Of a stretch of DNA of 64,000 bases, positions 1 to 64,000 are shown piece by piece. The notes beneath the pieces are model-generated. The model was not told where the DNA came from, did no database searches, and was given only the letters and a program-made list of their open reading frames with translations. Numbering within the stretch: position 1 is the first letter of the stretch; each line of letters opens with the position of its first letter. Source of the DNA: Cloacibacillus porcorum (GTDB taxonomy: Bacteria > Synergistota > Synergistia > Synergistales > Synergistaceae); contig NZ_CP016757.1 in assembly GCF_001701045.1 (NCBI RefSeq), positions 1,915,501 to 1,979,500 of the forward strand, written 5' to 3'. Made by a program: the position numbers and the translations under genes.

Positions 1-845
1 TCGTTTGCCTTATCGAAGCGGCCCTTCATGCCGACGACCACACCCTTGGGAATGAACTGCGAGGTGACATCTACACAGACGTCGAGAAGCCCTCCCGGAT
101 TGTTGCGAAGATCCATAATGATGCCCTTCGCTTTCTTGTCAGCCGCCTTTTTGATGGCGGCGCGCAGCTCTCCATCGGTCTTGAGGTTAAAGTGATTCAG
201 CTTTATGTAGGCAATACCGTCGTTAAGCATCTCCATGCGCACAGTCTTGATCTTGATGATCTCACGCACGATCTTTACCGGTATCAGCTTGTCAACGTTC
301 TTGCGGCGTATCTGGATGGTCACCGGTTTGCCCGCGGGGCCGCGCAGCATCTTTACGACTTCGTCGCTGTCCATCCCCATAACGTTTTTGTCATCGACTT
401 TGATGATCTCGTCGAGCGGCTTGATTCCGGCGCGGTCGGCGGGTGTATCCTCAATGGGGGCGATTACTATCGTGCGTCCGTCGCGCGAGGCCATGTAAAT
501 GCCAAGGCCGCCGTACTCGCCCTCCATCTCCATGTTTTCCTCTTCAAGGGCCTTCGGTTCCACAAAGCGCGTATAGGGGTCGTCAAGGGATTCAACCAGC
601 CCCTTAAGCGCGCCGTAGTACATCTTCATGTCGTCGACCTTGCCCTTTTTGTCGCCATCCACCTGATAGGTGGAGAGCGCGAGCTTTACCTGTTTCATTA
701 TTGCCAGCTGCTGCGGTGTGAAGGGCAGGCTCTTTTCCCAATCGGCGCCCACCGCCTGGGGTATTTTATAGAGTGAGACGCAGAGAAGCGCCCCTATCAG
801 CATCCCTGCGGCGATGTTCAATATCTTCGATCTCAAATCTATCAC
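1..845 (-). CDS. S41-family C-terminal processing protease (CtpA/Prc type), partial
   Basis: Periplasmic serine protease fragment; the C-terminal part lies beyond the window start. The visible 281 residues start at a GTG (843-845) behind GAAAGG. They hold one N-terminal membrane or signal segment (about residues 7-24), a helical lead-in, a PDZ domain (about 100-185, with GLGIYMASRDG and the GPAGKPV turn) and the start of the S41 core, including the DLRNNPGGLL motif that is typical of the family. The catalytic Ser/Lys lie outside the window and cannot be checked. It lies downstream of the EnvC-type gene with a 24-base gap, so it probably belongs to the same FtsEX/EnvC transcription unit. Family members trim or degrade periplasmic cell-wall enzymes; that role here is inferred from context. 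Confidence 0.9.
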   Translation of the reverse strand, partial: MIDLRSKILNIAAGMLIGALLCVSLYKIPQAVGADWEKSLPFTPQQLAIMKQVKLALSTYQVDGDKKGKVDDMKMYYGALKGLVESLDDPYTRFVEPKALEEENMEMEGEYGGLGIYMASRDGRTIVIAPIEDTPADRAGIKPLDEIIKVDDKNVMGMDSDEVVKMLRGPAGKPVTIQIRRKNVDKLIPVKIVREIIKIKTVRMEMLNDGIAYIKLNHFNLKTDGELRAAIKKAADKKAKGIIMDLRNNPGGLLDVCVDVTSQFIPKGVVVGMKGRFDKAN

Positions 846-869
846 GTACCTTTCTTTTATCTTTTTCTT

Positions 870-2090
870 TTACTTGTTGAGGTACTTAAGCGGGTTAACC
901 GCGTTGCCGTTTACGCGCACCTCAAAGTGGAGGTGGTTGCCGGTCGCGACGCCGGTTGAGCCGACACGGCCTATCACCGTCTGACGCGTCACCTTCGCGT
1001 CCTCCGTCGTCTCTATCTTCGAGAGGTGGGCGTAGACGGTGGTAAGGTTTCCGCCGTGGTCGACGATGACGACCTGACCATATCCGCGCATCCAGCCCGT
1101 GTAGAGGACCTCGCCAGGATCGGCGGCTTTGACAGGCGTCCCCTTCGGGGCGGCGATATCAAGTCCCGTATGGGTTATCTTCGTCTTAAATACAGGATGC
1201 ACACGCGTACCAAACTGGCTGGTTATCGTTCCCTGTATCGGCCAGGCAAGACGTCCGCCCTTATAGTAGTTCGGAGTCGGCGTGACAGGCTTTCCCTGCT
1301 TCCTGTTGGCCTCGTCGCGCAGGCGTTTTTTCTCAGCGAGCAGCCTCTTTATCGCCGACTGCATCTCCTGCGAGGCTCTTTGCAGCTCGGCCTGTTCGGC
1401 CATGAAGAGCTTTTTATCCCGGCGGACCTTGGCCAGCAGCTCATTGCGCTCGTCGGCGGCGCTTTTTAGTTCCTTGTTCTGCTGTTTCAGCTCATTGGTC
1501 TGCCCTTTGAGACGCAGATGCTCCTTGCGCAGCTCTTCCTGCGTCATCGTCAGGCGGCGTTTCTGCTCTATAAGGTCGTTGATGAGCTTCTGGTCCTGCT
1601 CCGCGATCTTACCCAGAAGGTAAGAGTTCGCAAGCGCGTCCTCCGCACCCTGCGATGAAAGCAGGAGGTTGAACTCGGCGACACCGCCGTATTTGTAGAT
1701 GTTTACGAGCCGCTTTTTAAGTATCTCCTGAGCGGCGCTGATGTTTTTATTAGCTTCCTTTATATTGTTTGAGAGGGTGAAGATGTTGTTCTGCACCTTT
1801 CTCATCTTGAGGCTCACGACATTGACCTTCTGTTGGGTCACCGTTATCTTCTGGCTCAGGATACCAATCTGCTGCGTAACGTTCTTTTCTTTGCGCTGTG
1901 TCTCTTTGATGTTTTTGTTAACCTTCGACATCTGGCTCTGTATCTTCTGATATTCGCGCTCCTGCTGCTTTATTTCCGCCTCTATCTGGGCCGCCGTCTT
2001 CGCCGCGGCAAGTGTCGGCAGCGGAGCGCATAGCAGCACCGCCGCGGAGAAGAACGCTATCAGCCGGACTCTTTTTGTTTGGATGCCCAT
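870..2090 (-). CDS. envC: EnvC-type murein hydrolase activator with M23 (LytM) domain
   Basis: 406 residues. There is a Sec signal peptide (about 1-29), a long charged coiled coil (about 31-265) and a C-terminal M23 peptidase domain (about 285-402). This is the architecture of EnvC, the periplasmic partner of FtsEX that controls peptidoglycan splitting at division. The zinc and catalytic ligands look intact: H307 and D311 in HTGLD, H355 in YAHL, H386 and H388 in HLHFEV. E. coli EnvC is degenerate at such positions and acts only by activating amidases, so this protein may itself be a DD-endopeptidase. It sits 16 bases after ftsX, which strongly supports an FtsEX partnership. The gene symbol follows family and context. 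Confidence 0.88.
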   Translation of the reverse strand: MGIQTKRVRLIAFFSAAVLLCAPLPTLAAAKTAAQIEAEIKQQEREYQKIQSQMSKVNKNIKETQRKEKNVTQQIGILSQKITVTQQKVNVVSLKMRKVQNNIFTLSNNIKEANKNISAAQEILKKRLVNIYKYGGVAEFNLLLSSQGAEDALANSYLLGKIAEQDQKLINDLIEQKRRLTMTQEELRKEHLRLKGQTNELKQQNKELKSAADERNELLAKVRRDKKLFMAEQAELQRASQEMQSAIKRLLAEKKRLRDEANRKQGKPVTPTPNYYKGGRLAWPIQGTITSQFGTRVHPVFKTKITHTGLDIAAPKGTPVKAADPGEVLYTGWMRGYGQVVIVDHGGNLTTVYAHLSKIETTEDAKVTRQTVIGRVGSTGVATGNHLHFEVRVNGNAVNPLKYLNK

Positions 2091-2106
2091 AACTGGCGCC
2101 GCAGGG

Positions 2107-2991
2107 TTAAAGCGGCTTGGCCGCCTTCCTGATAAATTTCTCCACGGCGATAAGGCTCGCGAAGAGGCTCACCACCGTCCCGCAGCAGATAAGCACGAGG
2201 CTCAGCTTCGCGAGAAGCCGCGGCGATTCAATAAATGAGAGGAACGGCAGCATATCTTTCAGGCGGGCCACCGCGCTGAAGTAGGAATATCCCAGAGCCG
2301 CTGAGGCGACAAGCGCGCCAGTCAGCCCCAGGATGAACCCCTGGATGACAAAGGGAAAGGCGACGTAGGTGGAGGTCGCTCCAACCTTCATCATCACGTC
2401 TATCTCCTCGGCGCGCGAGTAGACCGCTATCCTGATAGTGTTGAAGAGGACCACGCCGCTAGCTGCCAGCGCGACGATGAGCATCACTAAAGAAAAGCGC
2501 TCAACGAAGGTCGAGAGGCGCGTCAGCTTCTCCGCAACATGTCCCGCGTATACTATATCGTCCACATCGGGGATCGCCATCAGCATGCGGGCGGTCTCCG
2601 AGACCTCGGCGGCGCGGCTGACGCGCACCTCGATGCTCGCGGGCAATGGGTTGGAACCTAGCAGCGTCACCGCGTTGGCCTGGTTTCCAAGGCGTGCGCG
2701 CAGTCTTTCCAGGGCAGTTTCTTTGGTGATTATTTTTACACTTTTAACGTTGCGCATCGCTTTTATTCTCTTTGAGGCAGCCTCAAGGTCGGTGTCAGGC
2801 TTCATGTAGGCCTGTATTGAGAGCTGATTTTCCATCGTGCCGATCACATTTCTTATGTTGAGGATAAAGAGCATCGTCGCCCCGATCACGAAAAAGACGG
2901 ACATGGCGGTAAAGACCGTCAGAAGGCTCATGCCGAAATGACGCCATACCAGACGCCATCCGTCTCTCAGAATATATTTAATACGTGACAT
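2107..2991 (-). CDS. ftsX: Cell-division permease FtsX
   Basis: 294 residues from the chosen ATG. There is a short cytoplasmic N-terminus, TM1 (about 25-45), a periplasmic domain (about 50-160) and three C-terminal membrane segments, which is the FtsX/MacB-like permease fold. With FtsE it forms an ABC-type complex that transmits ATP hydrolysis across the inner membrane to a periplasmic hydrolase or activator, here presumably the adjacent EnvC-type protein. The frame is open upstream to an ATG at 3018. I prefer the ATG at 2989-2991 because an AGGAGG lies 11 bases before it and it reduces the overlap with ftsE to 14 bases. The overlap suggests coupled translation. Confidence 0.9.
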   Translation of the reverse strand: MSRIKYILRDGWRLVWRHFGMSLLTVFTAMSVFFVIGATMLFILNIRNVIGTMENQLSIQAYMKPDTDLEAASKRIKAMRNVKSVKIITKETALERLRARLGNQANAVTLLGSNPLPASIEVRVSRAAEVSETARMLMAIPDVDDIVYAGHVAEKLTRLSTFVERFSLVMLIVALAASGVVLFNTIRIAVYSRAEEIDVMMKVGATSTYVAFPFVIQGFILGLTGALVASAALGYSYFSAVARLKDMLPFLSFIESPRLLAKLSLVLICCGTVVSLFASLIAVEKFIRKAAKPL

Positions 2992-3673
2992 CAGCCTCGT
3001 AGCCTCCTTCCTTGTCATCGCGGACGATGCGTCCGCGTCTTATCTCAACGACGCGGTGCCTGTAGGTATCGACGATCGCCTGGTTGTGCGTAGCCATGAT
3101 GACGGTGGTCCCCGCGGCGTTGATGTCAAGCATTAGCTGCATGATCTCGTCGGCCGTGTGGCTGTCGAGGTTTCCCGTCGGCTCGTCTGCCAGTATCAGC
3201 GACGGCTCGTTGACGATCGCGCGCGCGATAGCGAGACGCTGCTGCTCGCCGCCTGAAAGCTGCGGCGGATAAAGGTTCCGGCGCCGCCAGATGCCGACCG
3301 TCTTCAGAACATCCGCAACACGCTCCTCTATCTCACGCGATGGCACCCCCATCACCTCGAGCACAAAGGCGACGTTCTCAAAGGCGGTGATATTTGGCAG
3401 CAGGCTGAAATCCTGAAAGATGACGCCGATATCGCGGCGGAACAGGGCCAGCTCAAAACGGCCCATCTTACGCAGCGCGCGCCCGCCGACGCTGATGTGT
3501 CCCCTTGAGGGAATGACTTCACGGAATATGCAGCGCATAAGGGTCGTCTTGCCGGAGCCGGTCTCACCCACCAGATAGACGAATTCTCCCCTGTCTATAT
3601 TAAGATAAACATCTTCCAATGCAACGATATCCGGCTCAAATATCTTTGTGACGCCGGAAAATTTTATATCCAT
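2978..3673 (-). CDS. ftsE: Cell-division ATP-binding protein FtsE
   Basis: 231-residue ABC ATPase with Walker [10 protein letters not shown] (about 37-45), the Q-loop FQDFSLL, the signature [14 protein letters not shown], Walker B LILADEP and the H-loop histidine in MATHN. Length and motifs match FtsE, the cytoplasmic ATPase of the FtsEX division complex. The stop overlaps the start of ftsX. Upstream, 8 bases separate it from the transketolase-like pair, so the division genes appear to be co-transcribed with envelope-assembly genes. Confidence 0.93.
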
Positions 3674-3681
3674 ATTTCAAA

Positions 3682-4629
3682 TTACCTCCTGCGCAGCGCC
3701 CACGCCTGAGCGGACGCGTCAACGATCTCTTTCCAGGTCAGTCCGTAGTACTCGCGAAGCTCTTCGGGAGTACCGCTGTTTACAAATTGATCCTCCACCG
3801 CCACACAACGCAACGGCACCGGATATGTCCGGCCCAGGCACTCCGCAGCCGCGCCGAAGAGGCCGCCGATGTTGCCGTGTTCCTCCGCGACGACGCAGCA
3901 GCCGGTCCGACGAACAGATGAAAGCAGAACGCTTTCGGGGAAGGGCTTCAGACTGTAGCAGTCTATGACCTCGGCGCTGATGTTCTGCCGTTCAAGCTGC
4001 TCCGCAGCAAGCAAGGCCTGGCTAACCATGATACCACAGGCACATATCGTTACGCCAGTTCCGCTGCGAAGTATCCGCGCCCCGCCCAAACGAAATGATT
4101 CGCCGTAGGAATCGTCCAGTGCCGGCACCGGCGTGCAGCCGAGCCGCATGTATAGCGGCGCGGACGTATTTTCACTCCTCTCAATGATGCCCCTGAGGGC
4201 CGCCATGTCGGAGGGAATAAAGACGTTCATATTGGGAATGGTGCGCATAAGGGCAAGGTCTTCCAGCAGCTGTACGGAGGCCCCCTCGTGCGCGCAGGAG
4301 AGTCCGCCGTTCAGCGCCGCGATGCGCACAGGAAGCTTTGGCAATGCGATCGCCTCGCGTATCTGCGCATAGCCGCACCCCGTAAGTTCGGCGACGCGCC
4401 CCAGCAGCCAGGTTTTTTTACCGGCGATCGCGCTGCCGGCGGCCCGCGTAAGCGCCCCTGCCACCGAGGACTCCGTCCGAATATACTTTTCCGGAGGCAG
4501 CCTGTCAAAAAGCTCCGTCTCCGTCACCTCTTCGGTCGTAAGCAGCAGGAAGTCTTCATTATTCAGCGCGTATTCCGTGATCAGCTCACAAAAGGCGGCA
4601 AATGTCGATATCTTTTCGTTAGTGCTCAT
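3682..4629 (-). CDS. Transketolase-like protein, C-terminal (pyrimidine plus C) half; probable pseudoenzyme
   Basis: 315 residues with the fold order of a split transketolase C-subunit: a pyrimidine-binding domain (about 5-165) and a transketolase C domain (about 180-300, with AVEDQFVNSGTPEEL). The family landmark PERF..GIAEQN is here PEKYIRTESSVAGAL, so the catalytic Glu of AEQ is replaced by Val. The usual THQ substrate histidine region reads HEGASVQLLED, without that His. The start overlaps the end of the N-half gene by 11 bases. Transketolase chemistry is therefore unlikely. A structural or regulatory role in envelope-polymer synthesis is possible but unproven. The fold assignment is solid; function is unknown. 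Confidence 0.8.
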   Translation of the reverse strand: MSTNEKISTFAAFCELITEYALNNEDFLLLTTEEVTETELFDRLPPEKYIRTESSVAGALTRAAGSAIAGKKTWLLGRVAELTGCGYAQIREAIALPKLPVRIAALNGGLSCAHEGASVQLLEDLALMRTIPNMNVFIPSDMAALRGIIERSENTSAPLYMRLGCTPVPALDDSYGESFRLGGARILRSGTGVTICACGIMVSQALLAAEQLERQNISAEVIDCYSLKPFPESVLLSSVRRTGCCVVAEEHGNIGGLFGAAAECLGRTYPVPLRCVAVEDQFVNSGTPEELREYYGLTWKEIVDASAQAWALRRR

Positions 4630-5446
4630 TGGATTTTACCTCCAGTTCTTCCAGCGCCTGATCCAGCTCTCCCATACTCAGCGAATGGGCGGTCTCGGAC
4701 TGCCCCGAATCAGATACGGAGAGTCCCAGTTCACCCTCTATGGAAACGAAGAGCGCCTTTGGGCCGCCCTCTTTGAAGTCAAAGGAATTGCAGGCCTCCT
4801 CGAGCGAGCGGAGGTCTTCCGCAACCGCCTGTCTTACATCCCAGCCGCAGGAGGAGAGCATTCGTATGTTGTCTGTCCTGACGCTCGAACCACCGACGGC
4901 CTCCGACAGGCGTGTGGCGATCACGATAAGAAGGTTAGGAACGCGGCAGAGGCCGATATGTTTCATTTCATTGATAAATTCTTCCGATGAAAACGAATGA
5001 CCTCCGGTAAGAAATACAACGCGCGGTTTTTCCTCCTCGCGGGATAACTCCTTCGCGATGGCCGCGGCCATCGCCACCGCTGGCTGCACCGTGAGACAGG
5101 GCGCGTCGATCCCCGGAGTCCTCTTGAAATCCGGCAGCGCCTGAAGCATCGCGCCTAAACGGCGGTAGTGCCACAGATGTTCCCTCTCAAAGAAGCCCCG
5201 CCGCGCTAGCACGGCATAGAGGGCGGGAATTGCCGCAGGTATATCCGTTATGAAACGGTCGCGATCCCTTCGGCTCGGTTCGGAGGGAATGAGCAGCAAC
5301 TCCTCCCAGTACAGGTAGACAAGCAGGCCGGCGGCAGATATAGAGGTCTCAAAGGGACCGGAGCGCGCCAGACCAACCATACGCAGGACATCCTTTCGTA
5401 CCTCGGCCGCTATCGATTTCAGCTCTTCAATTCTTTTGTTATCCAT
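4619..5446 (-). CDS. Transketolase-like protein, N-terminal (ThDP-domain) half; probable pseudoenzyme
   Basis: 275 residues aligning in order with transketolase N-subunits, but key cofactor positions differ. The family GHxG near the N-terminus is SGPFETS. The SKGHAAPALY segment reads TDIPAAIPALY. The GHPD histidine is gone (QALPDFKRTPGID). The Mg-ThDP motif GDG..N is TGGHSFSSEE with no downstream Asn. The surrounding helices (ALYAVLARRGFFE, PGIDAP, AVAMAAAIAKEL) are still recognisable. The reading frame is intact and overlaps neighbours by 8 and 11 bases, so it looks maintained rather than decaying. Position between csaB and ftsE suggests a cell-envelope link (inference). Confidence 0.78.
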   Translation of the reverse strand: MDNKRIEELKSIAAEVRKDVLRMVGLARSGPFETSISAAGLLVYLYWEELLLIPSEPSRRDRDRFITDIPAAIPALYAVLARRGFFEREHLWHYRRLGAMLQALPDFKRTPGIDAPCLTVQPAVAMAAAIAKELSREEEKPRVVFLTGGHSFSSEEFINEMKHIGLCRVPNLLIVIATRLSEAVGGSSVRTDNIRMLSSCGWDVRQAVAEDLRSLEEACNSFDFKEGGPKALFVSIEGELGLSVSDSGQSETAHSLSMGELDQALEELEVKSNEH

Positions 5447-6449
5447 TTATATCACCTAAAACGCCGCGCAGCCCCGCAGTAAATTTCTCACGCACCGCCG
5501 CGGCGGCTTCGCTTTGCACAGTATCATCGTTCAGTTTGCCAAGCCTTATCGGGTCTTCACCCACTACCTCGACATTATAGCGCATACAGAAGCCTAAAAC
5601 CTTCGGATCATAGGCACATCCGGCAAGCGGAATTCCGGCCAGCAGACAGAGCACCAAAAAGTGCAGCCTCATGCCAACCGCTCCCGACGCGCCTTTAATG
5701 GCCGCCGAAAACTCCTCCAAGTTCCTCACAGTTATTATATCGCGGATTTTTACATCTTGCAGAGACCTCAGTCTCTCAATCTCCGCGGCATCCTCCGCGG
5801 CAAGGGCGACGCCGCGCACCTCGCAGCCGTTCGCCTCAGCGGCCTCGCGGCACCTCGCGGCCGCCTTCCGCGCAAGATCACCGTATCCGGGACGCGCGTT
5901 AAAAAGGATCAGAGGCTCTTTTACCGCGTTTTTTTCCGGTGCAAGCGACATCACGAGGTCGGGGGTGAGCTCGGCGCTCAGGCCAAGTTCCCCGGCCATT
6001 TTCAGCGAACTTTCGTCACGCACGCTTATATACGAGCAGAGCGAAAGAGCCAGGCGCGCAACGGCCCGCGCAGCCTTTGAGCGCAGCGGGCCGACAGACT
6101 GACCCACAGCCCATATCCTCAGCCCTTTCACCTTAGCGATCAGCATCACCGCGCAGTAGTAGAGGCATGAGCGCAGACTGGTACTATCCTGAAAGAGGCC
6201 GCCGCCGCCGAGAAGCAGAGTACGGCTCTCCGAGCAGGCTTTCGTCACTTCGCCGAGCCGCCAGCGGTTGAAGGAAACGACGCCGAAGCGTTCTTCACTA
6301 TCAGCCGGCGCGGAGGAAAGGATGGCGATCCGGCTTTGCGCAACTCCGGCCTCACGCAGAAGAGAGACGGCGGCCTCGGCAAGCAGCTCATCGCCGAGGT
6401 TGCCGAAGCCGTAGTATCCGAGAAGGAGTACGTCGTATTTTTTCCCCAA
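5439..6449 (-). CDS. csaB: Polysaccharide pyruvyl transferase, CsaB family
   Basis: 336 residues from a TTG start (6447-6449) preceded by AGGGAGA. The product begins MGKKYDVLLLGYYGFGNLGDE, with the family's N-terminal G-Y-x-G-x-x-N-x-G-D signature. The open frame runs further upstream to 6566, but that stretch overlaps the DUF5693 gene and does not look like the family. The C-terminal half has GAVGMRLHFLVLCLLAGIPL, typical of pyruvyl transferases. CsaB transfers pyruvate from PEP to a cell-wall polysaccharide, creating the anchor for SLH-domain S-layer proteins. Its neighbour, a DUF5693 membrane protein, is a common csaB companion in other phyla (recalled, not checked). Confidence 0.88.
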   Translation of the reverse strand: MGKKYDVLLLGYYGFGNLGDELLAEAAVSLLREAGVAQSRIAILSSAPADSEERFGVVSFNRWRLGEVTKACSESRTLLLGGGGLFQDSTSLRSCLYYCAVMLIAKVKGLRIWAVGQSVGPLRSKAARAVARLALSLCSYISVRDESSLKMAGELGLSAELTPDLVMSLAPEKNAVKEPLILFNARPGYGDLARKAAARCREAAEANGCEVRGVALAAEDAAEIERLRSLQDVKIRDIITVRNLEEFSAAIKGASGAVGMRLHFLVLCLLAGIPLAGCAYDPKVLGFCMRYNVEVVGEDPIRLGKLNDDTVQSEAAAAVREKFTAGLRGVLGDING

Positions 6450-6468
6450 TTTTTCTCTCCCTAGGGAG

Positions 6469-8379
6469 CTAAAGGCTTTTTGAAACTCTCCGCCAAAGCG
6501 GAATAAGGACAAAGTGCAGAGCCGCCACGCCGACCGTTCCAAGCAGCAGGCCAAGCCACCAGCCATTGAGCACGCGGATCACACTGAGGTAAAGGAGCGT
6601 GTGGAAGTGGCAAAAGGTGTTCACCGCCGAACAGAAGGCGAGCACCGCGGCGATACGCACCACCTCGCGGTAATGCGGAATATACTTACTGCGCACCAGA
6701 TACCAGTACAGAACGAGCGCCGGATAGCCGATAAGGAACTCCTTAGTCCGCGGACGCACCACCATCACGCGCTCCATGAAGTCACGGAAGGCCACCTCCA
6801 GCGCGGGAACATTCGAGACGTTGTCGCTGCGCAGCGCCATCACGAGCATCGCCAACAGCATAACGCCGATCAGCACCAGCTCGCCCCATATCGCGGGACG
6901 CACAATGATCTCACCGATCGTCTCCGGATGAACGCGCCGCGTAAGGTCATGGAAGAGCAGCAGCAGCGGCGGCAAAAGCAGCGTGAGCTTGACGCCTGAG
7001 AAGGGCGTCAGCCGCAGCGCCGCCGCGGAAGTTCCGTAAAAGGAGGCGATGGAAAGGCCTCCGGCAACGACGATAAGCAGGCCGATAACCGCGCCTCTTA
7101 GACGCCGCTCCGATCTCTCAAGCGCCGTCATCGCCCCTTCGGTGGCGGCCAGAGCGCCGCAGAACCCGCCAAGCAGTTTCGCGGCAAAGGATATCTTCCA
7201 CATCGCTCCGCCGAGCAGGATACCGGCCGCTAAGAGGAAAAGAGCCTGAGCCTGTTTGACATCCCCATCTTCCGTACCTTTGAGCCGTGAGATATAGAAC
7301 CAGAGTGTAAAGAGTATAACCAGCCCGCAGGCAGCCGCTCCGGCCAGCGGCGCGGGCCAGCCGGGCAGCGGTTCAGGCCAGCCCAGATGATAGCCGCGCG
7401 CCTCCAGCGCCCCCTTGTAAGAGGCGAGATCCGCTGTGAATATCTCCAGCCGTCCACCCATCTGCAGATCGTAGGGATGGACCATAATGAAACGTATTGA
7501 GCGCTCGTGTACCGCCCTGATAAAACGATCGGCTATCGAGCCGCGGTTTATGCTGCGCGATATTATTTCGTCGCGCGTCAGGCTGTGCATCGGAATGACA
7601 AGATGGCCGATCTTCGCGGCCAGCTGCGGCACGCCTATCTGCTTTACAAATTCCACCTGCGAGAGCGTGATCCCCTTGTCCTTCATCACCTTGGCAAGGG
7701 GACCGATCTCCGGGTAGCCGGAGACGATCAGACCGGCGGGAATTATGTTCCTGATTTGGGGGAACCTCTCCGTTAGAAAGAGGAAGGCATCGGCGACATT
7801 TTTTCCAGAGGCCGGTGTGCAGGGTCCGGGGCGGAAGAGCACAGGTATATTATGCTTCGAGGCAAATTCAAGCGCGGAGATGTCGGGGACAAAGGCGGAA
7901 AACTTGAACTCTTCCACGGTTCCAGGCAGCAGGATAAAGTTGTATTCACCATCGGCAGCCAGCTTAGCGGCGGGAAGCTTTATTTTGATGTATTCATAGA
8001 ATATATCAGCGTAAGAGAGCTTTGCAGGATAACGTAAAACAGCCCTGTTAGGCTCCTGCTCAGCGTCATTAACGCTGAGCAGCGAAGCGGCGGAGCCGAA
8101 ACGCAGCGGCAGCGGGTTGTGGATCGCAAGCTCGTCTCCCGTATATTCGGATACCGCCATACCCATGACGCCGAGTCCGTTTATCTTCCGCCACACCGCG
8201 AGCGGCGTTTCAGAAGACTGATAGGCAAGCGAGGTAATATCCTTATATTCCGTAATAAAGGCAACTGTCTTATTCGAGTTTTCCGCGCGCAGACGCGAGG
8301 TGAGTCCAACCAGCGCCAGCAGCATCGCCAGCAGCAGTGCCGCGTACAGCAGTGTGCGTTTGTTTATCCTATTTATCAT
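6469..8379 (-). CDS. DUF5693 family polytopic membrane protein
   Basis: 636 residues. One N-terminal membrane segment (about 9-29) is followed by a large extracytoplasmic domain (about 30-340), then roughly eight membrane helices to the C-terminus. I match it to DUF5693 by architecture, length and its place directly next to csaB; the biochemical function is not established. It overlaps maf by 11 bases and leaves a 19-base gap to csaB. A role in assembling or exporting the pyruvylated wall polymer is a reasonable inference from the neighbourhood. Confidence 0.75.
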   Translation of the reverse strand: MINRINKRTLLYAALLLAMLLALVGLTSRLRAENSNKTVAFITEYKDITSLAYQSSETPLAVWRKINGLGVMGMAVSEYTGDELAIHNPLPLRFGSAASLLSVNDAEQEPNRAVLRYPAKLSYADIFYEYIKIKLPAAKLAADGEYNFILLPGTVEEFKFSAFVPDISALEFASKHNIPVLFRPGPCTPASGKNVADAFLFLTERFPQIRNIIPAGLIVSGYPEIGPLAKVMKDKGITLSQVEFVKQIGVPQLAAKIGHLVIPMHSLTRDEIISRSINRGSIADRFIRAVHERSIRFIMVHPYDLQMGGRLEIFTADLASYKGALEARGYHLGWPEPLPGWPAPLAGAAACGLVILFTLWFYISRLKGTEDGDVKQAQALFLLAAGILLGGAMWKISFAAKLLGGFCGALAATEGAMTALERSERRLRGAVIGLLIVVAGGLSIASFYGTSAAALRLTPFSGVKLTLLLPPLLLLFHDLTRRVHPETIGEIIVRPAIWGELVLIGVMLLAMLVMALRSDNVSNVPALEVAFRDFMERVMVVRPRTKEFLIGYPALVLYWYLVRSKYIPHYREVVRIAAVLAFCSAVNTFCHFHTLLYLSVIRVLNGWWLGLLLGTVGVAALHFVLIPLWRRVSKSL

Positions 8380-8971
8380 TATAGATCCCCCATTGCTCCG
8401 AAAGTGCTATCCCCATCTCAGCAAACATTTGGCTGACACGAAAGAGAGGAAGCCCGACGACATTGAAATAGCAGCCATCTATACGCTCCGCGAGAAGCGT
8501 ACCCCTCTCCTGGATCGCATAGGCTCCGGCCTTGTCCATACTCTCCCCCAGCGCGATATAGGCCAAGATATCTTCTTTTCCCAGCGGCCGGAAGGTGACG
8601 CGAGTCTCTTCAGCATTTATAAGTTTACGCCCGTCCGGAGCGATCAGAGCCACTCCGGTAAATACCGAATGTGTACGTCCGGAGAGCTCCGCGATCATCT
8701 CGGCGGCCTCCCCTTCGCTATTCGGCTTGCCAAGTATACGTCCCTCAAGAGCTACCACCGTATCGGCCCCGAGCACCCAGTTTCCCAGGAAACGGGAGGC
8801 GACGCTTGAGGCCTTCTCTTCGGCGAGGCGCTTTACAAGCTCCGCCGGAGGCTCGCCGTCGATCTTCTTTTCATCAACCTGCGGCGGGATAACCTCAAAA
8901 TTCCAGCCAAGGCCTGCGAGCAGTTCGCGCCGCCGCGGGCTGCCGGAGGCCAGTATGATCTTACCAATCAT
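8369..8971 (-). CDS. maf: Maf-family nucleoside triphosphate pyrophosphatase
   Basis: 200 residues with the Maf hallmarks: ASGSPRRRELL at the N-terminus (about 8-18), GADTVV (about 68-73), LGKP, SGRTHSVFTGVAL and DKAGAYAIQERG. The DKAGAYAIQ form is typical of the dTTP/UTP pyrophosphatase subfamily (YhdE type), which removes non-canonical nucleotides and influences septum formation in some bacteria. The start overlaps the DUF4321 stop (ATGA). The C-terminus (GLPLFRVSQMFAEMGI) is complete. Confidence 0.93.
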   Translation of the reverse strand: MIGKIILASGSPRRRELLAGLGWNFEVIPPQVDEKKIDGEPPAELVKRLAEEKASSVASRFLGNWVLGADTVVALEGRILGKPNSEGEAAEMIAELSGRTHSVFTGVALIAPDGRKLINAEETRVTFRPLGKEDILAYIALGESMDKAGAYAIQERGTLLAERIDGCYFNVVGLPLFRVSQMFAEMGIALSEQWGIYNDK

Positions 8972-9216
8972 CGCGTTATTACTATGCCGGTGATCGCGCC
9001 GATCAGAGTCCCAAGGTTGAGTTTCATTGCAAAGAGGAAACCGATCCGCACCATGACGAGATCTATCTGGCGGATGTCTATCGTAAAGTCAACAACATTG
9101 GCAAAGAGCACCGCAGTGGCCGCGAAACGCTGAAAAAACAGCCCCAGCCAGGTTCCCAGGATCATGCAGAGCAGTATCACGCCCCAGCGTATCGATGAGT
9201 TTTTAATAAACGACAC
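8968..9216 (-). CDS. DUF4321-like small membrane protein
   Basis: 82 residues from a GTG start with GGGAG upstream. There are two hydrophobic segments (about 11-33 and 55-81) and a short polar link. The pattern WGVILLCMILGTWLGLF and the C-terminal LNLGTLIGAITGIVI fit the DUF4321 family that lies beside maf in many Firmicutes and Synergistota. Function unknown. It is 1 base from the uppP stop and overlaps the maf start, so it is part of the same operon. Confidence 0.7.
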   Translation of the reverse strand: MSFIKNSSIRWGVILLCMILGTWLGLFFQRFAATAVLFANVVDFTIDIRQIDLVMVRIGFLFAMKLNLGTLIGAITGIVITR

Positions 9217-9217
9217 G

Positions 9218-10027
9218 TTACCACGCTCCCAGGTATGTCACACCGATGGCAGATAGTCCCACGATTAGACAGTATATGCCGAAAAACCACCACTTCGAGG
9301 CAATCACGAGTTTTTTAAGGATAAAGAGCGAAAGCAAGCCGCTGAGGAAGGCGCAGACAGCTCCGAAAAACCAGCCTGACGGCAGGGTAGAGACAAAATT
9401 ATGCCAGCCGCCAATCTCAAGCGCCTGAACCAGCGTGGCCCCGATTATTGCCGGTATCGAAAGCAGGAAGGAGAAACGGAAGGCCGACTCCTTTGAAAGC
9501 CCCGCGGCAAGTCCGGCCATGATCGTCATTCCAGAGCGCGATATGCCGGGCATGACGGCAAGCCCCTGCGCGATGCCGACATAGACGCCGTCCATCAGCG
9601 CCACCCGTCCGTAACCCTCTCGTATCCAGCGCGAAACGACCAGCAGTATCCCGGTAACGACAAGGCCAATACCGACCAACAGAGAGTTAAGCGAGGCCTC
9701 CTCCGCAAAATTCTTGAGGGCGAAGCCGATGACTCCCGTTATCAGCGTTCCAAGAATCACTGCCCAGCCGATATGCCATCCTAACTTCTTGCGCGCCTCG
9801 GCGTTTACGAAGCCGGCGCACCACTGCCCCAGAAAGGTGAGGATATCCGAGAAGAAAAAGAGTATTGTCGCAAGCGTCGTGGATACATGCAGCACAAGGT
9901 CGTAGTTCAGCGGCGGCAGCTCAATGCCGAGAAATATCTTCGCGAGCGCCAGATGGCCGGAGCTGCTGACAGGCAGAAATTCCGTAAAGCCCTGTACAAA
10001 ACCTAGTATTATCACATCAAAGTTCAT
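9218..10027 (-). CDS. uppP: Undecaprenyl-diphosphatase UppP (BacA)
   Basis: 269-residue integral membrane phosphatase. N-terminal GFVQGFTEFLPVSSSGHLAL (about 8-27) and the later PGISRSGMTIMAGLAAGL are the two signature regions holding the catalytic Glu, Ser and Arg residues. It recycles undecaprenyl pyrophosphate to the monophosphate lipid carrier used for peptidoglycan and surface polysaccharide export. Length is normal. It lies 11 bases after the Na/Pi cotransporter gene, so phosphate handling and lipid-carrier recycling may be co-expressed. Confidence 0.95.
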   Translation of the reverse strand: MNFDVIILGFVQGFTEFLPVSSSGHLALAKIFLGIELPPLNYDLVLHVSTTLATILFFFSDILTFLGQWCAGFVNAEARKKLGWHIGWAVILGTLITGVIGFALKNFAEEASLNSLLVGIGLVVTGILLVVSRWIREGYGRVALMDGVYVGIAQGLAVMPGISRSGMTIMAGLAAGLSKESAFRFSFLLSIPAIIGATLVQALEIGGWHNFVSTLPSGWFFGAVCAFLSGLLSLFILKKLVIASKWWFFGIYCLIVGLSAIGVTYLGAW

Positions 10028-10038
10028 TTACAAGCACC

Positions 10039-11670
10039 TCATGCTTTTGCATTTTTTGTACTATGGTGGAGCCTCTCAATGTCAAAGACCACCATCGCAA
10101 GGTTGTTCGCATGGTCGCCAACACGTTCAAGATTGCTGAGTATATCGATAAATATGACACCAGCTCCGGGGGTGCAGCCACCGGCGTTCAGCCGCGCGAT
10201 ATGCTGGGAGCGCAAAGTCTTTTCCATATAGTCTATACGCTCTTCAAGCGCCAGGACCTCTCTCGCGAGCGCGGGGTTTTCATCCTCTAGGGCCTGAATG
10301 CTCTTTGAAAGAGCGGATATTACCAGCTCGAACATCTCGTTGCCCTCTTCGAGCGCCAGCTGTGAAAAGGCGAGCTTATGATCCTGGAGGTACTGGTACA
10401 TCTCGACGAGATTCGTCGCGTGGTCGCCGATTCTCTCCACATCTCCCACCGCGTTGGTACATGAATTCAGCAGCAGGGAAAGGTCCGTCGAGAGTCCCGT
10501 CTGCCCCGTCTCCGTAGAGTAACGGACGATCTCGTGGGTCATCTCATTGACGTTGAGCTCGGCGCGCCCTACCTCGTCGACAAGCTTCTCATTGTTCTCT
10601 ATGAGGATGCGGCGGCAGTTGTCGATCATCTGCAGCGTCAGGGAGGCAAGACGTATCATCTCTTTGCGGACCGCGTCGACCGCGGCGGCCCTCGAAGCCG
10701 TGATCAGCGCCGGGTTAAGGTAGATGGTCCCGGTCGCCGCGGCGTTCCTGTCATCGGGTATGACCCGACGGATGAACTTCGCGTACTGTGAGACAAATGG
10801 CAGGAACATAAAGGCGATGATGATGTTGAATATCGTATGCGCGTTAGCCACCTGGCGCGGAATGGTCGTCGCCGTCTGCTCGATGAGCATCGTATACATC
10901 GGCAGCACCATCAGGATAACGACCGTTCCCAGCACCTTTATCATGACGTGCGCCGCCGCCGCCTGCTTAGCTGAGCGGTTCGCGCCCAGAGAGGCGATGA
11001 CCGCCGTTATGGTAGTACCGATATTGTCCCCGAGAATTATGACGATCGCCGTCTGCAGCGGAATGACGCCCTGCGCCGCGACCGCCATCGTCAGGCCGAC
11101 GGTGGCCGAACTAGACTGCACGATCAGCGTGATCACGAGCCCCGCCATGAAGGCCAGGAACGGATGGCTGCCGAATGCCATGAGCAGATCGGGACGCTCC
11201 TTCAAAAAACTCAGCGGCTCCTGCATCATATTCATCCCAATAAACAAAAGCGCGAAGCCGATAATGCCGATGCCTATCTGCTTGCGGCGCTTTTTATGGC
11301 AGAGGATACATATTGCGGCACCCACCAGCGCGCAAAGATAGGCGACGTTTGTGATGTCAAAGGCTATCAGCTGTCCGGTGACGGTGGTACCGATATTAGC
11401 TCCGAGAATGACGCCGATCGCCTGCGTCAGGTTCATAAAACCGACGTCTACGAAGCTGACCACCATAACTGTCGTCGCACTGCTGCTCTGCAGGATGGAG
11501 GTGACCAGAGTTCCCACCATCATCCCCTTGATCGGCGTACCGGTAAGCGATCCTATAAGCTTTCTGAGACGGTCTCCAGCGATTATCTGCAGGGAATCCC
11601 CCATGATGATGATACCGTAGATGAGAATCCCCACACCAGCCAATACCTGAAGAACAGCGCTTATAGACAT
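10039..11670 (-). CDS. Na/Pi cotransporter family protein with C-terminal PhoU domain
   Basis: 543 residues. The N-terminal two thirds contain two inverted Na/Pi repeats with the QSSSA motifs (TSILQSSSATTVMV and LIVQSSSATVGLT), and membrane segments run to about residue 300. The last 200 residues are a helical PhoU-like regulatory domain. Proteins of this type (NptA/YjbB-like) couple sodium to phosphate movement; import versus export cannot be decided from sequence. A good ribosome site (GGAGAGG) precedes the ATG. A hairpin separates it from rnj. Confidence 0.9.
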   Translation of the reverse strand: MSISAVLQVLAGVGILIYGIIIMGDSLQIIAGDRLRKLIGSLTGTPIKGMMVGTLVTSILQSSSATTVMVVSFVDVGFMNLTQAIGVILGANIGTTVTGQLIAFDITNVAYLCALVGAAICILCHKKRRKQIGIGIIGFALLFIGMNMMQEPLSFLKERPDLLMAFGSHPFLAFMAGLVITLIVQSSSATVGLTMAVAAQGVIPLQTAIVIILGDNIGTTITAVIASLGANRSAKQAAAAHVMIKVLGTVVILMVLPMYTMLIEQTATTIPRQVANAHTIFNIIIAFMFLPFVSQYAKFIRRVIPDDRNAAATGTIYLNPALITASRAAAVDAVRKEMIRLASLTLQMIDNCRRILIENNEKLVDEVGRAELNVNEMTHEIVRYSTETGQTGLSTDLSLLLNSCTNAVGDVERIGDHATNLVEMYQYLQDHKLAFSQLALEEGNEMFELVISALSKSIQALEDENPALAREVLALEERIDYMEKTLRSQHIARLNAGGCTPGAGVIFIDILSNLERVGDHANNLAMVVFDIERLHHSTKNAKA

Positions 11671-11690
11671 AAAGAACCTCTCCTCAATTT

Positions 11691-11715
11691 TTATGCGGCT
11701 TATTATAGCCGCATA
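11691..11715 (-). terminator. Hairpin between rnj and the Na/Pi gene
   Basis: ATGCGGCT and AGCCGCAT form an 8-10 bp stem with a 6-nt loop, 20 bases downstream of the rnj stop. No strong U tract follows on the minus strand, so it may be a processing or partial termination signal. Confidence 0.45.
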
Positions 11716-11734
11716 ATTTGAATTTTATAATCCT

Positions 11735-13444
11735 CTATATATATGTGATCAGAGGAATGATTGTTGGGTAGTTGCGCGAGCTTCTGCCAAACACATCGCG
11801 TATCCTCTTTCGTATTTCCGTCGGAAGCGTCTCCCTCTTCGCCCCCGGCATGCGCGCAAACTGCGTCACCGCGCTCAGCACGGCATTCTCGAGCTCGCGG
11901 AAGGTGCTGCCGTCGTCCGCGGAATAGACGCTGCCTCTCGTCTGAATCTGCACCGGCGCCGCGGGACGCATATTCTTGTCCAGCGCCACAGATATGACCA
12001 CAAGGCCGTTCTCCGCCATCTCCCGGCGTTCGCGTAGGATACTGCCCTCAAACTCCCCGAGCACGACGCCGTCAATGAGCACGGGACCGGCCTGGACATG
12101 TCCCGCTATCTCCGCCTTCGCGGAGCCATGGAATTTCAGCATGTCACCGTTCTGAAGAATAAATATATTCTTCGATGAGACGCCCATCTCCTTCGCAAGC
12201 TGCGCGTGGCGAACCAAATGACGGTACTCGCCATGGCAGGGCACGAAAAACTTCGGACGCGTGAGGCTCATCATAAGCATGAGCTCGTCACGCGAGGCGT
12301 GTCCCGAGACATGTATCTTCTCGTCGCGTTCGTATATTACCTCCGCACCACAGCCAAAGAGACGGTTTACCGTCTGACTGACAAGCTTTTCATTGCCGGG
12401 GATCGGCGTGGCGGAGATGATGACAAGGTCTCTGGGACCAAGTTTCACCTGACGGTGCGCTCCGCGGCTCATCAGCACAAGGCCGGAGAAAGGCTCACCC
12501 TGGCTGCCGGTCGTCAGGACGACGACGCGGTTGTCGGGAAGGTGGTCCGCCTCCTGGGGCGAGATGATTATCCCATCCGGTATATCAAGATAGCCGAGCT
12601 TGTCTGCCAGTTCCACGTTTGCGATCATACTGCGCCCCACAAGCACCACCTTGCGGTTGAAGCGAGCGGCGGTCGCGATTATCATACGGGTCCTGTTCAG
12701 GTTGCTTGCGAAGGTCGCAACAACGATGCGCCTGTCCTTGTAGAGCCGGAAGAGGCGTTCGAAGGTCTGCCCGATCACCTTTTCCGATGGGGTCGCCCCC
12801 GGCTTTTCCACATTTGTGGAGTCCGACATCAGCAGCAGCACCCCCTCGTCGCCAAGGCGCGCGAGAGCGCTGTAATCCGAACGGTTGCCGTCTATCGGCG
12901 TCGGATCGAACTTGAAGTCGCCCGTGTGAACGACGACGCCCGCGGGCGTGCGGATCGCCAGGGCGTTCGCGTCCGGTATTGAGTGGCACATCTGGATGAA
13001 CTCCACCTCAAAGCAGCCGGCCTTGATCCGGTCGCCAGGGTAGATGTAATGAAAATCAGGAACGTAGCCGGTGCTGGCGTCGATCATCTTGTTTTCTATA
13101 AGGCCGCCGGCGAGCCTTGAGCAGTATACAGGAACATCAATGCGCGGCAGCACGAACGGCAGCGCTCCGATATGGTCCTCATGCCCGTGGGTGATGAAGA
13201 TACCCCTTATCTTTGATTTATTCTCCACAAGGAACTCAACGTCCGGGATGACAAAGTCTATCCCCAGCATATCCTCCTCAGGAAACTTAAGTCCGCAATC
13301 GACGATGATATAGTCGTCGCCATAACCAAATACCGTCAAATTCTTACCTATCTCGCCCATTCCTCCGAGCGGACAGACAAAAAGATCGGCACTTTTGACC
13401 CTGCGTTTACGTGTATTGCACTTCTTTTTTTCGGGATCAGCCAT
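11735..13444 (-). CDS. rnj: Ribonuclease J (metallo-beta-lactamase/beta-CASP)
   Basis: 569 residues. A short basic N-terminus leads into the metallo-beta-lactamase core with THGHEDHIG (about 86-94), HTGDFKFD and SDSTN; then come the beta-CASP insert (VVATFASNLNRTRMI), PCHGEYRHL and a C-terminal domain. RNase J combines endonuclease and 5'-3' exonuclease activity in mRNA turnover and rRNA maturation. Length is standard. The ATG is preceded by GGAGGGG. It begins the minus-strand gene series that runs down to the window edge. Confidence 0.95.
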   Translation of the reverse strand: MADPEKKKCNTRKRRVKSADLFVCPLGGMGEIGKNLTVFGYGDDYIIVDCGLKFPEEDMLGIDFVIPDVEFLVENKSKIRGIFITHGHEDHIGALPFVLPRIDVPVYCSRLAGGLIENKMIDASTGYVPDFHYIYPGDRIKAGCFEVEFIQMCHSIPDANALAIRTPAGVVVHTGDFKFDPTPIDGNRSDYSALARLGDEGVLLLMSDSTNVEKPGATPSEKVIGQTFERLFRLYKDRRIVVATFASNLNRTRMIIATAARFNRKVVLVGRSMIANVELADKLGYLDIPDGIIISPQEADHLPDNRVVVLTTGSQGEPFSGLVLMSRGAHRQVKLGPRDLVIISATPIPGNEKLVSQTVNRLFGCGAEVIYERDEKIHVSGHASRDELMLMMSLTRPKFFVPCHGEYRHLVRHAQLAKEMGVSSKNIFILQNGDMLKFHGSAKAEIAGHVQAGPVLIDGVVLGEFEGSILRERREMAENGLVVISVALDKNMRPAAPVQIQTRGSVYSADDGSTFRELENAVLSAVTQFARMPGAKRETLPTEIRKRIRDVFGRSSRNYPTIIPLITYI

Positions 13445-13595
13445 TAATACAACTCCCCTCCAATATATTATCGTATCACGAGTTCTGATATTGAGCTATA
13501 GTTTTATGTTAGCTATTTGAACTTTTTTGGCAATGTTTTTATGCGGGAAGCCAAAATCCCCTATTTGCGGGTACTGCGCCGCCGCATTGCGGAAA
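13445..13595. other. Leader region between the rnj start and the tRNA terminator
   Basis: 151 bases, AT-rich near the rnj end, carrying the rnj ribosome site. I see no convincing consensus promoter and no gene. Confidence 0.5.
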
Positions 13596-13632
13596 ATAGA
13601 AAAGGACCGCTGCTAGAGCGGTCCTTTTCTAT
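13596..13632 (-). terminator. Rho-independent terminator after the tRNA pair
   Basis: Perfect inverted repeat: AGAAAAGGACCGC pairs with GCGGTCCTTTTCT around a 7-nt loop, flanked by A/T runs, 8 bases past the tRNA-Glu CCA end. Confidence 0.9.
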
Positions 13633-13639
13633 TTATATT

Positions 13640-13715
13640 TGGCAGTCCCTAGGGGATTCGAACCCCTGTTAACGGGCTGAGAACCCGCCGTCCTAGGCCC
13701 CTAGACGAAGGGACC
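13640..13715 (-). tRNA. tRNA-Glu (anticodon CTC)
   Basis: 76-nt cloverleaf including an encoded CCA. Acceptor GGTCCCT pairs with AGGGACT (one G-U), the anticodon loop is TTCTCAG on a GCGGG/CCCGT stem, and the T-loop is GTTCGAATC. Position 34-36 reads CTC, decoding GAG. It lies 15 bases from tRNA-Gln on the same strand. Confidence 0.95.
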
Positions 13716-13730
13716 ACATCACGATGATAG

Positions 13731-13804
13731 TGGCTGGGGTACAAGGATTTGAACCTCGATTACCTGATCCAGAGTCAGGCGTGCTGCCGTTGCACCATAC
13801 CCCA
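13731..13804 (-). tRNA. tRNA-Gln (anticodon CTG)
   Basis: 74-nt cloverleaf with encoded CCA. Acceptor TGGGGTA pairs with TACCCCA (the U1-A72 start is typical of tRNA-Gln). Anticodon stem CCTGA/TCAGG holds loop CTCTGGA, anticodon CTG. T-loop GTTCAAATC. Confidence 0.95.
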
Positions 13805-13823
13805 ATTGGGCCGAACGGGGAAT

Positions 13824-13851
13824 ATTATATAGGAATTTCAGATATTGTCAA
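13824..13851 (-). promoter_or_regulatory. Sigma-70-type promoter for the tRNA pair
   Basis: On the minus strand TTGACA (13846-13851) and TATAAT (13824-13829) are separated by 16 bases, about 20 bases upstream of tRNA-Gln. Both boxes are perfect consensus. Confidence 0.85.
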
Positions 13852-13863
13852 CAGGGAGGATTT

Positions 13864-16449
13864 TTATTTTTTCTTCCTGCTGTAGGGCGTATCTTCCAGC
13901 GGCAGCTTCGTGCGGAAGATATGGTCCACCGCATAATAGGCCCCCGCAACGGCAGGCGCGGTCGGGATGGTGCTGATCTCCCCGATGCCCTTCGCCCCGT
14001 AGGCGACGTCTAGCAGCTCTTCCTTCTCAACATAGATCGCTTCAATGTCCGGTATCTGGTTGGACCGCATCAGTCCCAAGGTACCGTACTTATTCTGCGG
14101 CACGCAGTCCTTCAGATCAAAATTCTCTGTCAGCGCATACCCCAGCCCCATCAGCACGCCGCCCTCGATCTGGCCCTGTATCGCGATAGGATTGACGACC
14201 TTTCCCGAATCGTGGGCGGCGTAGACCTCTGATACACGCCTGTCTTTGTCAAGGACGACGACGTGCGTCGCAAAGCCGTAGGCTACGTGGCTCTTGGGAT
14301 ATGGCTTCTTTGAGCCGAGCGGGTCGGTCGGTTCGAAGTACTCCGCGAAGAATTCACGCCCTTCCAGTTGAGAGAGGTCACCGCCAACTTCGCGCATCGC
14401 GTCGCTGAGCTCCGCCGCCGCCATGCGCACCGCCTCGCCGGTGATCAGCGTCTGGCGCGAGCCCGAGGTCGTCCCCGAGTCCGGGGCCACCTCGGAATTG
14501 CTGCCGCGGTTCCTTATCTCGCCGCGCCCCAGGCCGGTTGCCTCCGCCACCATCTGCACAAAGACCGTCGCGCATCCCTGGCCGATGTCGGAGGCCGCGG
14601 CATAAATCTCCACGATCCCGTCGTGAACGGCGAGCTTGGCGCGCCCCTTGTCCGGAAGCCCCACGCCAACACCGGCGTTCTTCATCGCGCAGGCAATCCC
14701 CGCATGTCCGGCGTTTTTCTCATATACCTCGCGCACAGCCTCCAGCGTCTCTTTGAGCGCCGTCGAGCGGTCCGCTATCTGTCCGTTTGGCAGTACTTTT
14801 CCGGGCTCGATAGCGTTGCGGTAACGTATCTCCCAGGGGGAGATACCCACCTTCTCCGCGAGCAGGTTGATGGTAGATTCCAAAGCAAACTCGCTCTGGC
14901 AGACACCAAAGCCGCGAAAGGCTCCCGCCGGCGGGTTGTTGGTGTAGTATCCGAATCCGCGGATGTCGGTGTTCTGGTAGCAGTATGGGCCCACGGAATG
15001 GGTGCAGGCCCGTTCAAGCACAGGGCCGCAGAGCGACGCGTAGGCCCCCGTGTCAAAGTATATCTCACAGTCAAGCCCGGTAAAGATACCGTTCTCGTCG
15101 CAGCCGAGCGTGAAACGCCCCTCCATCGCGTGGCGCTTGGGGTGGAAGGCGATCGATTCGCTGCGGGAAAACTTTACCTTCACCGGCCGGCCCACGGAGA
15201 GCGCCGCCAGCACGGCGATGTGCTGCGCGGAGACGTCCTCTTTGCCGCCGAAGCCGCCGCCGACAAGTTTATTCTCCACCACAATACGCTCCGGCTCCCA
15301 ACCGAGCATGATAGAGATCTCTTTGCGAGTATCGTAGACGCCCTGGTCCGAGGTATAGACCTTTACGCCGTCTTTGTAAGGGAAGGCGAGGGCGCACTCG
15401 GGCTCGAGGAAGGCGTGTTCCGTGAAGGGCGTGCTGTAGCTCCGGGTCACGACGTATTTCGATTCGGCCAGCGCTTTTTTGGCGTCGCCGCGCGTAACGT
15501 GTCTTGACTGGCAGAGGTTGCCCTTTTCGTGGACCAAAGGCGCGCCGGGAGCCTTAGCCTCATAGACGCTGCGCACCGGCTCAAGCTCCTCATAATCGAT
15601 CTTAACGAGCTTTTTCGCCCGCGCGAGGATATCCTCATTTTCCGCGATGACAAGGCAGATAGCGTCGCCGACACAGCGCGTCACGCCGCCTTTGGCGATC
15701 ATAACGTCCCAGTCCTGCTGGATGTGGCCGACCTTATTATTGGGCACGTCCTCCGCTGTAAGCACGCCGAGCACTCCCGGAAGCGAGAGCGCCTCCGAGA
15801 CGTCGATATCAAGGACGCGCGCCCGCGGATATTTTGAGCGGACGGCGGAGGCATGGACCATACCCTCCATCACCACGTCGTCGACATATTCGCCGTAGCC
15901 GAGCACCTTCTCGCGCACGTCGATGCGGAAAGCCCGCTCTCCGACGCCAAAGTCGCGCCCGTCTTCAAGTTTTTTCTCGATTACGGCCTCGCCGCGCAGA
16001 ATCGCGGCGGCAAGTCCGATACCTTCAATAATTTTTTTATAGCCGGTGCAGCGGCAGATATTCCCTACGATCGCCTGCTTTATATCGTCCTCCGCAGGAT
16101 TGGGGTTATGGTCGATAAGCGCCTTGCCGGCCATCACCATCCCGGGGGTGCAGAAGCCGCACTGAACGGAACCCATCGCGCCAAAGGCGTAGACGAAGGC
16201 CTCTTTCTCCCTTTCGCTGAGCCCCTCCGTCGTAACAATGGATTTGCCTGCCGCCCTTTTCGTCGACAAAACGCAGGAACGCACCGCCTTTCCGTCGACG
16301 ATGATCGTACAGGTGCCGCAGGCGCCCTCGCTGCAGCCGTCTTTTACCGAACGCAGCCCCAAATCGTCGCGCAGAAAGCGAAGCAGGGGCTTATCCTGCG
16401 CCGTCTCATATACGTTTCCGTTCACGGTAAAACTGTATAGCTCTCCCAT
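13864..16449 (-). CDS. Selenium-dependent xanthine dehydrogenase ([2Fe-2S] plus molybdopterin domains)
   Basis: 861 residues. The N-terminal [2Fe-2S] ferredoxin domain has GCSEGACGTCT (about 38-48), the second cluster domain has QCGFCTPGM and ICRCTGY (about 97-142), and the molybdopterin-binding domain (about 175-850) has GGFGGKE, AFRGFG and the late GAKGIGEI segment. There is no FAD domain, so electrons must go to a partner, plausibly YgfK. The layout matches the Se-dependent XDH family; the selenium is a labile ligand rather than selenocysteine, and I see no in-frame UGA. It would interconvert purines such as xanthine/hypoxanthine or urate. Forty bases separate it from ygfK, forming one minus-strand operon. 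Confidence 0.88.
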   Translation of the reverse strand: MGELYSFTVNGNVYETAQDKPLLRFLRDDLGLRSVKDGCSEGACGTCTIIVDGKAVRSCVLSTKRAAGKSIVTTEGLSEREKEAFVYAFGAMGSVQCGFCTPGMVMAGKALIDHNPNPAEDDIKQAIVGNICRCTGYKKIIEGIGLAAAILRGEAVIEKKLEDGRDFGVGERAFRIDVREKVLGYGEYVDDVVMEGMVHASAVRSKYPRARVLDIDVSEALSLPGVLGVLTAEDVPNNKVGHIQQDWDVMIAKGGVTRCVGDAICLVIAENEDILARAKKLVKIDYEELEPVRSVYEAKAPGAPLVHEKGNLCQSRHVTRGDAKKALAESKYVVTRSYSTPFTEHAFLEPECALAFPYKDGVKVYTSDQGVYDTRKEISIMLGWEPERIVVENKLVGGGFGGKEDVSAQHIAVLAALSVGRPVKVKFSRSESIAFHPKRHAMEGRFTLGCDENGIFTGLDCEIYFDTGAYASLCGPVLERACTHSVGPYCYQNTDIRGFGYYTNNPPAGAFRGFGVCQSEFALESTINLLAEKVGISPWEIRYRNAIEPGKVLPNGQIADRSTALKETLEAVREVYEKNAGHAGIACAMKNAGVGVGLPDKGRAKLAVHDGIVEIYAAASDIGQGCATVFVQMVAEATGLGRGEIRNRGSNSEVAPDSGTTSGSRQTLITGEAVRMAAAELSDAMREVGGDLSQLEGREFFAEYFEPTDPLGSKKPYPKSHVAYGFATHVVVLDKDRRVSEVYAAHDSGKVVNPIAIQGQIEGGVLMGLGYALTENFDLKDCVPQNKYGTLGLMRSNQIPDIEAIYVEKEELLDVAYGAKGIGEISTIPTAPAVAGAYYAVDHIFRTKLPLEDTPYSRKKK

Positions 16450-16489
16450 TTTATCTTCCCCTTTTCTCAGCAGTCAGGGTGAAAATTTT

Positions 16490-19400
16490 CTATTCCCTCT
16501 CTATTCCGTGAAAAGATGTCAAGCAAAGCTGCTCCTCCGCGGCAGTGATCAGCGAGAGCACCTCTGCTGGCAGTTTTGCCGCAAGCTCCTCTCTGCCGCC
16601 GCGGTATACGGTCCCATTCAAACGCACCAGATAGCCCTCCGCAGCCGCCGCGTAGCCGGAATTCGCGCTGTCGGCGAAGTCCCGTTCGGTGGCAAAGTAG
16701 GTAAATTTATCCTTATAGGGGGCGCTCTTCCAGGGGCAGAAGGTCTCGCAGTTGCCACATTCGTTGCACATCAGATCCAGATGTATTATCTGGGGGCGCC
16801 CCGCCGCGTCCGTCACCACCGCGTTGGCGCGGTTCGGACAGACGTCCGCGCAGTTTTCGCAGACGGTGGAACACTCAAGACAGCGTTTCGCCTCTTCACT
16901 CGGCTCTTTGGGAGCGGCGATGATCCCCTTCTTGACGATGGCCGCTTCGGCGCTGCCGCTGTCGGTATGTGCAGTTCCGCCGACCGTTAGCCCCTCGGCA
17001 GCGGCGATCGCGTCGGCGGCCGCCCTTGCGTCGGCGATCGCCTCGACCACCGTCGCGGGGCCGCGGCGCGCGTCGCCGATAACATAGACGTTGTCCGCGC
17101 TCGCGGCAGACGCATCCGCAGGCTTGCCCCCTGCGGCGCTCACCGACATATCGCCGCCGCACACAACGCGGCCCCTGGCGTCTACGGCTAATCCGTTGTC
17201 CGTGAAGAATTCGCTCTCCACCTCTTCGCCGACCGCCGTGATGACCGTATCAGCCGGTATCTCGACGGCCTCATCGGTCTCTACGGGGCGGCGGCGTCCC
17301 GAGGCGTCGGGTTCGCCCAGCGTCATACGCACACAGAGGAGCGTGCCGTCGCGGAAGGCCTTCGGCGCGAGCAGTTCGCGGAAGACGACGCCCTCTTTCA
17401 GCGCCAGTTCAAGCTCTTCCAGATCCGCCGGCATATAGGCCTTGGTACGGCGGTAGATGAGGCTCACCCTCTGCACGCCTAGGACCCGCTTCGCGGCGCG
17501 CGCGGCGTCCATCGCCGTGTTGCCGCCGCCGATTACGGCCACATATTCTCCCAGCTCCCCGCACTCGCCCTTTTTATATCTCTCGAGGAAATCGAAGACG
17601 TCGGTCGTCTCCCCCTCTTTGAGCTCTAACTTTCCATGCTTCCAGGCGCCGTTGGCTATTATCACATATTTAAACCCTGCCTCTTTAAGTTCCGCAACGC
17701 TACGGCGAGGGGCGTTCGCGACAAACTCCGCCCCATAGGCGGATACTATCTCCAGATCCCTGGCCACCGCCTCAGCGCCGATACGGAAATCGGGGATGAT
17801 GCGGCTGACGACTCCGCCGAATATGGGGCTTTTTTCAAATACTGTCGCCTTGATGCCGCTGCGCCCGAGGAAGTAGGCCGCCGCCATCCCCGCCGGGCCG
17901 CCGCCGATAACCGCGGCCCTCGCGCCGCTCAGCGCGGCGGGGCGCGGAAGCGCCTTCATGGCCTCGGAGAAACCCTTTTCCGCGCAGAGCAGCTTGACGG
18001 AGCGTATCTCCACGGACTCGTCATAGAAGCTGCGTGTGCAGCGGCTCATGCAGCGGTGGCTGCAAATCGTGCCCGTGATAAAGGGCAACGGGTTTTTGTC
18101 GAGGATCACGGCAAGCGCCTCGCCGTAGCGTTCCTCTCCCGCAAGCCTGATATATTCCGGCACATCCTGTTTTATAGGACAACCCTCTTCGCAGGGCGCA
18201 ATGAAGCAGTCGGTCAGGGGAACGGCCCTTTCTATCTTCCTGTTCGGGGCGGCTTTCGCCGGCTTCCGGTACTTTTTATCAAGCGACGCCCGCGCGGAGA
18301 ACTTTTCAATCTTTTCGTTGTCCACCCCGCGGAAGGGTTCGCAGCCGCGCGCGGCATATTCGTCGGCAAGCTGCTTCACCCGCTGGTAGCCGCCCGGCTT
18401 CAAGAGCGTAGTCGCGACCGTCACTGGCCAGATACCGGCGCCGTAGAGTTCCGCGATGTTCTCCGCGTCGGCGCCGCCGGACCACGATATACGCAGCGCT
18501 CCGCCGAAATCCTCGGAAAGACGGCGCGCCACCTCGAGCGTCAGCGGGAAGAGCGCGCGCCCGGACATATACATCTCGCCGCCAGCCATTACGTCGTTGG
18601 GATTATCCACCGGGAAGGTGTTCGTCAGCTTCACGCCGAATCCAAGGCCGTTCGAGGCCGCCTTTTCCGAGAGACGCCTTATCATCGGCACCGCGTCCGC
18701 GTACTGCAGATCGTCAAGGAAATGATGGTCGTCGAACTTCATGTAGGAAAAGCCGAGTTCGTCCATCTTCGTGCGGGCATATTCATATCCTAGTAGCGTC
18801 GGGTTGCATTTAATGAAGGTATTGAGCTTTTTCTCGTCTAAAAGATAGGAGGCTATGCGCTCTATCTCCTGCGGCGGGCAGCCGTGCAGCGTTGAAAGGG
18901 TTATGGAGCCGCAGACTGCCGGGGAGATAGCCTTGACGTAGCTTTCGTCGATATTCTTAAAATATTTCAGATTCGCGAGCGTCCAGGCCTCGCAGTCCCT
19001 CCAGGCCTCGGTTTTGCGCGCGTCTTTGAGCCCCTCTATAAAAGAATCTATCTTCTCTGATTTGATGCCATCGAGGTCGTATCCTACGCTCATATTGAAC
19101 ATGAAGCCGTCGGGAGCGCCGAGTGAAAATTCCTTTGAGATCAGCTTCAGGATGTACCACGCTTTGACATATTCGCCAAGCGCCTGTGACACGCGCAGTT
19201 CGGTGGACCATTCGACGTTGTAGCACTCGTCGCGCGCGTCGATACAGGGCTTCTCGACGGGCAGATCCTCCCCGTCGAGCGTCTGTACGGTCTTCAATTC
19301 AAAAAAGCGCGATCCGGCGAAATAGGCGGCGACGATATTCTGCGCCAGCTGGGTGTGCGGCCCCGCGGCGGGGCCGAAGGGCGTTTCGATCTTCTCTCCG

Positions 19401-19531
19401 AGAAAATTCAGCGCCGCGCCGTCAGCCTTGTAGGGAAAGCGCACGCCAAAGACGCCTTTGTCCTTCTTCATATCTTCGAGAATCCACTTCATTAATATCC
19501 CAAAGGGGATGGGAGTCATTCGGTCGCTCAT
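16490..19531 (-). CDS. ygfK: YgfK: selenate-reductase-like Fe-S flavoprotein subunit
   Basis: 1013 residues from the ATG chosen at 19531, behind AGGAGG with a good gap; the frame is open to 19597 but family members start near MRPIPF, matching MTPIPF here. Layout: a DHOD-like TIM barrel (about 1-420), a GltD-like FAD/NAD oxidoreductase region with Cys clusters (CEEGCPIKQDVPEYIR, CSHRCMSRC) and dinucleotide folds (VIGGGPAGMAAAYFLG, VIGGGNTAMDAARAA), then a C-terminal ferredoxin-like domain (CLECSTVCENCADVCP and CNECGNCETFCPWK). In E. coli ygfK lies among selenium-linked purine genes. It probably passes electrons between NAD(P)H and the adjacent dehydrogenase (inference). Confidence 0.9.
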   Translation of the reverse strand: MSDRMTPIPFGILMKWILEDMKKDKGVFGVRFPYKADGAALNFLGEKIETPFGPAAGPHTQLAQNIVAAYFAGSRFFELKTVQTLDGEDLPVEKPCIDARDECYNVEWSTELRVSQALGEYVKAWYILKLISKEFSLGAPDGFMFNMSVGYDLDGIKSEKIDSFIEGLKDARKTEAWRDCEAWTLANLKYFKNIDESYVKAISPAVCGSITLSTLHGCPPQEIERIASYLLDEKKLNTFIKCNPTLLGYEYARTKMDELGFSYMKFDDHHFLDDLQYADAVPMIRRLSEKAASNGLGFGVKLTNTFPVDNPNDVMAGGEMYMSGRALFPLTLEVARRLSEDFGGALRISWSGGADAENIAELYGAGIWPVTVATTLLKPGGYQRVKQLADEYAARGCEPFRGVDNEKIEKFSARASLDKKYRKPAKAAPNRKIERAVPLTDCFIAPCEEGCPIKQDVPEYIRLAGEERYGEALAVILDKNPLPFITGTICSHRCMSRCTRSFYDESVEIRSVKLLCAEKGFSEAMKALPRPAALSGARAAVIGGGPAGMAAAYFLGRSGIKATVFEKSPIFGGVVSRIIPDFRIGAEAVARDLEIVSAYGAEFVANAPRRSVAELKEAGFKYVIIANGAWKHGKLELKEGETTDVFDFLERYKKGECGELGEYVAVIGGGNTAMDAARAAKRVLGVQRVSLIYRRTKAYMPADLEELELALKEGVVFRELLAPKAFRDGTLLCVRMTLGEPDASGRRRPVETDEAVEIPADTVITAVGEEVESEFFTDNGLAVDARGRVVCGGDMSVSAAGGKPADASAASADNVYVIGDARRGPATVVEAIADARAAADAIAAAEGLTVGGTAHTDSGSAEAAIVKKGIIAAPKEPSEEAKRCLECSTVCENCADVCPNRANAVVTDAAGRPQIIHLDLMCNECGNCETFCPWKSAPYKDKFTYFATERDFADSANSGYAAAAEGYLVRLNGTVYRGGREELAAKLPAEVLSLITAAEEQLCLTSFHGIERE

Positions 19532-19831
19532 GCCAGAAACCTCCTGTGATATGGTTGTATTGACGCTAACATATAAAAATTTTTTAGATATCGGCATTTT
19601 ATGTCATGTAAAACGGCATAAACCTGTCATTATTATTTTGTGCTTCAATCTGTTTAACCTGATTCTAGCACATATAAAATGAAAAGCAATAGATTCGTCA
19701 AAATTTTTTTTAGAATTTCAAAAAATTTTTTAGAAAAACCCTTGACTAGGAAAATTATTGTGATATATTCAGTACATACAAACGACAGAGGTAATTGTAA
19801 AAATTAGGTCAACTCGAAAGTAGATGATTAC
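19532..19831. promoter_or_regulatory. Divergent control region of the purine/urate locus
   Basis: 300-base AT-rich region between ygfK (minus) and the PAS regulator (plus). It holds three copies of an A-run/T-run/AGA motif (AAAAATTTTTTAGA and close variants) at 19575-19588, 19700-19714 and 19720-19734, all in the same orientation. The last two abut the -35 box of a plus-strand promoter. They could be regulator binding sites or intrinsically bent DNA. No gene is seen. Confidence 0.6.
19742..19769 (+). promoter_or_regulatory. Sigma-70-type promoter for the PAS regulator
   Basis: TTGACT (19742-19747) and TATATT (19764-19769) with a 16-base spacer, 62 bases before the ATG. It lies 8 bases after the last A/T repeat. 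Confidence 0.7.
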
Positions 19832-20476
19832 ATGCAGGATACAGCATCCGTAGACTTCATGAAACGACTTGCAAAGGGGCTTGCCGCTCAGTTCGGCGAA
19901 GACTGCGAGATCGTCATCCATGACCTTGAGTCGGAGAATAAGGATAATACCATCATCGCCATCGAGAACGGACACGTAACCCACCGCGAGGTCGGCGGCG
20001 GGCCGTCGCATATCGTCCTTGAGTCGCTCAAGGCCCCTGCCGAAAAGCTTGAGGATCATTACGACTACCTAACAAAGACCTCTGACGGGCGGCTGATAAA
20101 ATCTTCTTCTATATATATAAAGAACGACGAAGGGAAGCCGGTAGGAATTTTTTGCGTCAACTACGACATCACCAAGTTCGCGATGGCCGAAACCACAATG
20201 AAGAGTTTCCTGCACGTCGCGCCGCAGAGCGAAGAGCCGGAGCGTATCCCGCAGAACGTCAACGAGCTGCTCGACGAGCTGATCGACAACGCCGTGCGCC
20301 ACGTCGGGAAGCCGGTGCCGATGATGAAGAAGGCCGACAAGATAAAGGCGGTCCAGTACCTCAAAAATAACGGCGCCTTCCAGATACTGAAATCCGGGGA
20401 CCGCGTCTGCAAATTATTCAAGATTTCAAAATTTACACTTTACAACTATATAGACTCTACAGATACAGAAAGTTAA
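19832..20476 (+). CDS. YheO-like PAS/HTH transcriptional regulator
   Basis: 214 residues: an N-terminal YheO-type PAS-like sensor domain (about 8-118, with DCEIVIHDLES and GVFCVNYDI-like GIFCVNYDITKF) and a C-terminal helix-turn-helix (about 155-210, ending ILKSGDRVCKLFKISKFTLYNYI). It begins the plus-strand arm, 25 bases before dpaL, and faces ygfK, so it is the probable local regulator of both arms. The ligand is unknown. E. coli uses a different type of regulator (YgeV, sigma-54 dependent) at this locus. The ribosome site is weak. Confidence 0.85.
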   Translation: MQDTASVDFMKRLAKGLAAQFGEDCEIVIHDLESENKDNTIIAIENGHVTHREVGGGPSHIVLESLKAPAEKLEDHYDYLTKTSDGRLIKSSSIYIKNDEGKPVGIFCVNYDITKFAMAETTMKSFLHVAPQSEEPERIPQNVNELLDELIDNAVRHVGKPVPMMKKADKIKAVQYLKNNGAFQILKSGDRVCKLFKISKFTLYNYIDSTDTES

Positions 20477-20501
20477 TTTATCTTACGGAGGAGCGGCTGA
20501 T

Positions 20502-21716
20502 ATGAATAGTATCAAGTGGATCGAGAACAAGATGCCCAAGACAGAGGACAAAGAGCTCGAAATAATGGCTCTTTGCAATGTGAAGGCCGCGCGCGCCTTC
20601 CATGAAAGTTTTCCGCAATATAAGGTGACGCCGCTGGCGGAGCTGAAAGAGCTCGCGAAGTTTTACGGGATTAAGGACCTCTTTATCAAAGACGAATCCT
20701 ACCGGTTCGGGCTCAACGCCTTTAAGGTGCTCGGCGGCTCATTCGCGATGGCGCGCTACATTTCAAAGCTGACCGGACGTCCGATAGAGGAGCTCACCTA
20801 CGACGTGCTCACCTCCCCCGAACTCAAAAAGGAGACCGGCGATATCACCTTCTTCAGCGCCACCGACGGCAACCACGGGCGCGGCGTCGCCTGGGCGGCC
20901 AACAAGCTGGGGCAGAAATCGGTGATCATGATGCCGAAGGGCTCGCAGGAGGCCCGCTTTGACAATATCCGCAAAGAGGGCGCGGTGACGACGATCGAAG
21001 AATTAAATTACGACGACTGCGTACGCAAGGCTGCGAAGGCGGCGGGCGAAACACCGGGCGGCGTGATCGTCCAGGACACCGCCTGGGAGGGCTACGAAGA
21101 GATTCCCGCCTGGATCATGCAGGGTTACGGCACGATGGCGATGGAGGCCGACCAGCAGTTCTCGGAGGCGGCGAAAGAGGCCCCGAGCCACGTATTCGTC
21201 CAGGCCGGCGTTGGCTCGCTGGCGGGCGCGGTCGTGGGTTATTTTGCAAACAGATATCCCGAAAATCCCCCCACCTTCGTGGTGGTGGAATCTGACCAGG
21301 CAGACTGCCTCTATAAATCGGCCTGCGCGGGAGACGGCGGCATCCGCATCGTCGACGGCGACATGCAGACGATCATGGCGGGCCTTGCCTGCGGCGAGCC
21401 CAACACCTCATCGTGGCAGATACTGAAAGATAAGGTTGCGGTCTTTGTCTCAGTCCCCGACTGGGTGGCGGCCAACGGCATGCGCGTACTCGGCGCGCCG
21501 CTCGCGGGAGATACCCGCGTAGTATCGGGCGAATCGGGAGCGGCGCCCGCGGGCTTCCTCTACTCGCTGATGACGGACGAAAGCCTCGCGCCGCTTCGCG
21601 AAAGGCTCGGCATCGATGAAAAATCACGGATACTCCTCTTCTCCACCGAGGGAGATACCGATCCGGAAAATTACCGCCGCGTCGTCTGGGACGGCGCCTG
21701 CGCCAAAGAGCTTTAA
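20502..21716 (+). CDS. dpaL: Diaminopropionate ammonia-lyase
   Basis: 404 residues, PLP-dependent fold type II. The predicted Schiff-base lysine is in [13 protein letters not shown] (about residue 77), and the substrate/PLP motif [15 protein letters not shown] is clear. C-terminal [16 protein letters not shown] is also typical. The enzyme (YgeX) splits 2,3-diaminopropionate to pyruvate and ammonia. Start is set by GGAGGAG. It is co-directional with ygeY and ygeW as in E. coli; recent work links this gene set to anaerobic urate breakdown, where 2,3-diaminopropionate is a proposed intermediate. Confidence 0.93.
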
Positions 21717-21757
21717 GTATTAAAAAATATAAAGATTTGAAGACGGAGGGAACAGTT

Positions 21758-23068
21758 ATGGATTTCAAGGCGATCAAAGAGGCATCAGAGAGTTACAAGG
21801 CGGATATGACAAGATTTTTACGCGACCTCGTGGCTATCCCCGGCGAGAGCTGCGGCGAAGAGGGCGTAATCAACCGCATCGCGCAGGAGATGGAAAAGGT
21901 CGGATTTGACAAGGTGGAGATCGACCCGATGGGCAACGTTCTCGGCTACATGGGCAGCGGCAAAACGCTCATCGGCTACGACGCCCATATAGACACCGTA
22001 GGGCTGGGAAAGCTTTCCAACTGGAATTTTGATCCCTACGAGGGATACGAGAGCGAGACGGAGATCGGCGGACGCGGCACCAGCGACCAGCTCGGCGGCA
22101 TCGTCTCCGCGGTCTACGGCGCGAAGGTCATGAAGGATCTCGGCCTGCTCTCAGACAAGTACCGGGTGGTCGTCACGGGAACGGTACAGGAAGAGGACTG
22201 CGACGGCCTCTGCTGGCAGTACATAATCAACGAGGACAAGGTCCGTCCGGAGTTCGTCGTCTCCACCGAGCCGACCGACGGCGGAATCTACCGCGGGCAG
22301 CGCGGCCGCATGGAGATACGCATCGACGTCAAGGGCATCTCCTGCCACGGTTCGGCCCCCGAGCGCGGCGATAACGCGATATATAAGATGTCCGACATCC
22401 TTCAGGACGTACGCGCCCTGAACGAGAACGACGCCGCCGACGACAAAGCCGTAAAGGGCCTTGTGAAGATGCTTGACGAGAAGTACAACCCCGAATGGCG
22501 TGAGGCGAACTTCCTTGGCCGCGGCACGGTTACGGTATCCGAGATATTCTTCACCTCGCCGAGCCGCTGCGCCGTCGCCGACTCGTGCGCCGTCTCCCTT
22601 GACCGCCGCATGACCGCGGGCGAGACGTGGGAGAGCTGCCTCGACGAGATCCGCGCGCTTCCCGCGGTGAAAAAGTACGGCGACGACGTGGTCGTCTCCA
22701 TGTACGAGTATTCCCGCCCCTCTTACAAAGGGCTGGTCTACCCAATCGAATGCTACTTCCCCACCTGGGTCATCCCCGAGGATCACAAGGTCACCAAAGC
22801 TCTGGAAGAGGCCTATAAAAACCTTTACGGCAGCGCCCGTATCGGTACGGAAGAGACCGCAGAGATGAGAAAGGCGCGCCCGCTGACGGACAAATGGACC
22901 TTTTCCACGAACGGCGTCTCCATAATGGGACGCAACGGCATTCCCTGCATCGGTTTCGGACCCGGAGCCGAGGCGCAGGCCCACGCCCCCAACGAGAAGA
23001 CCTGGAAGCAGGACCTCGTCACCTGCGCCGCCGTATACGCCGCCCTGCCAACGCTGTACTGCAAGTAA
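21758..23068 (+). CDS. ygeY: YgeY family selenium-linked M20 hydrolase
   Basis: 436 residues. M20 metallopeptidase fold with the first metal motif [12 protein letters not shown] (His/Asp), a GTSDQLGG metal Asp, the catalytic Glu pair VQEEDCDGL and TEPTDGG. The frame is open from 21737, but the ATG at 21758 behind GGAGGGAA fits the family start. The family is tied to selenium-dependent molybdenum hydroxylase clusters and is thought to hydrolyse an intermediate of purine or urate breakdown; the exact substrate cannot be read from sequence. Confidence 0.9.
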
Positions 23069-23131
23069 CAGAATGACCGCTTAGGCACGAACACGAATTT
23101 TACGTCTATATAAAATTAGGAGGATAATAAA

Positions 23132-24325
23132 ATGTCACTTATGGAAAAATACATCGGCGCACTGAACAATCTGAATTTTGGCGATATGTACAATAACGAC
23201 TTCTTCCTCACCTGGGAAAAGACGCGCGACGAACTCGACGCGGTCTTCACGGTAGCCGACGCGCTGCGCACGCTCCGCGAGAACAACGTCTCTTCACGCA
23301 TCTTCGACAGCGGCCTCGCCATTTCGCTATTCCGCGACAACTCGACGCGCACCCGCTTCTCCTTCGCCTCGGCCTCTAACCTCCTCGGTCTTGAGGTGCA
23401 GGATCTCGACGAGGGCAAATCTCAGGTGGCGCACGGAGAGACAGTCCGCGAAACGGCGAACATGATCTCCTTCATGGCCGACGTCATCGGCATCCGTGAC
23501 GATATGTACATCGGCAAGGGCAACGCCTACATGCACCAGATCGTCAACGCCGTCAAAGAGGGCTTTGAGGACGGTATTCTTGAACAGCGCCCGACGCTCG
23601 TCAACCTGCAGTGCGACATCGACCATCCGACACAGACGATGGCAGACACGCTCCATGTCATCCACGAAATGGGCGGCGTAGAGAACCTCAAGGGCAAGAA
23701 GGTCGCGATGACCTGGGCCTATTCACCGTCATACGGCAAGCCGCTCTCAGTGCCCCAGGGAGTCATCGGCCTGATGACGCGCTTCGGCATGGAGGTCGTT
23801 CTCGCCCATCCCGAGGGATATGAAGTGATGGAGGATGTCGAAGAGGTGGCGAAGAAAAACGCCGCGGCCTCCGGCGGTTCATTCCGCAAGACCAACAACA
23901 TGGCCGAGGCCTTTGAAGGCGCGGATATCGTCTATCCCAAGAGCTGGGCGCCATTCAAGGCGATGGAAAAGCGCACCAACCTCTACGGAGCGGGGGATTT
24001 CGACGGCATCAAGACTCTTGAGAAGGAGCTCCTCACGCAGAACGCGAACCATAAGGACTGGGAATGCACCGAAGAGATGATGAAGAAGACCAGGAACGGC
24101 AAGGCGCTCTACCTCCACTGCCTGCCCGCCGACATCACCGGCGTGAGCTGCAAAGAGGGCGAAGTGGCAGGCTCGGTATTTGACCGTTACCGCGTGCCGC
24201 TCTACAAAGAGGCCAGCTTCAAACCCTACATCATCGCCGCGATGATCTTCCTCAGCAAGATGAAAGATCCGCAGGCCGCGCTCGCCGCTCTCGAAGCAGG
24301 CAGACGCGCCCGCCTTATGAAATAA
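23132..24325 (+). CDS. ygeW: YgeW knotted carbamoyltransferase
   Basis: 397 residues, aspartate/ornithine carbamoyltransferase superfamily. The carbamoyl-phosphate motif is SLFRDNSTRTRFSF (about 69-82), with HPTQTMAD (about 169-176) and LHCLPADITG near the C-terminus. YgeW enzymes are the knotted group that act on an acceptor not firmly identified. In this cluster it would release carbamoyl phosphate for ATP synthesis through carbamate kinase, but no kinase gene is present in the window. A strong ribosome site (TAGGAGGAT) precedes the ATG, and a terminator follows directly. Confidence 0.92.
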   Translation: MSLMEKYIGALNNLNFGDMYNNDFFLTWEKTRDELDAVFTVADALRTLRENNVSSRIFDSGLAISLFRDNSTRTRFSFASASNLLGLEVQDLDEGKSQVAHGETVRETANMISFMADVIGIRDDMYIGKGNAYMHQIVNAVKEGFEDGILEQRPTLVNLQCDIDHPTQTMADTLHVIHEMGGVENLKGKKVAMTWAYSPSYGKPLSVPQGVIGLMTRFGMEVVLAHPEGYEVMEDVEEVAKKNAAASGGSFRKTNNMAEAFEGADIVYPKSWAPFKAMEKRTNLYGAGDFDGIKTLEKELLTQNANHKDWECTEEMMKKTRNGKALYLHCLPADITGVSCKEGEVAGSVFDRYRVPLYKEASFKPYIIAAMIFLSKMKDPQAALAALEAGRRARLMK

Positions 24326-24343
24326 AAAAACAGATCCTTCCTC

Positions 24344-24389
24344 AAGAGGCAGGCGGCCTTCGCGAAATGCGGGGCTGCCTGCCTCTTTT
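24344..24389 (+). terminator. Terminator after ygeW
   Basis: AAGAGGCAGGCGGCC pairs imperfectly with GGCTGCCTGCCTCTT, followed by TTTTG; 18 bases past the ygeW stop. Confidence 0.88.
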
Positions 24390-24699
24390 GTTTCGCCTTT
24401 AGCCAAAAACGACGAAAAACAATTATATTTTATAAAACAACGTTACAAAGAGGAAGAATAGATACAATGAGAGATATCGGCCTCCGGTCACTGTTGCCGC
24501 TGTGCTCACTGAAAAGCAAGAGATTTGCGGAAAAGTGTTTTGACACGGTGTGCAGAGACCGTTCGCCCTTTGATGTGGAAGAGGGAGAAGTGCAAAATAT
24601 GGAGGATCGTACCCAACGGCGAGTTTTGGCGCGTGCAGGAATCCGTGACAAAGCAGATGATCTTTGATCCCTCGGATTCCCACTACATTGAAAATATCC
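24390..24699. other. 310-base intergenic block with a weak candidate small ORF
   Basis: Lies between the ygeW terminator and the convergent regulator gene. An ORF at 24467-24667 (66 codons) follows a GAGGAAG site, and two other overlapping frames are also open, including a minus-strand frame running into the regulator. None resembles a family I know. Open frames on both strands suggest a conserved non-coding or mobile repeat rather than a gene, but no second copy exists in this window. Confidence 0.35.
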
Positions 24700-27600
24700 C
24701 TAAAGCCCGAACTCTTTTCTGATACGCTCCGCGCGGAATTCCGCGCCAAAACCGCCGTAGAGTTTGACGGCCGCGCGGGCGTAGTCCTCCCACGGCCGGT
24801 CAAGGCAGCCGTTCACCGCGGCGGATGACTGCGCCGCAAGCCTGCCGACCCAGCCCTTTGCCATATACTGCGCGGCACACCAGCTCTTTTTGCCGATCGC
24901 GGAGAGAAAGTCGGCCTTTTTCAGAGAGGCCGCCGCCTCGTCAAAATCTCCGCGCCGCGCGTCGCAGATCGCTTTAAGGCTGTAGAGAAGCGAGCTGCAG
25001 TGGCCGCCCCGCGAGCTCTCAAATAGGGAGACGCCGTCGTCTATATGGCGGGCGGCAAGCTGCCAGTCGCCAAGGTCAATGGCCGTATCCGCTGCGTGGG
25101 CGCAGAAATGGCTGCGGCCCCAGAAGAGCTTCGCCCTGCGGCAGCGTTCGATGCAGTATTCAAACTGCGCCATCGCGTAGGCGCTCTCCCCGCGCCACTG
25201 GCGCATCTCGCCGATGTAGCAGTGAGGCGCGAGCAGGCTCAGAGTGTAAAACTTTCCGGTAAGCTCCAGCCCCTCGAATACCGCTATGGATTCGCGGAAT
25301 ATCTCCTCCGCCCTCTCGTAGTTCCCATCGATAAGGCTGGCCATGCCGATCAGCCGCAGCGCGAGGCCGACATGGTTCTCCTTTTGCAGCCGCCGCGCAA
25401 GGGCAAGTATCCTCTCTCCCGTTTCCGAGAGCTCCCTGCTCCTGTCGGTCTGCAGATAGTGGTGCGCAATATCCTCCAGGCAGTGCATGGCGATCTCGTC
25501 AAATCCGTCCGCGCCGGCGATCTCCAGCGCGGAGTCCGTCAGACGCCGCCCCTGTTCGTATTCGCCCCAGTTGATCTTATAGCCGCCGTACATTTCAAGA
25601 TAGGAGGCCTCCAGGCGGCGCAGCTCCGATTCATCCGATATCTCCTCCGCGCCGCAGCTCTGCAGTATCTCGCCTATGCGGCGGAACTTCGCCTCCGTCT
25701 CCTCCCTGTCGCTGAAGGGAAGCGAGCATTTGAGCAGGACGGAGTCCCGTATCATCGGAAAGAGAATATGATTCAGATTTATATGGAAGCTCATCTCCTG
25801 CAAATGCTGTTCGAGCACCGCCTTCTTTTCACCGGCCATGCTGTGATGGTGGCACAGCATCGCGGAGAGCGCCGGGCTCCATATATGCGGCGAATAGTGG
25901 CGCTTCAGGATACCGGCGATGCGCCGGTGCAGCTGCTTTCTCTTAAAACCGGGAATGGCATTGTAGACGCACTCGCGCACATTGACATGGAGAAAGTCAA
26001 CGCCGTAGTCGTCGTTTTCCTTCACCTCGCAGATCAGGCCACGGCGCAGCAGCTCCTCCGCCGCGGAGGTTATCTGCTCCGTCTCCGCCTCAAGAAGCAT
26101 GGCGATATCCTCTATCGCGGCGGGAGCGCCGAAGACCGAGAGCGCCGAAAGCATTTCGCGCTGGAGCGGCTCGAGTTCGTCCATCCGGCTCATGATCAGC
26201 CCGCGCAGGCCGTCGCGGCACTCGGCGCCGCTGTTGTCGCGCAGCATCCGCACCATTTCCGCGAGAAGCAGCGGCATTCCCTCGCTTTCGCGCATGAAGT
26301 AATCCGCGCCTCTGGCCTTAACCACCTCATCGGAGATGAAGGTTCGGCAGAAGCGCAGCACCTCTTCGCCGTTGAACGGCTGCAGGCGCATATGCAGAAA
26401 ATCCCCAACGGGGACCGATTTAATGTTATAGATCATCTTGATTATCCGTTCAGAGCTCTCGGGACGGCTTGTCATAAAGACCGCCGCCGGTACGCGGAGC
26501 TCAGGGAGAAATACGCGCAGCAGGCTGAGCGACTGCTCGTCAAACCAGTGCATATCCTCAAAGATAAAGAAGAGCGGCTTTCCCCTGTAGAGGCGCGCCG
26601 CGAGGCCGGCAAGCACCTTTCCCACCGCGAAGACGTCCCGCTCCTGGATGAGCGGCGTACCGCGGCTCTCTTCGTCGGAGATGCCGTAAAAGTGGCGCGA
26701 TAAAAGGGACAAAGCGGCCGTCTCGACCGTCAGGTTTTCCTCCCGCAGGCGTTCGACGAGGCGCACGGCGATATTATTCCACGAGGAATAGGGGAATTTT
26801 TCGCCGACGGACATCGGGCAGGCGGTAAAGAGCTCGCCTCTCTCCCCGGCAAGGAGCTCCGTGACGTAATTGACGAGCGCGGTCTTCCCCACCCCCGCCT
26901 CTCCGTGGATGAAAAAGAGCGTCGTTCGCCCTCCCGCGGCGCTGAGAAGGTCAATTATCTTCCGCACCTCTCTCTCGCGGCAGCAAAAATACTGCCCATC
27001 ATGTCCGCCCGCGCGCGGCGTCTCTTCGGCAAGCTCCCGCGCCAAACGCCGCAGCCGCGGCCCAGGTTTCACGCCCAGCTCGCCGTCCAGTCTCTCGCAG
27101 AAGGCCCTACAGAGGGAGAGGGCCTTGACCGCCGCTCCCTGTCTTATATAGAGCTCCATCAGTCCGGCCATGCTCTCCTCGTCGTAGGGGTCAAGCCGGA
27201 GCAGCGCCGAAAGGAGCTCCATACGGCTATCCTCCGTCACTTCTCCCTCAAGAGAGGACAATCTTTTCCGCAGAAGGAGAACGGTCTCGTCGCGTATCCT
27301 CCGGCGCGCGCCGTCAAGCCAGTCGCTGAAATCGGGCGAATCAACCGATTCAAAGCCGCAGAGAGGCTCCTCAAAGAGCGCGGGCGGTATCGCGGCGGCG
27401 GCGCTTGAGATATCCAGCTCCTCCAGGTCGGTGACGAAGTCCGTCAGGCTGAGATAGCCGCGCTCGGATACAAAGTTATGAGGCAGAGCCTTCCGCAGCA
27501 GATAGAGGGCGTTGCGCAGGTTCCCCGAGGCCTGCCGCTCGCCGCGGTCCCCCCAGAAGAGGCACTTCACCCGCTCTTTGTGACATCGCCCCTCAAGGGC

Positions 27601-27702
27601 CAGGTAGAAGAGAATGGCCTCCGCCTTTTTGAAGGGCATGGCCATCCGTCCGCCATCCTGTTCTATATAGGCCTCGCCGAGAAGATGCAGCTTCAAACTC
27701 AA
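24700..27702 (-). CDS. Large BTAD/AAA/TPR (SARP- or LuxR-like STAND) transcriptional regulator
   Basis: 1000 residues. The N-terminal winged-helix/OmpR-like fold (about 1-90) and BTAD helical repeat (about 95-245, ending GELGVKPGPRLRRL) are typical of SARP-type activators. An AAA/STAND ATPase follows, with Walker A GEAGVGKTAL (about 272) and Walker B FFIFEDMHWFD (about 378), then helical/TPR-like repeats to the C-terminus. Such proteins activate neighbouring genes on sensing a ligand. It is divergent from the urocanate hydratase gene with 244 bases between, making that operon the likely target (inference). Low-frequency features: unusually large single gene, no DNA-binding domain at the C-terminus. 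Confidence 0.85.
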   Translation of the reverse strand: MSLKLHLLGEAYIEQDGGRMAMPFKKAEAILFYLALEGRCHKERVKCLFWGDRGERQASGNLRNALYLLRKALPHNFVSERGYLSLTDFVTDLEELDISSAAAAIPPALFEEPLCGFESVDSPDFSDWLDGARRRIRDETVLLLRKRLSSLEGEVTEDSRMELLSALLRLDPYDEESMAGLMELYIRQGAAVKALSLCRAFCERLDGELGVKPGPRLRRLARELAEETPRAGGHDGQYFCCREREVRKIIDLLSAAGGRTTLFFIHGEAGVGKTALVNYVTELLAGERGELFTACPMSVGEKFPYSSWNNIAVRLVERLREENLTVETAALSLLSRHFYGISDEESRGTPLIQERDVFAVGKVLAGLAARLYRGKPLFFIFEDMHWFDEQSLSLLRVFLPELRVPAAVFMTSRPESSERIIKMIYNIKSVPVGDFLHMRLQPFNGEEVLRFCRTFISDEVVKARGADYFMRESEGMPLLLAEMVRMLRDNSGAECRDGLRGLIMSRMDELEPLQREMLSALSVFGAPAAIEDIAMLLEAETEQITSAAEELLRRGLICEVKENDDYGVDFLHVNVRECVYNAIPGFKRKQLHRRIAGILKRHYSPHIWSPALSAMLCHHHSMAGEKKAVLEQHLQEMSFHINLNHILFPMIRDSVLLKCSLPFSDREETEAKFRRIGEILQSCGAEEISDESELRRLEASYLEMYGGYKINWGEYEQGRRLTDSALEIAGADGFDEIAMHCLEDIAHHYLQTDRSRELSETGERILALARRLQKENHVGLALRLIGMASLIDGNYERAEEIFRESIAVFEGLELTGKFYTLSLLAPHCYIGEMRQWRGESAYAMAQFEYCIERCRRAKLFWGRSHFCAHAADTAIDLGDWQLAARHIDDGVSLFESSRGGHCSSLLYSLKAICDARRGDFDEAAASLKKADFLSAIGKKSWCAAQYMAKGWVGRLAAQSSAAVNGCLDRPWEDYARAAVKLYGGFGAEFRAERIRKEFGL

Positions 27703-27946
27703 CCGTTTTTCCTCCGTCTTAAAAATATTATTCGCCCACGATTGGATTTTTATTTTCCGCCGTCAAATGAATATAAAATTTTTGTCAAAAACGTCGAAAA
27801 CCCGTTTCGCGCAAAAAATAAAGGGATAAAATCCACCCCTTTATTTTACACAAATTTTATACGCGGGGGCTAGATTATAAACAGCAAAAAATAAAACAAA
27901 AATCTTCCGCGCATCCGCCGCGGAGGAATAACAGGAGGAGACAGAG
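27703..27946. promoter_or_regulatory. Divergent control region between the BTAD regulator and hutU
   Basis: AT-rich region with an 11-bp perfect inverted repeat, AAAATAAAGGG and CCCTTTATTTT, at 27815-27847 with an 11-base centre. It is a plausible operator or activator site. The hutU ribosome site AGGAGG is at its right end. I cannot assign a clear -35/-10 pair. Confidence 0.55.
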
Positions 27947-29965
<2,019 letters not shown>

Positions 29966-29974
29966 GATACATCG

Positions 29975-30011
29975 GCGGGGGCCGGGTCCACATAACGGAG
30001 CCCGGCCCCGC
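29975..30011 (+). other. GC-rich hairpin after hutU
   Basis: GGGGCCGGG pairs with CCCGGCCCC around a 14-nt loop, 9 bases after the stop. No U tract follows, so it may attenuate or stabilise rather than fully terminate. Confidence 0.55.
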
Positions 30012-30096
30012 GCCTTATATCGCACCCGTTACGGTGAAGCCGCGGCGGACAGCAGGCGGCGATGAGAAAACAGCTTTTGGGAGGTAAGGAGACAAA

Positions 30097-30774
30097 GTGG
30101 CGAAGATAAATTATTACGCAGAAAACCTGCATTCTGAGCGGCTGCGCCAGGTATACGAGACGGAGCTGCCGCGGGTCGCCGAATATCTGGAAAGGGAGAT
30201 AGACTTCGTGCGGAGCCATCTGAAAAAGAGTGACTGCGTCCTTGAAATTGCCGCCGGATATGGCCGGATCATGAGGGAGATCGCGCCCGGTGTCAAAAGT
30301 GTGACCGGCATCGACATTTCGGAGAAAAACGTCGCCTACGGAAAAAACTATCTCAAGGATGTAACGAACGCCGAGCTTCTGGTTATGGACGCGCACCGCC
30401 TTGATATGCAGGAGCGTTTCGATGCCATATTATGTCTGCAGAACGGGCTGTCCTCCGTAAAGGCTGACGATCCGGAGGCTTTCGTCATAAAGATGCTGAA
30501 ATCGCTGAAAAATGGCGGGACCGCCCTTTTCAGCACCTACCATGCGAAATTCTGGGAAGGCAGGCTGGCGTGGTTCAGGGAGCAGGCCGCCAAGGGGCTG
30601 CTCGGCGAACTGGATATGGAAAAAACGAAAGAGGGCGTCATCGTCTGCAGAGACGGCTTCCGCGCGACGACCCACCGGCGCGAAAGACTTGAAATGATCG
30701 GACGCGCAGCGGGATACGAGTGGCAAATATTTGAGGTGGACGATTCGAGCCTGTTTCTGGTGATCAAAAAATAA
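30097..30774 (+). CDS. Class I SAM-dependent methyltransferase
   Basis: 225 residues from a GTG start behind GGAGGTAAGGAG. Motif I is VLEIAAGYGRIMREI (about 48-62), followed by the acidic end of beta-2 in VTGIDIS and a post-I AILCLQNGLSS segment. The C-terminal beta hairpin (EWQIFEVDDSSLFLVIKK) completes the Rossmann-type fold. The substrate is not predictable. It is the second gene of the hutU-led plus-strand series, 131 bases after hutU. Confidence 0.8.
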   Translation: MAKINYYAENLHSERLRQVYETELPRVAEYLEREIDFVRSHLKKSDCVLEIAAGYGRIMREIAPGVKSVTGIDISEKNVAYGKNYLKDVTNAELLVMDAHRLDMQERFDAILCLQNGLSSVKADDPEAFVIKMLKSLKNGGTALFSTYHAKFWEGRLAWFREQAAKGLLGELDMEKTKEGVIVCRDGFRATTHRRERLEMIGRAAGYEWQIFEVDDSSLFLVIKK

Positions 30775-30810
30775 TATCCAAGTAATACATCGTGAAGGAG
30801 GGTCTTCGCC

Positions 30811-31104
30811 ATGTTCATGGTCATCACAAAATATGTCAAGGATATCGAAGAGGTGGACCGCTGGCTGCCGGCGCACTCCGCCTTTCTCGACAGGTATTAC
30901 GCGCGTAAGAAGGTCATCTTCTCCGGACGCCGAAATCCGCGCACCGGCGGCGCGATACTTTTCAGAGTAGATGAGAGAGCCGAGCTGGATGCCATACTCG
31001 CGGAGGACCCCTTCAGAATAAACGGCGTAACGGAATGCGAGGTCTGCGAGATCATCCCGACAAAATACGACGAGGCCTTCGCCATATTCGCCGAGAGGAC
31101 ATAG
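30811..31104 (+). CDS. YciI family protein
   Basis: 97 residues, ferredoxin-like alpha-beta fold of the YciI/YCII family. The family His-Asp pair is visible: HSAFLDRYY (His about residue 28) and the AEDPF motif (Asp about residue 67). Members bind small molecules or act as dehydrochlorinase/lyase-like enzymes; function here is unknown. The ribosome site GAAGGAGG precedes the ATG, 36 bases after the methyltransferase. Confidence 0.8.
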   Translation: MFMVITKYVKDIEEVDRWLPAHSAFLDRYYARKKVIFSGRRNPRTGGAILFRVDERAELDAILAEDPFRINGVTECEVCEIIPTKYDEAFAIFAERT

Positions 31105-31139
31105 GACAGTAACTTTTCCTTATAAAGGAGGCGCGAAAG

Positions 31140-31943
31140 ATGAACGGCGGAAAGCTATTCTCACTTGAGGGCAAAAACGCCTTTGTCACGGGCGGAGCGC
31201 GCGGCCTCGGCTTCGCGATGGCCTGCGGGCTCGCCGAGGCGGGCGCGGCGGTATTTTTTAACGCGAGGAGCGAAAAGTCCGTCGCCGAAGGCCTGACGGA
31301 CTACCGGCGCAGGGGCGTCGAAGCACGGGGATATCCGTGCGACGTCACCGATGAAGAGGCTGTCGCGGCGCTTTTCTCCAATCTTTGCGGCGAATACGGT
31401 GCGATAGATATTCTCGTCAATAACGCCGGAATAATCAACCGCACGCCGATGACGGAGATGAGCGCGGAGGAGTTCCGCCGGGTAGTCGATACAGACCTCA
31501 CAGGCCCCTTTATCGCCGCAAAGGCCGTGATCCCGCTAATGATCAAAAGGGGCGGCGGAAAGATAATCAATATCTGCGGCATCATGAGTGAAGTCGGCAG
31601 GGAGACCGCGGCGGCATATGCCTCCGCGAAGGGCGGCCTGAAGATGCTCACAAAAAATATTGCCGCGGAATATGGCGGCTGCAACATTCAGTGCAACGGC
31701 ATCGGCCCCGGCTACATGGCGACCGCGCTGAACGAGTCGCTGCGAGAAAAGATGCCGGACGGTACGATAAATCCCTTCGACCGCTTCATCCGCGCCCAAA
31801 CCCCCGCGGGACGCTGGGGCGACGCGGCGGAAGATCTGGCCGGACCGGTCGTCTTTCTGGCCTCCAAAGCCTCGGATTTTGTAAACGGTCAAATATTGTA
31901 TGTAGACGGCGGCTTTCTGTCATACCTAGGACGAAGCTGCTGA
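31140..31943 (+). CDS. Short-chain dehydrogenase (gluconate 5-dehydrogenase-like)
   Basis: 267 residues, classical SDR. Nucleotide motif TGGARGLG (about 17-24), NNAG (about 94-97) and the YASAK catalytic Tyr/Lys (about 160-164). A C-terminal VFLASKASDFVNGQILYVDGG is typical of sugar or polyol dehydrogenases such as gluconate 5-dehydrogenase or KduD. Substrate cannot be fixed. AAAGGAGGC precedes the ATG; the gene ends the four-gene hutU series. Confidence 0.85.
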   Translation: MNGGKLFSLEGKNAFVTGGARGLGFAMACGLAEAGAAVFFNARSEKSVAEGLTDYRRRGVEARGYPCDVTDEEAVAALFSNLCGEYGAIDILVNNAGIINRTPMTEMSAEEFRRVVDTDLTGPFIAAKAVIPLMIKRGGGKIINICGIMSEVGRETAAAYASAKGGLKMLTKNIAAEYGGCNIQCNGIGPGYMATALNESLREKMPDGTINPFDRFIRAQTPAGRWGDAAEDLAGPVVFLASKASDFVNGQILYVDGGFLSYLGRSC

Positions 31944-32119
31944 ATAACCGCTGGCATAAAGAACATGGTGTTAATTAGAACATGTTTCAGAAATTTTAGA
32001 ATCGTTATTTTTGATTTATAAAATTAAGTTAATTAGACATTTAATCAGTTTACATTTATAAATACGAGGCTTAAAATATATACATCACCTAATCCTTCAT
32101 ATGAGGGGATGTTTTGCAT
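31944..32119 (+). promoter_or_regulatory. Promoter region of the liv operon
   Basis: AT-rich 176-base gap with a promoter TTTACA (32049-32054), a 17-base spacer and TAAAAT (32072-32077), 42 bases before the livH ATG. A direct repeat, GTTAATTAGAACAT at 31970-31983 and GTTAATTAGACAT at 32028-32040, lies just upstream and may be a regulator site. Confidence 0.6.
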
Positions 32120-32983
32120 ATGGAATTGTTTATCGAACAGTTTCTGAACGGTTTGGGAGCCGGCGCCATGTACGCTCTCATAACTCTTGGCCTCGCTCTC
32201 ATTTACGGGGTCATGAAGATCCTCCACGTCGCGCATGCCTCCGTCTACACCGCCGGAGCCTACATGGGGCTCTATATCTTCCTGTCGACGGGCAGCGTGC
32301 TGATCGCGGTGATCGTGAGCATGGCTTTCTGTTCGGTCCTCGGAGTGCTCATAGAGCGTTATATCTATTACCCGCTGTTGAAATACCCGCCATATGTGCC
32401 TCTGATAAGCAGCATCGCGCTGCTCATCGCGATCGAGGAGTTCTGCCGCCTTGTCGCGGGACCCGAGGTTCGCACCTTTCCCGCCGCGCTGCCCTTCCCA
32501 TCCGCGGTGGTCTGCGGTGTGACCATCTCTTCCACGCTTATGGCCGTCTACTGTCTGACGGTGATAATTCTTATCGCGTTATGGCTGCTGATGACGAAGA
32601 CCGAGCTCGGACTTGCCATGAGGGCGGTCGCGCAGGATATGGAGACGGCGGCCTCGCTCGGCGTCAACACCCAGCGTACGGTGGCGCTGACCTTCGTCAT
32701 CGGTTCGGCGATCGCGGCGATCGCCGGTATCCTGATGGGCATCTATTACAATCAGGTCTATCCGATGATGGGCGAGGTCCCCGCCTACAAGACGCTGGCG
32801 CTGATCGTCGTGGGGGGCATGGGCTCGGTTCCCGGAGCGGTGCTCGCCTCGCTGCTGCTCGGCCTTGGCGAGACCTTCCTCATCGGCTACGCGAATATTC
32901 CTCTGCCGCGCGACGCGCTGGCATTCATCGCAATGATAGTCATCCTCATGTGGAAGCCCACCGGGCTCCTCGGAAAACGGTAG
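32120..32983 (+). CDS. livH: Branched-chain-type amino acid ABC permease LivH
   Basis: 287 residues, about eight membrane helices. N-terminal FLNGLGAGAMYALITLGLAL and IYGVMKILHVAHAS are typical LivH. The EAA-like cytoplasmic loop is TELGLAMRAVAQDMETAASLGVN, which contacts the ATPases. ATG at 32120 behind AGGGG is chosen over an in-frame TTG two codons earlier. It is the first gene of a compact five-gene importer. Substrate range of Liv-type systems includes Leu/Ile/Val, other amino acids, urea and aromatic acids, so specificity stays open. Confidence 0.92.
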   Translation: MELFIEQFLNGLGAGAMYALITLGLALIYGVMKILHVAHASVYTAGAYMGLYIFLSTGSVLIAVIVSMAFCSVLGVLIERYIYYPLLKYPPYVPLISSIALLIAIEEFCRLVAGPEVRTFPAALPFPSAVVCGVTISSTLMAVYCLTVIILIALWLLMTKTELGLAMRAVAQDMETAASLGVNTQRTVALTFVIGSAIAAIAGILMGIYYNQVYPMMGEVPAYKTLALIVVGGMGSVPGAVLASLLLGLGETFLIGYANIPLPRDALAFIAMIVILMWKPTGLLGKR

Positions 32984-32993
32984 GTGCGGCATC

Positions 32994-33896
32994 ATGGACA
33001 GCTATATACTGAACGTAGCGACACAGATAATAATACAGGCGATAGCGGCCTACGGCCTTAACGTCATTGTCGGCAACGCCGGACAGATATCTCTCGGCCA
33101 CGCCGCCTTCGTTGGCATCGGTGCCTATTCCGCGGCGATGCTGACCACCGCTGCCGGATTCACCTTCTGGCAGTCGCTGCCGATCTCGGTGATCATCGTC
33201 GCGGCCGTCGGCCTGCTCTGCGGCCTGCCAAGCCTGCGCGTCAGGGAGGACTTCCTCGCCATCACAACGATCGGCATCAACTTTATCGTGGTGGCGATAT
33301 TCCAGTACACCCCCGCGCTGGGCGGCGCTCTTGGCATCGGCGGCATTCCCCGCGCAAGGTTCTTCGGCACCGTGCTCAAAGCTCCGGGGTATTTCGCGCT
33401 CTGCCTCGCCTTCCTTGTGCTGGCGATGGCCGTCTGCCGGTTCTTTACCTGTTCGTGGAGCGGGCTCTCCTGTTTCGCGGTGCGCGAGGAGGAGACGGCG
33501 GCCTCCAGCATGGGAGTCTCTCCCGTACGCGCCAAGCTGACGGCTTTCGTCCTCGGCACGGCGCTCGCTGGGCTCTCCGGCGTGCTCTACGCGCACTATA
33601 TGCGTTTCATCAGCGCGGACTCCTTCACCTTCCCATTTTCCGTGACGCTGCTTTCGATCGTCGTCGCCGGCGGGCTCGGCACCTTCTGGGGGCCGCTGGT
33701 GGGAGCCGTCATTTTGGGAATCCTGCCGGAGGTTTTCAGACCTCTCGTCAATTACAGGATGTTCCTCTACGCCATGCTGCTCCTGCTGATGATACGCTTC
33801 ATGCCGGGCGGCATCCTCGGCGGTTCTACGATGATGTCCCTGAAAAATCTGACGGCCGGCAGGAAAGGCCCGAAGGGGGGCGCCAAAGTTGAGTGA
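32994..33896 (+). CDS. livM: Branched-chain-type amino acid ABC permease LivM
   Basis: 300 residues, polytopic. N-terminal GLNVIVGNAGQISLGHAAFVGIGAYS is the LivM hallmark, followed by the coupling loop AVREEETAASSMGVSPVRAKL. C-terminal GTFWGPLVGAVILGILPEV is also conserved. It pairs with LivH to form the heterodimeric channel. Ten bases after livH; the stop overlaps the livG start. Confidence 0.92.
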   Translation: MDSYILNVATQIIIQAIAAYGLNVIVGNAGQISLGHAAFVGIGAYSAAMLTTAAGFTFWQSLPISVIIVAAVGLLCGLPSLRVREDFLAITTIGINFIVVAIFQYTPALGGALGIGGIPRARFFGTVLKAPGYFALCLAFLVLAMAVCRFFTCSWSGLSCFAVREEETAASSMGVSPVRAKLTAFVLGTALAGLSGVLYAHYMRFISADSFTFPFSVTLLSIVVAGGLGTFWGPLVGAVILGILPEVFRPLVNYRMFLYAMLLLLMIRFMPGGILGGSTMMSLKNLTAGRKGPKGGAKVE

Positions 33897-34665
33897 GGTC
33901 ATTCTTGAGGTCAAAAATCTGTCGATAAATTTCGGCGGCCTTAAAGCGGTCGATGATGTGAGCTTTGAAATAAAACGCGGCGAAATACTGGGCCTTTTAG
34001 GGCCCAACGGAGCCGGAAAAACAACCTGCTTCAATATGATATCCGGGGTCTATAAACCTACAGGCGGCGAGATACTTCTCAACGGCATGAGGACAAACGG
34101 ATTTCCGCCGTACAAGATGGCGATGCTCGGCGTCGGACGGACCTTCCAGGTGGTGAAGCCCTTCAGCGAGCTCTCCGTCCTGGATAATGTGATCGTCGCT
34201 CTGGGAATGATGAAATACGGCAGCTTCCGCCTCTCGTGGAGATTCTGGAACACCGCGGAGAGCCGCCTGCGTGCGATGGAGATATTACGGCGGGTCGGAC
34301 TGGCGGACAAGGCTGAGCTCAAGGCCGCGCTGCTGCCCCTTGGCAACCTGCGTAAGCTGGAGATCGCCAGAGCCCTCGCCCTCGAGCCGAAGCTGCTGCT
34401 TCTCGACGAATGTTTCTCCGGCCTGCGCTACGAGGAGATAAAGGCCACGGAGGAGCTGATAATGAGAATCCGTGAGGACGGCGTCTCTGTGCTGTTCATC
34501 GAGCACAACATGCGCGTGGCGATGGGCCTCTCCGACCGGATAGTGGTGCTCGACCACGGGCGCAAACTTGCGGAGGGACTGCCTGCCGAGATAAGCGCCA
34601 ACCCGGCCGTTATCGAGGCATATCTTGGAAAGGGGGACTGCGCCGATGTTGCTGAGCGTCAGTGA
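33889..34665 (+). CDS. livG: Liv-type ABC transporter ATPase LivG
   Basis: 258 residues from a TTG start overlapping livM by 8 bases. Walker A is GPNGAGKTT (about 39-47) and Walker B is [11 protein letters not shown] (about 165-175), with an H-loop IEHN. The signature region is [15 protein letters not shown], atypical because the usual LSxGQ is replaced by LPLGN; LivG proteins often have YG.QRRLE here. The C-terminal LivG extension ([21 protein letters not shown]) is present. Confidence 0.92.
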
Positions 34666-35350
34666 CCTGCGCGTCGCCTACGGCGATATTGAGGCGGTAC
34701 ACGGGATAAGTTTCGAGGTCGCGCAGGGCGAGCTTGTTTCGATAATCGGCGCGAACGGCGCCGGCAAGACGACGACGCTGCGCGCGCTGATGGGGCTCCA
34801 GCCGCTGCGTTCCGGCAAAATAATCTTTGAGGGCAGGGACATCACCAGCCTGCCGGCGCACAAAAGATCGGCGCTCGGGATAAAGATCGTCCCCGAAAGG
34901 GCGCGCTGTTTCCCGCAGCTATCCGTCTACGAGAACCTCAAGATGGGTGTCTACGGGATGCAGTCAAAGCTCGCGGGAAAACTTGCGATGATCTATGAAC
35001 TATTTCCCATACTAAAGGAACGTGGCACGCAGCTCGCGAACACCCTTTCGGGCGGAGAGCAGCAGCAGCTTGCGATCGCCCGCGCCCTCGTATCCGACCC
35101 GAAGCTGCTGCTTGTGGACGAGGTCTCCATGGGGCTGATGCCCAAGCTGACGGAACAGGTATTCGAGGTGCTGCGCTCGCTGAACAGAGACAAAAATATA
35201 ACGATACTGCTCGTGGAACAGAACGCCCTCGCCTCCCTGCGCATCTCCGGCAGGGGATATGTGCTGGAGACGGGACAGATAAACATATCGGGTTCAAGCG
35301 CCGAACTCCTCGCCGACAGGCGGGTGAGAGAGGCGTATCTAGGCGCATAA
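34646..35350 (+). CDS. livF: Liv-type ABC transporter ATPase LivF
   Basis: 234 residues from the ATG at 34646 (AAAGGGGG upstream); the open frame starts at a TTG 21 bases earlier. Walker A is GANGAGKTT (about 37-45), signature [15 protein letters not shown], Walker [13 protein letters not shown]-loop VEQN. LivF is the shorter partner of LivG. It overlaps livG by 20 bases, typical of coupled translation. Confidence 0.92.
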
Positions 35351-35371
35351 AAAACAGGAGGTAGTGATATC

Positions 35372-36529
35372 ATGAGAAAAAGTTTCAGCGTTTTAATTGC
35401 GGCGCTCGCTCTTGCGCTCATCGCCTTCACCGGCGGCGCGATGGCGGCGGATACGATCAAGGTCGGCATGCTCGCCCCTCTCACCGGTTTTGCTGCGGCT
35501 GACGGATTCAGCGTCTACGAGTCCGTGAAGATCGCCGTTGACAAAGTAAACAAAGAGGGCGGACTGCTCGGCAAGAAGGTCGAACTTGTCTGCTACGACG
35601 ACGCGGCCGACCCGAAGCAGTCCGTGCCGCTGGCGAACAAGCTCATCGGCCAGGACGGAGTCGTCGCCTTTGTCGCAGGCTCGTACAGCCTTCCGACAAG
35701 AGCTGTCTCCACAATATTCAACGACGAAGAGATCCCGCTCGTCTCGGCCTACGCCCTGCACCCCGATATCACAAAGGGCGACTACACCTTCCGCAACGGA
35801 TTCCTCGGTACGGTAGAGGGCAAGGGCGCGGCATACACGGCGGTCAAACTCCTTAAGGCAAAAAAGATCGCCCTCATCGTCAGCGACAACGACTTCGGCA
35901 CGACCCTTGCCCAGGGATTCGACGAATATCTCGCGAAGCACCCGGAGGCAAAGATAGTGTCACAGCAGAAGTACCCGATGAGCGAGAAGGATTTCAAACC
36001 CTATCTTTCCAAGATGAAGGCGGCCAATCCCGACGTGGTATTCTTCAGCGGCTACTACTTTCAGGTGGGCCCGGCGATGAAACAGGCGCAGGAGATGGGC
36101 ATTAAAGTACAGTTCATCGGAGAAGAGGGCGCCGACTCCCCGAAGACCACGGAGATAGCCGGCAAGGCGGCCGAGGGACTCATCATCGTGACCAACCTCA
36201 ACCGCGACGACAAACGCAAAGAGGTGCAGGAGTTCCTTGCCACGTACCGCAAGCTCCATAAGATTGAGCCCGACATGGTCGGAGCCTCGGCGTACGACGC
36301 CTTCATGCTGCTTGCGAACGCCATCAAGCAGGCCAAAACGACCGATGGTCCCGCTGTAGCCAAAGCTCTCGCGGCGACGAAAAACTACGACGGCCTCACC
36401 GGACTGATCAGCGGCTTTACCCCCGAGGGCGAAGTCGTCAAGCCGGTGCAGATACAGATAGTGAAGGACGGAAAGTTCCACTATTACGGAGTGGTAACCG
36501 ATAAGGACATCGTAACGCCCAGCAAGTAG
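35372..36529 (+). CDS. livK: Liv-type periplasmic substrate-binding protein
   Basis: 385 residues. Sec signal peptide (about 1-25, ending GGAMA-ADT) without a lipobox Cys, so it is a soluble periplasmic protein, consistent with a diderm cell. The mature protein is a type I periplasmic binding fold: IKVGMLAPLTGFAAADG, the DDAADPKQSVPLANKLI strand-helix and the hinge GASAYDAFMLLANAIKQA. Amino-acid-like ligand expected. ATG behind AGGAGG, 21 bases after livF. Confidence 0.9.
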   Translation: MRKSFSVLIAALALALIAFTGGAMAADTIKVGMLAPLTGFAAADGFSVYESVKIAVDKVNKEGGLLGKKVELVCYDDAADPKQSVPLANKLIGQDGVVAFVAGSYSLPTRAVSTIFNDEEIPLVSAYALHPDITKGDYTFRNGFLGTVEGKGAAYTAVKLLKAKKIALIVSDNDFGTTLAQGFDEYLAKHPEAKIVSQQKYPMSEKDFKPYLSKMKAANPDVVFFSGYYFQVGPAMKQAQEMGIKVQFIGEEGADSPKTTEIAGKAAEGLIIVTNLNRDDKRKEVQEFLATYRKLHKIEPDMVGASAYDAFMLLANAIKQAKTTDGPAVAKALAATKNYDGLTGLISGFTPEGEVVKPVQIQIVKDGKFHYYGVVTDKDIVTPSK

Positions 36530-36548
36530 AAAAAACCGTAAAGAAACT

Positions 36549-36596
36549 GCCCTTTTTGCCAACTGCAATTACTTTGGCAGCAGGCAAAATCAGGGC
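36549..36596 (+). other. Compound hairpin after the liv operon
   Basis: GCCCT/AGGGC and TTTTGCC/GGCAAAA stems enclose an inner TGCC/GGCA pairing. No U tract follows. It probably protects or attenuates the liv transcript. Confidence 0.5.
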
Positions 36597-36620
36597 GGCC
36601 ATTCACAAAATGCAAAGCAG

Positions 36621-36664
36621 AACGGGGATATCATCTGAAACGGTGATATCTCCGTTCATTTTAT
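36621..36664 (+). terminator. Terminator of the liv operon
   Basis: GATATCA and TGATATC stem extended by AACGG/CCGTT (one-base bulge), then CATTTTAT. It is 92 bases after the livK stop. Confidence 0.65.
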
Positions 36665-36689
36665 GAAAGAAGAGCCGGGCTTCGTATAT

Positions 36690-36876
36690 AATGGCGGCAA
36701 TATGCTCTTAGGTGGACGAAGCTCAATATCACAGGCGGAGGCCGTCAAAGACGGATAAATCTTGTGAAATATGCCTTATCCGTGAAGGCCGCCGCATAAC
36801 AGAAAACGCGGAGCGTTTTCCTGCCAGACGGCCGGCGTCGTTTCCTGATGCGTATGGATTGCGAGGTGCAAGCGAG
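36690..36876 (+). promoter_or_regulatory. Structured leader of the MFS gene
   Basis: Long self-complementary stretch: ACGGATAA pairs with TTATCCGT inside outer GGCC/GGCC arms (36738-36793 or so). It is followed by a perfect AAAACGC-GGA-GCGTTTT hairpin (36802-36818) about 60 bases before the ATG. It could be an attenuator or unknown riboregulator. I do not recognise a known riboswitch class. Confidence 0.45.
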
Positions 36877-38109
36877 ATGGACTTAAAGAATAATGAGATA
36901 ACGGCTAATAACAACAGATGGAAAAAGGAGATATTCCTCTTTCTCATCAGCCAGAACCTCTCCATGTTCGGCTCCTCCGTGGTCGGCTTCAGCATCATCT
37001 GGTATATAACGCTCAAGACCTCCTCCGGCAGCTGGATAACGATATCGACGATCGCGGCGCTGACGCCGCAGATATTTATCTCGCTGTGGGCAGGCGTTGT
37101 CGCCGACAGATACAGCCGAAAGATGATCATCATGCTTTCGGACGGATTCACGGCGCTCGCGACCCTCGCAGCCTTCGCCGCCTTTCACGCCGGTTTCGAG
37201 AGCCTGACGCTGCTTATCGCGGTCTCATTTTTCCGCTCTATCGGCGGCGGCTTTCAGTCGCCCGCGGTCAACGCCCTCTACCCACAAATAGTCCCGGCGG
37301 ATCAGCTGGTGAGAATAAACGGCATCAACCAGACGCTGAACAACATACTGCTGCTGATCTCCCCCGCCGTTGGAGGCTTCATTCTCGGTACGATGGGAAT
37401 AAAATGGACCTTTCTCATAGACGTTAGCACCGCCCTCCTGGCGATCGTCATTATGGCGGCGATCAGGGTAAAGGCGCAGCCACGGAAAACAGCTCCTAAT
37501 GGAAGCATCATCGCTGAACTGAAGAGCGGCGTCCGCTACACGCTGGACAACCCGCTTTTGAAGACCATCACGATCTGCTACGCCGTCAGCTTCATCCTCA
37601 TCACACCAGCTGCCTTTCTCTCGCCGCTTATGGTGGCGAGGAACTTTGGCGGCGAAGTCTGGCGGCTCACCGCTAATGAAATTTTCTGGACCGCCGGTTC
37701 TCTGCTCGGCGGCGCCTATATCGCCTGGAGGGGCGATTTCCACGACAAGGTGGCTGTGATCGCCGTTTCGCTCGCGGGCTTTGGCATAATTTTCACATTG
37801 ATGGGGCTCACAAAAATATTCTGGGTATTCCTGGCCCTCGACTGCGTCGCGGGGATATTTCTTCCCTTTATGATCACGGCGCAGACGGTGCTGATACAGA
37901 CAAACACCGACGAAAGCTACATGGGCCGCGTCTTTTCCCTCCTGCAGTTCGTATCTCAGGGCGTCATGCCGCTGGCAATCCTCTGTTTCGGACCGCTGGG
38001 CGATCTGGTTGATATCCGGTATATCATCATTGTCTGCGGTCTGCTGGAGGCGCTATGGGGAATCTGGTTCAAGCGGGCCGCCGGACGGGCCCAAAAGCTT
38101 GCCTCCTGA
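36877..38109 (+). CDS. MFS transporter, Enterobactin-exporter/macrolide-efflux type
   Basis: 410 residues from the ATG at 36877 (GAGGTG upstream). The frame is open from 36712, but the extra 55 residues are polar and unlike the family. About 12 membrane segments; motif A-like GVVADRYSRKMIIMLSD (about 62-78) between TM2 and TM3, and GGGFQSPAVNALYPQIVP is typical of the MFS_3/MefA-like exporters. It probably exports a drug or siderophore-like compound; substrate is unknown. Terminator-sharing convergent neighbour on the minus strand. Confidence 0.85.
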   Translation: MDLKNNEITANNNRWKKEIFLFLISQNLSMFGSSVVGFSIIWYITLKTSSGSWITISTIAALTPQIFISLWAGVVADRYSRKMIIMLSDGFTALATLAAFAAFHAGFESLTLLIAVSFFRSIGGGFQSPAVNALYPQIVPADQLVRINGINQTLNNILLLISPAVGGFILGTMGIKWTFLIDVSTALLAIVIMAAIRVKAQPRKTAPNGSIIAELKSGVRYTLDNPLLKTITICYAVSFILITPAAFLSPLMVARNFGGEVWRLTANEIFWTAGSLLGGAYIAWRGDFHDKVAVIAVSLAGFGIIFTLMGLTKIFWVFLALDCVAGIFLPFMITAQTVLIQTNTDESYMGRVFSLLQFVSQGVMPLAILCFGPLGDLVDIRYIIIVCGLLEALWGIWFKRAAGRAQKLAS

Positions 38110-38123
38110 AGAGGCCAATATGC

Positions 38124-38168
38124 AAAAGGGCCGCAACGGATGACTGAATATCCGCTTCGACCCTTTTT
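38124..38168. terminator. Bidirectional terminator between the MFS and antiporter genes
   Basis: AAAGGG and CCCTTT plus CGGAT/ATCCG form an imperfect stem flanked by A and T runs, between two convergent stops. Confidence 0.75.
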
Positions 38169-38192
38169 GATTCTGTTATATAAACTGCTCTT

Positions 38193-39503
38193 TTAGTATA
38201 TGACGAGCGCGCCGATCATCGCGGCGATGAATATCGGAATATTATAGTGCAGGAAGGTCGGCACGCAGGTGTCCCATATATGGTTGTGCTGACCGTCGGC
38301 GTTCAGTCCCGAGGTGGGGCCAAGGGTCGAATCGGAGGCGGGAGAGCCGGCATCCCCCAGCGCCGCGGCGGCCGCGATGAGACAGGCTGTAGCGCCAACG
38401 GAGAAGCCGAGCTGTGCCGCGAGCGGGCAGTATATCGCGGCAATGACGGGGATCGTCCCGAAAGATGTCCCGATGCCGAGCGTAACGAGAAGGCCTACCG
38501 CCAGCATGAGAAACGCCCCCCAGAAGCGGCTGCCGCCGACAATACCGACGACGCTTGATACGAGCTCGTCAACTGCTTTCGTTTCGCGCAGAACATTTCC
38601 ATAGCCTGCTGCAATGAGCATAATAAAGGCGATGAGCCCCATTATCTCCAGCCCGCCCATAAAGGTGCTGTCGATATCCTTCCATGGAATCGTGCGGGTA
38701 AGGATCATGACGATGATGGCGGCTAAAGCGCCGAGCGGCAGTGACCCTGTCATGAGCTGCGCCGCGAAGGCCACGACGATGGCGACAAAGGCGAGTACGT
38801 GTGTCCGCGTGAATTTCTCTTCCGGCATATCCATATTGGCGCCGATGATTGGCTTATTCTCATAGACGCGCGGCTTGCTGTACGAGATGTGGAGCGCGAT
38901 AAGAAGGCCGGCGACCATACCTAATCCTATTATCCATGTATAGTGAAAGACGCCTGTCTTCGCAATCTCCATCCCATTGCGCCCCATCTCACTGGAAACT
39001 ATTCCGTGGAAGATGAGCCCAAAACCGACGGGAAGCGCGATATAGGGAGCCTTAAGGCCGAAGGTGAGCGCACAGGCCGCCGCGCGGCGATCTATTTTAA
39101 GCTCGTTGAAGAGCAGAAGAAGCGGCGGTATCAAAATCGGGATAAACGCGATGTGGACGGGGACCAGATTCTGCGACATACAGGCGATGACGACCAGAAT
39201 ATAGAGAAGGATATATTTTCGTCCCTTAACAACCTTCGCTATCTTCTTGCAGGCGATAGAGGCGATACCGGTCTGGCCGATCGCAACGGCGAAGGTCCCG
39301 AGCAGGAAATAGGCGAGCGCGGTCTCGGCGTTGCCGCCCATGCCGCCGATAAGCGTCCCCATCGTATCGGAAATGCTCATGCCGGCGCTTACTCCCGCAA
39401 CAAGAGCCGCGATAAGAAGGGCAAGTACAATGTTAAGGTTAAATAGACATAGCGCGATCATCACAACAACTGAAATAACAACTGGATTCGTTAAAATCAT
39501 CAT
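38193..39503 (-). CDS. Na+/H+ antiporter-family permease (YuiF-like)
   Basis: 436 residues, about 11 membrane segments. It resembles the short Na+/H+ antiporter-like group that includes B. subtilis YuiF, by length, the MGGNAETALAYFLLG segment, LVPVHIAFIPILIPPLL and the conserved C-terminal GDAGSPASDSTLGPTSGLNADGQHNH region (quoted in pieces: GDAGSPASDSTLG, NADGQHNH). Such proteins may move amino acids with Na+ or H+. ATG behind GGGAGG. It stands alone, with a long AT-rich region upstream. Confidence 0.8.
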   Translation of the reverse strand: MMILTNPVVISVVVMIALCLFNLNIVLALLIAALVAGVSAGMSISDTMGTLIGGMGGNAETALAYFLLGTFAVAIGQTGIASIACKKIAKVVKGRKYILLYILVVIACMSQNLVPVHIAFIPILIPPLLLLFNELKIDRRAAACALTFGLKAPYIALPVGFGLIFHGIVSSEMGRNGMEIAKTGVFHYTWIIGLGMVAGLLIALHISYSKPRVYENKPIIGANMDMPEEKFTRTHVLAFVAIVVAFAAQLMTGSLPLGALAAIIVMILTRTIPWKDIDSTFMGGLEIMGLIAFIMLIAAGYGNVLRETKAVDELVSSVVGIVGGSRFWGAFLMLAVGLLVTLGIGTSFGTIPVIAAIYCPLAAQLGFSVGATACLIAAAAALGDAGSPASDSTLGPTSGLNADGQHNHIWDTCVPTFLHYNIPIFIAAMIGALVIY

Positions 39504-39962
39504 GTTTCCTCCCGTTTATTCGATTTTATTGATCTCTGTTTCCGTTGGCAAAGATAATATACCTTAACAACTTATTTTAGTCTATATCCAATTTTTACTT
39601 TTTATTAAAATATCAAATATGCAATGGATACCACTAATAAAAGATATAATCCTGATATTTTCTTATCTTTTAAATATTGTATTTTTGTAGATGTATATAT
39701 TCTATAAATACTTTTATTTATAGTAATTATATTAATATATAAATATTTTAGCTAAATAAATAGATATACTGCATAAAACAATACGCCTATAACATGTGCG
39801 GGTGACTCCGCTAAAATACGCTAGCAGGCAGATGGAAGAGTAACAGCAAAGAATTATGACCTATATACGAATCGTTTTTGGGAAGACCGTCAATCAAATC
39901 AACCATCACCATTTGAACCAAGGAATCATTTACCGGCAAACCCGAGAGAGAAAGGCAAATAA
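39504..39962. other. AT-rich intergenic region upstream of the antiporter gene
   Basis: About 460 bases without a recognisable gene. From roughly 39545 to 39785 the base composition is far more AT-rich than the GC-rich genes around it, with many A/T runs, then it returns to mixed composition including a GCGG-N6-CCGC hairpin near 39798. It presumably holds the antiporter promoter; the strong composition shift may also reflect acquired or decayed DNA. Confidence 0.5.
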
Positions 39963-40000
39963 AATCCCAGGAAGCCACTTTAGGGCCGCCTGGGATGCAG
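39963..40000 (-). terminator. Terminator of the kip-like operon
   Basis: Read on the minus strand, ATCCCAGG pairs with CCTGGGAT and GGCC with GGC inside, followed by TTTTATTT. It sits 28 bases past the ycsI-like stop. Confidence 0.82.
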
Positions 40001-40027
40001 GTATATGTCGAGTCTCTCTTTGTTAGT

Positions 40028-40837
40028 TTAAAATACCGCGTAATCCACGTCTTTCGGGTCGCCGATGAACATATAGCCTGGGGCGTGCGTGATCGCGAAG
40101 GGCGGTTTGCTCTTCATGAGCACCGCCTGCGGCGTTACTCCGCAGGCCCAGAAGACCGGCGTCTCGCCGTCGCGGATATCTACCGCGTCGCCGAAGTCGG
40201 GCTTGCTGACGTCTTTGATGCCGATCGCCACTGGGTCGCCGATATGTACCGGCGCGCCGTGCACCGCGGGGAACCGCCCCGTCGAGAGCACCGCCTTCGG
40301 AACCTGAGCGTACTTGACCGGACGCATGCTGACGACCATCGGCCCGGAGAGGCGGCCCGCAGGCTGGTTCTGAATGTTCGTGACGTACATCGGCACGTTG
40401 CAGTTCATATCGATATGGCGGATGGGGATGTTCGCCTCCAGCAGCGCGCCCTCAAAGCTGAAGGAACAGCCGAGCAGGAAAGCTACAAGGTCGTCCTTCC
40501 AGTATTTAACGACGTCTGATGGTTCGTCGACAAGCTCGCCGTTTTCCCAGACGCGGTATTTCGGAATGTCCGTGCGTACGTCCGAGCCGGGAGCGATCAG
40601 TTTAGCCTCCCACTGCCCCGGCTCCGTGATGTCCAGAATCGGGCAGGGCTTAGGGTTGCGCTGGGCAAATACCAGAAAATCATAGGCCCATTCTTTCGGC
40701 AGGACGATCATGTTCGCCTGTACGTGGCAGTGGCAGAGGCCGGAGGTGGGATACACCCATTCATTTTCACGTATCAGCCGGCGCATCTCTTTCGGGTCTG
40801 TTGAGTAAAATGGTGCGACGTCAAAGGGCAGCGTCAT
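40028..40837 (-). CDS. ycsI: DUF1445 putative hydro-lyase (YcsI, D-glutamate cyclase-like)
   Basis: 269 residues of the DUF1445 family: N-terminal PTSGLCHCHVQANMIVLP, the PVFWACGVTPQ motif (about 232-242) and C-terminal ITHAPGYMFIGD. Related mammalian proteins hydrate or cyclise D-glutamate/5-oxo-D-proline, so a role in 5-oxoproline handling fits the operon. Last gene of the cluster; overlaps pxpA by 4 bases (ATGA). GAAGGAGG precedes the ATG. Confidence 0.88.
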   Translation of the reverse strand: MTLPFDVAPFYSTDPKEMRRLIRENEWVYPTSGLCHCHVQANMIVLPKEWAYDFLVFAQRNPKPCPILDITEPGQWEAKLIAPGSDVRTDIPKYRVWENGELVDEPSDVVKYWKDDLVAFLLGCSFSFEGALLEANIPIRHIDMNCNVPMYVTNIQNQPAGRLSGPMVVSMRPVKYAQVPKAVLSTGRFPAVHGAPVHIGDPVAIGIKDVSKPDFGDAVDIRDGETPVFWACGVTPQAVLMKSKPPFAITHAPGYMFIGDPKDVDYAVF

Positions 40838-41607
40838 CCGAGCACGACCTCCTTCAAGTTCGTAACTTTAACGCCCGCGGCCTCAAGCGCGGTGCGGACG
40901 GCTTTCGCCATTTCAACGGCCTCGGGGGTGTCGCCGTGCATACATATCGACTGCGGACGGAAGTTTATCACCGTGCCGTCCACCGCCTCGACGGTCCCTT
41001 CGGTGACCATGCGCACGACGCGCTTCGCGGCGGCCTCCACATCGTGGATCAGCGCGCCCGGCTGCGAACGCGGCACGAGCGAACCGTCCGGCATGTAGCC
41101 GCGGTCGGCGAAGGCCTCTGCCGCGAAGGGAACTCCCAGCTCTTTCGCGGCCCGCTCAAATTCCGAGTTCGCGAGCCCCATAAGGATTATATCTTCACCG
41201 GCGTCTTTAACGGCCTGAGCGATCGCCTTCGCGAGCGCCGGGTCTTTGGCGGCCTGGTTGTACATCGCGCCGTGCGGCTTCACATGCTGGAGTCTGAAGC
41301 CGTTTGCTTCACAGAAGGCTTTCAGCGCGCCTATCTGATAGAGACAGTCCGCATACTCCTCATCGGGGGTGCACTTCATGTTTCGCCGTCCGAAGCCCAC
41401 AAGGTCGGGATAACCGGGATGCGCGCCGGCAGCGACGCCCTTTTCGGCGCAGGTCTTGAGCGTCTTTTTCATCACAAGCGGGTCGCCTGCGTGGAAGCCG
41501 CAGGCTACGTTCGCCGAGGTCACGGCGTTCATGATCGCGGCGTCGTCGCCCATCTTATAGGCGCCGAAGCTCTCTCCGATATCGCTGTTAAGGTCTACTT
41601 TGTACAT
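40834..41607 (-). CDS. pxpA: 5-oxoprolinase subunit A (LamB/YcsF family)
   Basis: 257 residues. Opens with VDLNSDIGESFGAYKMGDD, the diagnostic YcsF N-terminus, and has CGFHAGDP, GAHPGYPD, VKPHGAMYNQAAKD and the late CMHGDTP motif. With PxpB and PxpC it forms the prokaryotic ATP-dependent 5-oxoprolinase that opens 5-oxoproline to glutamate. Length matches the family. 19 bases after pxpC. Confidence 0.95.
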   Translation of the reverse strand: MYKVDLNSDIGESFGAYKMGDDAAIMNAVTSANVACGFHAGDPLVMKKTLKTCAEKGVAAGAHPGYPDLVGFGRRNMKCTPDEEYADCLYQIGALKAFCEANGFRLQHVKPHGAMYNQAAKDPALAKAIAQAVKDAGEDIILMGLANSEFERAAKELGVPFAAEAFADRGYMPDGSLVPRSQPGALIHDVEAAAKRVVRMVTEGTVEAVDGTVINFRPQSICMHGDTPEAVEMAKAVRTALEAAGVKVTNLKEVVLG

Positions 41608-41626
41608 GATCGGTCACTCCTTTTCT

Positions 41627-42682
41627 TTATATCTCTTCACAGGTGATCTCGTATGTTTTTCCGTTGAGCGTGATTTTAAAACGTCCCGAAAGCGGCGGCG
41701 ATGATACCTGCTGACTCCGCGAAACATATGACAGGCGCAGCGTGTTCACGCGTTTCACAGCCTCGGCTATCTTCCGCTGTTCCGCCTCTCCCTCGGAGAG
41801 CCCTGCCTCGCGGAATCTGACCTTCATGCCAGGCATCTTTTGAACAAGCGCCTCGACGGAAAGCGGCGTGAGGACGCCGATTTTTGTGTAGCCTCCCGTA
41901 GTCTGGCGGTCGGCAAGCATTATGATCGGCATTCCATGTCCGGGGATCTGCACCGCGCCGAGCGGTATCCCGTCGGAGACTATATCCGCACCCTTATCCG
42001 AATGCTCTATCTTCGGCCCCTCGAGGCGGCAGCCCATCCTGTCGGATTCGGCGGTGATGAGATATTCCGAAGCAAAGAGCAGCTTACGTCCCTCTTCCGT
42101 GAAGGCGTCTTGCTGCAGTCCGGTAATTATCGCCAGCGGCTCTTCCGCCGTGACTGCGGGGTTCAGCTCCGCCGGAAGACGGAACCCTTCGAGGCGTCTC
42201 CAGAGGGGAGCGGGCTCACCTACCTTTATCACGTCGCCGCTCTTAAGAGCCCGGCCGTCCAGGCCGCCTATCTTCGCGCGCATGTATGTCGTACGGCTGT
42301 TCATCACGACAGGGACGTCGACGCCCCCCGCAAAGCAGAGGCAGCCGCGGCAGCCAGCGCCTTTAGGTCCGGTAAAGGTAATGATGTCGCCGTCCTGCAG
42401 CACTACGGCCCTCCAGGAGCCAACGGCCCTGCCGTTGACAGAGAAGCCAAGGTCGGCTCCAGAGAATACCGCCGCTCCGCCTCCCTTTACCTCTATCTCC
42501 GGCCCGAGCAGCGTAACCTCCAGCGCCGCCGCCCCCTCCGGGTTGCCAAGCATAGCGTTGCCGAGTTTGAGCGCCGGCAGGTCCATCGCCCCCGCGACAG
42601 GAACACCGCTCGACTGGTATCCCCAGCGGCCAATATCCTGCACGGAGGTGAGCATCCCCGCCTTTTTAATCGTCAGTTCCAT
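41627..42682 (-). CDS. pxpC: 5-oxoprolinase subunit C (biotin-dependent carboxylase-like, KipA)
   Basis: 351 residues. Begins MELTIKKAGMLTSVQDIGR, typical of the AHS2/KipA domain, with RWGYQSSGVPVAGAMD, GPKGAGCRGCLCFAGG and MLADRQTTGGYTKIG. It pairs with PxpB in the 5-oxoprolinase. It starts 1 base after the pxpB stop, so they are translationally linked. Confidence 0.95.
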   Translation of the reverse strand: MELTIKKAGMLTSVQDIGRWGYQSSGVPVAGAMDLPALKLGNAMLGNPEGAAALEVTLLGPEIEVKGGGAAVFSGADLGFSVNGRAVGSWRAVVLQDGDIITFTGPKGAGCRGCLCFAGGVDVPVVMNSRTTYMRAKIGGLDGRALKSGDVIKVGEPAPLWRRLEGFRLPAELNPAVTAEEPLAIITGLQQDAFTEEGRKLLFASEYLITAESDRMGCRLEGPKIEHSDKGADIVSDGIPLGAVQIPGHGMPIIMLADRQTTGGYTKIGVLTPLSVEALVQKMPGMKVRFREAGLSEGEAEQRKIAEAVKRVNTLRLSYVSRSQQVSSPPLSGRFKITLNGKTYEITCEEI

Positions 42683-42683
42683 C

Positions 42684-43427
42684 CTATACCGCCTCCGTTA
42701 TGACGGGCACATAGGCACCCACAGCCACTTCGGCTTCGATTTTTTTGTATTCTTCTTCCGTGACGGGAACGAAGCGTACCTCATACCCGGCCTCGATCAG
42801 CGTCGGGCGCGAGGCCTCAGGCGTAAAGAGGCGCAGCGGCGTACGCCCGATGAGCTGCCAGCCGCCGGGGCTGTCTATCGGATATATACCCGTCTGCTTT
42901 CCCGCTATACCGACGCTGCCGCCCTTGATGACGGTGCGCGGATTGGTGAGGCGCGGCGTCGCGATGCTCTCGTCCATGCCACCAAGATAGGCAAAACCCG
43001 GCATGAAGCCGATCATATAGCAATGGCAGGCCTTCGCGCTGTGGCGCTTGACAACCTCCTCCTCGGATATCCCCGCGTGTTCCGCGACATTAGCGATATC
43101 CGGCCCATATTCTCCGCCGTAACATACCGGTATCGCGATCTCCGTGTGCGGCGCGCCGGACGCTTCACCGCCCAGCTTAGGTGCGGCCTGAGCCTCTTTT
43201 ATCACGGCGACGGCGCTGGTCATATTAGGGTCGAAATAGACCGCCAGCGATCTGTAGGTGGGAAGGCACTCCACCACCGGCACATTTTTCTGTGTGAGAA
43301 GATATTTTTTAAGATTCATCACCGCGTCGTTCGCCCCGCGGTCTATCTCGTCGGCAAACTCAATCACGACGCAGGATTCACCGGCGTTCAAATATTTTGG
43401 TTCATCAATATATACTGCCACCGACAT
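42684..43427 (-). CDS. pxpB: 5-oxoprolinase subunit B (KipI family)
   Basis: 247 residues of the AHS1/KipI family: GESCVVIEFADEID (N-terminal), IPVCYGGEYGPDI, the YMIGFMPGFAYLGGMD segment and GSVGIAGKQTGIYPIDSPGGWQLIGRT (cited as GSVGIAGKQTGIYP and SPGGWQLIGRT). Start chosen at ATG 43427; an in-frame GTG is just before. The family also includes KipI, an inhibitor of the KinA kinase in B. subtilis, but in this cluster 5-oxoprolinase is the best call. Confidence 0.94.
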   Translation of the reverse strand: MSVAVYIDEPKYLNAGESCVVIEFADEIDRGANDAVMNLKKYLLTQKNVPVVECLPTYRSLAVYFDPNMTSAVAVIKEAQAAPKLGGEASGAPHTEIAIPVCYGGEYGPDIANVAEHAGISEEEVVKRHSAKACHCYMIGFMPGFAYLGGMDESIATPRLTNPRTVIKGGSVGIAGKQTGIYPIDSPGGWQLIGRTPLRLFTPEASRPTLIEAGYEVRFVPVTEEEYKKIEAEVAVGAYVPVITEAV

Positions 43428-43493
43428 CACCCCTTCGCATCAGAGAGGAGCGGTCAGGCCCCTCTCTAATTTTACACCGTAAACCCTTTTCTC

Positions 43494-44690
43494 TTAGCCG
43501 AAAAGTTTCATTATTCCCGTAAGGGACTTGAAGCCCATCCAGGCCGTGAAGACGACCATTATCCAGCCCAGCACTGTGAGGACCATCGGGTGGCGGTAAC
43601 CCTCGCCGATGATCTTTTTATTGTAGGCCGCCAGCAGCACCGCGCCCAGCGAAACGGGAAGGATGAGTCCGTTCAGCGAGCCTGCGAATACAAGCAGCGT
43701 CACCGGGTTGCCCATCGTCGTGAAGATAGCCGTTGATACGCAGATGAAACCGATTATCCAGTAGCGGTGCTTCGCCTCGATCTGACTGAATAACGTGCGC
43801 AGGAAGGAGATCGAGGTGTAGGAGGCGCCGACTACCGAGGTGACTGCCGCGCACCAGAGGATGACGCCGAAGATACGGTAGCCTATCTGTCCCGCGCCGA
43901 TGAGGAAGGCCGATGCGGGCGGGTTCTTCGGGTCCAGCGCCACGCCGGTCACAACCACGCCGAGGATGGCGAGGAAGAGCAGGTAACGCATCACGCCGGT
44001 GATGCAGACCGCCGTCACGGAGCCGCGGGATATCTTTTCCAGGTTGCCTACGCCGACGATGTCGGCGTCAATGATACGATGCGCACCAGCGAAGGTAATG
44101 TAGCCGCCCACCGTTCCGCCGACCAGCGTGAGGATCGTAAGCCAGTCTATCTTTGAGGGCATCACGGTCTCTTTGAGCGCCAGCCCTACCGGAGGCATCG
44201 TCTTGACGACCATGAAGGCGACCATGCAGAGCATGATTATACCAAGTACCTTCGTAAACATGTCCATCGCCTTGCCGGCCTCCTTATTGAGGAAGAGCGC
44301 GATGGCGACCAGGGCGCTTATCACCGCGCCGGGCGCTAGAGCCAGGCCGCAGATGACGTTGAGTCCCATCGCCGCGCCGCCGACATTTCCGATGTTAAAT
44401 ACCAGGCCGCCGATAGCGACGAGGATCGCCAAGAAGTATCCCAGACCAGGGAATACTTCGTTCGCCACATCCTGCGCGCGCTTTCCTGATACTCCGAGAA
44501 TACGCCAGATGTTCATCTGCACGATGATGTCGATTATGATGGAAACGACGATCGCGAAGGCAAAGGCCGCCTTCAGTTTGTCGGTAAAAACCGCCGTTTG
44601 TGTGAGGAACCCCGGTCCTATCGCAGAAGTGGCCATCAGGAAGGCCGCGCCGATAAGCACGCTTGCTACAGATTCTTTTTTCTCCGCCAT
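43494..44690 (-). CDS. ycsG: NRAMP-family transporter (YcsG-like)
   Basis: 398 residues, about 11 membrane helices. The N-terminal helix reads ATSAIGPGFLTQTAVFTDKL. In canonical NRAMP metal transporters this helix carries the DPGN metal-binding motif; here it is replaced by GPGFLTQ. The later MPH motif region is not evident either, so this is not a standard Mn/Fe transporter. YcsG occupies the same place in the B. subtilis kip operon, and uptake of 5-oxoproline or a related solute is the likelier role (inference). AGGAGG precedes the ATG. Confidence 0.85.
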   Translation of the reverse strand: MAEKKESVASVLIGAAFLMATSAIGPGFLTQTAVFTDKLKAAFAFAIVVSIIIDIIVQMNIWRILGVSGKRAQDVANEVFPGLGYFLAILVAIGGLVFNIGNVGGAAMGLNVICGLALAPGAVISALVAIALFLNKEAGKAMDMFTKVLGIIMLCMVAFMVVKTMPPVGLALKETVMPSKIDWLTILTLVGGTVGGYITFAGAHRIIDADIVGVGNLEKISRGSVTAVCITGVMRYLLFLAILGVVVTGVALDPKNPPASAFLIGAGQIGYRIFGVILWCAAVTSVVGASYTSISFLRTLFSQIEAKHRYWIIGFICVSTAIFTTMGNPVTLLVFAGSLNGLILPVSLGAVLLAAYNKKIIGEGYRHPMVLTVLGWIMVVFTAWMGFKSLTGIMKLFG

Positions 44691-44927
44691 TTTTGTTACC
44701 TCCTATGAGATTTTAATAAAACCCTTCACCTATATACATGCAAAAAAGTTGCTATATTTTTTATTGAACAGAAAAATCTTTATCCGCTGCAGGATGCGGT
44801 CTTTTCGCGGCAGCTGGCAGTCCAAGTGCCAAGTGTGCGCTTTTCGCACTATGCAGGATGCGCACATCGGCTCATGCGTGCTAAACTAGCACTATTAATT
44901 GTGGCTGTTAAAAATGGAGGAGCAGAT
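44691..44927. promoter_or_regulatory. Divergent control region with repeats
   Basis: 237 bases between the NRAMP gene (minus) and a secreted beta-propeller gene (plus). It has two copies each of GCAGGATGCG (44789-44798, 44853-44862) and CTTTTCGC (44801-44808, 44840-44847) in swapped order, a GTGCG/CGCAC hairpin and a GTGCTA-AAC-TAGCAC hairpin at 44878-44892. Possible operator sites. No gene. Confidence 0.5.
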
Positions 44928-45866
44928 ATGAAAAAATTTACCATACTCTTGCCGGCACTAGTATTAATACTTTTTACCGCCAACCCCAGCGCGGCGGAAA
45001 AGATCGCCTTTTCACGCGTCAGCGGCGGTGATTTTTACATTTACACCGCCGATAGCGCGACGGGAAAGACAACGCGGCTGTGCAAAGGCTACGACCCGGA
45101 GATATCGCCCGACGGCGGCACGGTCGCCTATACGCAGTATGATAAAACAGGCGGCCGCTTTATAGCGTTCTGTGATATAGCCTCAAGAAAATCACGGGTG
45201 ATAAAGGAAGTACCGGGGAAAAACAGTTACGGCCCCCGCTGGTCCTCGAACGGAAGGCGTCTGCTGTATAACATCTTCATCGATCAGAGCAGATGGCTCC
45301 CCGCTCTTTATGACCTCGATACAAGGAAGAACATGACGATTGGCAGGGATACGGCAAAAACAGACCTCTTCGGCCCCTTCTGGTCCTCAGACTCCGCCTT
45401 CGTATATGCTTTTGACTTCGAAAACATCTATAAATTTTCGGAGACGGATGGCAGGCTTATGGAGAATATCCCCATGAACAGACTGCTGCCCTCCGATAAT
45501 ATCCTCATCAGCAGCGCCACCGGGATATCCGTATCGCCGGACGGCACCATGTGGCTCTTCGCAGCGGAGGTCGGCGGCGAAAAATGCGCGCTCTGCGCGG
45601 CGGCTGGAAACCCGGCTGAGGCCAAAGGCGCGGCGTTTATCTACCGTCTGACTACGAAAAAAACGGAACGCCTCGCCGTGGGCGGCCTCTGCGTAAGCGA
45701 CGCCGCCTGGCTCGGCGCGGACGAGATAATCTTTTCCGCGCACGCCCCGTCGGAAAAATCACGCGCCAAGTCAGCTAACATTTACGACATCTATAGGATG
45801 AAACTTAACGGAGAAAAACCGCGTAAAATAATCGCAGAGGGGAACACGGTCAGCGCCGCGAAATAA
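44928..45866 (+). CDS. TolB-like secreted beta-propeller protein
   Basis: 312 residues from the ATG at 44928 (GGAGG upstream; the frame extends to 44826 without support). Signal peptide (about 1-23, ending NPSAA-EK), then TolB/PD40-type propeller repeats: GYDPEISPDGGTVAY, YGPRWSSNGRRLLY, FGPFWSSDSAFVYAF, ISVSPDGTMWLFA. Expected to be periplasmic. The usual TolB N-terminal domain is absent, and no tol/pal genes are nearby, so it is not TolB itself. Confidence 0.8.
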   Translation: MKKFTILLPALVLILFTANPSAAEKIAFSRVSGGDFYIYTADSATGKTTRLCKGYDPEISPDGGTVAYTQYDKTGGRFIAFCDIASRKSRVIKEVPGKNSYGPRWSSNGRRLLYNIFIDQSRWLPALYDLDTRKNMTIGRDTAKTDLFGPFWSSDSAFVYAFDFENIYKFSETDGRLMENIPMNRLLPSDNILISSATGISVSPDGTMWLFAAEVGGEKCALCAAAGNPAEAKGAAFIYRLTTKKTERLAVGGLCVSDAAWLGADEIIFSAHAPSEKSRAKSANIYDIYRMKLNGEKPRKIIAEGNTVSAAK

Positions 45867-45906
45867 CGCGGTCGCCGCCAACTATTTCAGCGCCCTCGTA
45901 AAAATC

Positions 45907-46677
45907 ATGTCTATGCACGAAATAGAGAACCTCGTAGAATCTTCCATAATCACGCTCGCCAAACACGCTCCGGAACATCCACGCAGAGAAAGCATCTGTC
46001 TCAGCCTCTACGCGCTGCAAAGGCAGTTCGACTGCGGCTATACTCTCCCGCGCGTGGCAAAAGAACTTAAAAAACTTCATTATCTCTTTTATATTCCAGC
46101 AACAAAACTGCCCCAGCAGGAGAGAGGCGAAGCAGAGAATATCATTAAAGATGGAGGCGGCCACATGGCGGACAAAACTTATGTCGACCGCGAGAGCGAA
46201 CTCTGTTATGTCACCGCCGGTTCGGAGCTGTGGGGAAAGCTGCTGGATTTAAAAATACTGCCGGAATCGGCGCGCTCGCAGTTGAGCGACGACCTCTACC
46301 CTATGGAGCTCGCCGAAATCATCGTGCCTCTCGCGGCACTGGCAGCCGCGTCGGACGAAGCAGACTCAACCGGCGGCGCGGTCAGGACGCTCGGTCTCTG
46401 GTATGCGCTCTTTCCGCTGCTCTGCGCCGCGGCTGGTTACGACGACGAGGCAAATGCCCCCGAAGAAAAACAGATATATGAACTGCTCCGCCGGCTATCT
46501 TTGCCGGAGGCATTCGCGGCGGCGGAATTGCACTGCGGTGGATTGGACTTTACGGCCTTCGACACTGAGGCTATGGGCTTCCTCAACGGCTGGGCGGAAC
46601 CATATCATAAATGGAAGAGGCATAGGTCCACAGCCTCATCCGCGCCTGCGGACGGGAACGACTGCGGTCCGGCATGA
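45907..46677 (+). CDS. Hypothetical protein with uncertain start
   Basis: 256 residues if begun at 45907, where no ribosome site is seen; an internal ATG at 46165 (GGAGG upstream) would give 170 residues. Codon choice looks coding in both parts. The protein is largely helical with a hydrophobic stretch (LGLWYALFPLLCAAAGY, about 160-176) and acidic surroundings. I recognise no domain. The stop overlaps the next gene's ATG, implying co-translation with a small membrane protein. Confidence 0.6.
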   Translation: MSMHEIENLVESSIITLAKHAPEHPRRESICLSLYALQRQFDCGYTLPRVAKELKKLHYLFYIPATKLPQQERGEAENIIKDGGGHMADKTYVDRESELCYVTAGSELWGKLLDLKILPESARSQLSDDLYPMELAEIIVPLAALAAASDEADSTGGAVRTLGLWYALFPLLCAAAGYDDEANAPEEKQIYELLRRLSLPEAFAAAELHCGGLDFTAFDTEAMGFLNGWAEPYHKWKRHRSTASSAPADGNDCGPA

Positions 46678-47021
46678 GACACGGGGGCCGGAGCATGCGG
46701 CGCTCAATTTCCACCCTCGCGATAAGGATCGTCTGGGGGCTGCTATGTCTCACATTTTCTATCCTCATAGTTTCGGACGTCGTCTCTTTTGTGAAAGAAC
46801 CCTCCCAGTATCCGTTGGGAACGGAGCTCGGCTGGTGCTACCGTTCGCCACGCAACTACATTGGCAGCGGCCTTTTATTGGTGGGCTGGGAACTGGCAGG
46901 TACACTTTCATCCGTATTCTGCGAACGTAAACACGGCCGCGCCGCCTTGATCGGCCATTTCACCGCCACAGCCGCCTATATAGCCTATATATTTGTAAAA
47001 ATCATCAATGGAAGCTGGTAA
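46674..47021 (+). CDS. Small hypothetical membrane protein
   Basis: 115 residues (108 if the second ATG at 46695 is used). Three hydrophobic segments (about 14-33, 62-80 and 93-110). No recognised family. Overlaps the preceding gene by 4 bases. It is followed by about 200 bases with no gene. Confidence 0.6.
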   Translation: MRHGGRSMRRSISTLAIRIVWGLLCLTFSILIVSDVVSFVKEPSQYPLGTELGWCYRSPRNYIGSGLLLVGWELAGTLSSVFCERKHGRAALIGHFTATAAYIAYIFVKIINGSW

Positions 47022-47224
47022 ACGATAAAAATAGAGGAAAACCCGAAAATATATCTTACGACGGCAACCAGGAAATGAAGACCAGGCAGAGATTCTTCCG
47101 GTAAACGGCCTTAACTAAATTTAACGGCAGCTAGAATATCACGCAAAACAGCGGCCTGCCGAGCATTCCGCAGTAAGATAGTTTGGCGTTTATACACAGG
47201 GCAATAAGAGAAGCGCCGCCGTTT

Positions 47225-48454
47225 TTATCTTCCGCGCGCGGCCCCTATCTTTGCGCTGTGCCAGGCTACCGTCCGCGTCGGCAGTCCGAGCCGTTCGCCT
47301 ATCTCGCGGTTCGTCAGCCCCTGAGCGCGCAGCGTTGAGATCTGCGTACGCAGCGCGGCGATACTGACCGTTTTTTCCGCCGCCGCGGCCCGGGAGAAAA
47401 ATATCCTCATCGGGTAGCTCCTGCCACTTATCAGACAGGAGGTATTCTGCATTGCGCGGTAGAGCGTCGAAGTATGCAGTGACAACGCCGCGGCGGCCTC
47501 TTTGTATGTGAGCGGCTCCGGCGGGCGCGAAGGGGCCATGACCTTTTCGCGCTGGACGGAGGCGATGTGGAACGCGGCGCGCAGCAGGGTGCGGTAGCGC
47601 ATACCCAGCTTTTTAAGCGTATCTCTTGCCGCCCGCCATTCGCCGCGCAGCCATTTTTCACGCAGCAAAGCATCCGAAAAGGCCTCGAACTCCGCAAAAC
47701 CGTTCTCCACCCGCGGCATATTTTCAACGATAAGGCGCGGCGTTATCCTTTCTCCCTCAATGACAAACTCAATGTCCGGAAGGCTAAAGGCCGCCGGCGC
47801 GAAGTTTCTGCCGGGAGCTGGATCTAGGCTGCGAAGCAGCGCCAGCGCCGCCTCGATTTCACCGGCTTCCAAACCCTGTGAACCGCCCCACTCTGCGGCG
47901 CGGCCGGAAAGCAGAACTGCCTCCCCCTCCGTAAGCAGCCGCCAGGCGGCGCCTCCCTCTAACCTGCCGCGCCGCAGCTGTATCAGCAGCGACTCTTTAA
48001 GATCAGCGGCAAAAAGGCCGGCGGGCTCGACATAATCCTGTAAATTCTTTATAAACCGTTCCGCCGCCGCGGCGTCGATACCCGCGATGGAGGCGGCCTC
48101 CTCGGGCGTGGTGTTCAGGTATCCCCGCTCGTCAAGCAGCGAGCTCCAAAAGGCCGGATCAGCCGCTGTCCCCTCAAGGAAGGCAAAACCCGGACAGCCG
48201 CATATCTGTGGATAGAGGGCGGCGTCCAGCGACGGCCTTTCGGCGATATTTTCGTAGAAATCCTCCGCGTCCTCTATTCTTACGGAAAAACCACGGGGCG
48301 GCGAAAACCGCACCAGCGCGTTATCCCCCGCCAGCGCGCGGCAGATATCGGTGAGCTCCGCGGCCGGCGCGAGCAGAAGGTTAGCGCCCAAAAAGGCCTT
48401 TGGCGAAAGCCGGGGTTTACCCCGGAGGCCGGACAGCAGCCTCAGTTCATTCAA
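47225..48454 (-). CDS. Divergent sigma-54 factor (RpoN-like)
   Basis: 409 residues from a TTG start behind AGAGG. Organised like sigma-54: an N-terminal activator region, a core-binding domain (about 95-235), an HTH (YKEAAAALSLHTSTLYRAMQ) and a C-terminal DNA-binding end. It is strikingly divergent. Region I lacks the usual Gln-rich helix pattern, and the RpoN box, ARRTVAKYRE in classical proteins, reads PTRTVAWHSA here. It is also shorter than usual (450-480). It overlaps the upstream activator gene by 8 bases, so it is co-expressed with it and may be dedicated to its promoters. Confidence 0.82.
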   Translation of the reverse strand: MNELRLLSGLRGKPRLSPKAFLGANLLLAPAAELTDICRALAGDNALVRFSPPRGFSVRIEDAEDFYENIAERPSLDAALYPQICGCPGFAFLEGTAADPAFWSSLLDERGYLNTTPEEAASIAGIDAAAAERFIKNLQDYVEPAGLFAADLKESLLIQLRRGRLEGGAAWRLLTEGEAVLLSGRAAEWGGSQGLEAGEIEAALALLRSLDPAPGRNFAPAAFSLPDIEFVIEGERITPRLIVENMPRVENGFAEFEAFSDALLREKWLRGEWRAARDTLKKLGMRYRTLLRAAFHIASVQREKVMAPSRPPEPLTYKEAAAALSLHTSTLYRAMQNTSCLISGRSYPMRIFFSRAAAAEKTVSIAALRTQISTLRAQGLTNREIGERLGLPTRTVAWHSAKIGAARGR

Positions 48455-49802
48455 GCCCGTGCCTCTGCATCCTCCGTATCAGGGAAAAGCGCGAGATGCC
48501 AAGCTCGGCGGCGGCCTGCGTGCGGTTACCGCCGCATTTGGCAAGCGCAGCGGTGATGAGTTCCCGCTCAACGCGGTCAATCGTATCGTTGAGCGACGCG
48601 CCGGGGGCGACGACGCGGCTTTCGGGGACCAGGCCGACCGGGTGGGCGTCAAGCATCTCCATCGGCAGGTCGGCGAGGCGCACAAGTGAATCCGCCTGGC
48701 TGCGCAGAATCAGGATCCTCTCGATCATGTTCCGCAGCTCGCGCACATTTCCCGGCCAGGGGTAACTCAGAAAGACCTCCTGCACCTCCTCCGTAAGCTC
48801 GGGCAGAGGCCTGTTCATCCTCTTAGAGCAGTCGCCGAGGAAATATGAGGCCAGCTCGAGGATATCCTTCCCCCGTTCACGCAGCGGCGGCAGTTTTATC
48901 GGTATCACCGATATCCGGAAATAGAGGTCCTTGCGGAAGCTCTCCTCCCGCACCTTCTTTTCAAGGTCAAGGCAGGTGGCGCAGATGAGCTTCAGGCTTA
49001 TCTTCTTCTCCTTCGTGCTCCCCAGCGGCCTTATCGTACGCTGGTCGATAAAGCGGAACAGCTTCGTCTGCAGAGAGAGCGGCAGATCGCCGATCTCGTC
49101 GAGAAAGAGCGTACCCTTGTCGGCGACCTCGATCAGCCCCGGCTTATTTGAGTCGGCTCCGGTATAGGCCCCCTTGGCGTAGCCAAAGAGCTCCGCCTCC
49201 AGCAGCGCCTCCGGTATCGCCGAGCAGTTGACTGCGACAAACTCCCCCTGGCAGTTTGAGGCGCGGTGGATCATCCTTGCCGCCACCTCCTTCCCAGTAC
49301 CGCTCTCTCCCGTCAAAAGCACCGTCACATCCTGGTAGGGAGCGAGCTTTGACAGCGTCTCGCTGACCTTTTCCATCGCGGGAGAGGAGCCGAGCAACAG
49401 ATTCGATTCGTCGGCCATCATCACCTCGGCCTGATTCTGCAGCCGTATCGATTCAAAGGCACGCGTCACCATATTCATCGCCGCGTCGAGGGGGAAGGGC
49501 TTGTCAAGATAATTATAGGCTCCCTGGCGTATCGCCCTGACGACGAGGCTGGAATCGCCGAAGGCCGTCATCATCACCACACGGCAGCGAGGCGCGATCT
49601 TGAGGATTATCGGCAGCATGTCGAGGCCGTTTCCGTCGGGGAGGCACTGATCGAGGAACACCAGCGACGGTATCTCGGTGTTGAGCGCCTCCTGCAATTC
49701 ATGTATCGTGGGGATACATTTAACGCTGTAGCCCTTTTTCTCAAAGGCCTTTTTCAGCCCCCCCGCAAGATTGGTCTCGTCGTCAACTATCCAGATGCTC
49801 AT
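48447..49802 (-). CDS. NtrC-type sigma-54-dependent response regulator
   Basis: 451 residues. Receiver domain (1-120: IVDDE acidic pocket, phosphoacceptor Asp in FLDQCLPDGNG, DKPF lysine), AAA+ domain (about 135-370: Walker A GESGTGKEV, sigma-54 contact loop GAYTGA with Tyr in place of the usual Phe, Walker B TLFLDEIGDLP) and a Fis-type HTH (about 410-450, GGNRTQAAAELGISRFSLIRRM). It is the cognate regulator of the overlapping histidine kinase and would activate the neighbouring sigma-54. Confidence 0.93.
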   Translation of the reverse strand: MSIWIVDDETNLAGGLKKAFEKKGYSVKCIPTIHELQEALNTEIPSLVFLDQCLPDGNGLDMLPIILKIAPRCRVVMMTAFGDSSLVVRAIRQGAYNYLDKPFPLDAAMNMVTRAFESIRLQNQAEVMMADESNLLLGSSPAMEKVSETLSKLAPYQDVTVLLTGESGTGKEVAARMIHRASNCQGEFVAVNCSAIPEALLEAELFGYAKGAYTGADSNKPGLIEVADKGTLFLDEIGDLPLSLQTKLFRFIDQRTIRPLGSTKEKKISLKLICATCLDLEKKVREESFRKDLYFRISVIPIKLPPLRERGKDILELASYFLGDCSKRMNRPLPELTEEVQEVFLSYPWPGNVRELRNMIERILILRSQADSLVRLADLPMEMLDAHPVGLVPESRVVAPGASLNDTIDRVERELITAALAKCGGNRTQAAAELGISRFSLIRRMQRHGLE

Positions 49803-51114
49803 CGTCTCTTCCTCCGTGCTGTAATTTCAGATAGATCTTAAATGTAGTTCCGTTCGGCGAGCTCTCAAGCGAAAGCTCGCCGCCGAGCCCCTCCACTATT
49901 CGCTGTACGATACTGAGGCCAAGCCCCGTACCCTCCTTTTTCGTGGTAAAAAAGGGGTCGAAAATCCTGTGTTCGATATCGGGGGATATCCCTGGTCCCG
50001 TGTCGGAGACCATTATCATCCCCATCTTCTCCCCGCCGCGCGGCGCCGGGGCGTAGCCGATGGCGACGGTCAGCACCATCTCCCGCTCCCCATTCAGCGG
50101 CGACATCGACTGCATCGCGTTGAGAGCGAGGTTCATCACCAGCTGACGCAGCAGCTCGCTGTCCGCCATGACGGCGACATCCTGCGCTGCGCTCTGCAAT
50201 ACCAGCCGCACATTATATTTCTGCGCCTGCGAGCCGAGCATCGCCCCGCTCCACGGCAGAAGGTCGTCCAGCTTCACCGGCGTAATGACGGTAGGACGCG
50301 GCCTCACGAATGAAAGAAGCTGCATAACTATATTGTTGAGCCGGTCCATCTCGCTGCCGAGAACAGCGATCTGCTCCCGTGCCTCCTCCGCGTCCTGCTG
50401 CCCCTCTCCACCGGCGGCCAGCCTGTCTATCTCGTCGCGCAGCAGATCCGTTTGTATCCGCATACTCGCGAGCGGGTTGCGTATCTCGTGGGAAAGCCCG
50501 GATATCATCTCGCCAAGCGCCGCCAGCCGGTCCATCCGGCTCACCTGCCGCTGGACCTCGCGCCACCGTTCAAGCTGAGAGGACATATTGTTGAAGCTCT
50601 CGACAAGCTCGTGAAATTCATAGGGAGAAAAGAGCGTCTGCGGTATCCTTACCGATACACCACCCGCGACCTCCCGGCACATCCATGTAAGGCGGCGCAG
50701 CGGCCTCGTAAGCATATACGAGAGGAATACGGCAAGTTCTACGGCGATGATGAGCCCGAGCATCCCGACCAGTATCAGGTAACGCTCCTCCTCCACCATA
50801 TCGACATAAATCCTCTGCGTGTTGGCGGAAAAACCATACTCTTTGCCGCCGCTGTCTATGGTGAGCGACGGGACCTCACCGGCGGAGGTACCGCGCCAGT
50901 AGGGACCTAGCTCCTGCGCCATGACCTCCGGACTGTAGCTGAGATCATAATCTTTCATCAGGCGCTTCAGCCTCTCCGCCGACCTGCCGGCAGAGACAAG
51001 CTTGTCGCTGTAACTCTGGTGCAGGCGCGCTCCAAGCATCAGCACCACCATAGAGAGCGCGAGCAGGAGGAATATCCATTTCATCAGGGCTTCAAGACTT
51101 ACCCTGCGAAACAT
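49783..51114 (-). CDS. Membrane sensor histidine kinase
   Basis: 443 residues. TM1 (about 12-30), a short periplasmic sensor (about 31-113), TM2 (about 114-136), HAMP, HisKA dimerisation helix with phosphoacceptor H in GLSHEIRNPLASM (about 216) and HATPase_c with N-box NLALNAMQSM, DTGPGIS and GTGLGLSIV. Overlaps the symporter gene by 16 bases and the response regulator by 20, so transporter, kinase and regulator are one translational unit. The small sensor region suggests that signal input may come through the symporter (inference). Confidence 0.93.
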   Translation of the reverse strand: MFRRVSLEALMKWIFLLLALSMVVLMLGARLHQSYSDKLVSAGRSAERLKRLMKDYDLSYSPEVMAQELGPYWRGTSAGEVPSLTIDSGGKEYGFSANTQRIYVDMVEEERYLILVGMLGLIIAVELAVFLSYMLTRPLRRLTWMCREVAGGVSVRIPQTLFSPYEFHELVESFNNMSSQLERWREVQRQVSRMDRLAALGEMISGLSHEIRNPLASMRIQTDLLRDEIDRLAAGGEGQQDAEEAREQIAVLGSEMDRLNNIVMQLLSFVRPRPTVITPVKLDDLLPWSGAMLGSQAQKYNVRLVLQSAAQDVAVMADSELLRQLVMNLALNAMQSMSPLNGEREMVLTVAIGYAPAPRGGEKMGMIMVSDTGPGISPDIEHRIFDPFFTTKKEGTGLGLSIVQRIVEGLGGELSLESSPNGTTFKIYLKLQHGGRDDEHLDS

Positions 51115-52511
51115 TTCTTAGACCTCACAAACTTAGCAGCCATAAAGACCAGCCATTCCCCAACAAGCACGATGAGCATCGCATACTCCGGTTCGATATG
51201 GAAACCAAATATAAGGAGGAACTGGAGCATTATCGCGAGGCTGAGGACGGCGAAAAGTATCTCCTTAACGATGAGCCCGGGAGTGAAGAGCGGATAAAAA
51301 TAGGCGATCGCGACGAGCGTCCAGCTTATCGTCCCCAGCTTTATATAGCCTGGCAGCCCCGCGTGGCTCAGCATCAGGGCGACGGAGGCTATCACCGTTA
51401 TCGCAATGCGGTTGATAAAGAGAAAACGCTCCTCCTGAAAGGGGCGCAGCTCGCTTTCGTCCTTTTTCAGCGGCAGCAGATCATAACAGAGGGAACAGGC
51501 GGCGAGCAGCAGCTGCGAGTTGGCCGTGCTCACCGCCGCCGCGATGACACATACAAGCAGCAGCATTCCGGCAAAAGGCGGAAGAAACTGCCCAAGTTTG
51601 GCAAAGGCCAGAGTCTCCTCAAGGCCGCCGATAAGCGGATATTTCAGGCGGCAGACCATGATGAAAAACGTCAGGCAGAGATATATCCAGCCAACCACAT
51701 AGGGAGAGAGCGTCAGCATTCCGTAAGCCTCGCGCCTGCTGCGGCAGGCGATTATCCTGATCATATACTGCGGGTTGGTGGCGACGCCGAGCCCCCAGAC
51801 AAGCATCATCGCGAAGGCGGAAAATACCTCCGAGAGGGAAAAACTATTCAGGGAAAGCTCCGCGCTTTCGGCGCGGAACACCTCACGGGCGGCGGTAAAG
51901 CTGAAGCCCTCCGGCAGGCAGAACCAGGCGGCTACGGTCACGCCGAGGATTATCAGCAGCAGGTTGAGCATATCGCTGCGCACGACGGAGAGATAGCCGC
52001 CAAAGGTCGTGTACAGCACAAAGAGGTAGATCAGCGAGGTCGCCGCGAACCCCTGCGGTATCTCAAGCATATACGAAACGACGACGCCGAAGGCGCGGAA
52101 CTGAATGACCAGATAGACGACATAGAGAAAAATCATCGTCAGCGCAACGAGCCTGCGCACGCGCACGTCTCCGTAGCGCTTTTCAAGCCACTCGGGCAGA
52201 GAGGTGACGCGCGCCGCCCGCAGACGTTTTACTACAAAGGGGAAAAACAGCAGGCCGATCATCCAGCCGTTGACCGAAGCCCAGAAGGCGACATAACCGG
52301 AACGGTAAAACCAAATGCCGAAGCCTACGAGCGAGAGCGGACTCATCCACGTCGCGCAGAAGGTGGCCAGCGTCGGAAACAGCGCCACCTTCATGTCGCC
52401 CAGATAGAAGGATTTTTTCGTCTCCTTCCAGGCAAAGGACTGTCCCGTCAGCAGGATGATAAATACCGTATAGGCCCCGAAGGCCGCGAGGTAATAGATA
52501 AGCGGCGACAT
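51099..52511 (-). CDS. Sodium:solute symporter (SSS/SLC5 family)
   Basis: 470 residues from the ATG at 52511; about 12-13 membrane segments. SSS features include LSLVGFGIWFYRSGYVAFWASVNGW (cited as LSLVGFGIWFYR), SLPEWLEKRYGD and the ATNPQYMIRIIACRS region. It lacks its own ribosome site: its ATG shares bases with the TGA of a 30-codon ORF upstream, so it is probably translated by coupling. The frame is open further upstream to 52730, but that part overlaps the small ORF. Pairing with a kinase echoes CbrA, where an SSS domain is fused to the kinase. Confidence 0.88.
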   Translation of the reverse strand: MSPLIYYLAAFGAYTVFIILLTGQSFAWKETKKSFYLGDMKVALFPTLATFCATWMSPLSLVGFGIWFYRSGYVAFWASVNGWMIGLLFFPFVVKRLRAARVTSLPEWLEKRYGDVRVRRLVALTMIFLYVVYLVIQFRAFGVVVSYMLEIPQGFAATSLIYLFVLYTTFGGYLSVVRSDMLNLLLIILGVTVAAWFCLPEGFSFTAAREVFRAESAELSLNSFSLSEVFSAFAMMLVWGLGVATNPQYMIRIIACRSRREAYGMLTLSPYVVGWIYLCLTFFIMVCRLKYPLIGGLEETLAFAKLGQFLPPFAGMLLLVCVIAAAVSTANSQLLLAACSLCYDLLPLKKDESELRPFQEERFLFINRIAITVIASVALMLSHAGLPGYIKLGTISWTLVAIAYFYPLFTPGLIVKEILFAVLSLAIMLQFLLIFGFHIEPEYAMLIVLVGEWLVFMAAKFVRSKKCFAG

Positions 52512-52603
52512 CAGCGTGAGCCGCGCCGGAGAAAATGGATGATGACGCCTGGGGCCACCGTCAGTAAAATAAATACCAGCCATATAAAGGTGCTGAGCCT
52601 CAT
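52511..52603 (-). CDS. 30-residue membrane micropeptide coupled to the symporter
   Basis: ATG at 52601-52603 preceded by a strong GGGAGGA site at good distance. The product is one hydrophobic helix (about residues 6-24, FIWLVFILLTVAPGVII) with a basic C-terminal end (HFLRRGSR). Its TGA overlaps the symporter ATG (TGATG). Small single-helix accessory peptides are known next to some SSS transporters; whether this is one is inference. Too short for automatic gene calling. Confidence 0.65.
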   Translation of the reverse strand: MRLSTFIWLVFILLTVAPGVIIHFLRRGSR

Positions 52604-52718
52604 CCGTCATTCCTCCCGCAGGACATAAATTAAGCCGTTCGCAAACTAGCCGTTGCTTTCGGTATGTAGTAATATAATTATTATAATATCTCTTGTGGAA
52701 ATTTGGAGGCTTCTCAAC
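52604..52718. promoter_or_regulatory. Divergent promoter region of the symporter operon and a small gene
   Basis: AT-rich centre with ATTATAAT (52680-52687), which can serve as a -10 box in either direction. I found no canonical sigma-54 GG-N10-GC element on the minus strand. Confidence 0.45.
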
Positions 52719-52907
52719 ATGGCAAAACAACAGCCCGAGGGCGTATATCTCTACATAAATGACAGCGGAGAACGGTTCATCGCGGTAATAGACGCCTTTG
52801 GCATGGCAAATATGCTCCCCTGGATGCAGCCGGGAGAGACCGACAACATCATCGAAAAGAGCTGGAACCTCACGGGAGACTTCATCAAACTGAGGATATC
52901 GGAGTAG
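52719..52907 (+). CDS. Small hypothetical protein
   Basis: 62 residues from the ATG at 52719 (TTGGAGG upstream). Sequence opens MAKQQPEGVYLYINDSGERF and is likely a small beta-rich cytoplasmic protein; no family recognised. It is divergent from the symporter operon and convergent to gpi, and is followed by a terminator. Confidence 0.65.
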   Translation: MAKQQPEGVYLYINDSGERFIAVIDAFGMANMLPWMQPGETDNIIEKSWNLTGDFIKLRISE

Positions 52908-52920
52908 GAGTTACTTTCAT

Positions 52921-52966
52921 AAAAAGGCCCGCTTCCTCAATCCATAAGGAAGCGGCCCGCCTGTTT
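52921..52966. terminator. Bidirectional terminator between the small gene and gpi
   Basis: CCGCTTCCT and AGGAAGCGG form a 9-bp perfect stem with flanking AAAAAGG and CTGTTTT runs, serving both convergent genes. Confidence 0.85.
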
Positions 52967-52986
52967 TCTATCAGTCAAGTCTGGAA

Positions 52987-54339
52987 TTAAAGCGCCTCGA
53001 TCCTCTCAGCGGCGATCTTTCGGAACCACTCGCCTACCTCTTCGGCGTCCTTTTCATAGCCCGCGCGGCCCATAAGGCCGTAAGTATATTTCTTACCCTG
53101 CTCGACGCCGGGCTGGTCGAAGGGATTGATGCCCATCATGCGTCCCGTGAGCGCCGTCAGATATTCGTAGAAAAAGACCAGCGCCCCGACGGTCTCCGCG
53201 TCGAGCTTTTCAAGCTCCAGCCAGACGAGCGGATGGCCGGACTTCACGATCGCCGCCGCGGTGCTCTTCGCCTCGAGGTTCAGCATCGCGCCGATTCCCT
53301 GCCCATCAAGATACTTGAGCGGCGAAAGGGCCTCGTGCTCTATAGCCGGCACTGAAAGTTCCACGCCGTGACCCTCTGCGCATATCAAAGTGAAAAACTT
53401 GTCGTCGGGGCCCTCGGTGTAGAGCTGCACCTGCGAATGCTGGTCTATTGCGCCGAGCGCGCGCACCGGCGTCGTCCCGAGTCCATTTTTGCCGAGGCTC
53501 TCGGCCCAGAGCTGAGCGTACCACTCCGCGAAGTAGGCCATCTTGCTTGAATAGGGCATAAGGACGGACATCGGGCGTCCCTCCCTCTCGTGCAGCAGAT
53601 GGATCGCGCCAAGCTTCAGCGCGGGATTTTTATCAAAATCTTTCTCCGCGGTTAAAAAATCCCTCATCGCGGCGGCTCCTTTGAGCAACGCGGGAGCGTC
53701 GATGCCGAGCGCAGCGGCGGTGACAAGCCCCGCGGGACAAAGCACGGAGTAACGTCCGCCGACGGAGGCGGGAAGCTCCATCACGCGGCAGTCGGAGCCG
53801 TTCGCGAAGGCACGGAATATCCCCTTTTCCGGGTCGGTGATCACGAGGATGTCGGCGTCACTTTGCCCCTTTTTAAGCAGCTCGCTGCGGTACCAGAGGA
53901 ACTGCGTCATCGTCTCTGCGGTGGCGCCCGATTTACTGACGCCGACGAGCGCGACGCGCCCCTCCTTTACGCGCTCCCATATTGAGAGCGTCTTATCAGG
54001 ATCGGGATTATCCGCGAGATAAAACTTCGGCCCCGGCGTGCTCTCATTGTAAAAACCGTCCAAAAGCGCCTGATTCAGCATCAGGTTTCCCAGAGCGGAG
54101 CCGCCGATGCCTACCTGTATCACGCTGTCGTAGCCCGCAAGCCATGCCGCCGTCTCCTCTATCTCTTCGACCGGGGAATCCGGCAGCGCCAGCCAGCCGT
54201 GTCCCTCGGTACAGGAGGGCGTCTCCGCGAGCCATCGCTGCGCGGCCAACGCCGCCGCGCCAAAACTCTCTTTCAGTTCAGTAAATGTCGTTGTGCTCCC
54301 GCCCAATGATGCGCCAAATGAAAATGAAATTTTCTTCAT
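52987..54339 (-). CDS. pgi: Glucose-6-phosphate isomerase
   Basis: 450 residues from the ATG at 54339. SIS-type sugar isomerase: GIGGSALGNLMLNQALLDG (phosphate-binding, about 78-96), GVSKSGATAETMTQF, the PASVGGRYSVL region and the catalytic His/Lys regions near ALGAIDQHSQVQLY and the C-terminal FDQPGVEQGKKY. It interconverts glucose-6-phosphate and fructose-6-phosphate. Typical length for the short bacterial group. Monocistronic. Confidence 0.95.
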   Translation of the reverse strand: MKKISFSFGASLGGSTTTFTELKESFGAAALAAQRWLAETPSCTEGHGWLALPDSPVEEIEETAAWLAGYDSVIQVGIGGSALGNLMLNQALLDGFYNESTPGPKFYLADNPDPDKTLSIWERVKEGRVALVGVSKSGATAETMTQFLWYRSELLKKGQSDADILVITDPEKGIFRAFANGSDCRVMELPASVGGRYSVLCPAGLVTAAALGIDAPALLKGAAAMRDFLTAEKDFDKNPALKLGAIHLLHEREGRPMSVLMPYSSKMAYFAEWYAQLWAESLGKNGLGTTPVRALGAIDQHSQVQLYTEGPDDKFFTLICAEGHGVELSVPAIEHEALSPLKYLDGQGIGAMLNLEAKSTAAAIVKSGHPLVWLELEKLDAETVGALVFFYEYLTALTGRMMGINPFDQPGVEQGKKYTYGLMGRAGYEKDAEEVGEWFRKIAAERIEAL

Positions 54340-54482
54340 CGAAAACACCGGCCTTCTGCATGAATGTGAACAACAAAAAAATAGCGACGGCTGGCTCCAG
54401 GCCCGCCGTCACTATAATATACCCAATCTCTCTTTTTTTCACTCTCCGTCCGCCTCTAAAGAGTGTAAACGGCGTCAGGTTT

Positions 54483-54728
54483 TCAGGAAATCAGGTTATT
54501 TTCCTTGAGGGCCGCCTCCAGCTCTCCGGGGTTATAGCCGACGACGAACCTATCGCCGATGAGGGTGACCGGCACGCCCATCTGTTTCGTCTTTTTTACA
54601 AGCTCCATCGCCGCCGCCCGGTCTGCAGAGACGTCCACGGTCGTATATGCCACCTTAAGATTGTCAAGGAACTCCTTGACCTTAGTGCACCACGGTCAGG
54701 TCTGTGACGTGTATACCTTTACTTCCAT
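54483..54728 (-). CDS. Selenocysteine-containing glutaredoxin-like protein (UGA at codon 11)
   Basis: 81 residues if the in-frame UGA at 54696-54698 is read as selenocysteine. The product reads MEVKVYTSQT-U-PWC then KVKEFLD, so U-P-W-C takes the place of the CPWC redox motif of YruB-type glutaredoxins; downstream it keeps MGVPVTLIGD (cis-Pro) and the GY binding turn (VVGYNPGELE). Immediately after the UGA, GTCAAGG and CCTTGAC form a 7-bp stem with loop AGTT, 15 bases on, meeting the bacterial SECIS pattern (G among the first two loop bases). AAGGAGCGG precedes the ATG. Standard gene callers would miss or truncate it. Confidence 0.85.
54660..54695 (-). promoter_or_regulatory. Putative bacterial SECIS element
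   Basis: Hairpin directly 3' of the UGA in the glutaredoxin mRNA: 15-base spacer, stem GTCAAGG/CCTTGAC, loop AGTT. The spacing of about 22 nt from UGA to loop lies in the known bacterial range. Confidence 0.7.
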
Positions 54729-55011
54729 ATTTATATCACCGCTCCTTAAAGTTATTTTAAAATCGTTTCACTTATTATATTATACCCCATAAACTCTAAA
54801 TAGTCCCCCGCATAAAAGACAGATGTTTTTTCGCAAAAAACCTTCCTTTTAGCGTCCGTACCATTCCTCCAAAAATTCTTTTACGGTTGGTTTGCCCTTT
54901 TATGCTTAGGCACATTGCATTATTTACGAAATTGCGTTAAATTTATAGCCAGTTTGCGTAAATTGGGAAACGAGGCATAAATTGCTCTTACATTCTTAGA
55001 GGAGGTACATC
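54729..55011. promoter_or_regulatory. Divergent control region; promoter of the NfnAB-like pair
   Basis: AT-rich gap of 283 bases. A plus-strand promoter TTGCAT (54915-54920) and TAAATT (54938-54943) has a 17-base spacer. TTGCGTTAAATT and TTGCGTAAATT form a near-direct repeat around it. A strong GAGGAGG lies before the nfnA ATG. No gene is seen. Confidence 0.55.
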
Positions 55012-55857
55012 ATGTTCAAAATCGTATCAAAGCAAAAGCTTGCGCCGAAAGAATTCGACATCTGGGTCGAAGCTCCGCGCATCGCGAATCACGCGAAGGC
55101 GGGCCAGTTCGTCGTTCTCCGCGTCGACGACTCGGGAGAGAGAATCCCCCTCACAATCGCCGATTACGACAGCGAGAAGGGGCTTATCCGCCTCATCTTC
55201 CAGGTTGTAGGCAAGACGACGGCTCTCATGTCCGGACTCGGCGTCGGGGACTGCATCCAGGACATCTCCGGCCCTCTCGGCACTCCCAGCGAGATCGAGA
55301 ACTACGGCACGGTGCTCATGGTCGGCGGCGGCGTCGGCATAGCTGCCCTCTTTCCCATCATCAAATCCCTGAAACTCGCAGGCAACAAGGTCATCACCAT
55401 CCTCGGCGGACGCACCTCGGACCTCGTGATCATGAAGGACGAGTGCCGCAAATACTCCGACGAACTGATCATCACCACCGACGACGGCTCCGAGGGTATG
55501 AAGGGCGTCGTTACCGAGGCTATGAAGATGGTAGTCGAGCGCGGCGAAAAGATCGACCGCTGCTGGTGCATCGGCCCCTCCATCATGATGAAGTTCGGCA
55601 CCAAGGCCGCCAAAGAACTCGGCCTTCCCATCTGGGTTTCGCTTAACCCGCTGATGGTCGACGGGACCGGCATGTGCGGCTGTTGCCGCGTGACGGTCGA
55701 TGGCAAGATATTCTTTGCCTGCGTCGACGGCCCCGAATTCGACGGGCACAAGGTCAACTGGGACGAGTTCATGAGCCGCCTCCGCCAGTATAAAGACGAA
55801 GAAAAAATTTCCATGGAAAAATATGAAGCAGAAGTAGGTGAACCGACATGGCTGTAA
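55012..55857 (+). CDS. NfnA/SudB-like ferredoxin-NAD(P)+ reductase subunit
   Basis: 281 residues. FAD-binding N-domain with RIPLTIADYD (about 43-52), NAD(P)-binding domain starting VLMVGGGVGIAALFPI (about 103-118) and a C-terminal [2Fe-2S] region GTGMCGCCRV and FACVDGPEFDGH. With its partner it forms an NfnAB-type complex (electron-bifurcating transhydrogenase) or sulfide dehydrogenase. The downstream gene overlaps by 10 bases. Bifurcation fits an anaerobic amino-acid fermenter (inference). Confidence 0.9.
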   Translation: MFKIVSKQKLAPKEFDIWVEAPRIANHAKAGQFVVLRVDDSGERIPLTIADYDSEKGLIRLIFQVVGKTTALMSGLGVGDCIQDISGPLGTPSEIENYGTVLMVGGGVGIAALFPIIKSLKLAGNKVITILGGRTSDLVIMKDECRKYSDELIITTDDGSEGMKGVVTEAMKMVVERGEKIDRCWCIGPSIMMKFGTKAAKELGLPIWVSLNPLMVDGTGMCGCCRVTVDGKIFFACVDGPEFDGHKVNWDEFMSRLRQYKDEEKISMEKYEAEVGEPTWL

Positions 55858-57260
55858 CATTCTCAAAGTGGAAGACCCCCATTAAAGAACAGGATCCTGA
55901 GGTACGTAAAGGCAATTTCGGTGAAGTTTGCCTCGGCTATAGCCTTGAAGAGGGACAGCTTGAGGCCGGACGCTGCCTCCAGTGCAAAACGAAGCCCTGC
56001 ATCGCGGGCTGCCCCGTCAAGATCGACATCCCCGCCTTCATCAAGTGCGTCAAAGAGGGCGATATGGCCGGCGCCGCCGAAGTAATGGATAAATACACGA
56101 ACCTTCCCGCCGTCTGCGGACGCGTCTGCCCGCAGGAATCACAGTGCGAAGGCCTCTGCACCGTCGGTAAGATGAAGGACTTTGAGCCTGTCGCCATCGG
56201 CAAGCTTGAGCGCCTCGTCGCCGACTGGAAATACGCACAGGAAAATATGGCTCCCAAGGCCTACGAGGGCGAAAAGAAGGGCAAAGTCGCGGTAGTCGGC
56301 TCCGGCCCCTCAAGCCTCACCGTCGCTGGCGACCTCGCGAAGATGGGCTACGAAGTAAAGATATTCGAAGCCCTTCACGCGGCCGGCGGCGTCCTCATCT
56401 ACGGCATCCCCGAATTCCGTCTCCCCAAGAAGATCGTCAAGATGGAGATCGAGGCGATGCAGAAGCTCGGCGTAGATATCGAATGCAACGTCGTCGTCGG
56501 CAAGACGATCACCATGCAGGAGATCATGGAAGAATATGACGCCTGTTACATCGCGGTCGGCGCGGGCGCGCCTCACTTCCAGGGCGTCCCCGGCACCACG
56601 CTCAACGGCGTATACTCCGCCTCCGAGTACCTCACAAGAATCAACCTCATGCACGGCTATGAGTTCCCGAAATTCGACACCCCCGCAAAAAAGGCGAATA
56701 AGGTAGTCGTCATCGGCGGCGGCAACGTCGCGATGGATGCCGCCCGCTCCGCGAAGCGCCTTGGCGCCGAAGAGGTTACGGTAGTCTACCGCCGTTCGCT
56801 CGCCGAACTCCCCGCGCGTATCGAAGAATACCACCACGCCGTTGAAGAGGGCATCATCTTCAACTGGCTCACCAACCCGACCGAATATGTCGACGACGGC
56901 AATGGACAGCTTAAGGGCGTCAAATGCATCAAAATGGAGCTCGGCGAGCCCGACGCCTCCGGCAGACGCCGCCCCGTTCCCGTCGAGGGCAGCGAGTTCT
57001 TCATCGAGGCCGACTGCGCCATCGAGGCGATCGGACAGGGCTCCAACAAAGTCCTGCTCTCGACCTTCCCCGAGATGAAGCTCAACAAGTGGGGCTACAT
57101 CGAAGCCGACGAAAAGACCGGCGCTACCTCCGTTCCCGGCGTATTCGCGGGTGGTGACATCGTCACCGGCGCGGCCACCGTCATCCTCGCGATGGGCGCC
57201 GGCAAAGACGCCGCCGTGGCGATCGACAAATACATCACAGAAAAGAAAGCCGCGAAGTAA
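55848..57260 (+). CDS. gltA: NfnB/GltA-type NADPH-dependent flavoprotein (glutamate synthase small subunit family)
   Basis: 470 residues. N-terminal Fe-S motifs CLQCKTKPCIAGCPVKIDIP (about 44-63) and CGRVCPQESQCEGLC (about 90-104); FAD fold VAVVGSGPSSLTVAGDLA (about 146-163) and NADPH fold VVVIGGGNVAMDAARSAKR (about 285-303). C-terminal VFAGGDIVTGAATVILAMGAG. The stand-alone family is annotated as homotetrameric glutamate synthase, but with the adjacent small subunit NfnB is more likely. The exact acceptor cannot be read from sequence. Confidence 0.9.
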   Translation: MAVTFSKWKTPIKEQDPEVRKGNFGEVCLGYSLEEGQLEAGRCLQCKTKPCIAGCPVKIDIPAFIKCVKEGDMAGAAEVMDKYTNLPAVCGRVCPQESQCEGLCTVGKMKDFEPVAIGKLERLVADWKYAQENMAPKAYEGEKKGKVAVVGSGPSSLTVAGDLAKMGYEVKIFEALHAAGGVLIYGIPEFRLPKKIVKMEIEAMQKLGVDIECNVVVGKTITMQEIMEEYDACYIAVGAGAPHFQGVPGTTLNGVYSASEYLTRINLMHGYEFPKFDTPAKKANKVVVIGGGNVAMDAARSAKRLGAEEVTVVYRRSLAELPARIEEYHHAVEEGIIFNWLTNPTEYVDDGNGQLKGVKCIKMELGEPDASGRRRPVPVEGSEFFIEADCAIEAIGQGSNKVLLSTFPEMKLNKWGYIEADEKTGATSVPGVFAGGDIVTGAATVILAMGAGKDAAVAIDKYITEKKAAK

Positions 57261-57281
57261 GCGTCCCTTTTCCGAACAACC

Positions 57282-57315
57282 AACACCCCCGCTCTTTCGC
57301 AGCGGGGGTGTTTTT
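57282..57315 (+). terminator. Terminator after the NfnAB-like pair
   Basis: AACACCCCCGCT and AGCGGGGGTGTT form a 12-bp perfect stem followed by TTTTT. Confidence 0.95.
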
Positions 57316-57395
57316 ATATCAAAGAGGCTAACCGCTATTTATCTCTTTTCTATAAAAAATGTAAATAGGTTTTGCGAATTTCACATGACAACAGG

Positions 57396-57534
57396 AAAAT
57401 CGGCGCGAAGAAGTGCCGTAGGCTAAATAAGCCGGCCCCTAAGTACCGGAGCCGTATTGTTCATACGGCGAGGACACTTAGGGGCCAGCTTATGACGCAT
57501 ACGGTGCTTATTCGCGCCGATTTTTATAAACGCC
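57396..57534. repeat. 139-nt long imperfect palindrome (hairpin element)
   Basis: Outer arms AAAATCGGCGCGAA and TTCGCGCCGATTTT pair over 14 bp. Further in, AAGTGCCGTA pairs with TACGGTGCTT (two G-U), ATAAGC with GCTTAT, GGCCCCTAAGT with ACTTAGGGGCC (11 bp), and GCCGTAT with ATACGGC at the tip (centre about 57460). It lies between a terminator and the convergent VIT gene. It could be a MITE-like palindromic repeat, a structured ncRNA or a DNA cruciform; the sequence alone cannot decide. Confidence 0.75.
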
Positions 57535-57547
57535 GATTTACGGTAAG

Positions 57548-58414
57548 TTACATGGAGATCCCCAGTACTTTCTGAGCTCCCCATCCTATCAGGAACGATA
57601 GCGCCGCAACACCAAAGCTGATACAGATCATCTCCCTGAATGCGGGGGTAAAGGGCTCTTTCCGCACCACCGATACATAGAAGGTGAAGAGCATGATGAC
57701 GATGGCCGCATTGACGAGACAGCCGGCGAGCGCGGCAAGCGGCGAGCTGATAAAGGCATAGGGCACAAGCAGCATGCAGACCGCGAACATATAGGCGATG
57801 CCCGTATAGACGGCGGCCTTCAGCGGATGGTGCTCGCCGGGATCGTTCTTTTTCGCGAGATACTCGGATGCCGCCATTGACAGCGTCGCGGCGCTGCCGG
57901 TGATAAAACCGGCCATGCAGATGACCGTGGAGTTGCCAAGCGCGAAGGTGAACCCCGCAAGCGCCCCCGTCAGCTCAACGAGCGCGTCGTTAATCCCGAG
58001 CACCATCGAGCTGATATACTTGAGCCGCTCGTCGTCAACCATCGCGATGAGCTCGCGCTCGTGTTCCTCCTCCTCCGCGTATATCTTGAGCGCCTCCGGC
58101 ACGTCCTCGGCGATCCGCGCGTATTCGACCTGCGCCTTTTCCTCCCCCGTCTCCATAAGGTTGATTACAAACGTAAGTCCGAATAGCAGACCGCAAATAC
58201 GGTAAAAGAGGATCTTAAGCCCGTTGGGTTTCGGCATACAGCCGGTGTAGCGGCTCCAGATCTCGGCATGCCTTCCCTCCTCCGCGGAAATCTTCGCGAG
58301 CACCGACGCGTTTTCCTTCCCCGCGTGACGCGCCATATGCGCGTATATAACATGTTCCGTAACTTCATTCAGCTGCATCGTTTTGATCGTTTCAAGCACA
58401 TCTTTGTTCATCAT
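57548..58414 (-). CDS. Ferritin-like domain plus VIT1/CCC1 membrane protein
   Basis: 288 residues from the ATG at 58414; an open frame extends to 58456 without a ribosome site. The N-terminal ferritin-like four-helix domain (about 1-130) has the iron-ligand patterns TEHVIYAHMARH and EEGRHAEIW and a further EEEEHEREL. The VIT1-type domain (about 145-288) has four or five membrane helices, with GINDALVELTGALAGFTFAL as the family signature. Such rubrerythrin-VIT fusions (MbfA-like) export iron or manganese. Monocistronic. Confidence 0.85.
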   Translation of the reverse strand: MMNKDVLETIKTMQLNEVTEHVIYAHMARHAGKENASVLAKISAEEGRHAEIWSRYTGCMPKPNGLKILFYRICGLLFGLTFVINLMETGEEKAQVEYARIAEDVPEALKIYAEEEEHERELIAMVDDERLKYISSMVLGINDALVELTGALAGFTFALGNSTVICMAGFITGSAATLSMAASEYLAKKNDPGEHHPLKAAVYTGIAYMFAVCMLLVPYAFISSPLAALAGCLVNAAIVIMLFTFYVSVVRKEPFTPAFREMICISFGVAALSFLIGWGAQKVLGISM

Positions 58415-58523
58415 AAAGGCACCGCCGTATCCTATTTTTAACAGAAATTTTAACAAGCAGCTATTGACCTCATAATAAAAACCTCCCTATAATGCGGCAA
58501 TTACACCTTAAGGAGGCCAATTA

Positions 58524-59060
58524 ATGAATAAAATAGCCCTTTTCATCTGCCTTGTCTATTATATAGCGATATCGTCCCTTTCTCCAGCGGAGGCGGCGAC
58601 GGCTAAAGAATTTGCCGCCGCGCACAGATGCCGCATAGACGCAGACGCCCTCGCGCTGATGGAGTCGCTCGGGGAGCTGACCTACCTTGACTCGGCCTTT
58701 ATCCTGCGCATCGCGCCGCTGCCGCCGGAGAGACAGCGCGCCCTCACGCTGCTGCTCGCCTCCGACGGACACATGACCGTCGAGAAGCTCAAGCGCACAC
58801 CTCTTGCCGTCGTCGTGCCGGAAGACCCCGGCGACATCATTCCTCTGTTATATGAACTATTGAGGGAGGATTACTGGCGCGGCTGGCTGAGGCGCCATTC
58901 CTTTATGGCCGAGGTAAAGATGAGGGAATGGCGCGGCACCGCGAAGAGGCGCTTTACCGACCCAGAGCTTGCGGTAAGGCTGATAGATATCTTTTTTCAG
59001 AAGAAAGAGGGGCGATATGACAGCGCCTCCGTAATTTATACGAGTGGAATAAAAAAATAA
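58524..59060 (+). CDS. Secreted hypothetical protein
   Basis: 178 residues. Signal peptide (about 1-24, ending PAEAA), then an alpha-rich domain. No family recognised. A clear AAGGAGGCC site precedes the ATG. Possibly exported; no partner genes in its unit. Confidence 0.6.
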   Translation: MNKIALFICLVYYIAISSLSPAEAATAKEFAAAHRCRIDADALALMESLGELTYLDSAFILRIAPLPPERQRALTLLLASDGHMTVEKLKRTPLAVVVPEDPGDIIPLLYELLREDYWRGWLRRHSFMAEVKMREWRGTAKRRFTDPELAVRLIDIFFQKKEGRYDSASVIYTSGIKK

Positions 59061-59192
59061 CAAGTTGTTAGAAATTATTAATAACAAATTATCAAAAATT
59101 ATTGACAGATAGTTATAAAAATGCGAGAATACCCTCAATGTTAGCCGTCTGTTATATAAATATCGGGAAAAAATTTAGGGAGGAATTTCCAG

Positions 59193-59843
59193 ATGAAAAA
59201 GTTGTTAGTTCTCGTCTATGTATGTGCAGCATTTGTATTGTCGTCGTCAGCCGCAATGGCGGAAGACGCGGGACACGGCGGCCATGTAGCGCCGGAGCCG
59301 CCGGACGCCTCAAAGTTCGTCGAAGTAAAGATAGCTTCATCTGACATTCAAATCGCCGCCCCTGATACAGGGTCGATAGAGGTGCAGAACGCAGAGCCGA
59401 TTATGGGAACCGGTCTCACCACGATAACAACCTCCGGTAAATTCATCAGCGATACAGGCAAAAAGCCTTCGCTGCTGGGCGGTTTCACCCTTGATATAAA
59501 GCACGAGGGTACTGATGAAAATGCTACGATTGATATCGCGCTTCCATCAGTACAGGCTATGGGGCTGAAAGAGCTCCCCGCCTACGCCTGGATACAGGAT
59601 AAGAATCAACTCACCGGCGAGGCAGCCGATCTCTATTCAAGATATTCTATTAAGAGCGAGCCCGGCGGTCTTACTGTAAAAAACGTAGTGCTGAGCAAAC
59701 ACTTCTCGGCGGCTAACGTGCTCGTCGGCAATGAGACAGCCGTCAGTCACCACGACGGCGGTTCCAGCGGCTGCAATGCGGCGGCCCTTCCGATCGTTGT
59801 CCTCCTAACGGCTCTTCCGCTTCTCTACTTCCGCAGGAAGTAA
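59193..59843 (+). CDS. Secreted protein with Synergist-CTERM sorting signal
   Basis: 216 residues. Sec signal peptide (about 1-22, ending SAAMA). The mature part is His/Gly-rich at the start (DAGHGGHVAPEPPD), then beta-rich. The last 28 residues are a sorting tail: SSGCNAA motif, a hydrophobic helix (LPIVVLLTALPLLY) and a basic FRRK end, matching the Synergist-CTERM domain known from this phylum. It is probably anchored or processed at the envelope. Function unknown. AGGGAGG precedes the ATG. Confidence 0.85.
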   Translation: MKKLLVLVYVCAAFVLSSSAAMAEDAGHGGHVAPEPPDASKFVEVKIASSDIQIAAPDTGSIEVQNAEPIMGTGLTTITTSGKFISDTGKKPSLLGGFTLDIKHEGTDENATIDIALPSVQAMGLKELPAYAWIQDKNQLTGEAADLYSRYSIKSEPGGLTVKNVVLSKHFSAANVLVGNETAVSHHDGGSSGCNAAALPIVVLLTALPLLYFRRK

Positions 59844-59874
59844 CGCGCCAGGAGCACTGATCAAAACATATAGA

Positions 59875-59908
59875 AATATGCCCCTTCGCGGCGAAGGGGC
59901 ATATTTTT
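59875..59908 (+). terminator. Terminator after the Synergist-CTERM gene
   Basis: ATATGCCCCTTCGC and GCGAAGGGGCATAT share a near-perfect stem with a tight loop, then TTTTT. Confidence 0.93.
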
Positions 59909-59951
59909 CAGCCGTTCGCGGTCATCCCTATAAGGCGGAGAGTAGAAAAAA

Positions 59952-62111
59952 TTGCGAAAACTTTTATATAGCCTTTTTATCATATTTATCAGCGCGGCGG
60001 CGGCAGCGGCCGCCAGCCCCTCTAATACCGGCTTCACCGGGCTATGGGAATATCCTACGGCGGAGGTCCCCGGAGACGGCGCCGGATGGATACATTACAG
60101 CCGTTACTCCCCATACCGAACGTACGCGGCGGATCTCGGCCTCTTTCCCTGGCTGGAATTCAATCTGCGCCTTACGGAATACGAGAACGACGCCGCGAAG
60201 GTTTCCGACGCCTTCGGATATTACAAGGACAAGGGACTTGATCTAAAGCTGCTGCTGGCGGAGCAGGAGGGCTTTCGTCCAGCGCTGGCCGCCGGAGTTA
60301 TCGACATTATGGGTACGGAACTCCGCAAGGGATATTTCGGGGCGGCTACCTGGAGATACAAAAACGCCGCCGTCACGGTGGGATACGGCAGCGATATGTA
60401 CAACGGCTTTTACGGCGGCCTCTCCTGGAGTCCGCTGGAATGGCTTGAGTTCAAAGCGGAGTACAGCCCTATGGACTACACAAAGGAGCGCGTGAGCGGC
60501 GTATTGATACACCCGAAGGAGGCAGACTCAAAATTTAACTACGGCGTCGTGCTGAAGGCAAAATGCGGGCTGATGGGAAGCCTCAGCTATCAGCGCGGCG
60601 AGGAGCTCTGTTTCGGCGTCAGCTACGCCTACGACCTCAGCCGTCCCATCTTCGGCGGGAAGCACCCGCCAAAACCGGGCGAGGCCAACAGCAAAGACTG
60701 GGACAGCTGCGATATCAGGAAATTGACCGCCGATCTCCAGGAGACGCTGGGGGCACGCGGCTTCGGACTGCGCAACGTCGTCGTCTTAGCCGGCGACAAG
60801 ACGATACACGCAGCCTTCGAAAATATCGGTTACGCCTCGCAGACGCAGGCCGTCGCGCGCGCGATAATCACCGCCTCACGCAATATCCCGTGGGACACGG
60901 AGTCATTCACCTGCGCGGTCATGGTGCGCGGAGCGCCGGTCTCCTGCGTAAGTCTGAATCAGGAACAAATGTCCCTGATAAGAATGGATAAATTCCGCGC
61001 GTTCGACATAGAACGACGCTCCTTCAGCTGGGCAGAGAAGACAAAATACGGAACGCCTCCCGGAACGAAGTGGGATGTGATGGCCGGCCCCGGCGAGAGC
61101 CGCAGAAACGGCTGGGGTGAGATCCGCGCCGCGCTTGCCTTTGAACCGCGCATAGACAAACAGCTCGACAAAATGCCCTTTATGGCGCGCACTGACATCG
61201 ACTGGATCGCGCAGCTGCGTTCATCGCAGGGCTGGTCCGCATACTTAAAGGTACGCCAGCCGCTGCACAATAATGTGGAGATCTGGTGGGAACCGGAGAT
61301 GAACGACACGACGCGCATCTGGAAGGTAGTCCTGAGTTATCTCTATAAATTCGATAAAAACCTCTGGGCGCTCGGGGAATTCGGATACCTTGATGAAAAC
61401 TATTTCGGCGGAAACCTCTGGGGCCGGTATTACATTCCGCAGACAAACCTTTGGGCTGGAGGCCGCCTCTCCGCGACCAAAGAACGCGAATATGACTCCT
61501 TCGGCGGCATCCCGGAATATAAGAGAGATTATTACTATGATTATTCAAAGAGGGAATATGTAACGCTCTACCTGCCGCAGAACGGCGATAACGGCTGGAA
61601 CCTCTCATGGTGGATCGAGGGCGGCTATCACGACTCAACCTATAACGCCGACCTTACGGCCCGCTACGGGAAATTCGTCGACGGAGACAAAGGATACCGG
61701 CTTGACGCCGTGAGAAACTGGGACGCGGCGCGCGTCGGATTTTATTACACCGATACGGACAGAAAGACGACAGGCAAAAGCTTTACCGACGCCGGAATGA
61801 TACTGCATCTGCCGCTGTCGGCCTGGTATGACGGCCACGCGAGCAATACCTACTGGGATGAGGAATTTACCATGCTGTCCACATTCAGGCTATTCGCCGG
61901 CAAGATGCCTGGAGCCTGGCAGACGCCGGAGGCACTCGTCGGAGAGCTTCAGCCGGAGAGGCTGTATCAGGAGGTCGGCGATCAGATTGAAAGGCTTTGC
62001 CTCCAGATGAAGGGAGACGAGGCTTTGCAGGAAGAACCGGCTAAGGCATACGGCTTCGTTGATTACCTCACCGGGAAATGGCGCAGGGATATAGCTATAA
62101 CTGACAAGTGA
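59952..62111 (+). CDS. YjbH-like exopolysaccharide outer-membrane protein
   Basis: 719 residues from a TTG start with GGAG upstream. Signal peptide (about 1-21), then a TGLWEYPTAEVPGDG opening typical of YjbH-type (DUF940) proteins and a long beta-rich body full of aromatic residues, suggestive of an outer-membrane barrel. It is involved in capsule or exopolysaccharide production in other diderms. It is followed by an SLBB export gene, which supports this. Confidence 0.8.
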   Translation: MRKLLYSLFIIFISAAAAAAASPSNTGFTGLWEYPTAEVPGDGAGWIHYSRYSPYRTYAADLGLFPWLEFNLRLTEYENDAAKVSDAFGYYKDKGLDLKLLLAEQEGFRPALAAGVIDIMGTELRKGYFGAATWRYKNAAVTVGYGSDMYNGFYGGLSWSPLEWLEFKAEYSPMDYTKERVSGVLIHPKEADSKFNYGVVLKAKCGLMGSLSYQRGEELCFGVSYAYDLSRPIFGGKHPPKPGEANSKDWDSCDIRKLTADLQETLGARGFGLRNVVVLAGDKTIHAAFENIGYASQTQAVARAIITASRNIPWDTESFTCAVMVRGAPVSCVSLNQEQMSLIRMDKFRAFDIERRSFSWAEKTKYGTPPGTKWDVMAGPGESRRNGWGEIRAALAFEPRIDKQLDKMPFMARTDIDWIAQLRSSQGWSAYLKVRQPLHNNVEIWWEPEMNDTTRIWKVVLSYLYKFDKNLWALGEFGYLDENYFGGNLWGRYYIPQTNLWAGGRLSATKEREYDSFGGIPEYKRDYYYDYSKREYVTLYLPQNGDNGWNLSWWIEGGYHDSTYNADLTARYGKFVDGDKGYRLDAVRNWDAARVGFYYTDTDRKTTGKSFTDAGMILHLPLSAWYDGHASNTYWDEEFTMLSTFRLFAGKMPGAWQTPEALVGELQPERLYQEVGDQIERLCLQMKGDEALQEEPAKAYGFVDYLTGKWRRDIAITDK

Positions 62112-62230
62112 TTTTTTAATCGCCGGCATCAATAATACACCGAAATTTTAACACACAGTTAAAACATTTATAACAAAACCGTGTCGATTTTATATATAGA
62201 AATACGAATTATACGCTCTGGAGGAATGAC
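62112..62230 (+). promoter_or_regulatory. Intergenic leader of the SLBB export gene
   Basis: 119 bases, AT-rich, with a TGGAGG site close to the ATG. Promoter boxes are not clear. No gene seen. Confidence 0.4.
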
Positions 62231-64000
62231 ATGTTGAAAAAACGTACAATAGCAGCTTTGGTTCTCATCTTTTACCTCTTCACCCTCGCCGCCCCGGCGG
62301 CTTCCGTTGCTGCGGATGCCGGCGCAGTCGCAGCTGCGGCTGCCGCCCTGACAGGACATGGTTTGGGAGGAGCGGCGGACAGCCCCGGAGACACAACCGC
62401 CTCCGAAGGAGCTTCGGATAGCGGGATATTTAACGGCGATACAGGCGCGAAAACCTCCGCAACTCCCCAAACGACAGATTTCCCCGCCACAATAGACCCC
62501 TCTGCCTCGGAACCGCAGACAACCGTCGTCAATGAAAAACTGGAGGAGGAAAGGCTGCATAATCCCGCTACAACGTCAGCGCCGGCCGCCACTACGTCAA
62601 TCTCTTCGCCCATCGATCCGAGAGAGGCCAGTGGCAGCACCATGTACGACAACCTGCGCGGCAGACTCGCCCGCTTCGGCGCGGACTTCTTTGCCTCACG
62701 CCGGGCCAACACGCTGACATACGCCCCCGTAGGCCCCAACTATGTGGTCGCGCCGGGAGACGAGGTGCGGATAACCCTGTGGGGATACGACGATATCAGG
62801 GCTAACCTGGTCGTCGACAGGGACGGCGTTCTGACGCTTCCCAAGGCCGGGCCGCTCAACGCGGCGGGGATGACCTTCGCGGAGCTCGAAAAGGCGGTCA
62901 ATAACGCTTACGGGAGAATATTCAACGACTTTGAAATCAACGTCTCTATGGGTAAGCTGCATACGATCAACGTATATGTAACGGGACACGCGTCACGCCC
63001 TGGGGCCTATGCCGTATCCTCAATGGCTACGCTCATCGATATTCTATCGCAGGCAGGAGGCCCGGCGCTTTCCGGCTCTATGCGCGCGATAGAGGTAAGA
63101 CGCGGCAATAAGAAAATCGCCACGCTCGATATTTACGAGCTTCTGCTGCATGGCAGCCGTAAGGGCGACGCGCGGCTGTGCGACGGCGACGTGATCTTTA
63201 TACCGACCGTAGGCAATCTCGTTTCGGTTGCGGGAAACGTCAAGCGTCCGGCGGTCTACGAGCTGACGAAAAATGAAAAACATCTTGCCGATATAATCAA
63301 GCTCGCGGGCGGCCTCACATCCGGCGCATACAAAGGGCGGGTACAGATCGTACGCGTCAAGGATAATACGATACGGACCGCCTTTGAATCGGAGCTCACG
63401 CAGAAAAACGCCGCGTCACAGAAACTGCAGGACGGAGACCTCGTGAAGATCTTCGCCGTGCCGGGCGGCTCGATCAACATACGCATCGCGGGAGCCGTCA
63501 TCCAGCCCGGCGTATACGCGATAGAGCCGGGAACGACGACGCTGGGTGACGTCCTTAAACGCGCGGGCGGTCTGCTCTACACCGCCGCTGCCGAAGGCGA
63601 GCTGACGCGCATTCAGGTCAGCGAACAGGGTCCCGTGACGACGCGCACGATGGTCAACCTGAGAGAGGCCATCGACGGCAAAGGGCGTTTTCTGCTCCAG
63701 CGCGACGACTACATCTTCGTCCGCACCGTGCCGGACTGGAACCTATACCGCAGCGCGCGGATAACGGGGCGCATCCTCTACCCCGGCAGCTATGCCGTCA
63801 AACAGGGGGAGCGGCTGTCGTCGCTCATCGAGCGTGCCGGCGGCTTCACCGAAGACGCCTTCCCGCGCGGCGCGGTCTTCATCCGTGACAGCGTAAGGGT
63901 CCAGCAGCAGAAAAGCATCGACGACATGATCCTGCGTCTGGAACGTGAAATGGCCGCCGCCGCCAACCAGGCCGTATCCACCGCGACAACAACCAAAGAC
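62231..64000 (+). CDS. Polysaccharide export protein with SLBB domains (Wza/OPX-like), partial
   Basis: 590 codons; continues past the window end. Signal peptide (about 1-26, ending ASVAA). A low-complexity Ala/Thr/Pro-rich stretch (about 30-130) leads to a Poly_export domain (about 165-245, NYVVAPGDEVRITLWG). Several SLBB repeats follow, each opening with VTGHASRPGAY-, VAGNVKRPAVYEL-, IAGAVIQPGVYAI- and ITGRILYPGSYAV-like patterns. Outer-membrane or periplasmic conduit for polysaccharide export. The multi-SLBB layout is longer than E. coli Wza. Confidence 0.9.
   Translation, partial: MLKKRTIAALVLIFYLFTLAAPAASVAADAGAVAAAAAALTGHGLGGAADSPGDTTASEGASDSGIFNGDTGAKTSATPQTTDFPATIDPSASEPQTTVVNEKLEEERLHNPATTSAPAATTSISSPIDPREASGSTMYDNLRGRLARFGADFFASRRANTLTYAPVGPNYVVAPGDEVRITLWGYDDIRANLVVDRDGVLTLPKAGPLNAAGMTFAELEKAVNNAYGRIFNDFEINVSMGKLHTINVYVTGHASRPGAYAVSSMATLIDILSQAGGPALSGSMRAIEVRRGNKKIATLDIYELLLHGSRKGDARLCDGDVIFIPTVGNLVSVAGNVKRPAVYELTKNEKHLADIIKLAGGLTSGAYKGRVQIVRVKDNTIRTAFESELTQKNAASQKLQDGDLVKIFAVPGGSINIRIAGAVIQPGVYAIEPGTTTLGDVLKRAGGLLYTAAAEGELTRIQVSEQGPVTTRTMVNLREAIDGKGRFLLQRDDYIFVRTVPDWNLYRSARITGRILYPGSYAVKQGERLSSLIERAGGFTEDAFPRGAVFIRDSVRVQQQKSIDDMILRLEREMAAAANQAVSTATTTKD

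Follow-up and report, generated by a model that had tools for sequence, protein, structure and literature searches.

A predicted selenocysteine-containing, YruB-type glutaredoxin in Cloacibacillus porcorum

INTRODUCTION

Bacterial SECIS elements and selenocysteine (Sec)-containing glutaredoxins are both established (PMC1088965, PMC1794560, PMC13188914), as the preliminary description of the DNA studied here had said. Sec-glutaredoxins with a UxxC site were present in the Sargasso Sea set of 2005, which held ten such sequences (PMC1088965), and in 2006 they were reported from Geobacter, Alkaliphilus, and Moorella (PMC1794560). PMC9312934 and PMC13188914 cite experimental work by Kim et al. (2011) on glutaredoxin (Grx), which is a listed selenoprotein family. 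The published model of the bacterial SECIS element comprises a stem of 4 to 16 bp and a loop of 3 to 9 nt with a G in the first two positions, a UGA-to-loop distance of 16 to 37 nt, and a folding energy of -7.5 kcal/mol or lower (PMC13188914).

Here, we analyzed a glutaredoxin-like gene (grx) in a stretch of 64,000 nucleotides from Cloacibacillus porcorum, referred to as the window. The protein resembles the known Sec-glutaredoxins in its PF00462 domain, in the predicted Sec at the first Cys, and in a bacterial SECIS-type hairpin just downstream; it differs from them in being nearest to the YruB type (TIGR02196) and in occurring in Synergistota. It matches the YruB family over its full length, but Sec would replace the Cys of that family, and the score falls just under the curated cutoff. 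The UXX-star families (NF041114, NF041211, and NF041212) are likewise small, glutaredoxin-like Sec proteins; however, the C. porcorum protein scored below their cutoffs (28.5 versus 72, 32.3 versus 100, and 49.2 versus 66, respectively) and keeps the second Cys. The pairing of Sec-Grx with Sec-MsrA from the work of Kim et al. has no sign here: MsrA is present, but its frame contains no UGA, and it was rejected as a Sec-MsrA partner of grx.

RESULTS

The grx gene occupies positions 54483 to 54728 on the minus strand and comprises 81 codons and a terminal TGA, running from the ATG at 54728-54726 to the TGA at 54485-54483. The preliminary description had given these coordinates exactly, together with a complete glutaredoxin-like frame, but had left the strand unstated; a plus-strand reading of 54483-54728 was rejected because no glutaredoxin frame is found there. 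The putative ribosome-binding site AAGGAG is directly readable 5′ of the ATG on the same strand (54742 to 54747, ends approximate), and the sole internal stop of the frame is a UGA at codon 11 (54698-54696), the first Cys position of a C-P-W-C site; both features had been described earlier and were recovered as such. If this UGA specifies selenocysteine (U11 in UPWC; 54696 to 54698, minus strand), the predicted product of 81 residues begins with MEVKVYTSQT-U-PWCTKVKEFLDNLK, and its full reading is MEVKVYTSQT-U-PWCTKVKEFLDNLKVAYTTVDVSADRAAAMELVKKTKQMGVPVTLIGDRFVVGYNPGELEAALKENNLIS. When C was put for U, residues 3 to 62 matched Pfam Glutaredoxin PF00462 (E value of 6.4e-18; 65.2 bits versus a cutoff of 22.9), and residues 3 to 75 matched the NCBIfam YruB-type model TIGR02196 (E value of 3.9e-25; 88.1 bits versus a cutoff of 88.55). 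The sequence matches in the PDB were glutaredoxins (7c10, the best at 8e-13, and 4tr0), and together with the PF00462 match they fix the fold family of the product. When the window was scanned by codon usage for further UGA genes, the candidates that ranked higher resembled antisense or overlapping frames and were set aside.

The gene (with its upstream region, 54483-55011 of the window) sits between divergent nfnAB-like genes and the phosphoglucose isomerase gene pgi, an order common to several Synergistaceae genera. The downstream neighbor pgi lies at 52987 to 54348 on the minus strand (PF00342, 3.1e-26). On the plus strand, an NfnA-like ferredoxin-NADP reductase subunit (55012 to 55857; PF10418), which is the same neighbor in relatives, is followed by an oxidoreductase resembling NfnB and the glutamate synthase small subunit (55848 to 57260; PF14691 and PF07992). 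G161, G164, and G128 show the same nfn-grx-pgi order, whether their gene is the Sec or the Cys form; nfnB lies outside the G161 stretch.

Downstream of the UGA, at 54663 to 54680 of the minus strand, the candidate SECIS hairpin forms a perfect 7-bp Watson-Crick stem (GUCAAGG/CCUUGAC) closed by the loop AGUU. It had been described previously as a 7-bp hairpin with a G-containing 4-nt loop starting 15 nt after the UGA, and we found exactly this arrangement (GTCAAGG-AGTT-CCTTGAC, loop at 22 nt, folding energy of -16.5 kcal/mol). All four properties, namely, stem length, loop, distance, and energy, fall within the published model. In random synonymous recodings of grx, an equal or better hairpin score arose in 1.6% of the trials and an energy as low or lower in 0.2% (observed, -16.5; mean, -8.3 kcal/mol), and such a hairpin accompanies 1.3% of the TGAs found across the window. 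Against dinucleotide shuffles, the short stretch gave a weak z score of only -1.68. A search with Rfam SECIS_1 (RF00031) matched neither the genome nor any of the control genomes and thus carries no information.

A genome carrying a Sec-encoding gene should also hold selA, selB, selC, and selD, a check suggested beforehand, and all four are present. The whole genome contains one tRNA-Sec (selC) above the cutoff (77.4 bits), SelA (561.6 bits) with an adjoining SelB (380 bits), both above their cutoffs, and SelD (321 bits, above the cutoff), whose own frame contains an in-frame UGA. In the same genome, the GrdA frame contains a UGA (TECFV-UGA-TAAG), and a GrdB frame passes through one (LTST-UGA-GTCTRCG) that is accompanied by a GG-loop hairpin (L062). 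SelD appears to be a selenoprotein itself (TSG-U-AAKI; G000:C1:1842426-1843355), and its UGA is followed by the hairpin AGCTCC-GGC-GGAGCT with a GG loop (L054, about 1924-2010). The genome also holds unusually many frames of the GRDB family (PF07355), eight full length and one partial (G000:C1, L062-L065). Eight Sec grdB genes have been reported for a different strain, MFA1, which possesses the complete Sec machinery and absolutely requires selenium (PMC10838667).

The comparison set consisted of 183 genomes of the order Synergistales, 101 of which contain a homologue; viral contigs, searched likewise, yielded only two short, distant matches. In the alignment proposed as a check in the preliminary description, 32 distinct homologues have Cys where grx has its UGA, and six further genes (in G164, G022, G128, G127, G130, and G117) have a UGA at the identical codon; selA is present in all six of these genomes. 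An additional TGA flagged in G117 (L031/L046) proved to be the terminal stop and not an active-site codon. Every one of the seven UGA genes has a hairpin with a G in the loop, a stem of 7 bp or more, and the proper distance from the UGA, but only 1 of the 32 distinct Cys homologues does. The associated Fisher P value of 5e-7 ignores kinship and overstates independence, since the seven UGA genes represent about five lineages. This comparative contrast is the strongest argument that the hairpin exceeds chance. The stem register varies by lineage, with the loop lying either 22 to 23 nt or 19 nt 3′ of the UGA. The single exception among the Cys genes, L057, is sister to three Sec genes. L057 (G124) and the matching L068 (G125) are Cys (TGT) homologues that retain a near-perfect 9-bp SECIS-like hairpin; they may represent a former Sec gene that recently reverted to Cys.

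The closest homologue, L013, is a Cys form (TGC) that is 90% identical and lacks the hairpin. Such close Cys relatives, which make up the nearest genes in the same genus and family, would fit a pseudogene, in which a nonsense mutation had killed a Cys glutaredoxin and the remainder was decaying. However, the frame is intact to its end, and after the UGA it differs from L013 at 3 first, 4 second, and 34 third codon positions, a third-position bias indicating that this part is constrained by purifying selection rather than decaying. Decay 3′ of the UGA, named beforehand as evidence that would speak against a selenoprotein, was seen in none of the related genomes, which hold intact Cys forms and the six UGA forms instead. 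Given these six genes with their hairpins and the presence of the Sec machinery, a pseudogene is highly improbable. A sequencing error that turned TGC into TGA in the assembly appears equally improbable: a single base does separate the TGA from the Cys codon of L013, but such an error would not bring along a perfect SECIS-type hairpin that is absent from the Cys homologue and is matched in so few of the synonymous recodings. Within its 18 nt, the hairpin differs from L013 by six bases as read directly, of which four improve pairs and one supplies the loop G. Selenium-free reading of the UGA by another tRNA (Trp or Cys), for which no evidence emerged, is the least probable explanation, because UGA is also the ordinary stop of this same gene, tRNA-Sec and SelB are present, and the codon aligns with Cys and not with Trp.

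On the gene tree, Sec is scattered, with five state changes, at least four of them under well-supported branches. The C. porcorum grx gene branches within a set of Cys genes (those of G161, G132, G122, and G123), which favors a recent change from Cys to Sec.

DISCUSSION

We conclude that grx almost certainly encodes a Sec-containing, glutaredoxin-like (YruB-type) thiol-disulfide oxidoreductase with Sec at UGA codon 11, as judged from sequence comparison. This reading draws on a glutaredoxin domain whose UGA falls exactly at the catalytic Cys and on a genome with the complete Sec machinery and UGA-containing SelD, GrdA, and GrdB genes. It further draws on the six same-codon homologues, the hairpin contrast, the purifying selection after the UGA, the conserved neighborhood, and the five of six hairpin differences from L013 that either make the stem better or provide the loop G.

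By analogy with the known mechanism, SelB with Sec-tRNA would bind the hairpin just 3′ of codon 11, and Sec would be inserted where C-P-W-C has its first Cys, the nucleophile. The Sec would then attack disulfides or other oxidized substrates, and the remaining Cys14 would resolve the intermediate. The genome was searched for a gamma-glutamylcysteine ligase of the PF04262 type, and none was found, whereas two control genomes, including that of E. coli, gave matches. The lack of a PF04262 ligase makes a thioredoxin-reductase-type system a more likely reductant than self-made glutathione.

Sec probably replaced Cys recently in this lineage through the change from TGC to TGA and mostly synonymous, hairpin-building substitutions. 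Somewhat better than even, in our estimate, are the chances that this was an in-place conversion at one syntenic locus, with the SECIS element born via a handful of mostly synonymous changes; a Cys gene of a different genus (g6) that retains a near-perfect hairpin suggests the reverse step.

The C. porcorum Sec-glutaredoxin is a well-supported new, perhaps already listed, example of a kind known since 2005. The deep-Sep study, which screened the genome of strain CL-84 (GCA_001701045.1), arrived at 18 known selenoprotein genes without any new ones (PMC12013277); grx is probably among these 18, which are itemized in the supplement and not in the main text. The gene adds a sound Sec-glutaredoxin for Synergistota, a selenoprotein-rich phylum, and illustrates how easily annotation loses such small selenoproteins. 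Its main use is evolutionary: a single syntenic orthologue, present in Sec and Cys versions that are 81 to 90% identical, exposes the gain or loss of a SECIS element directly.
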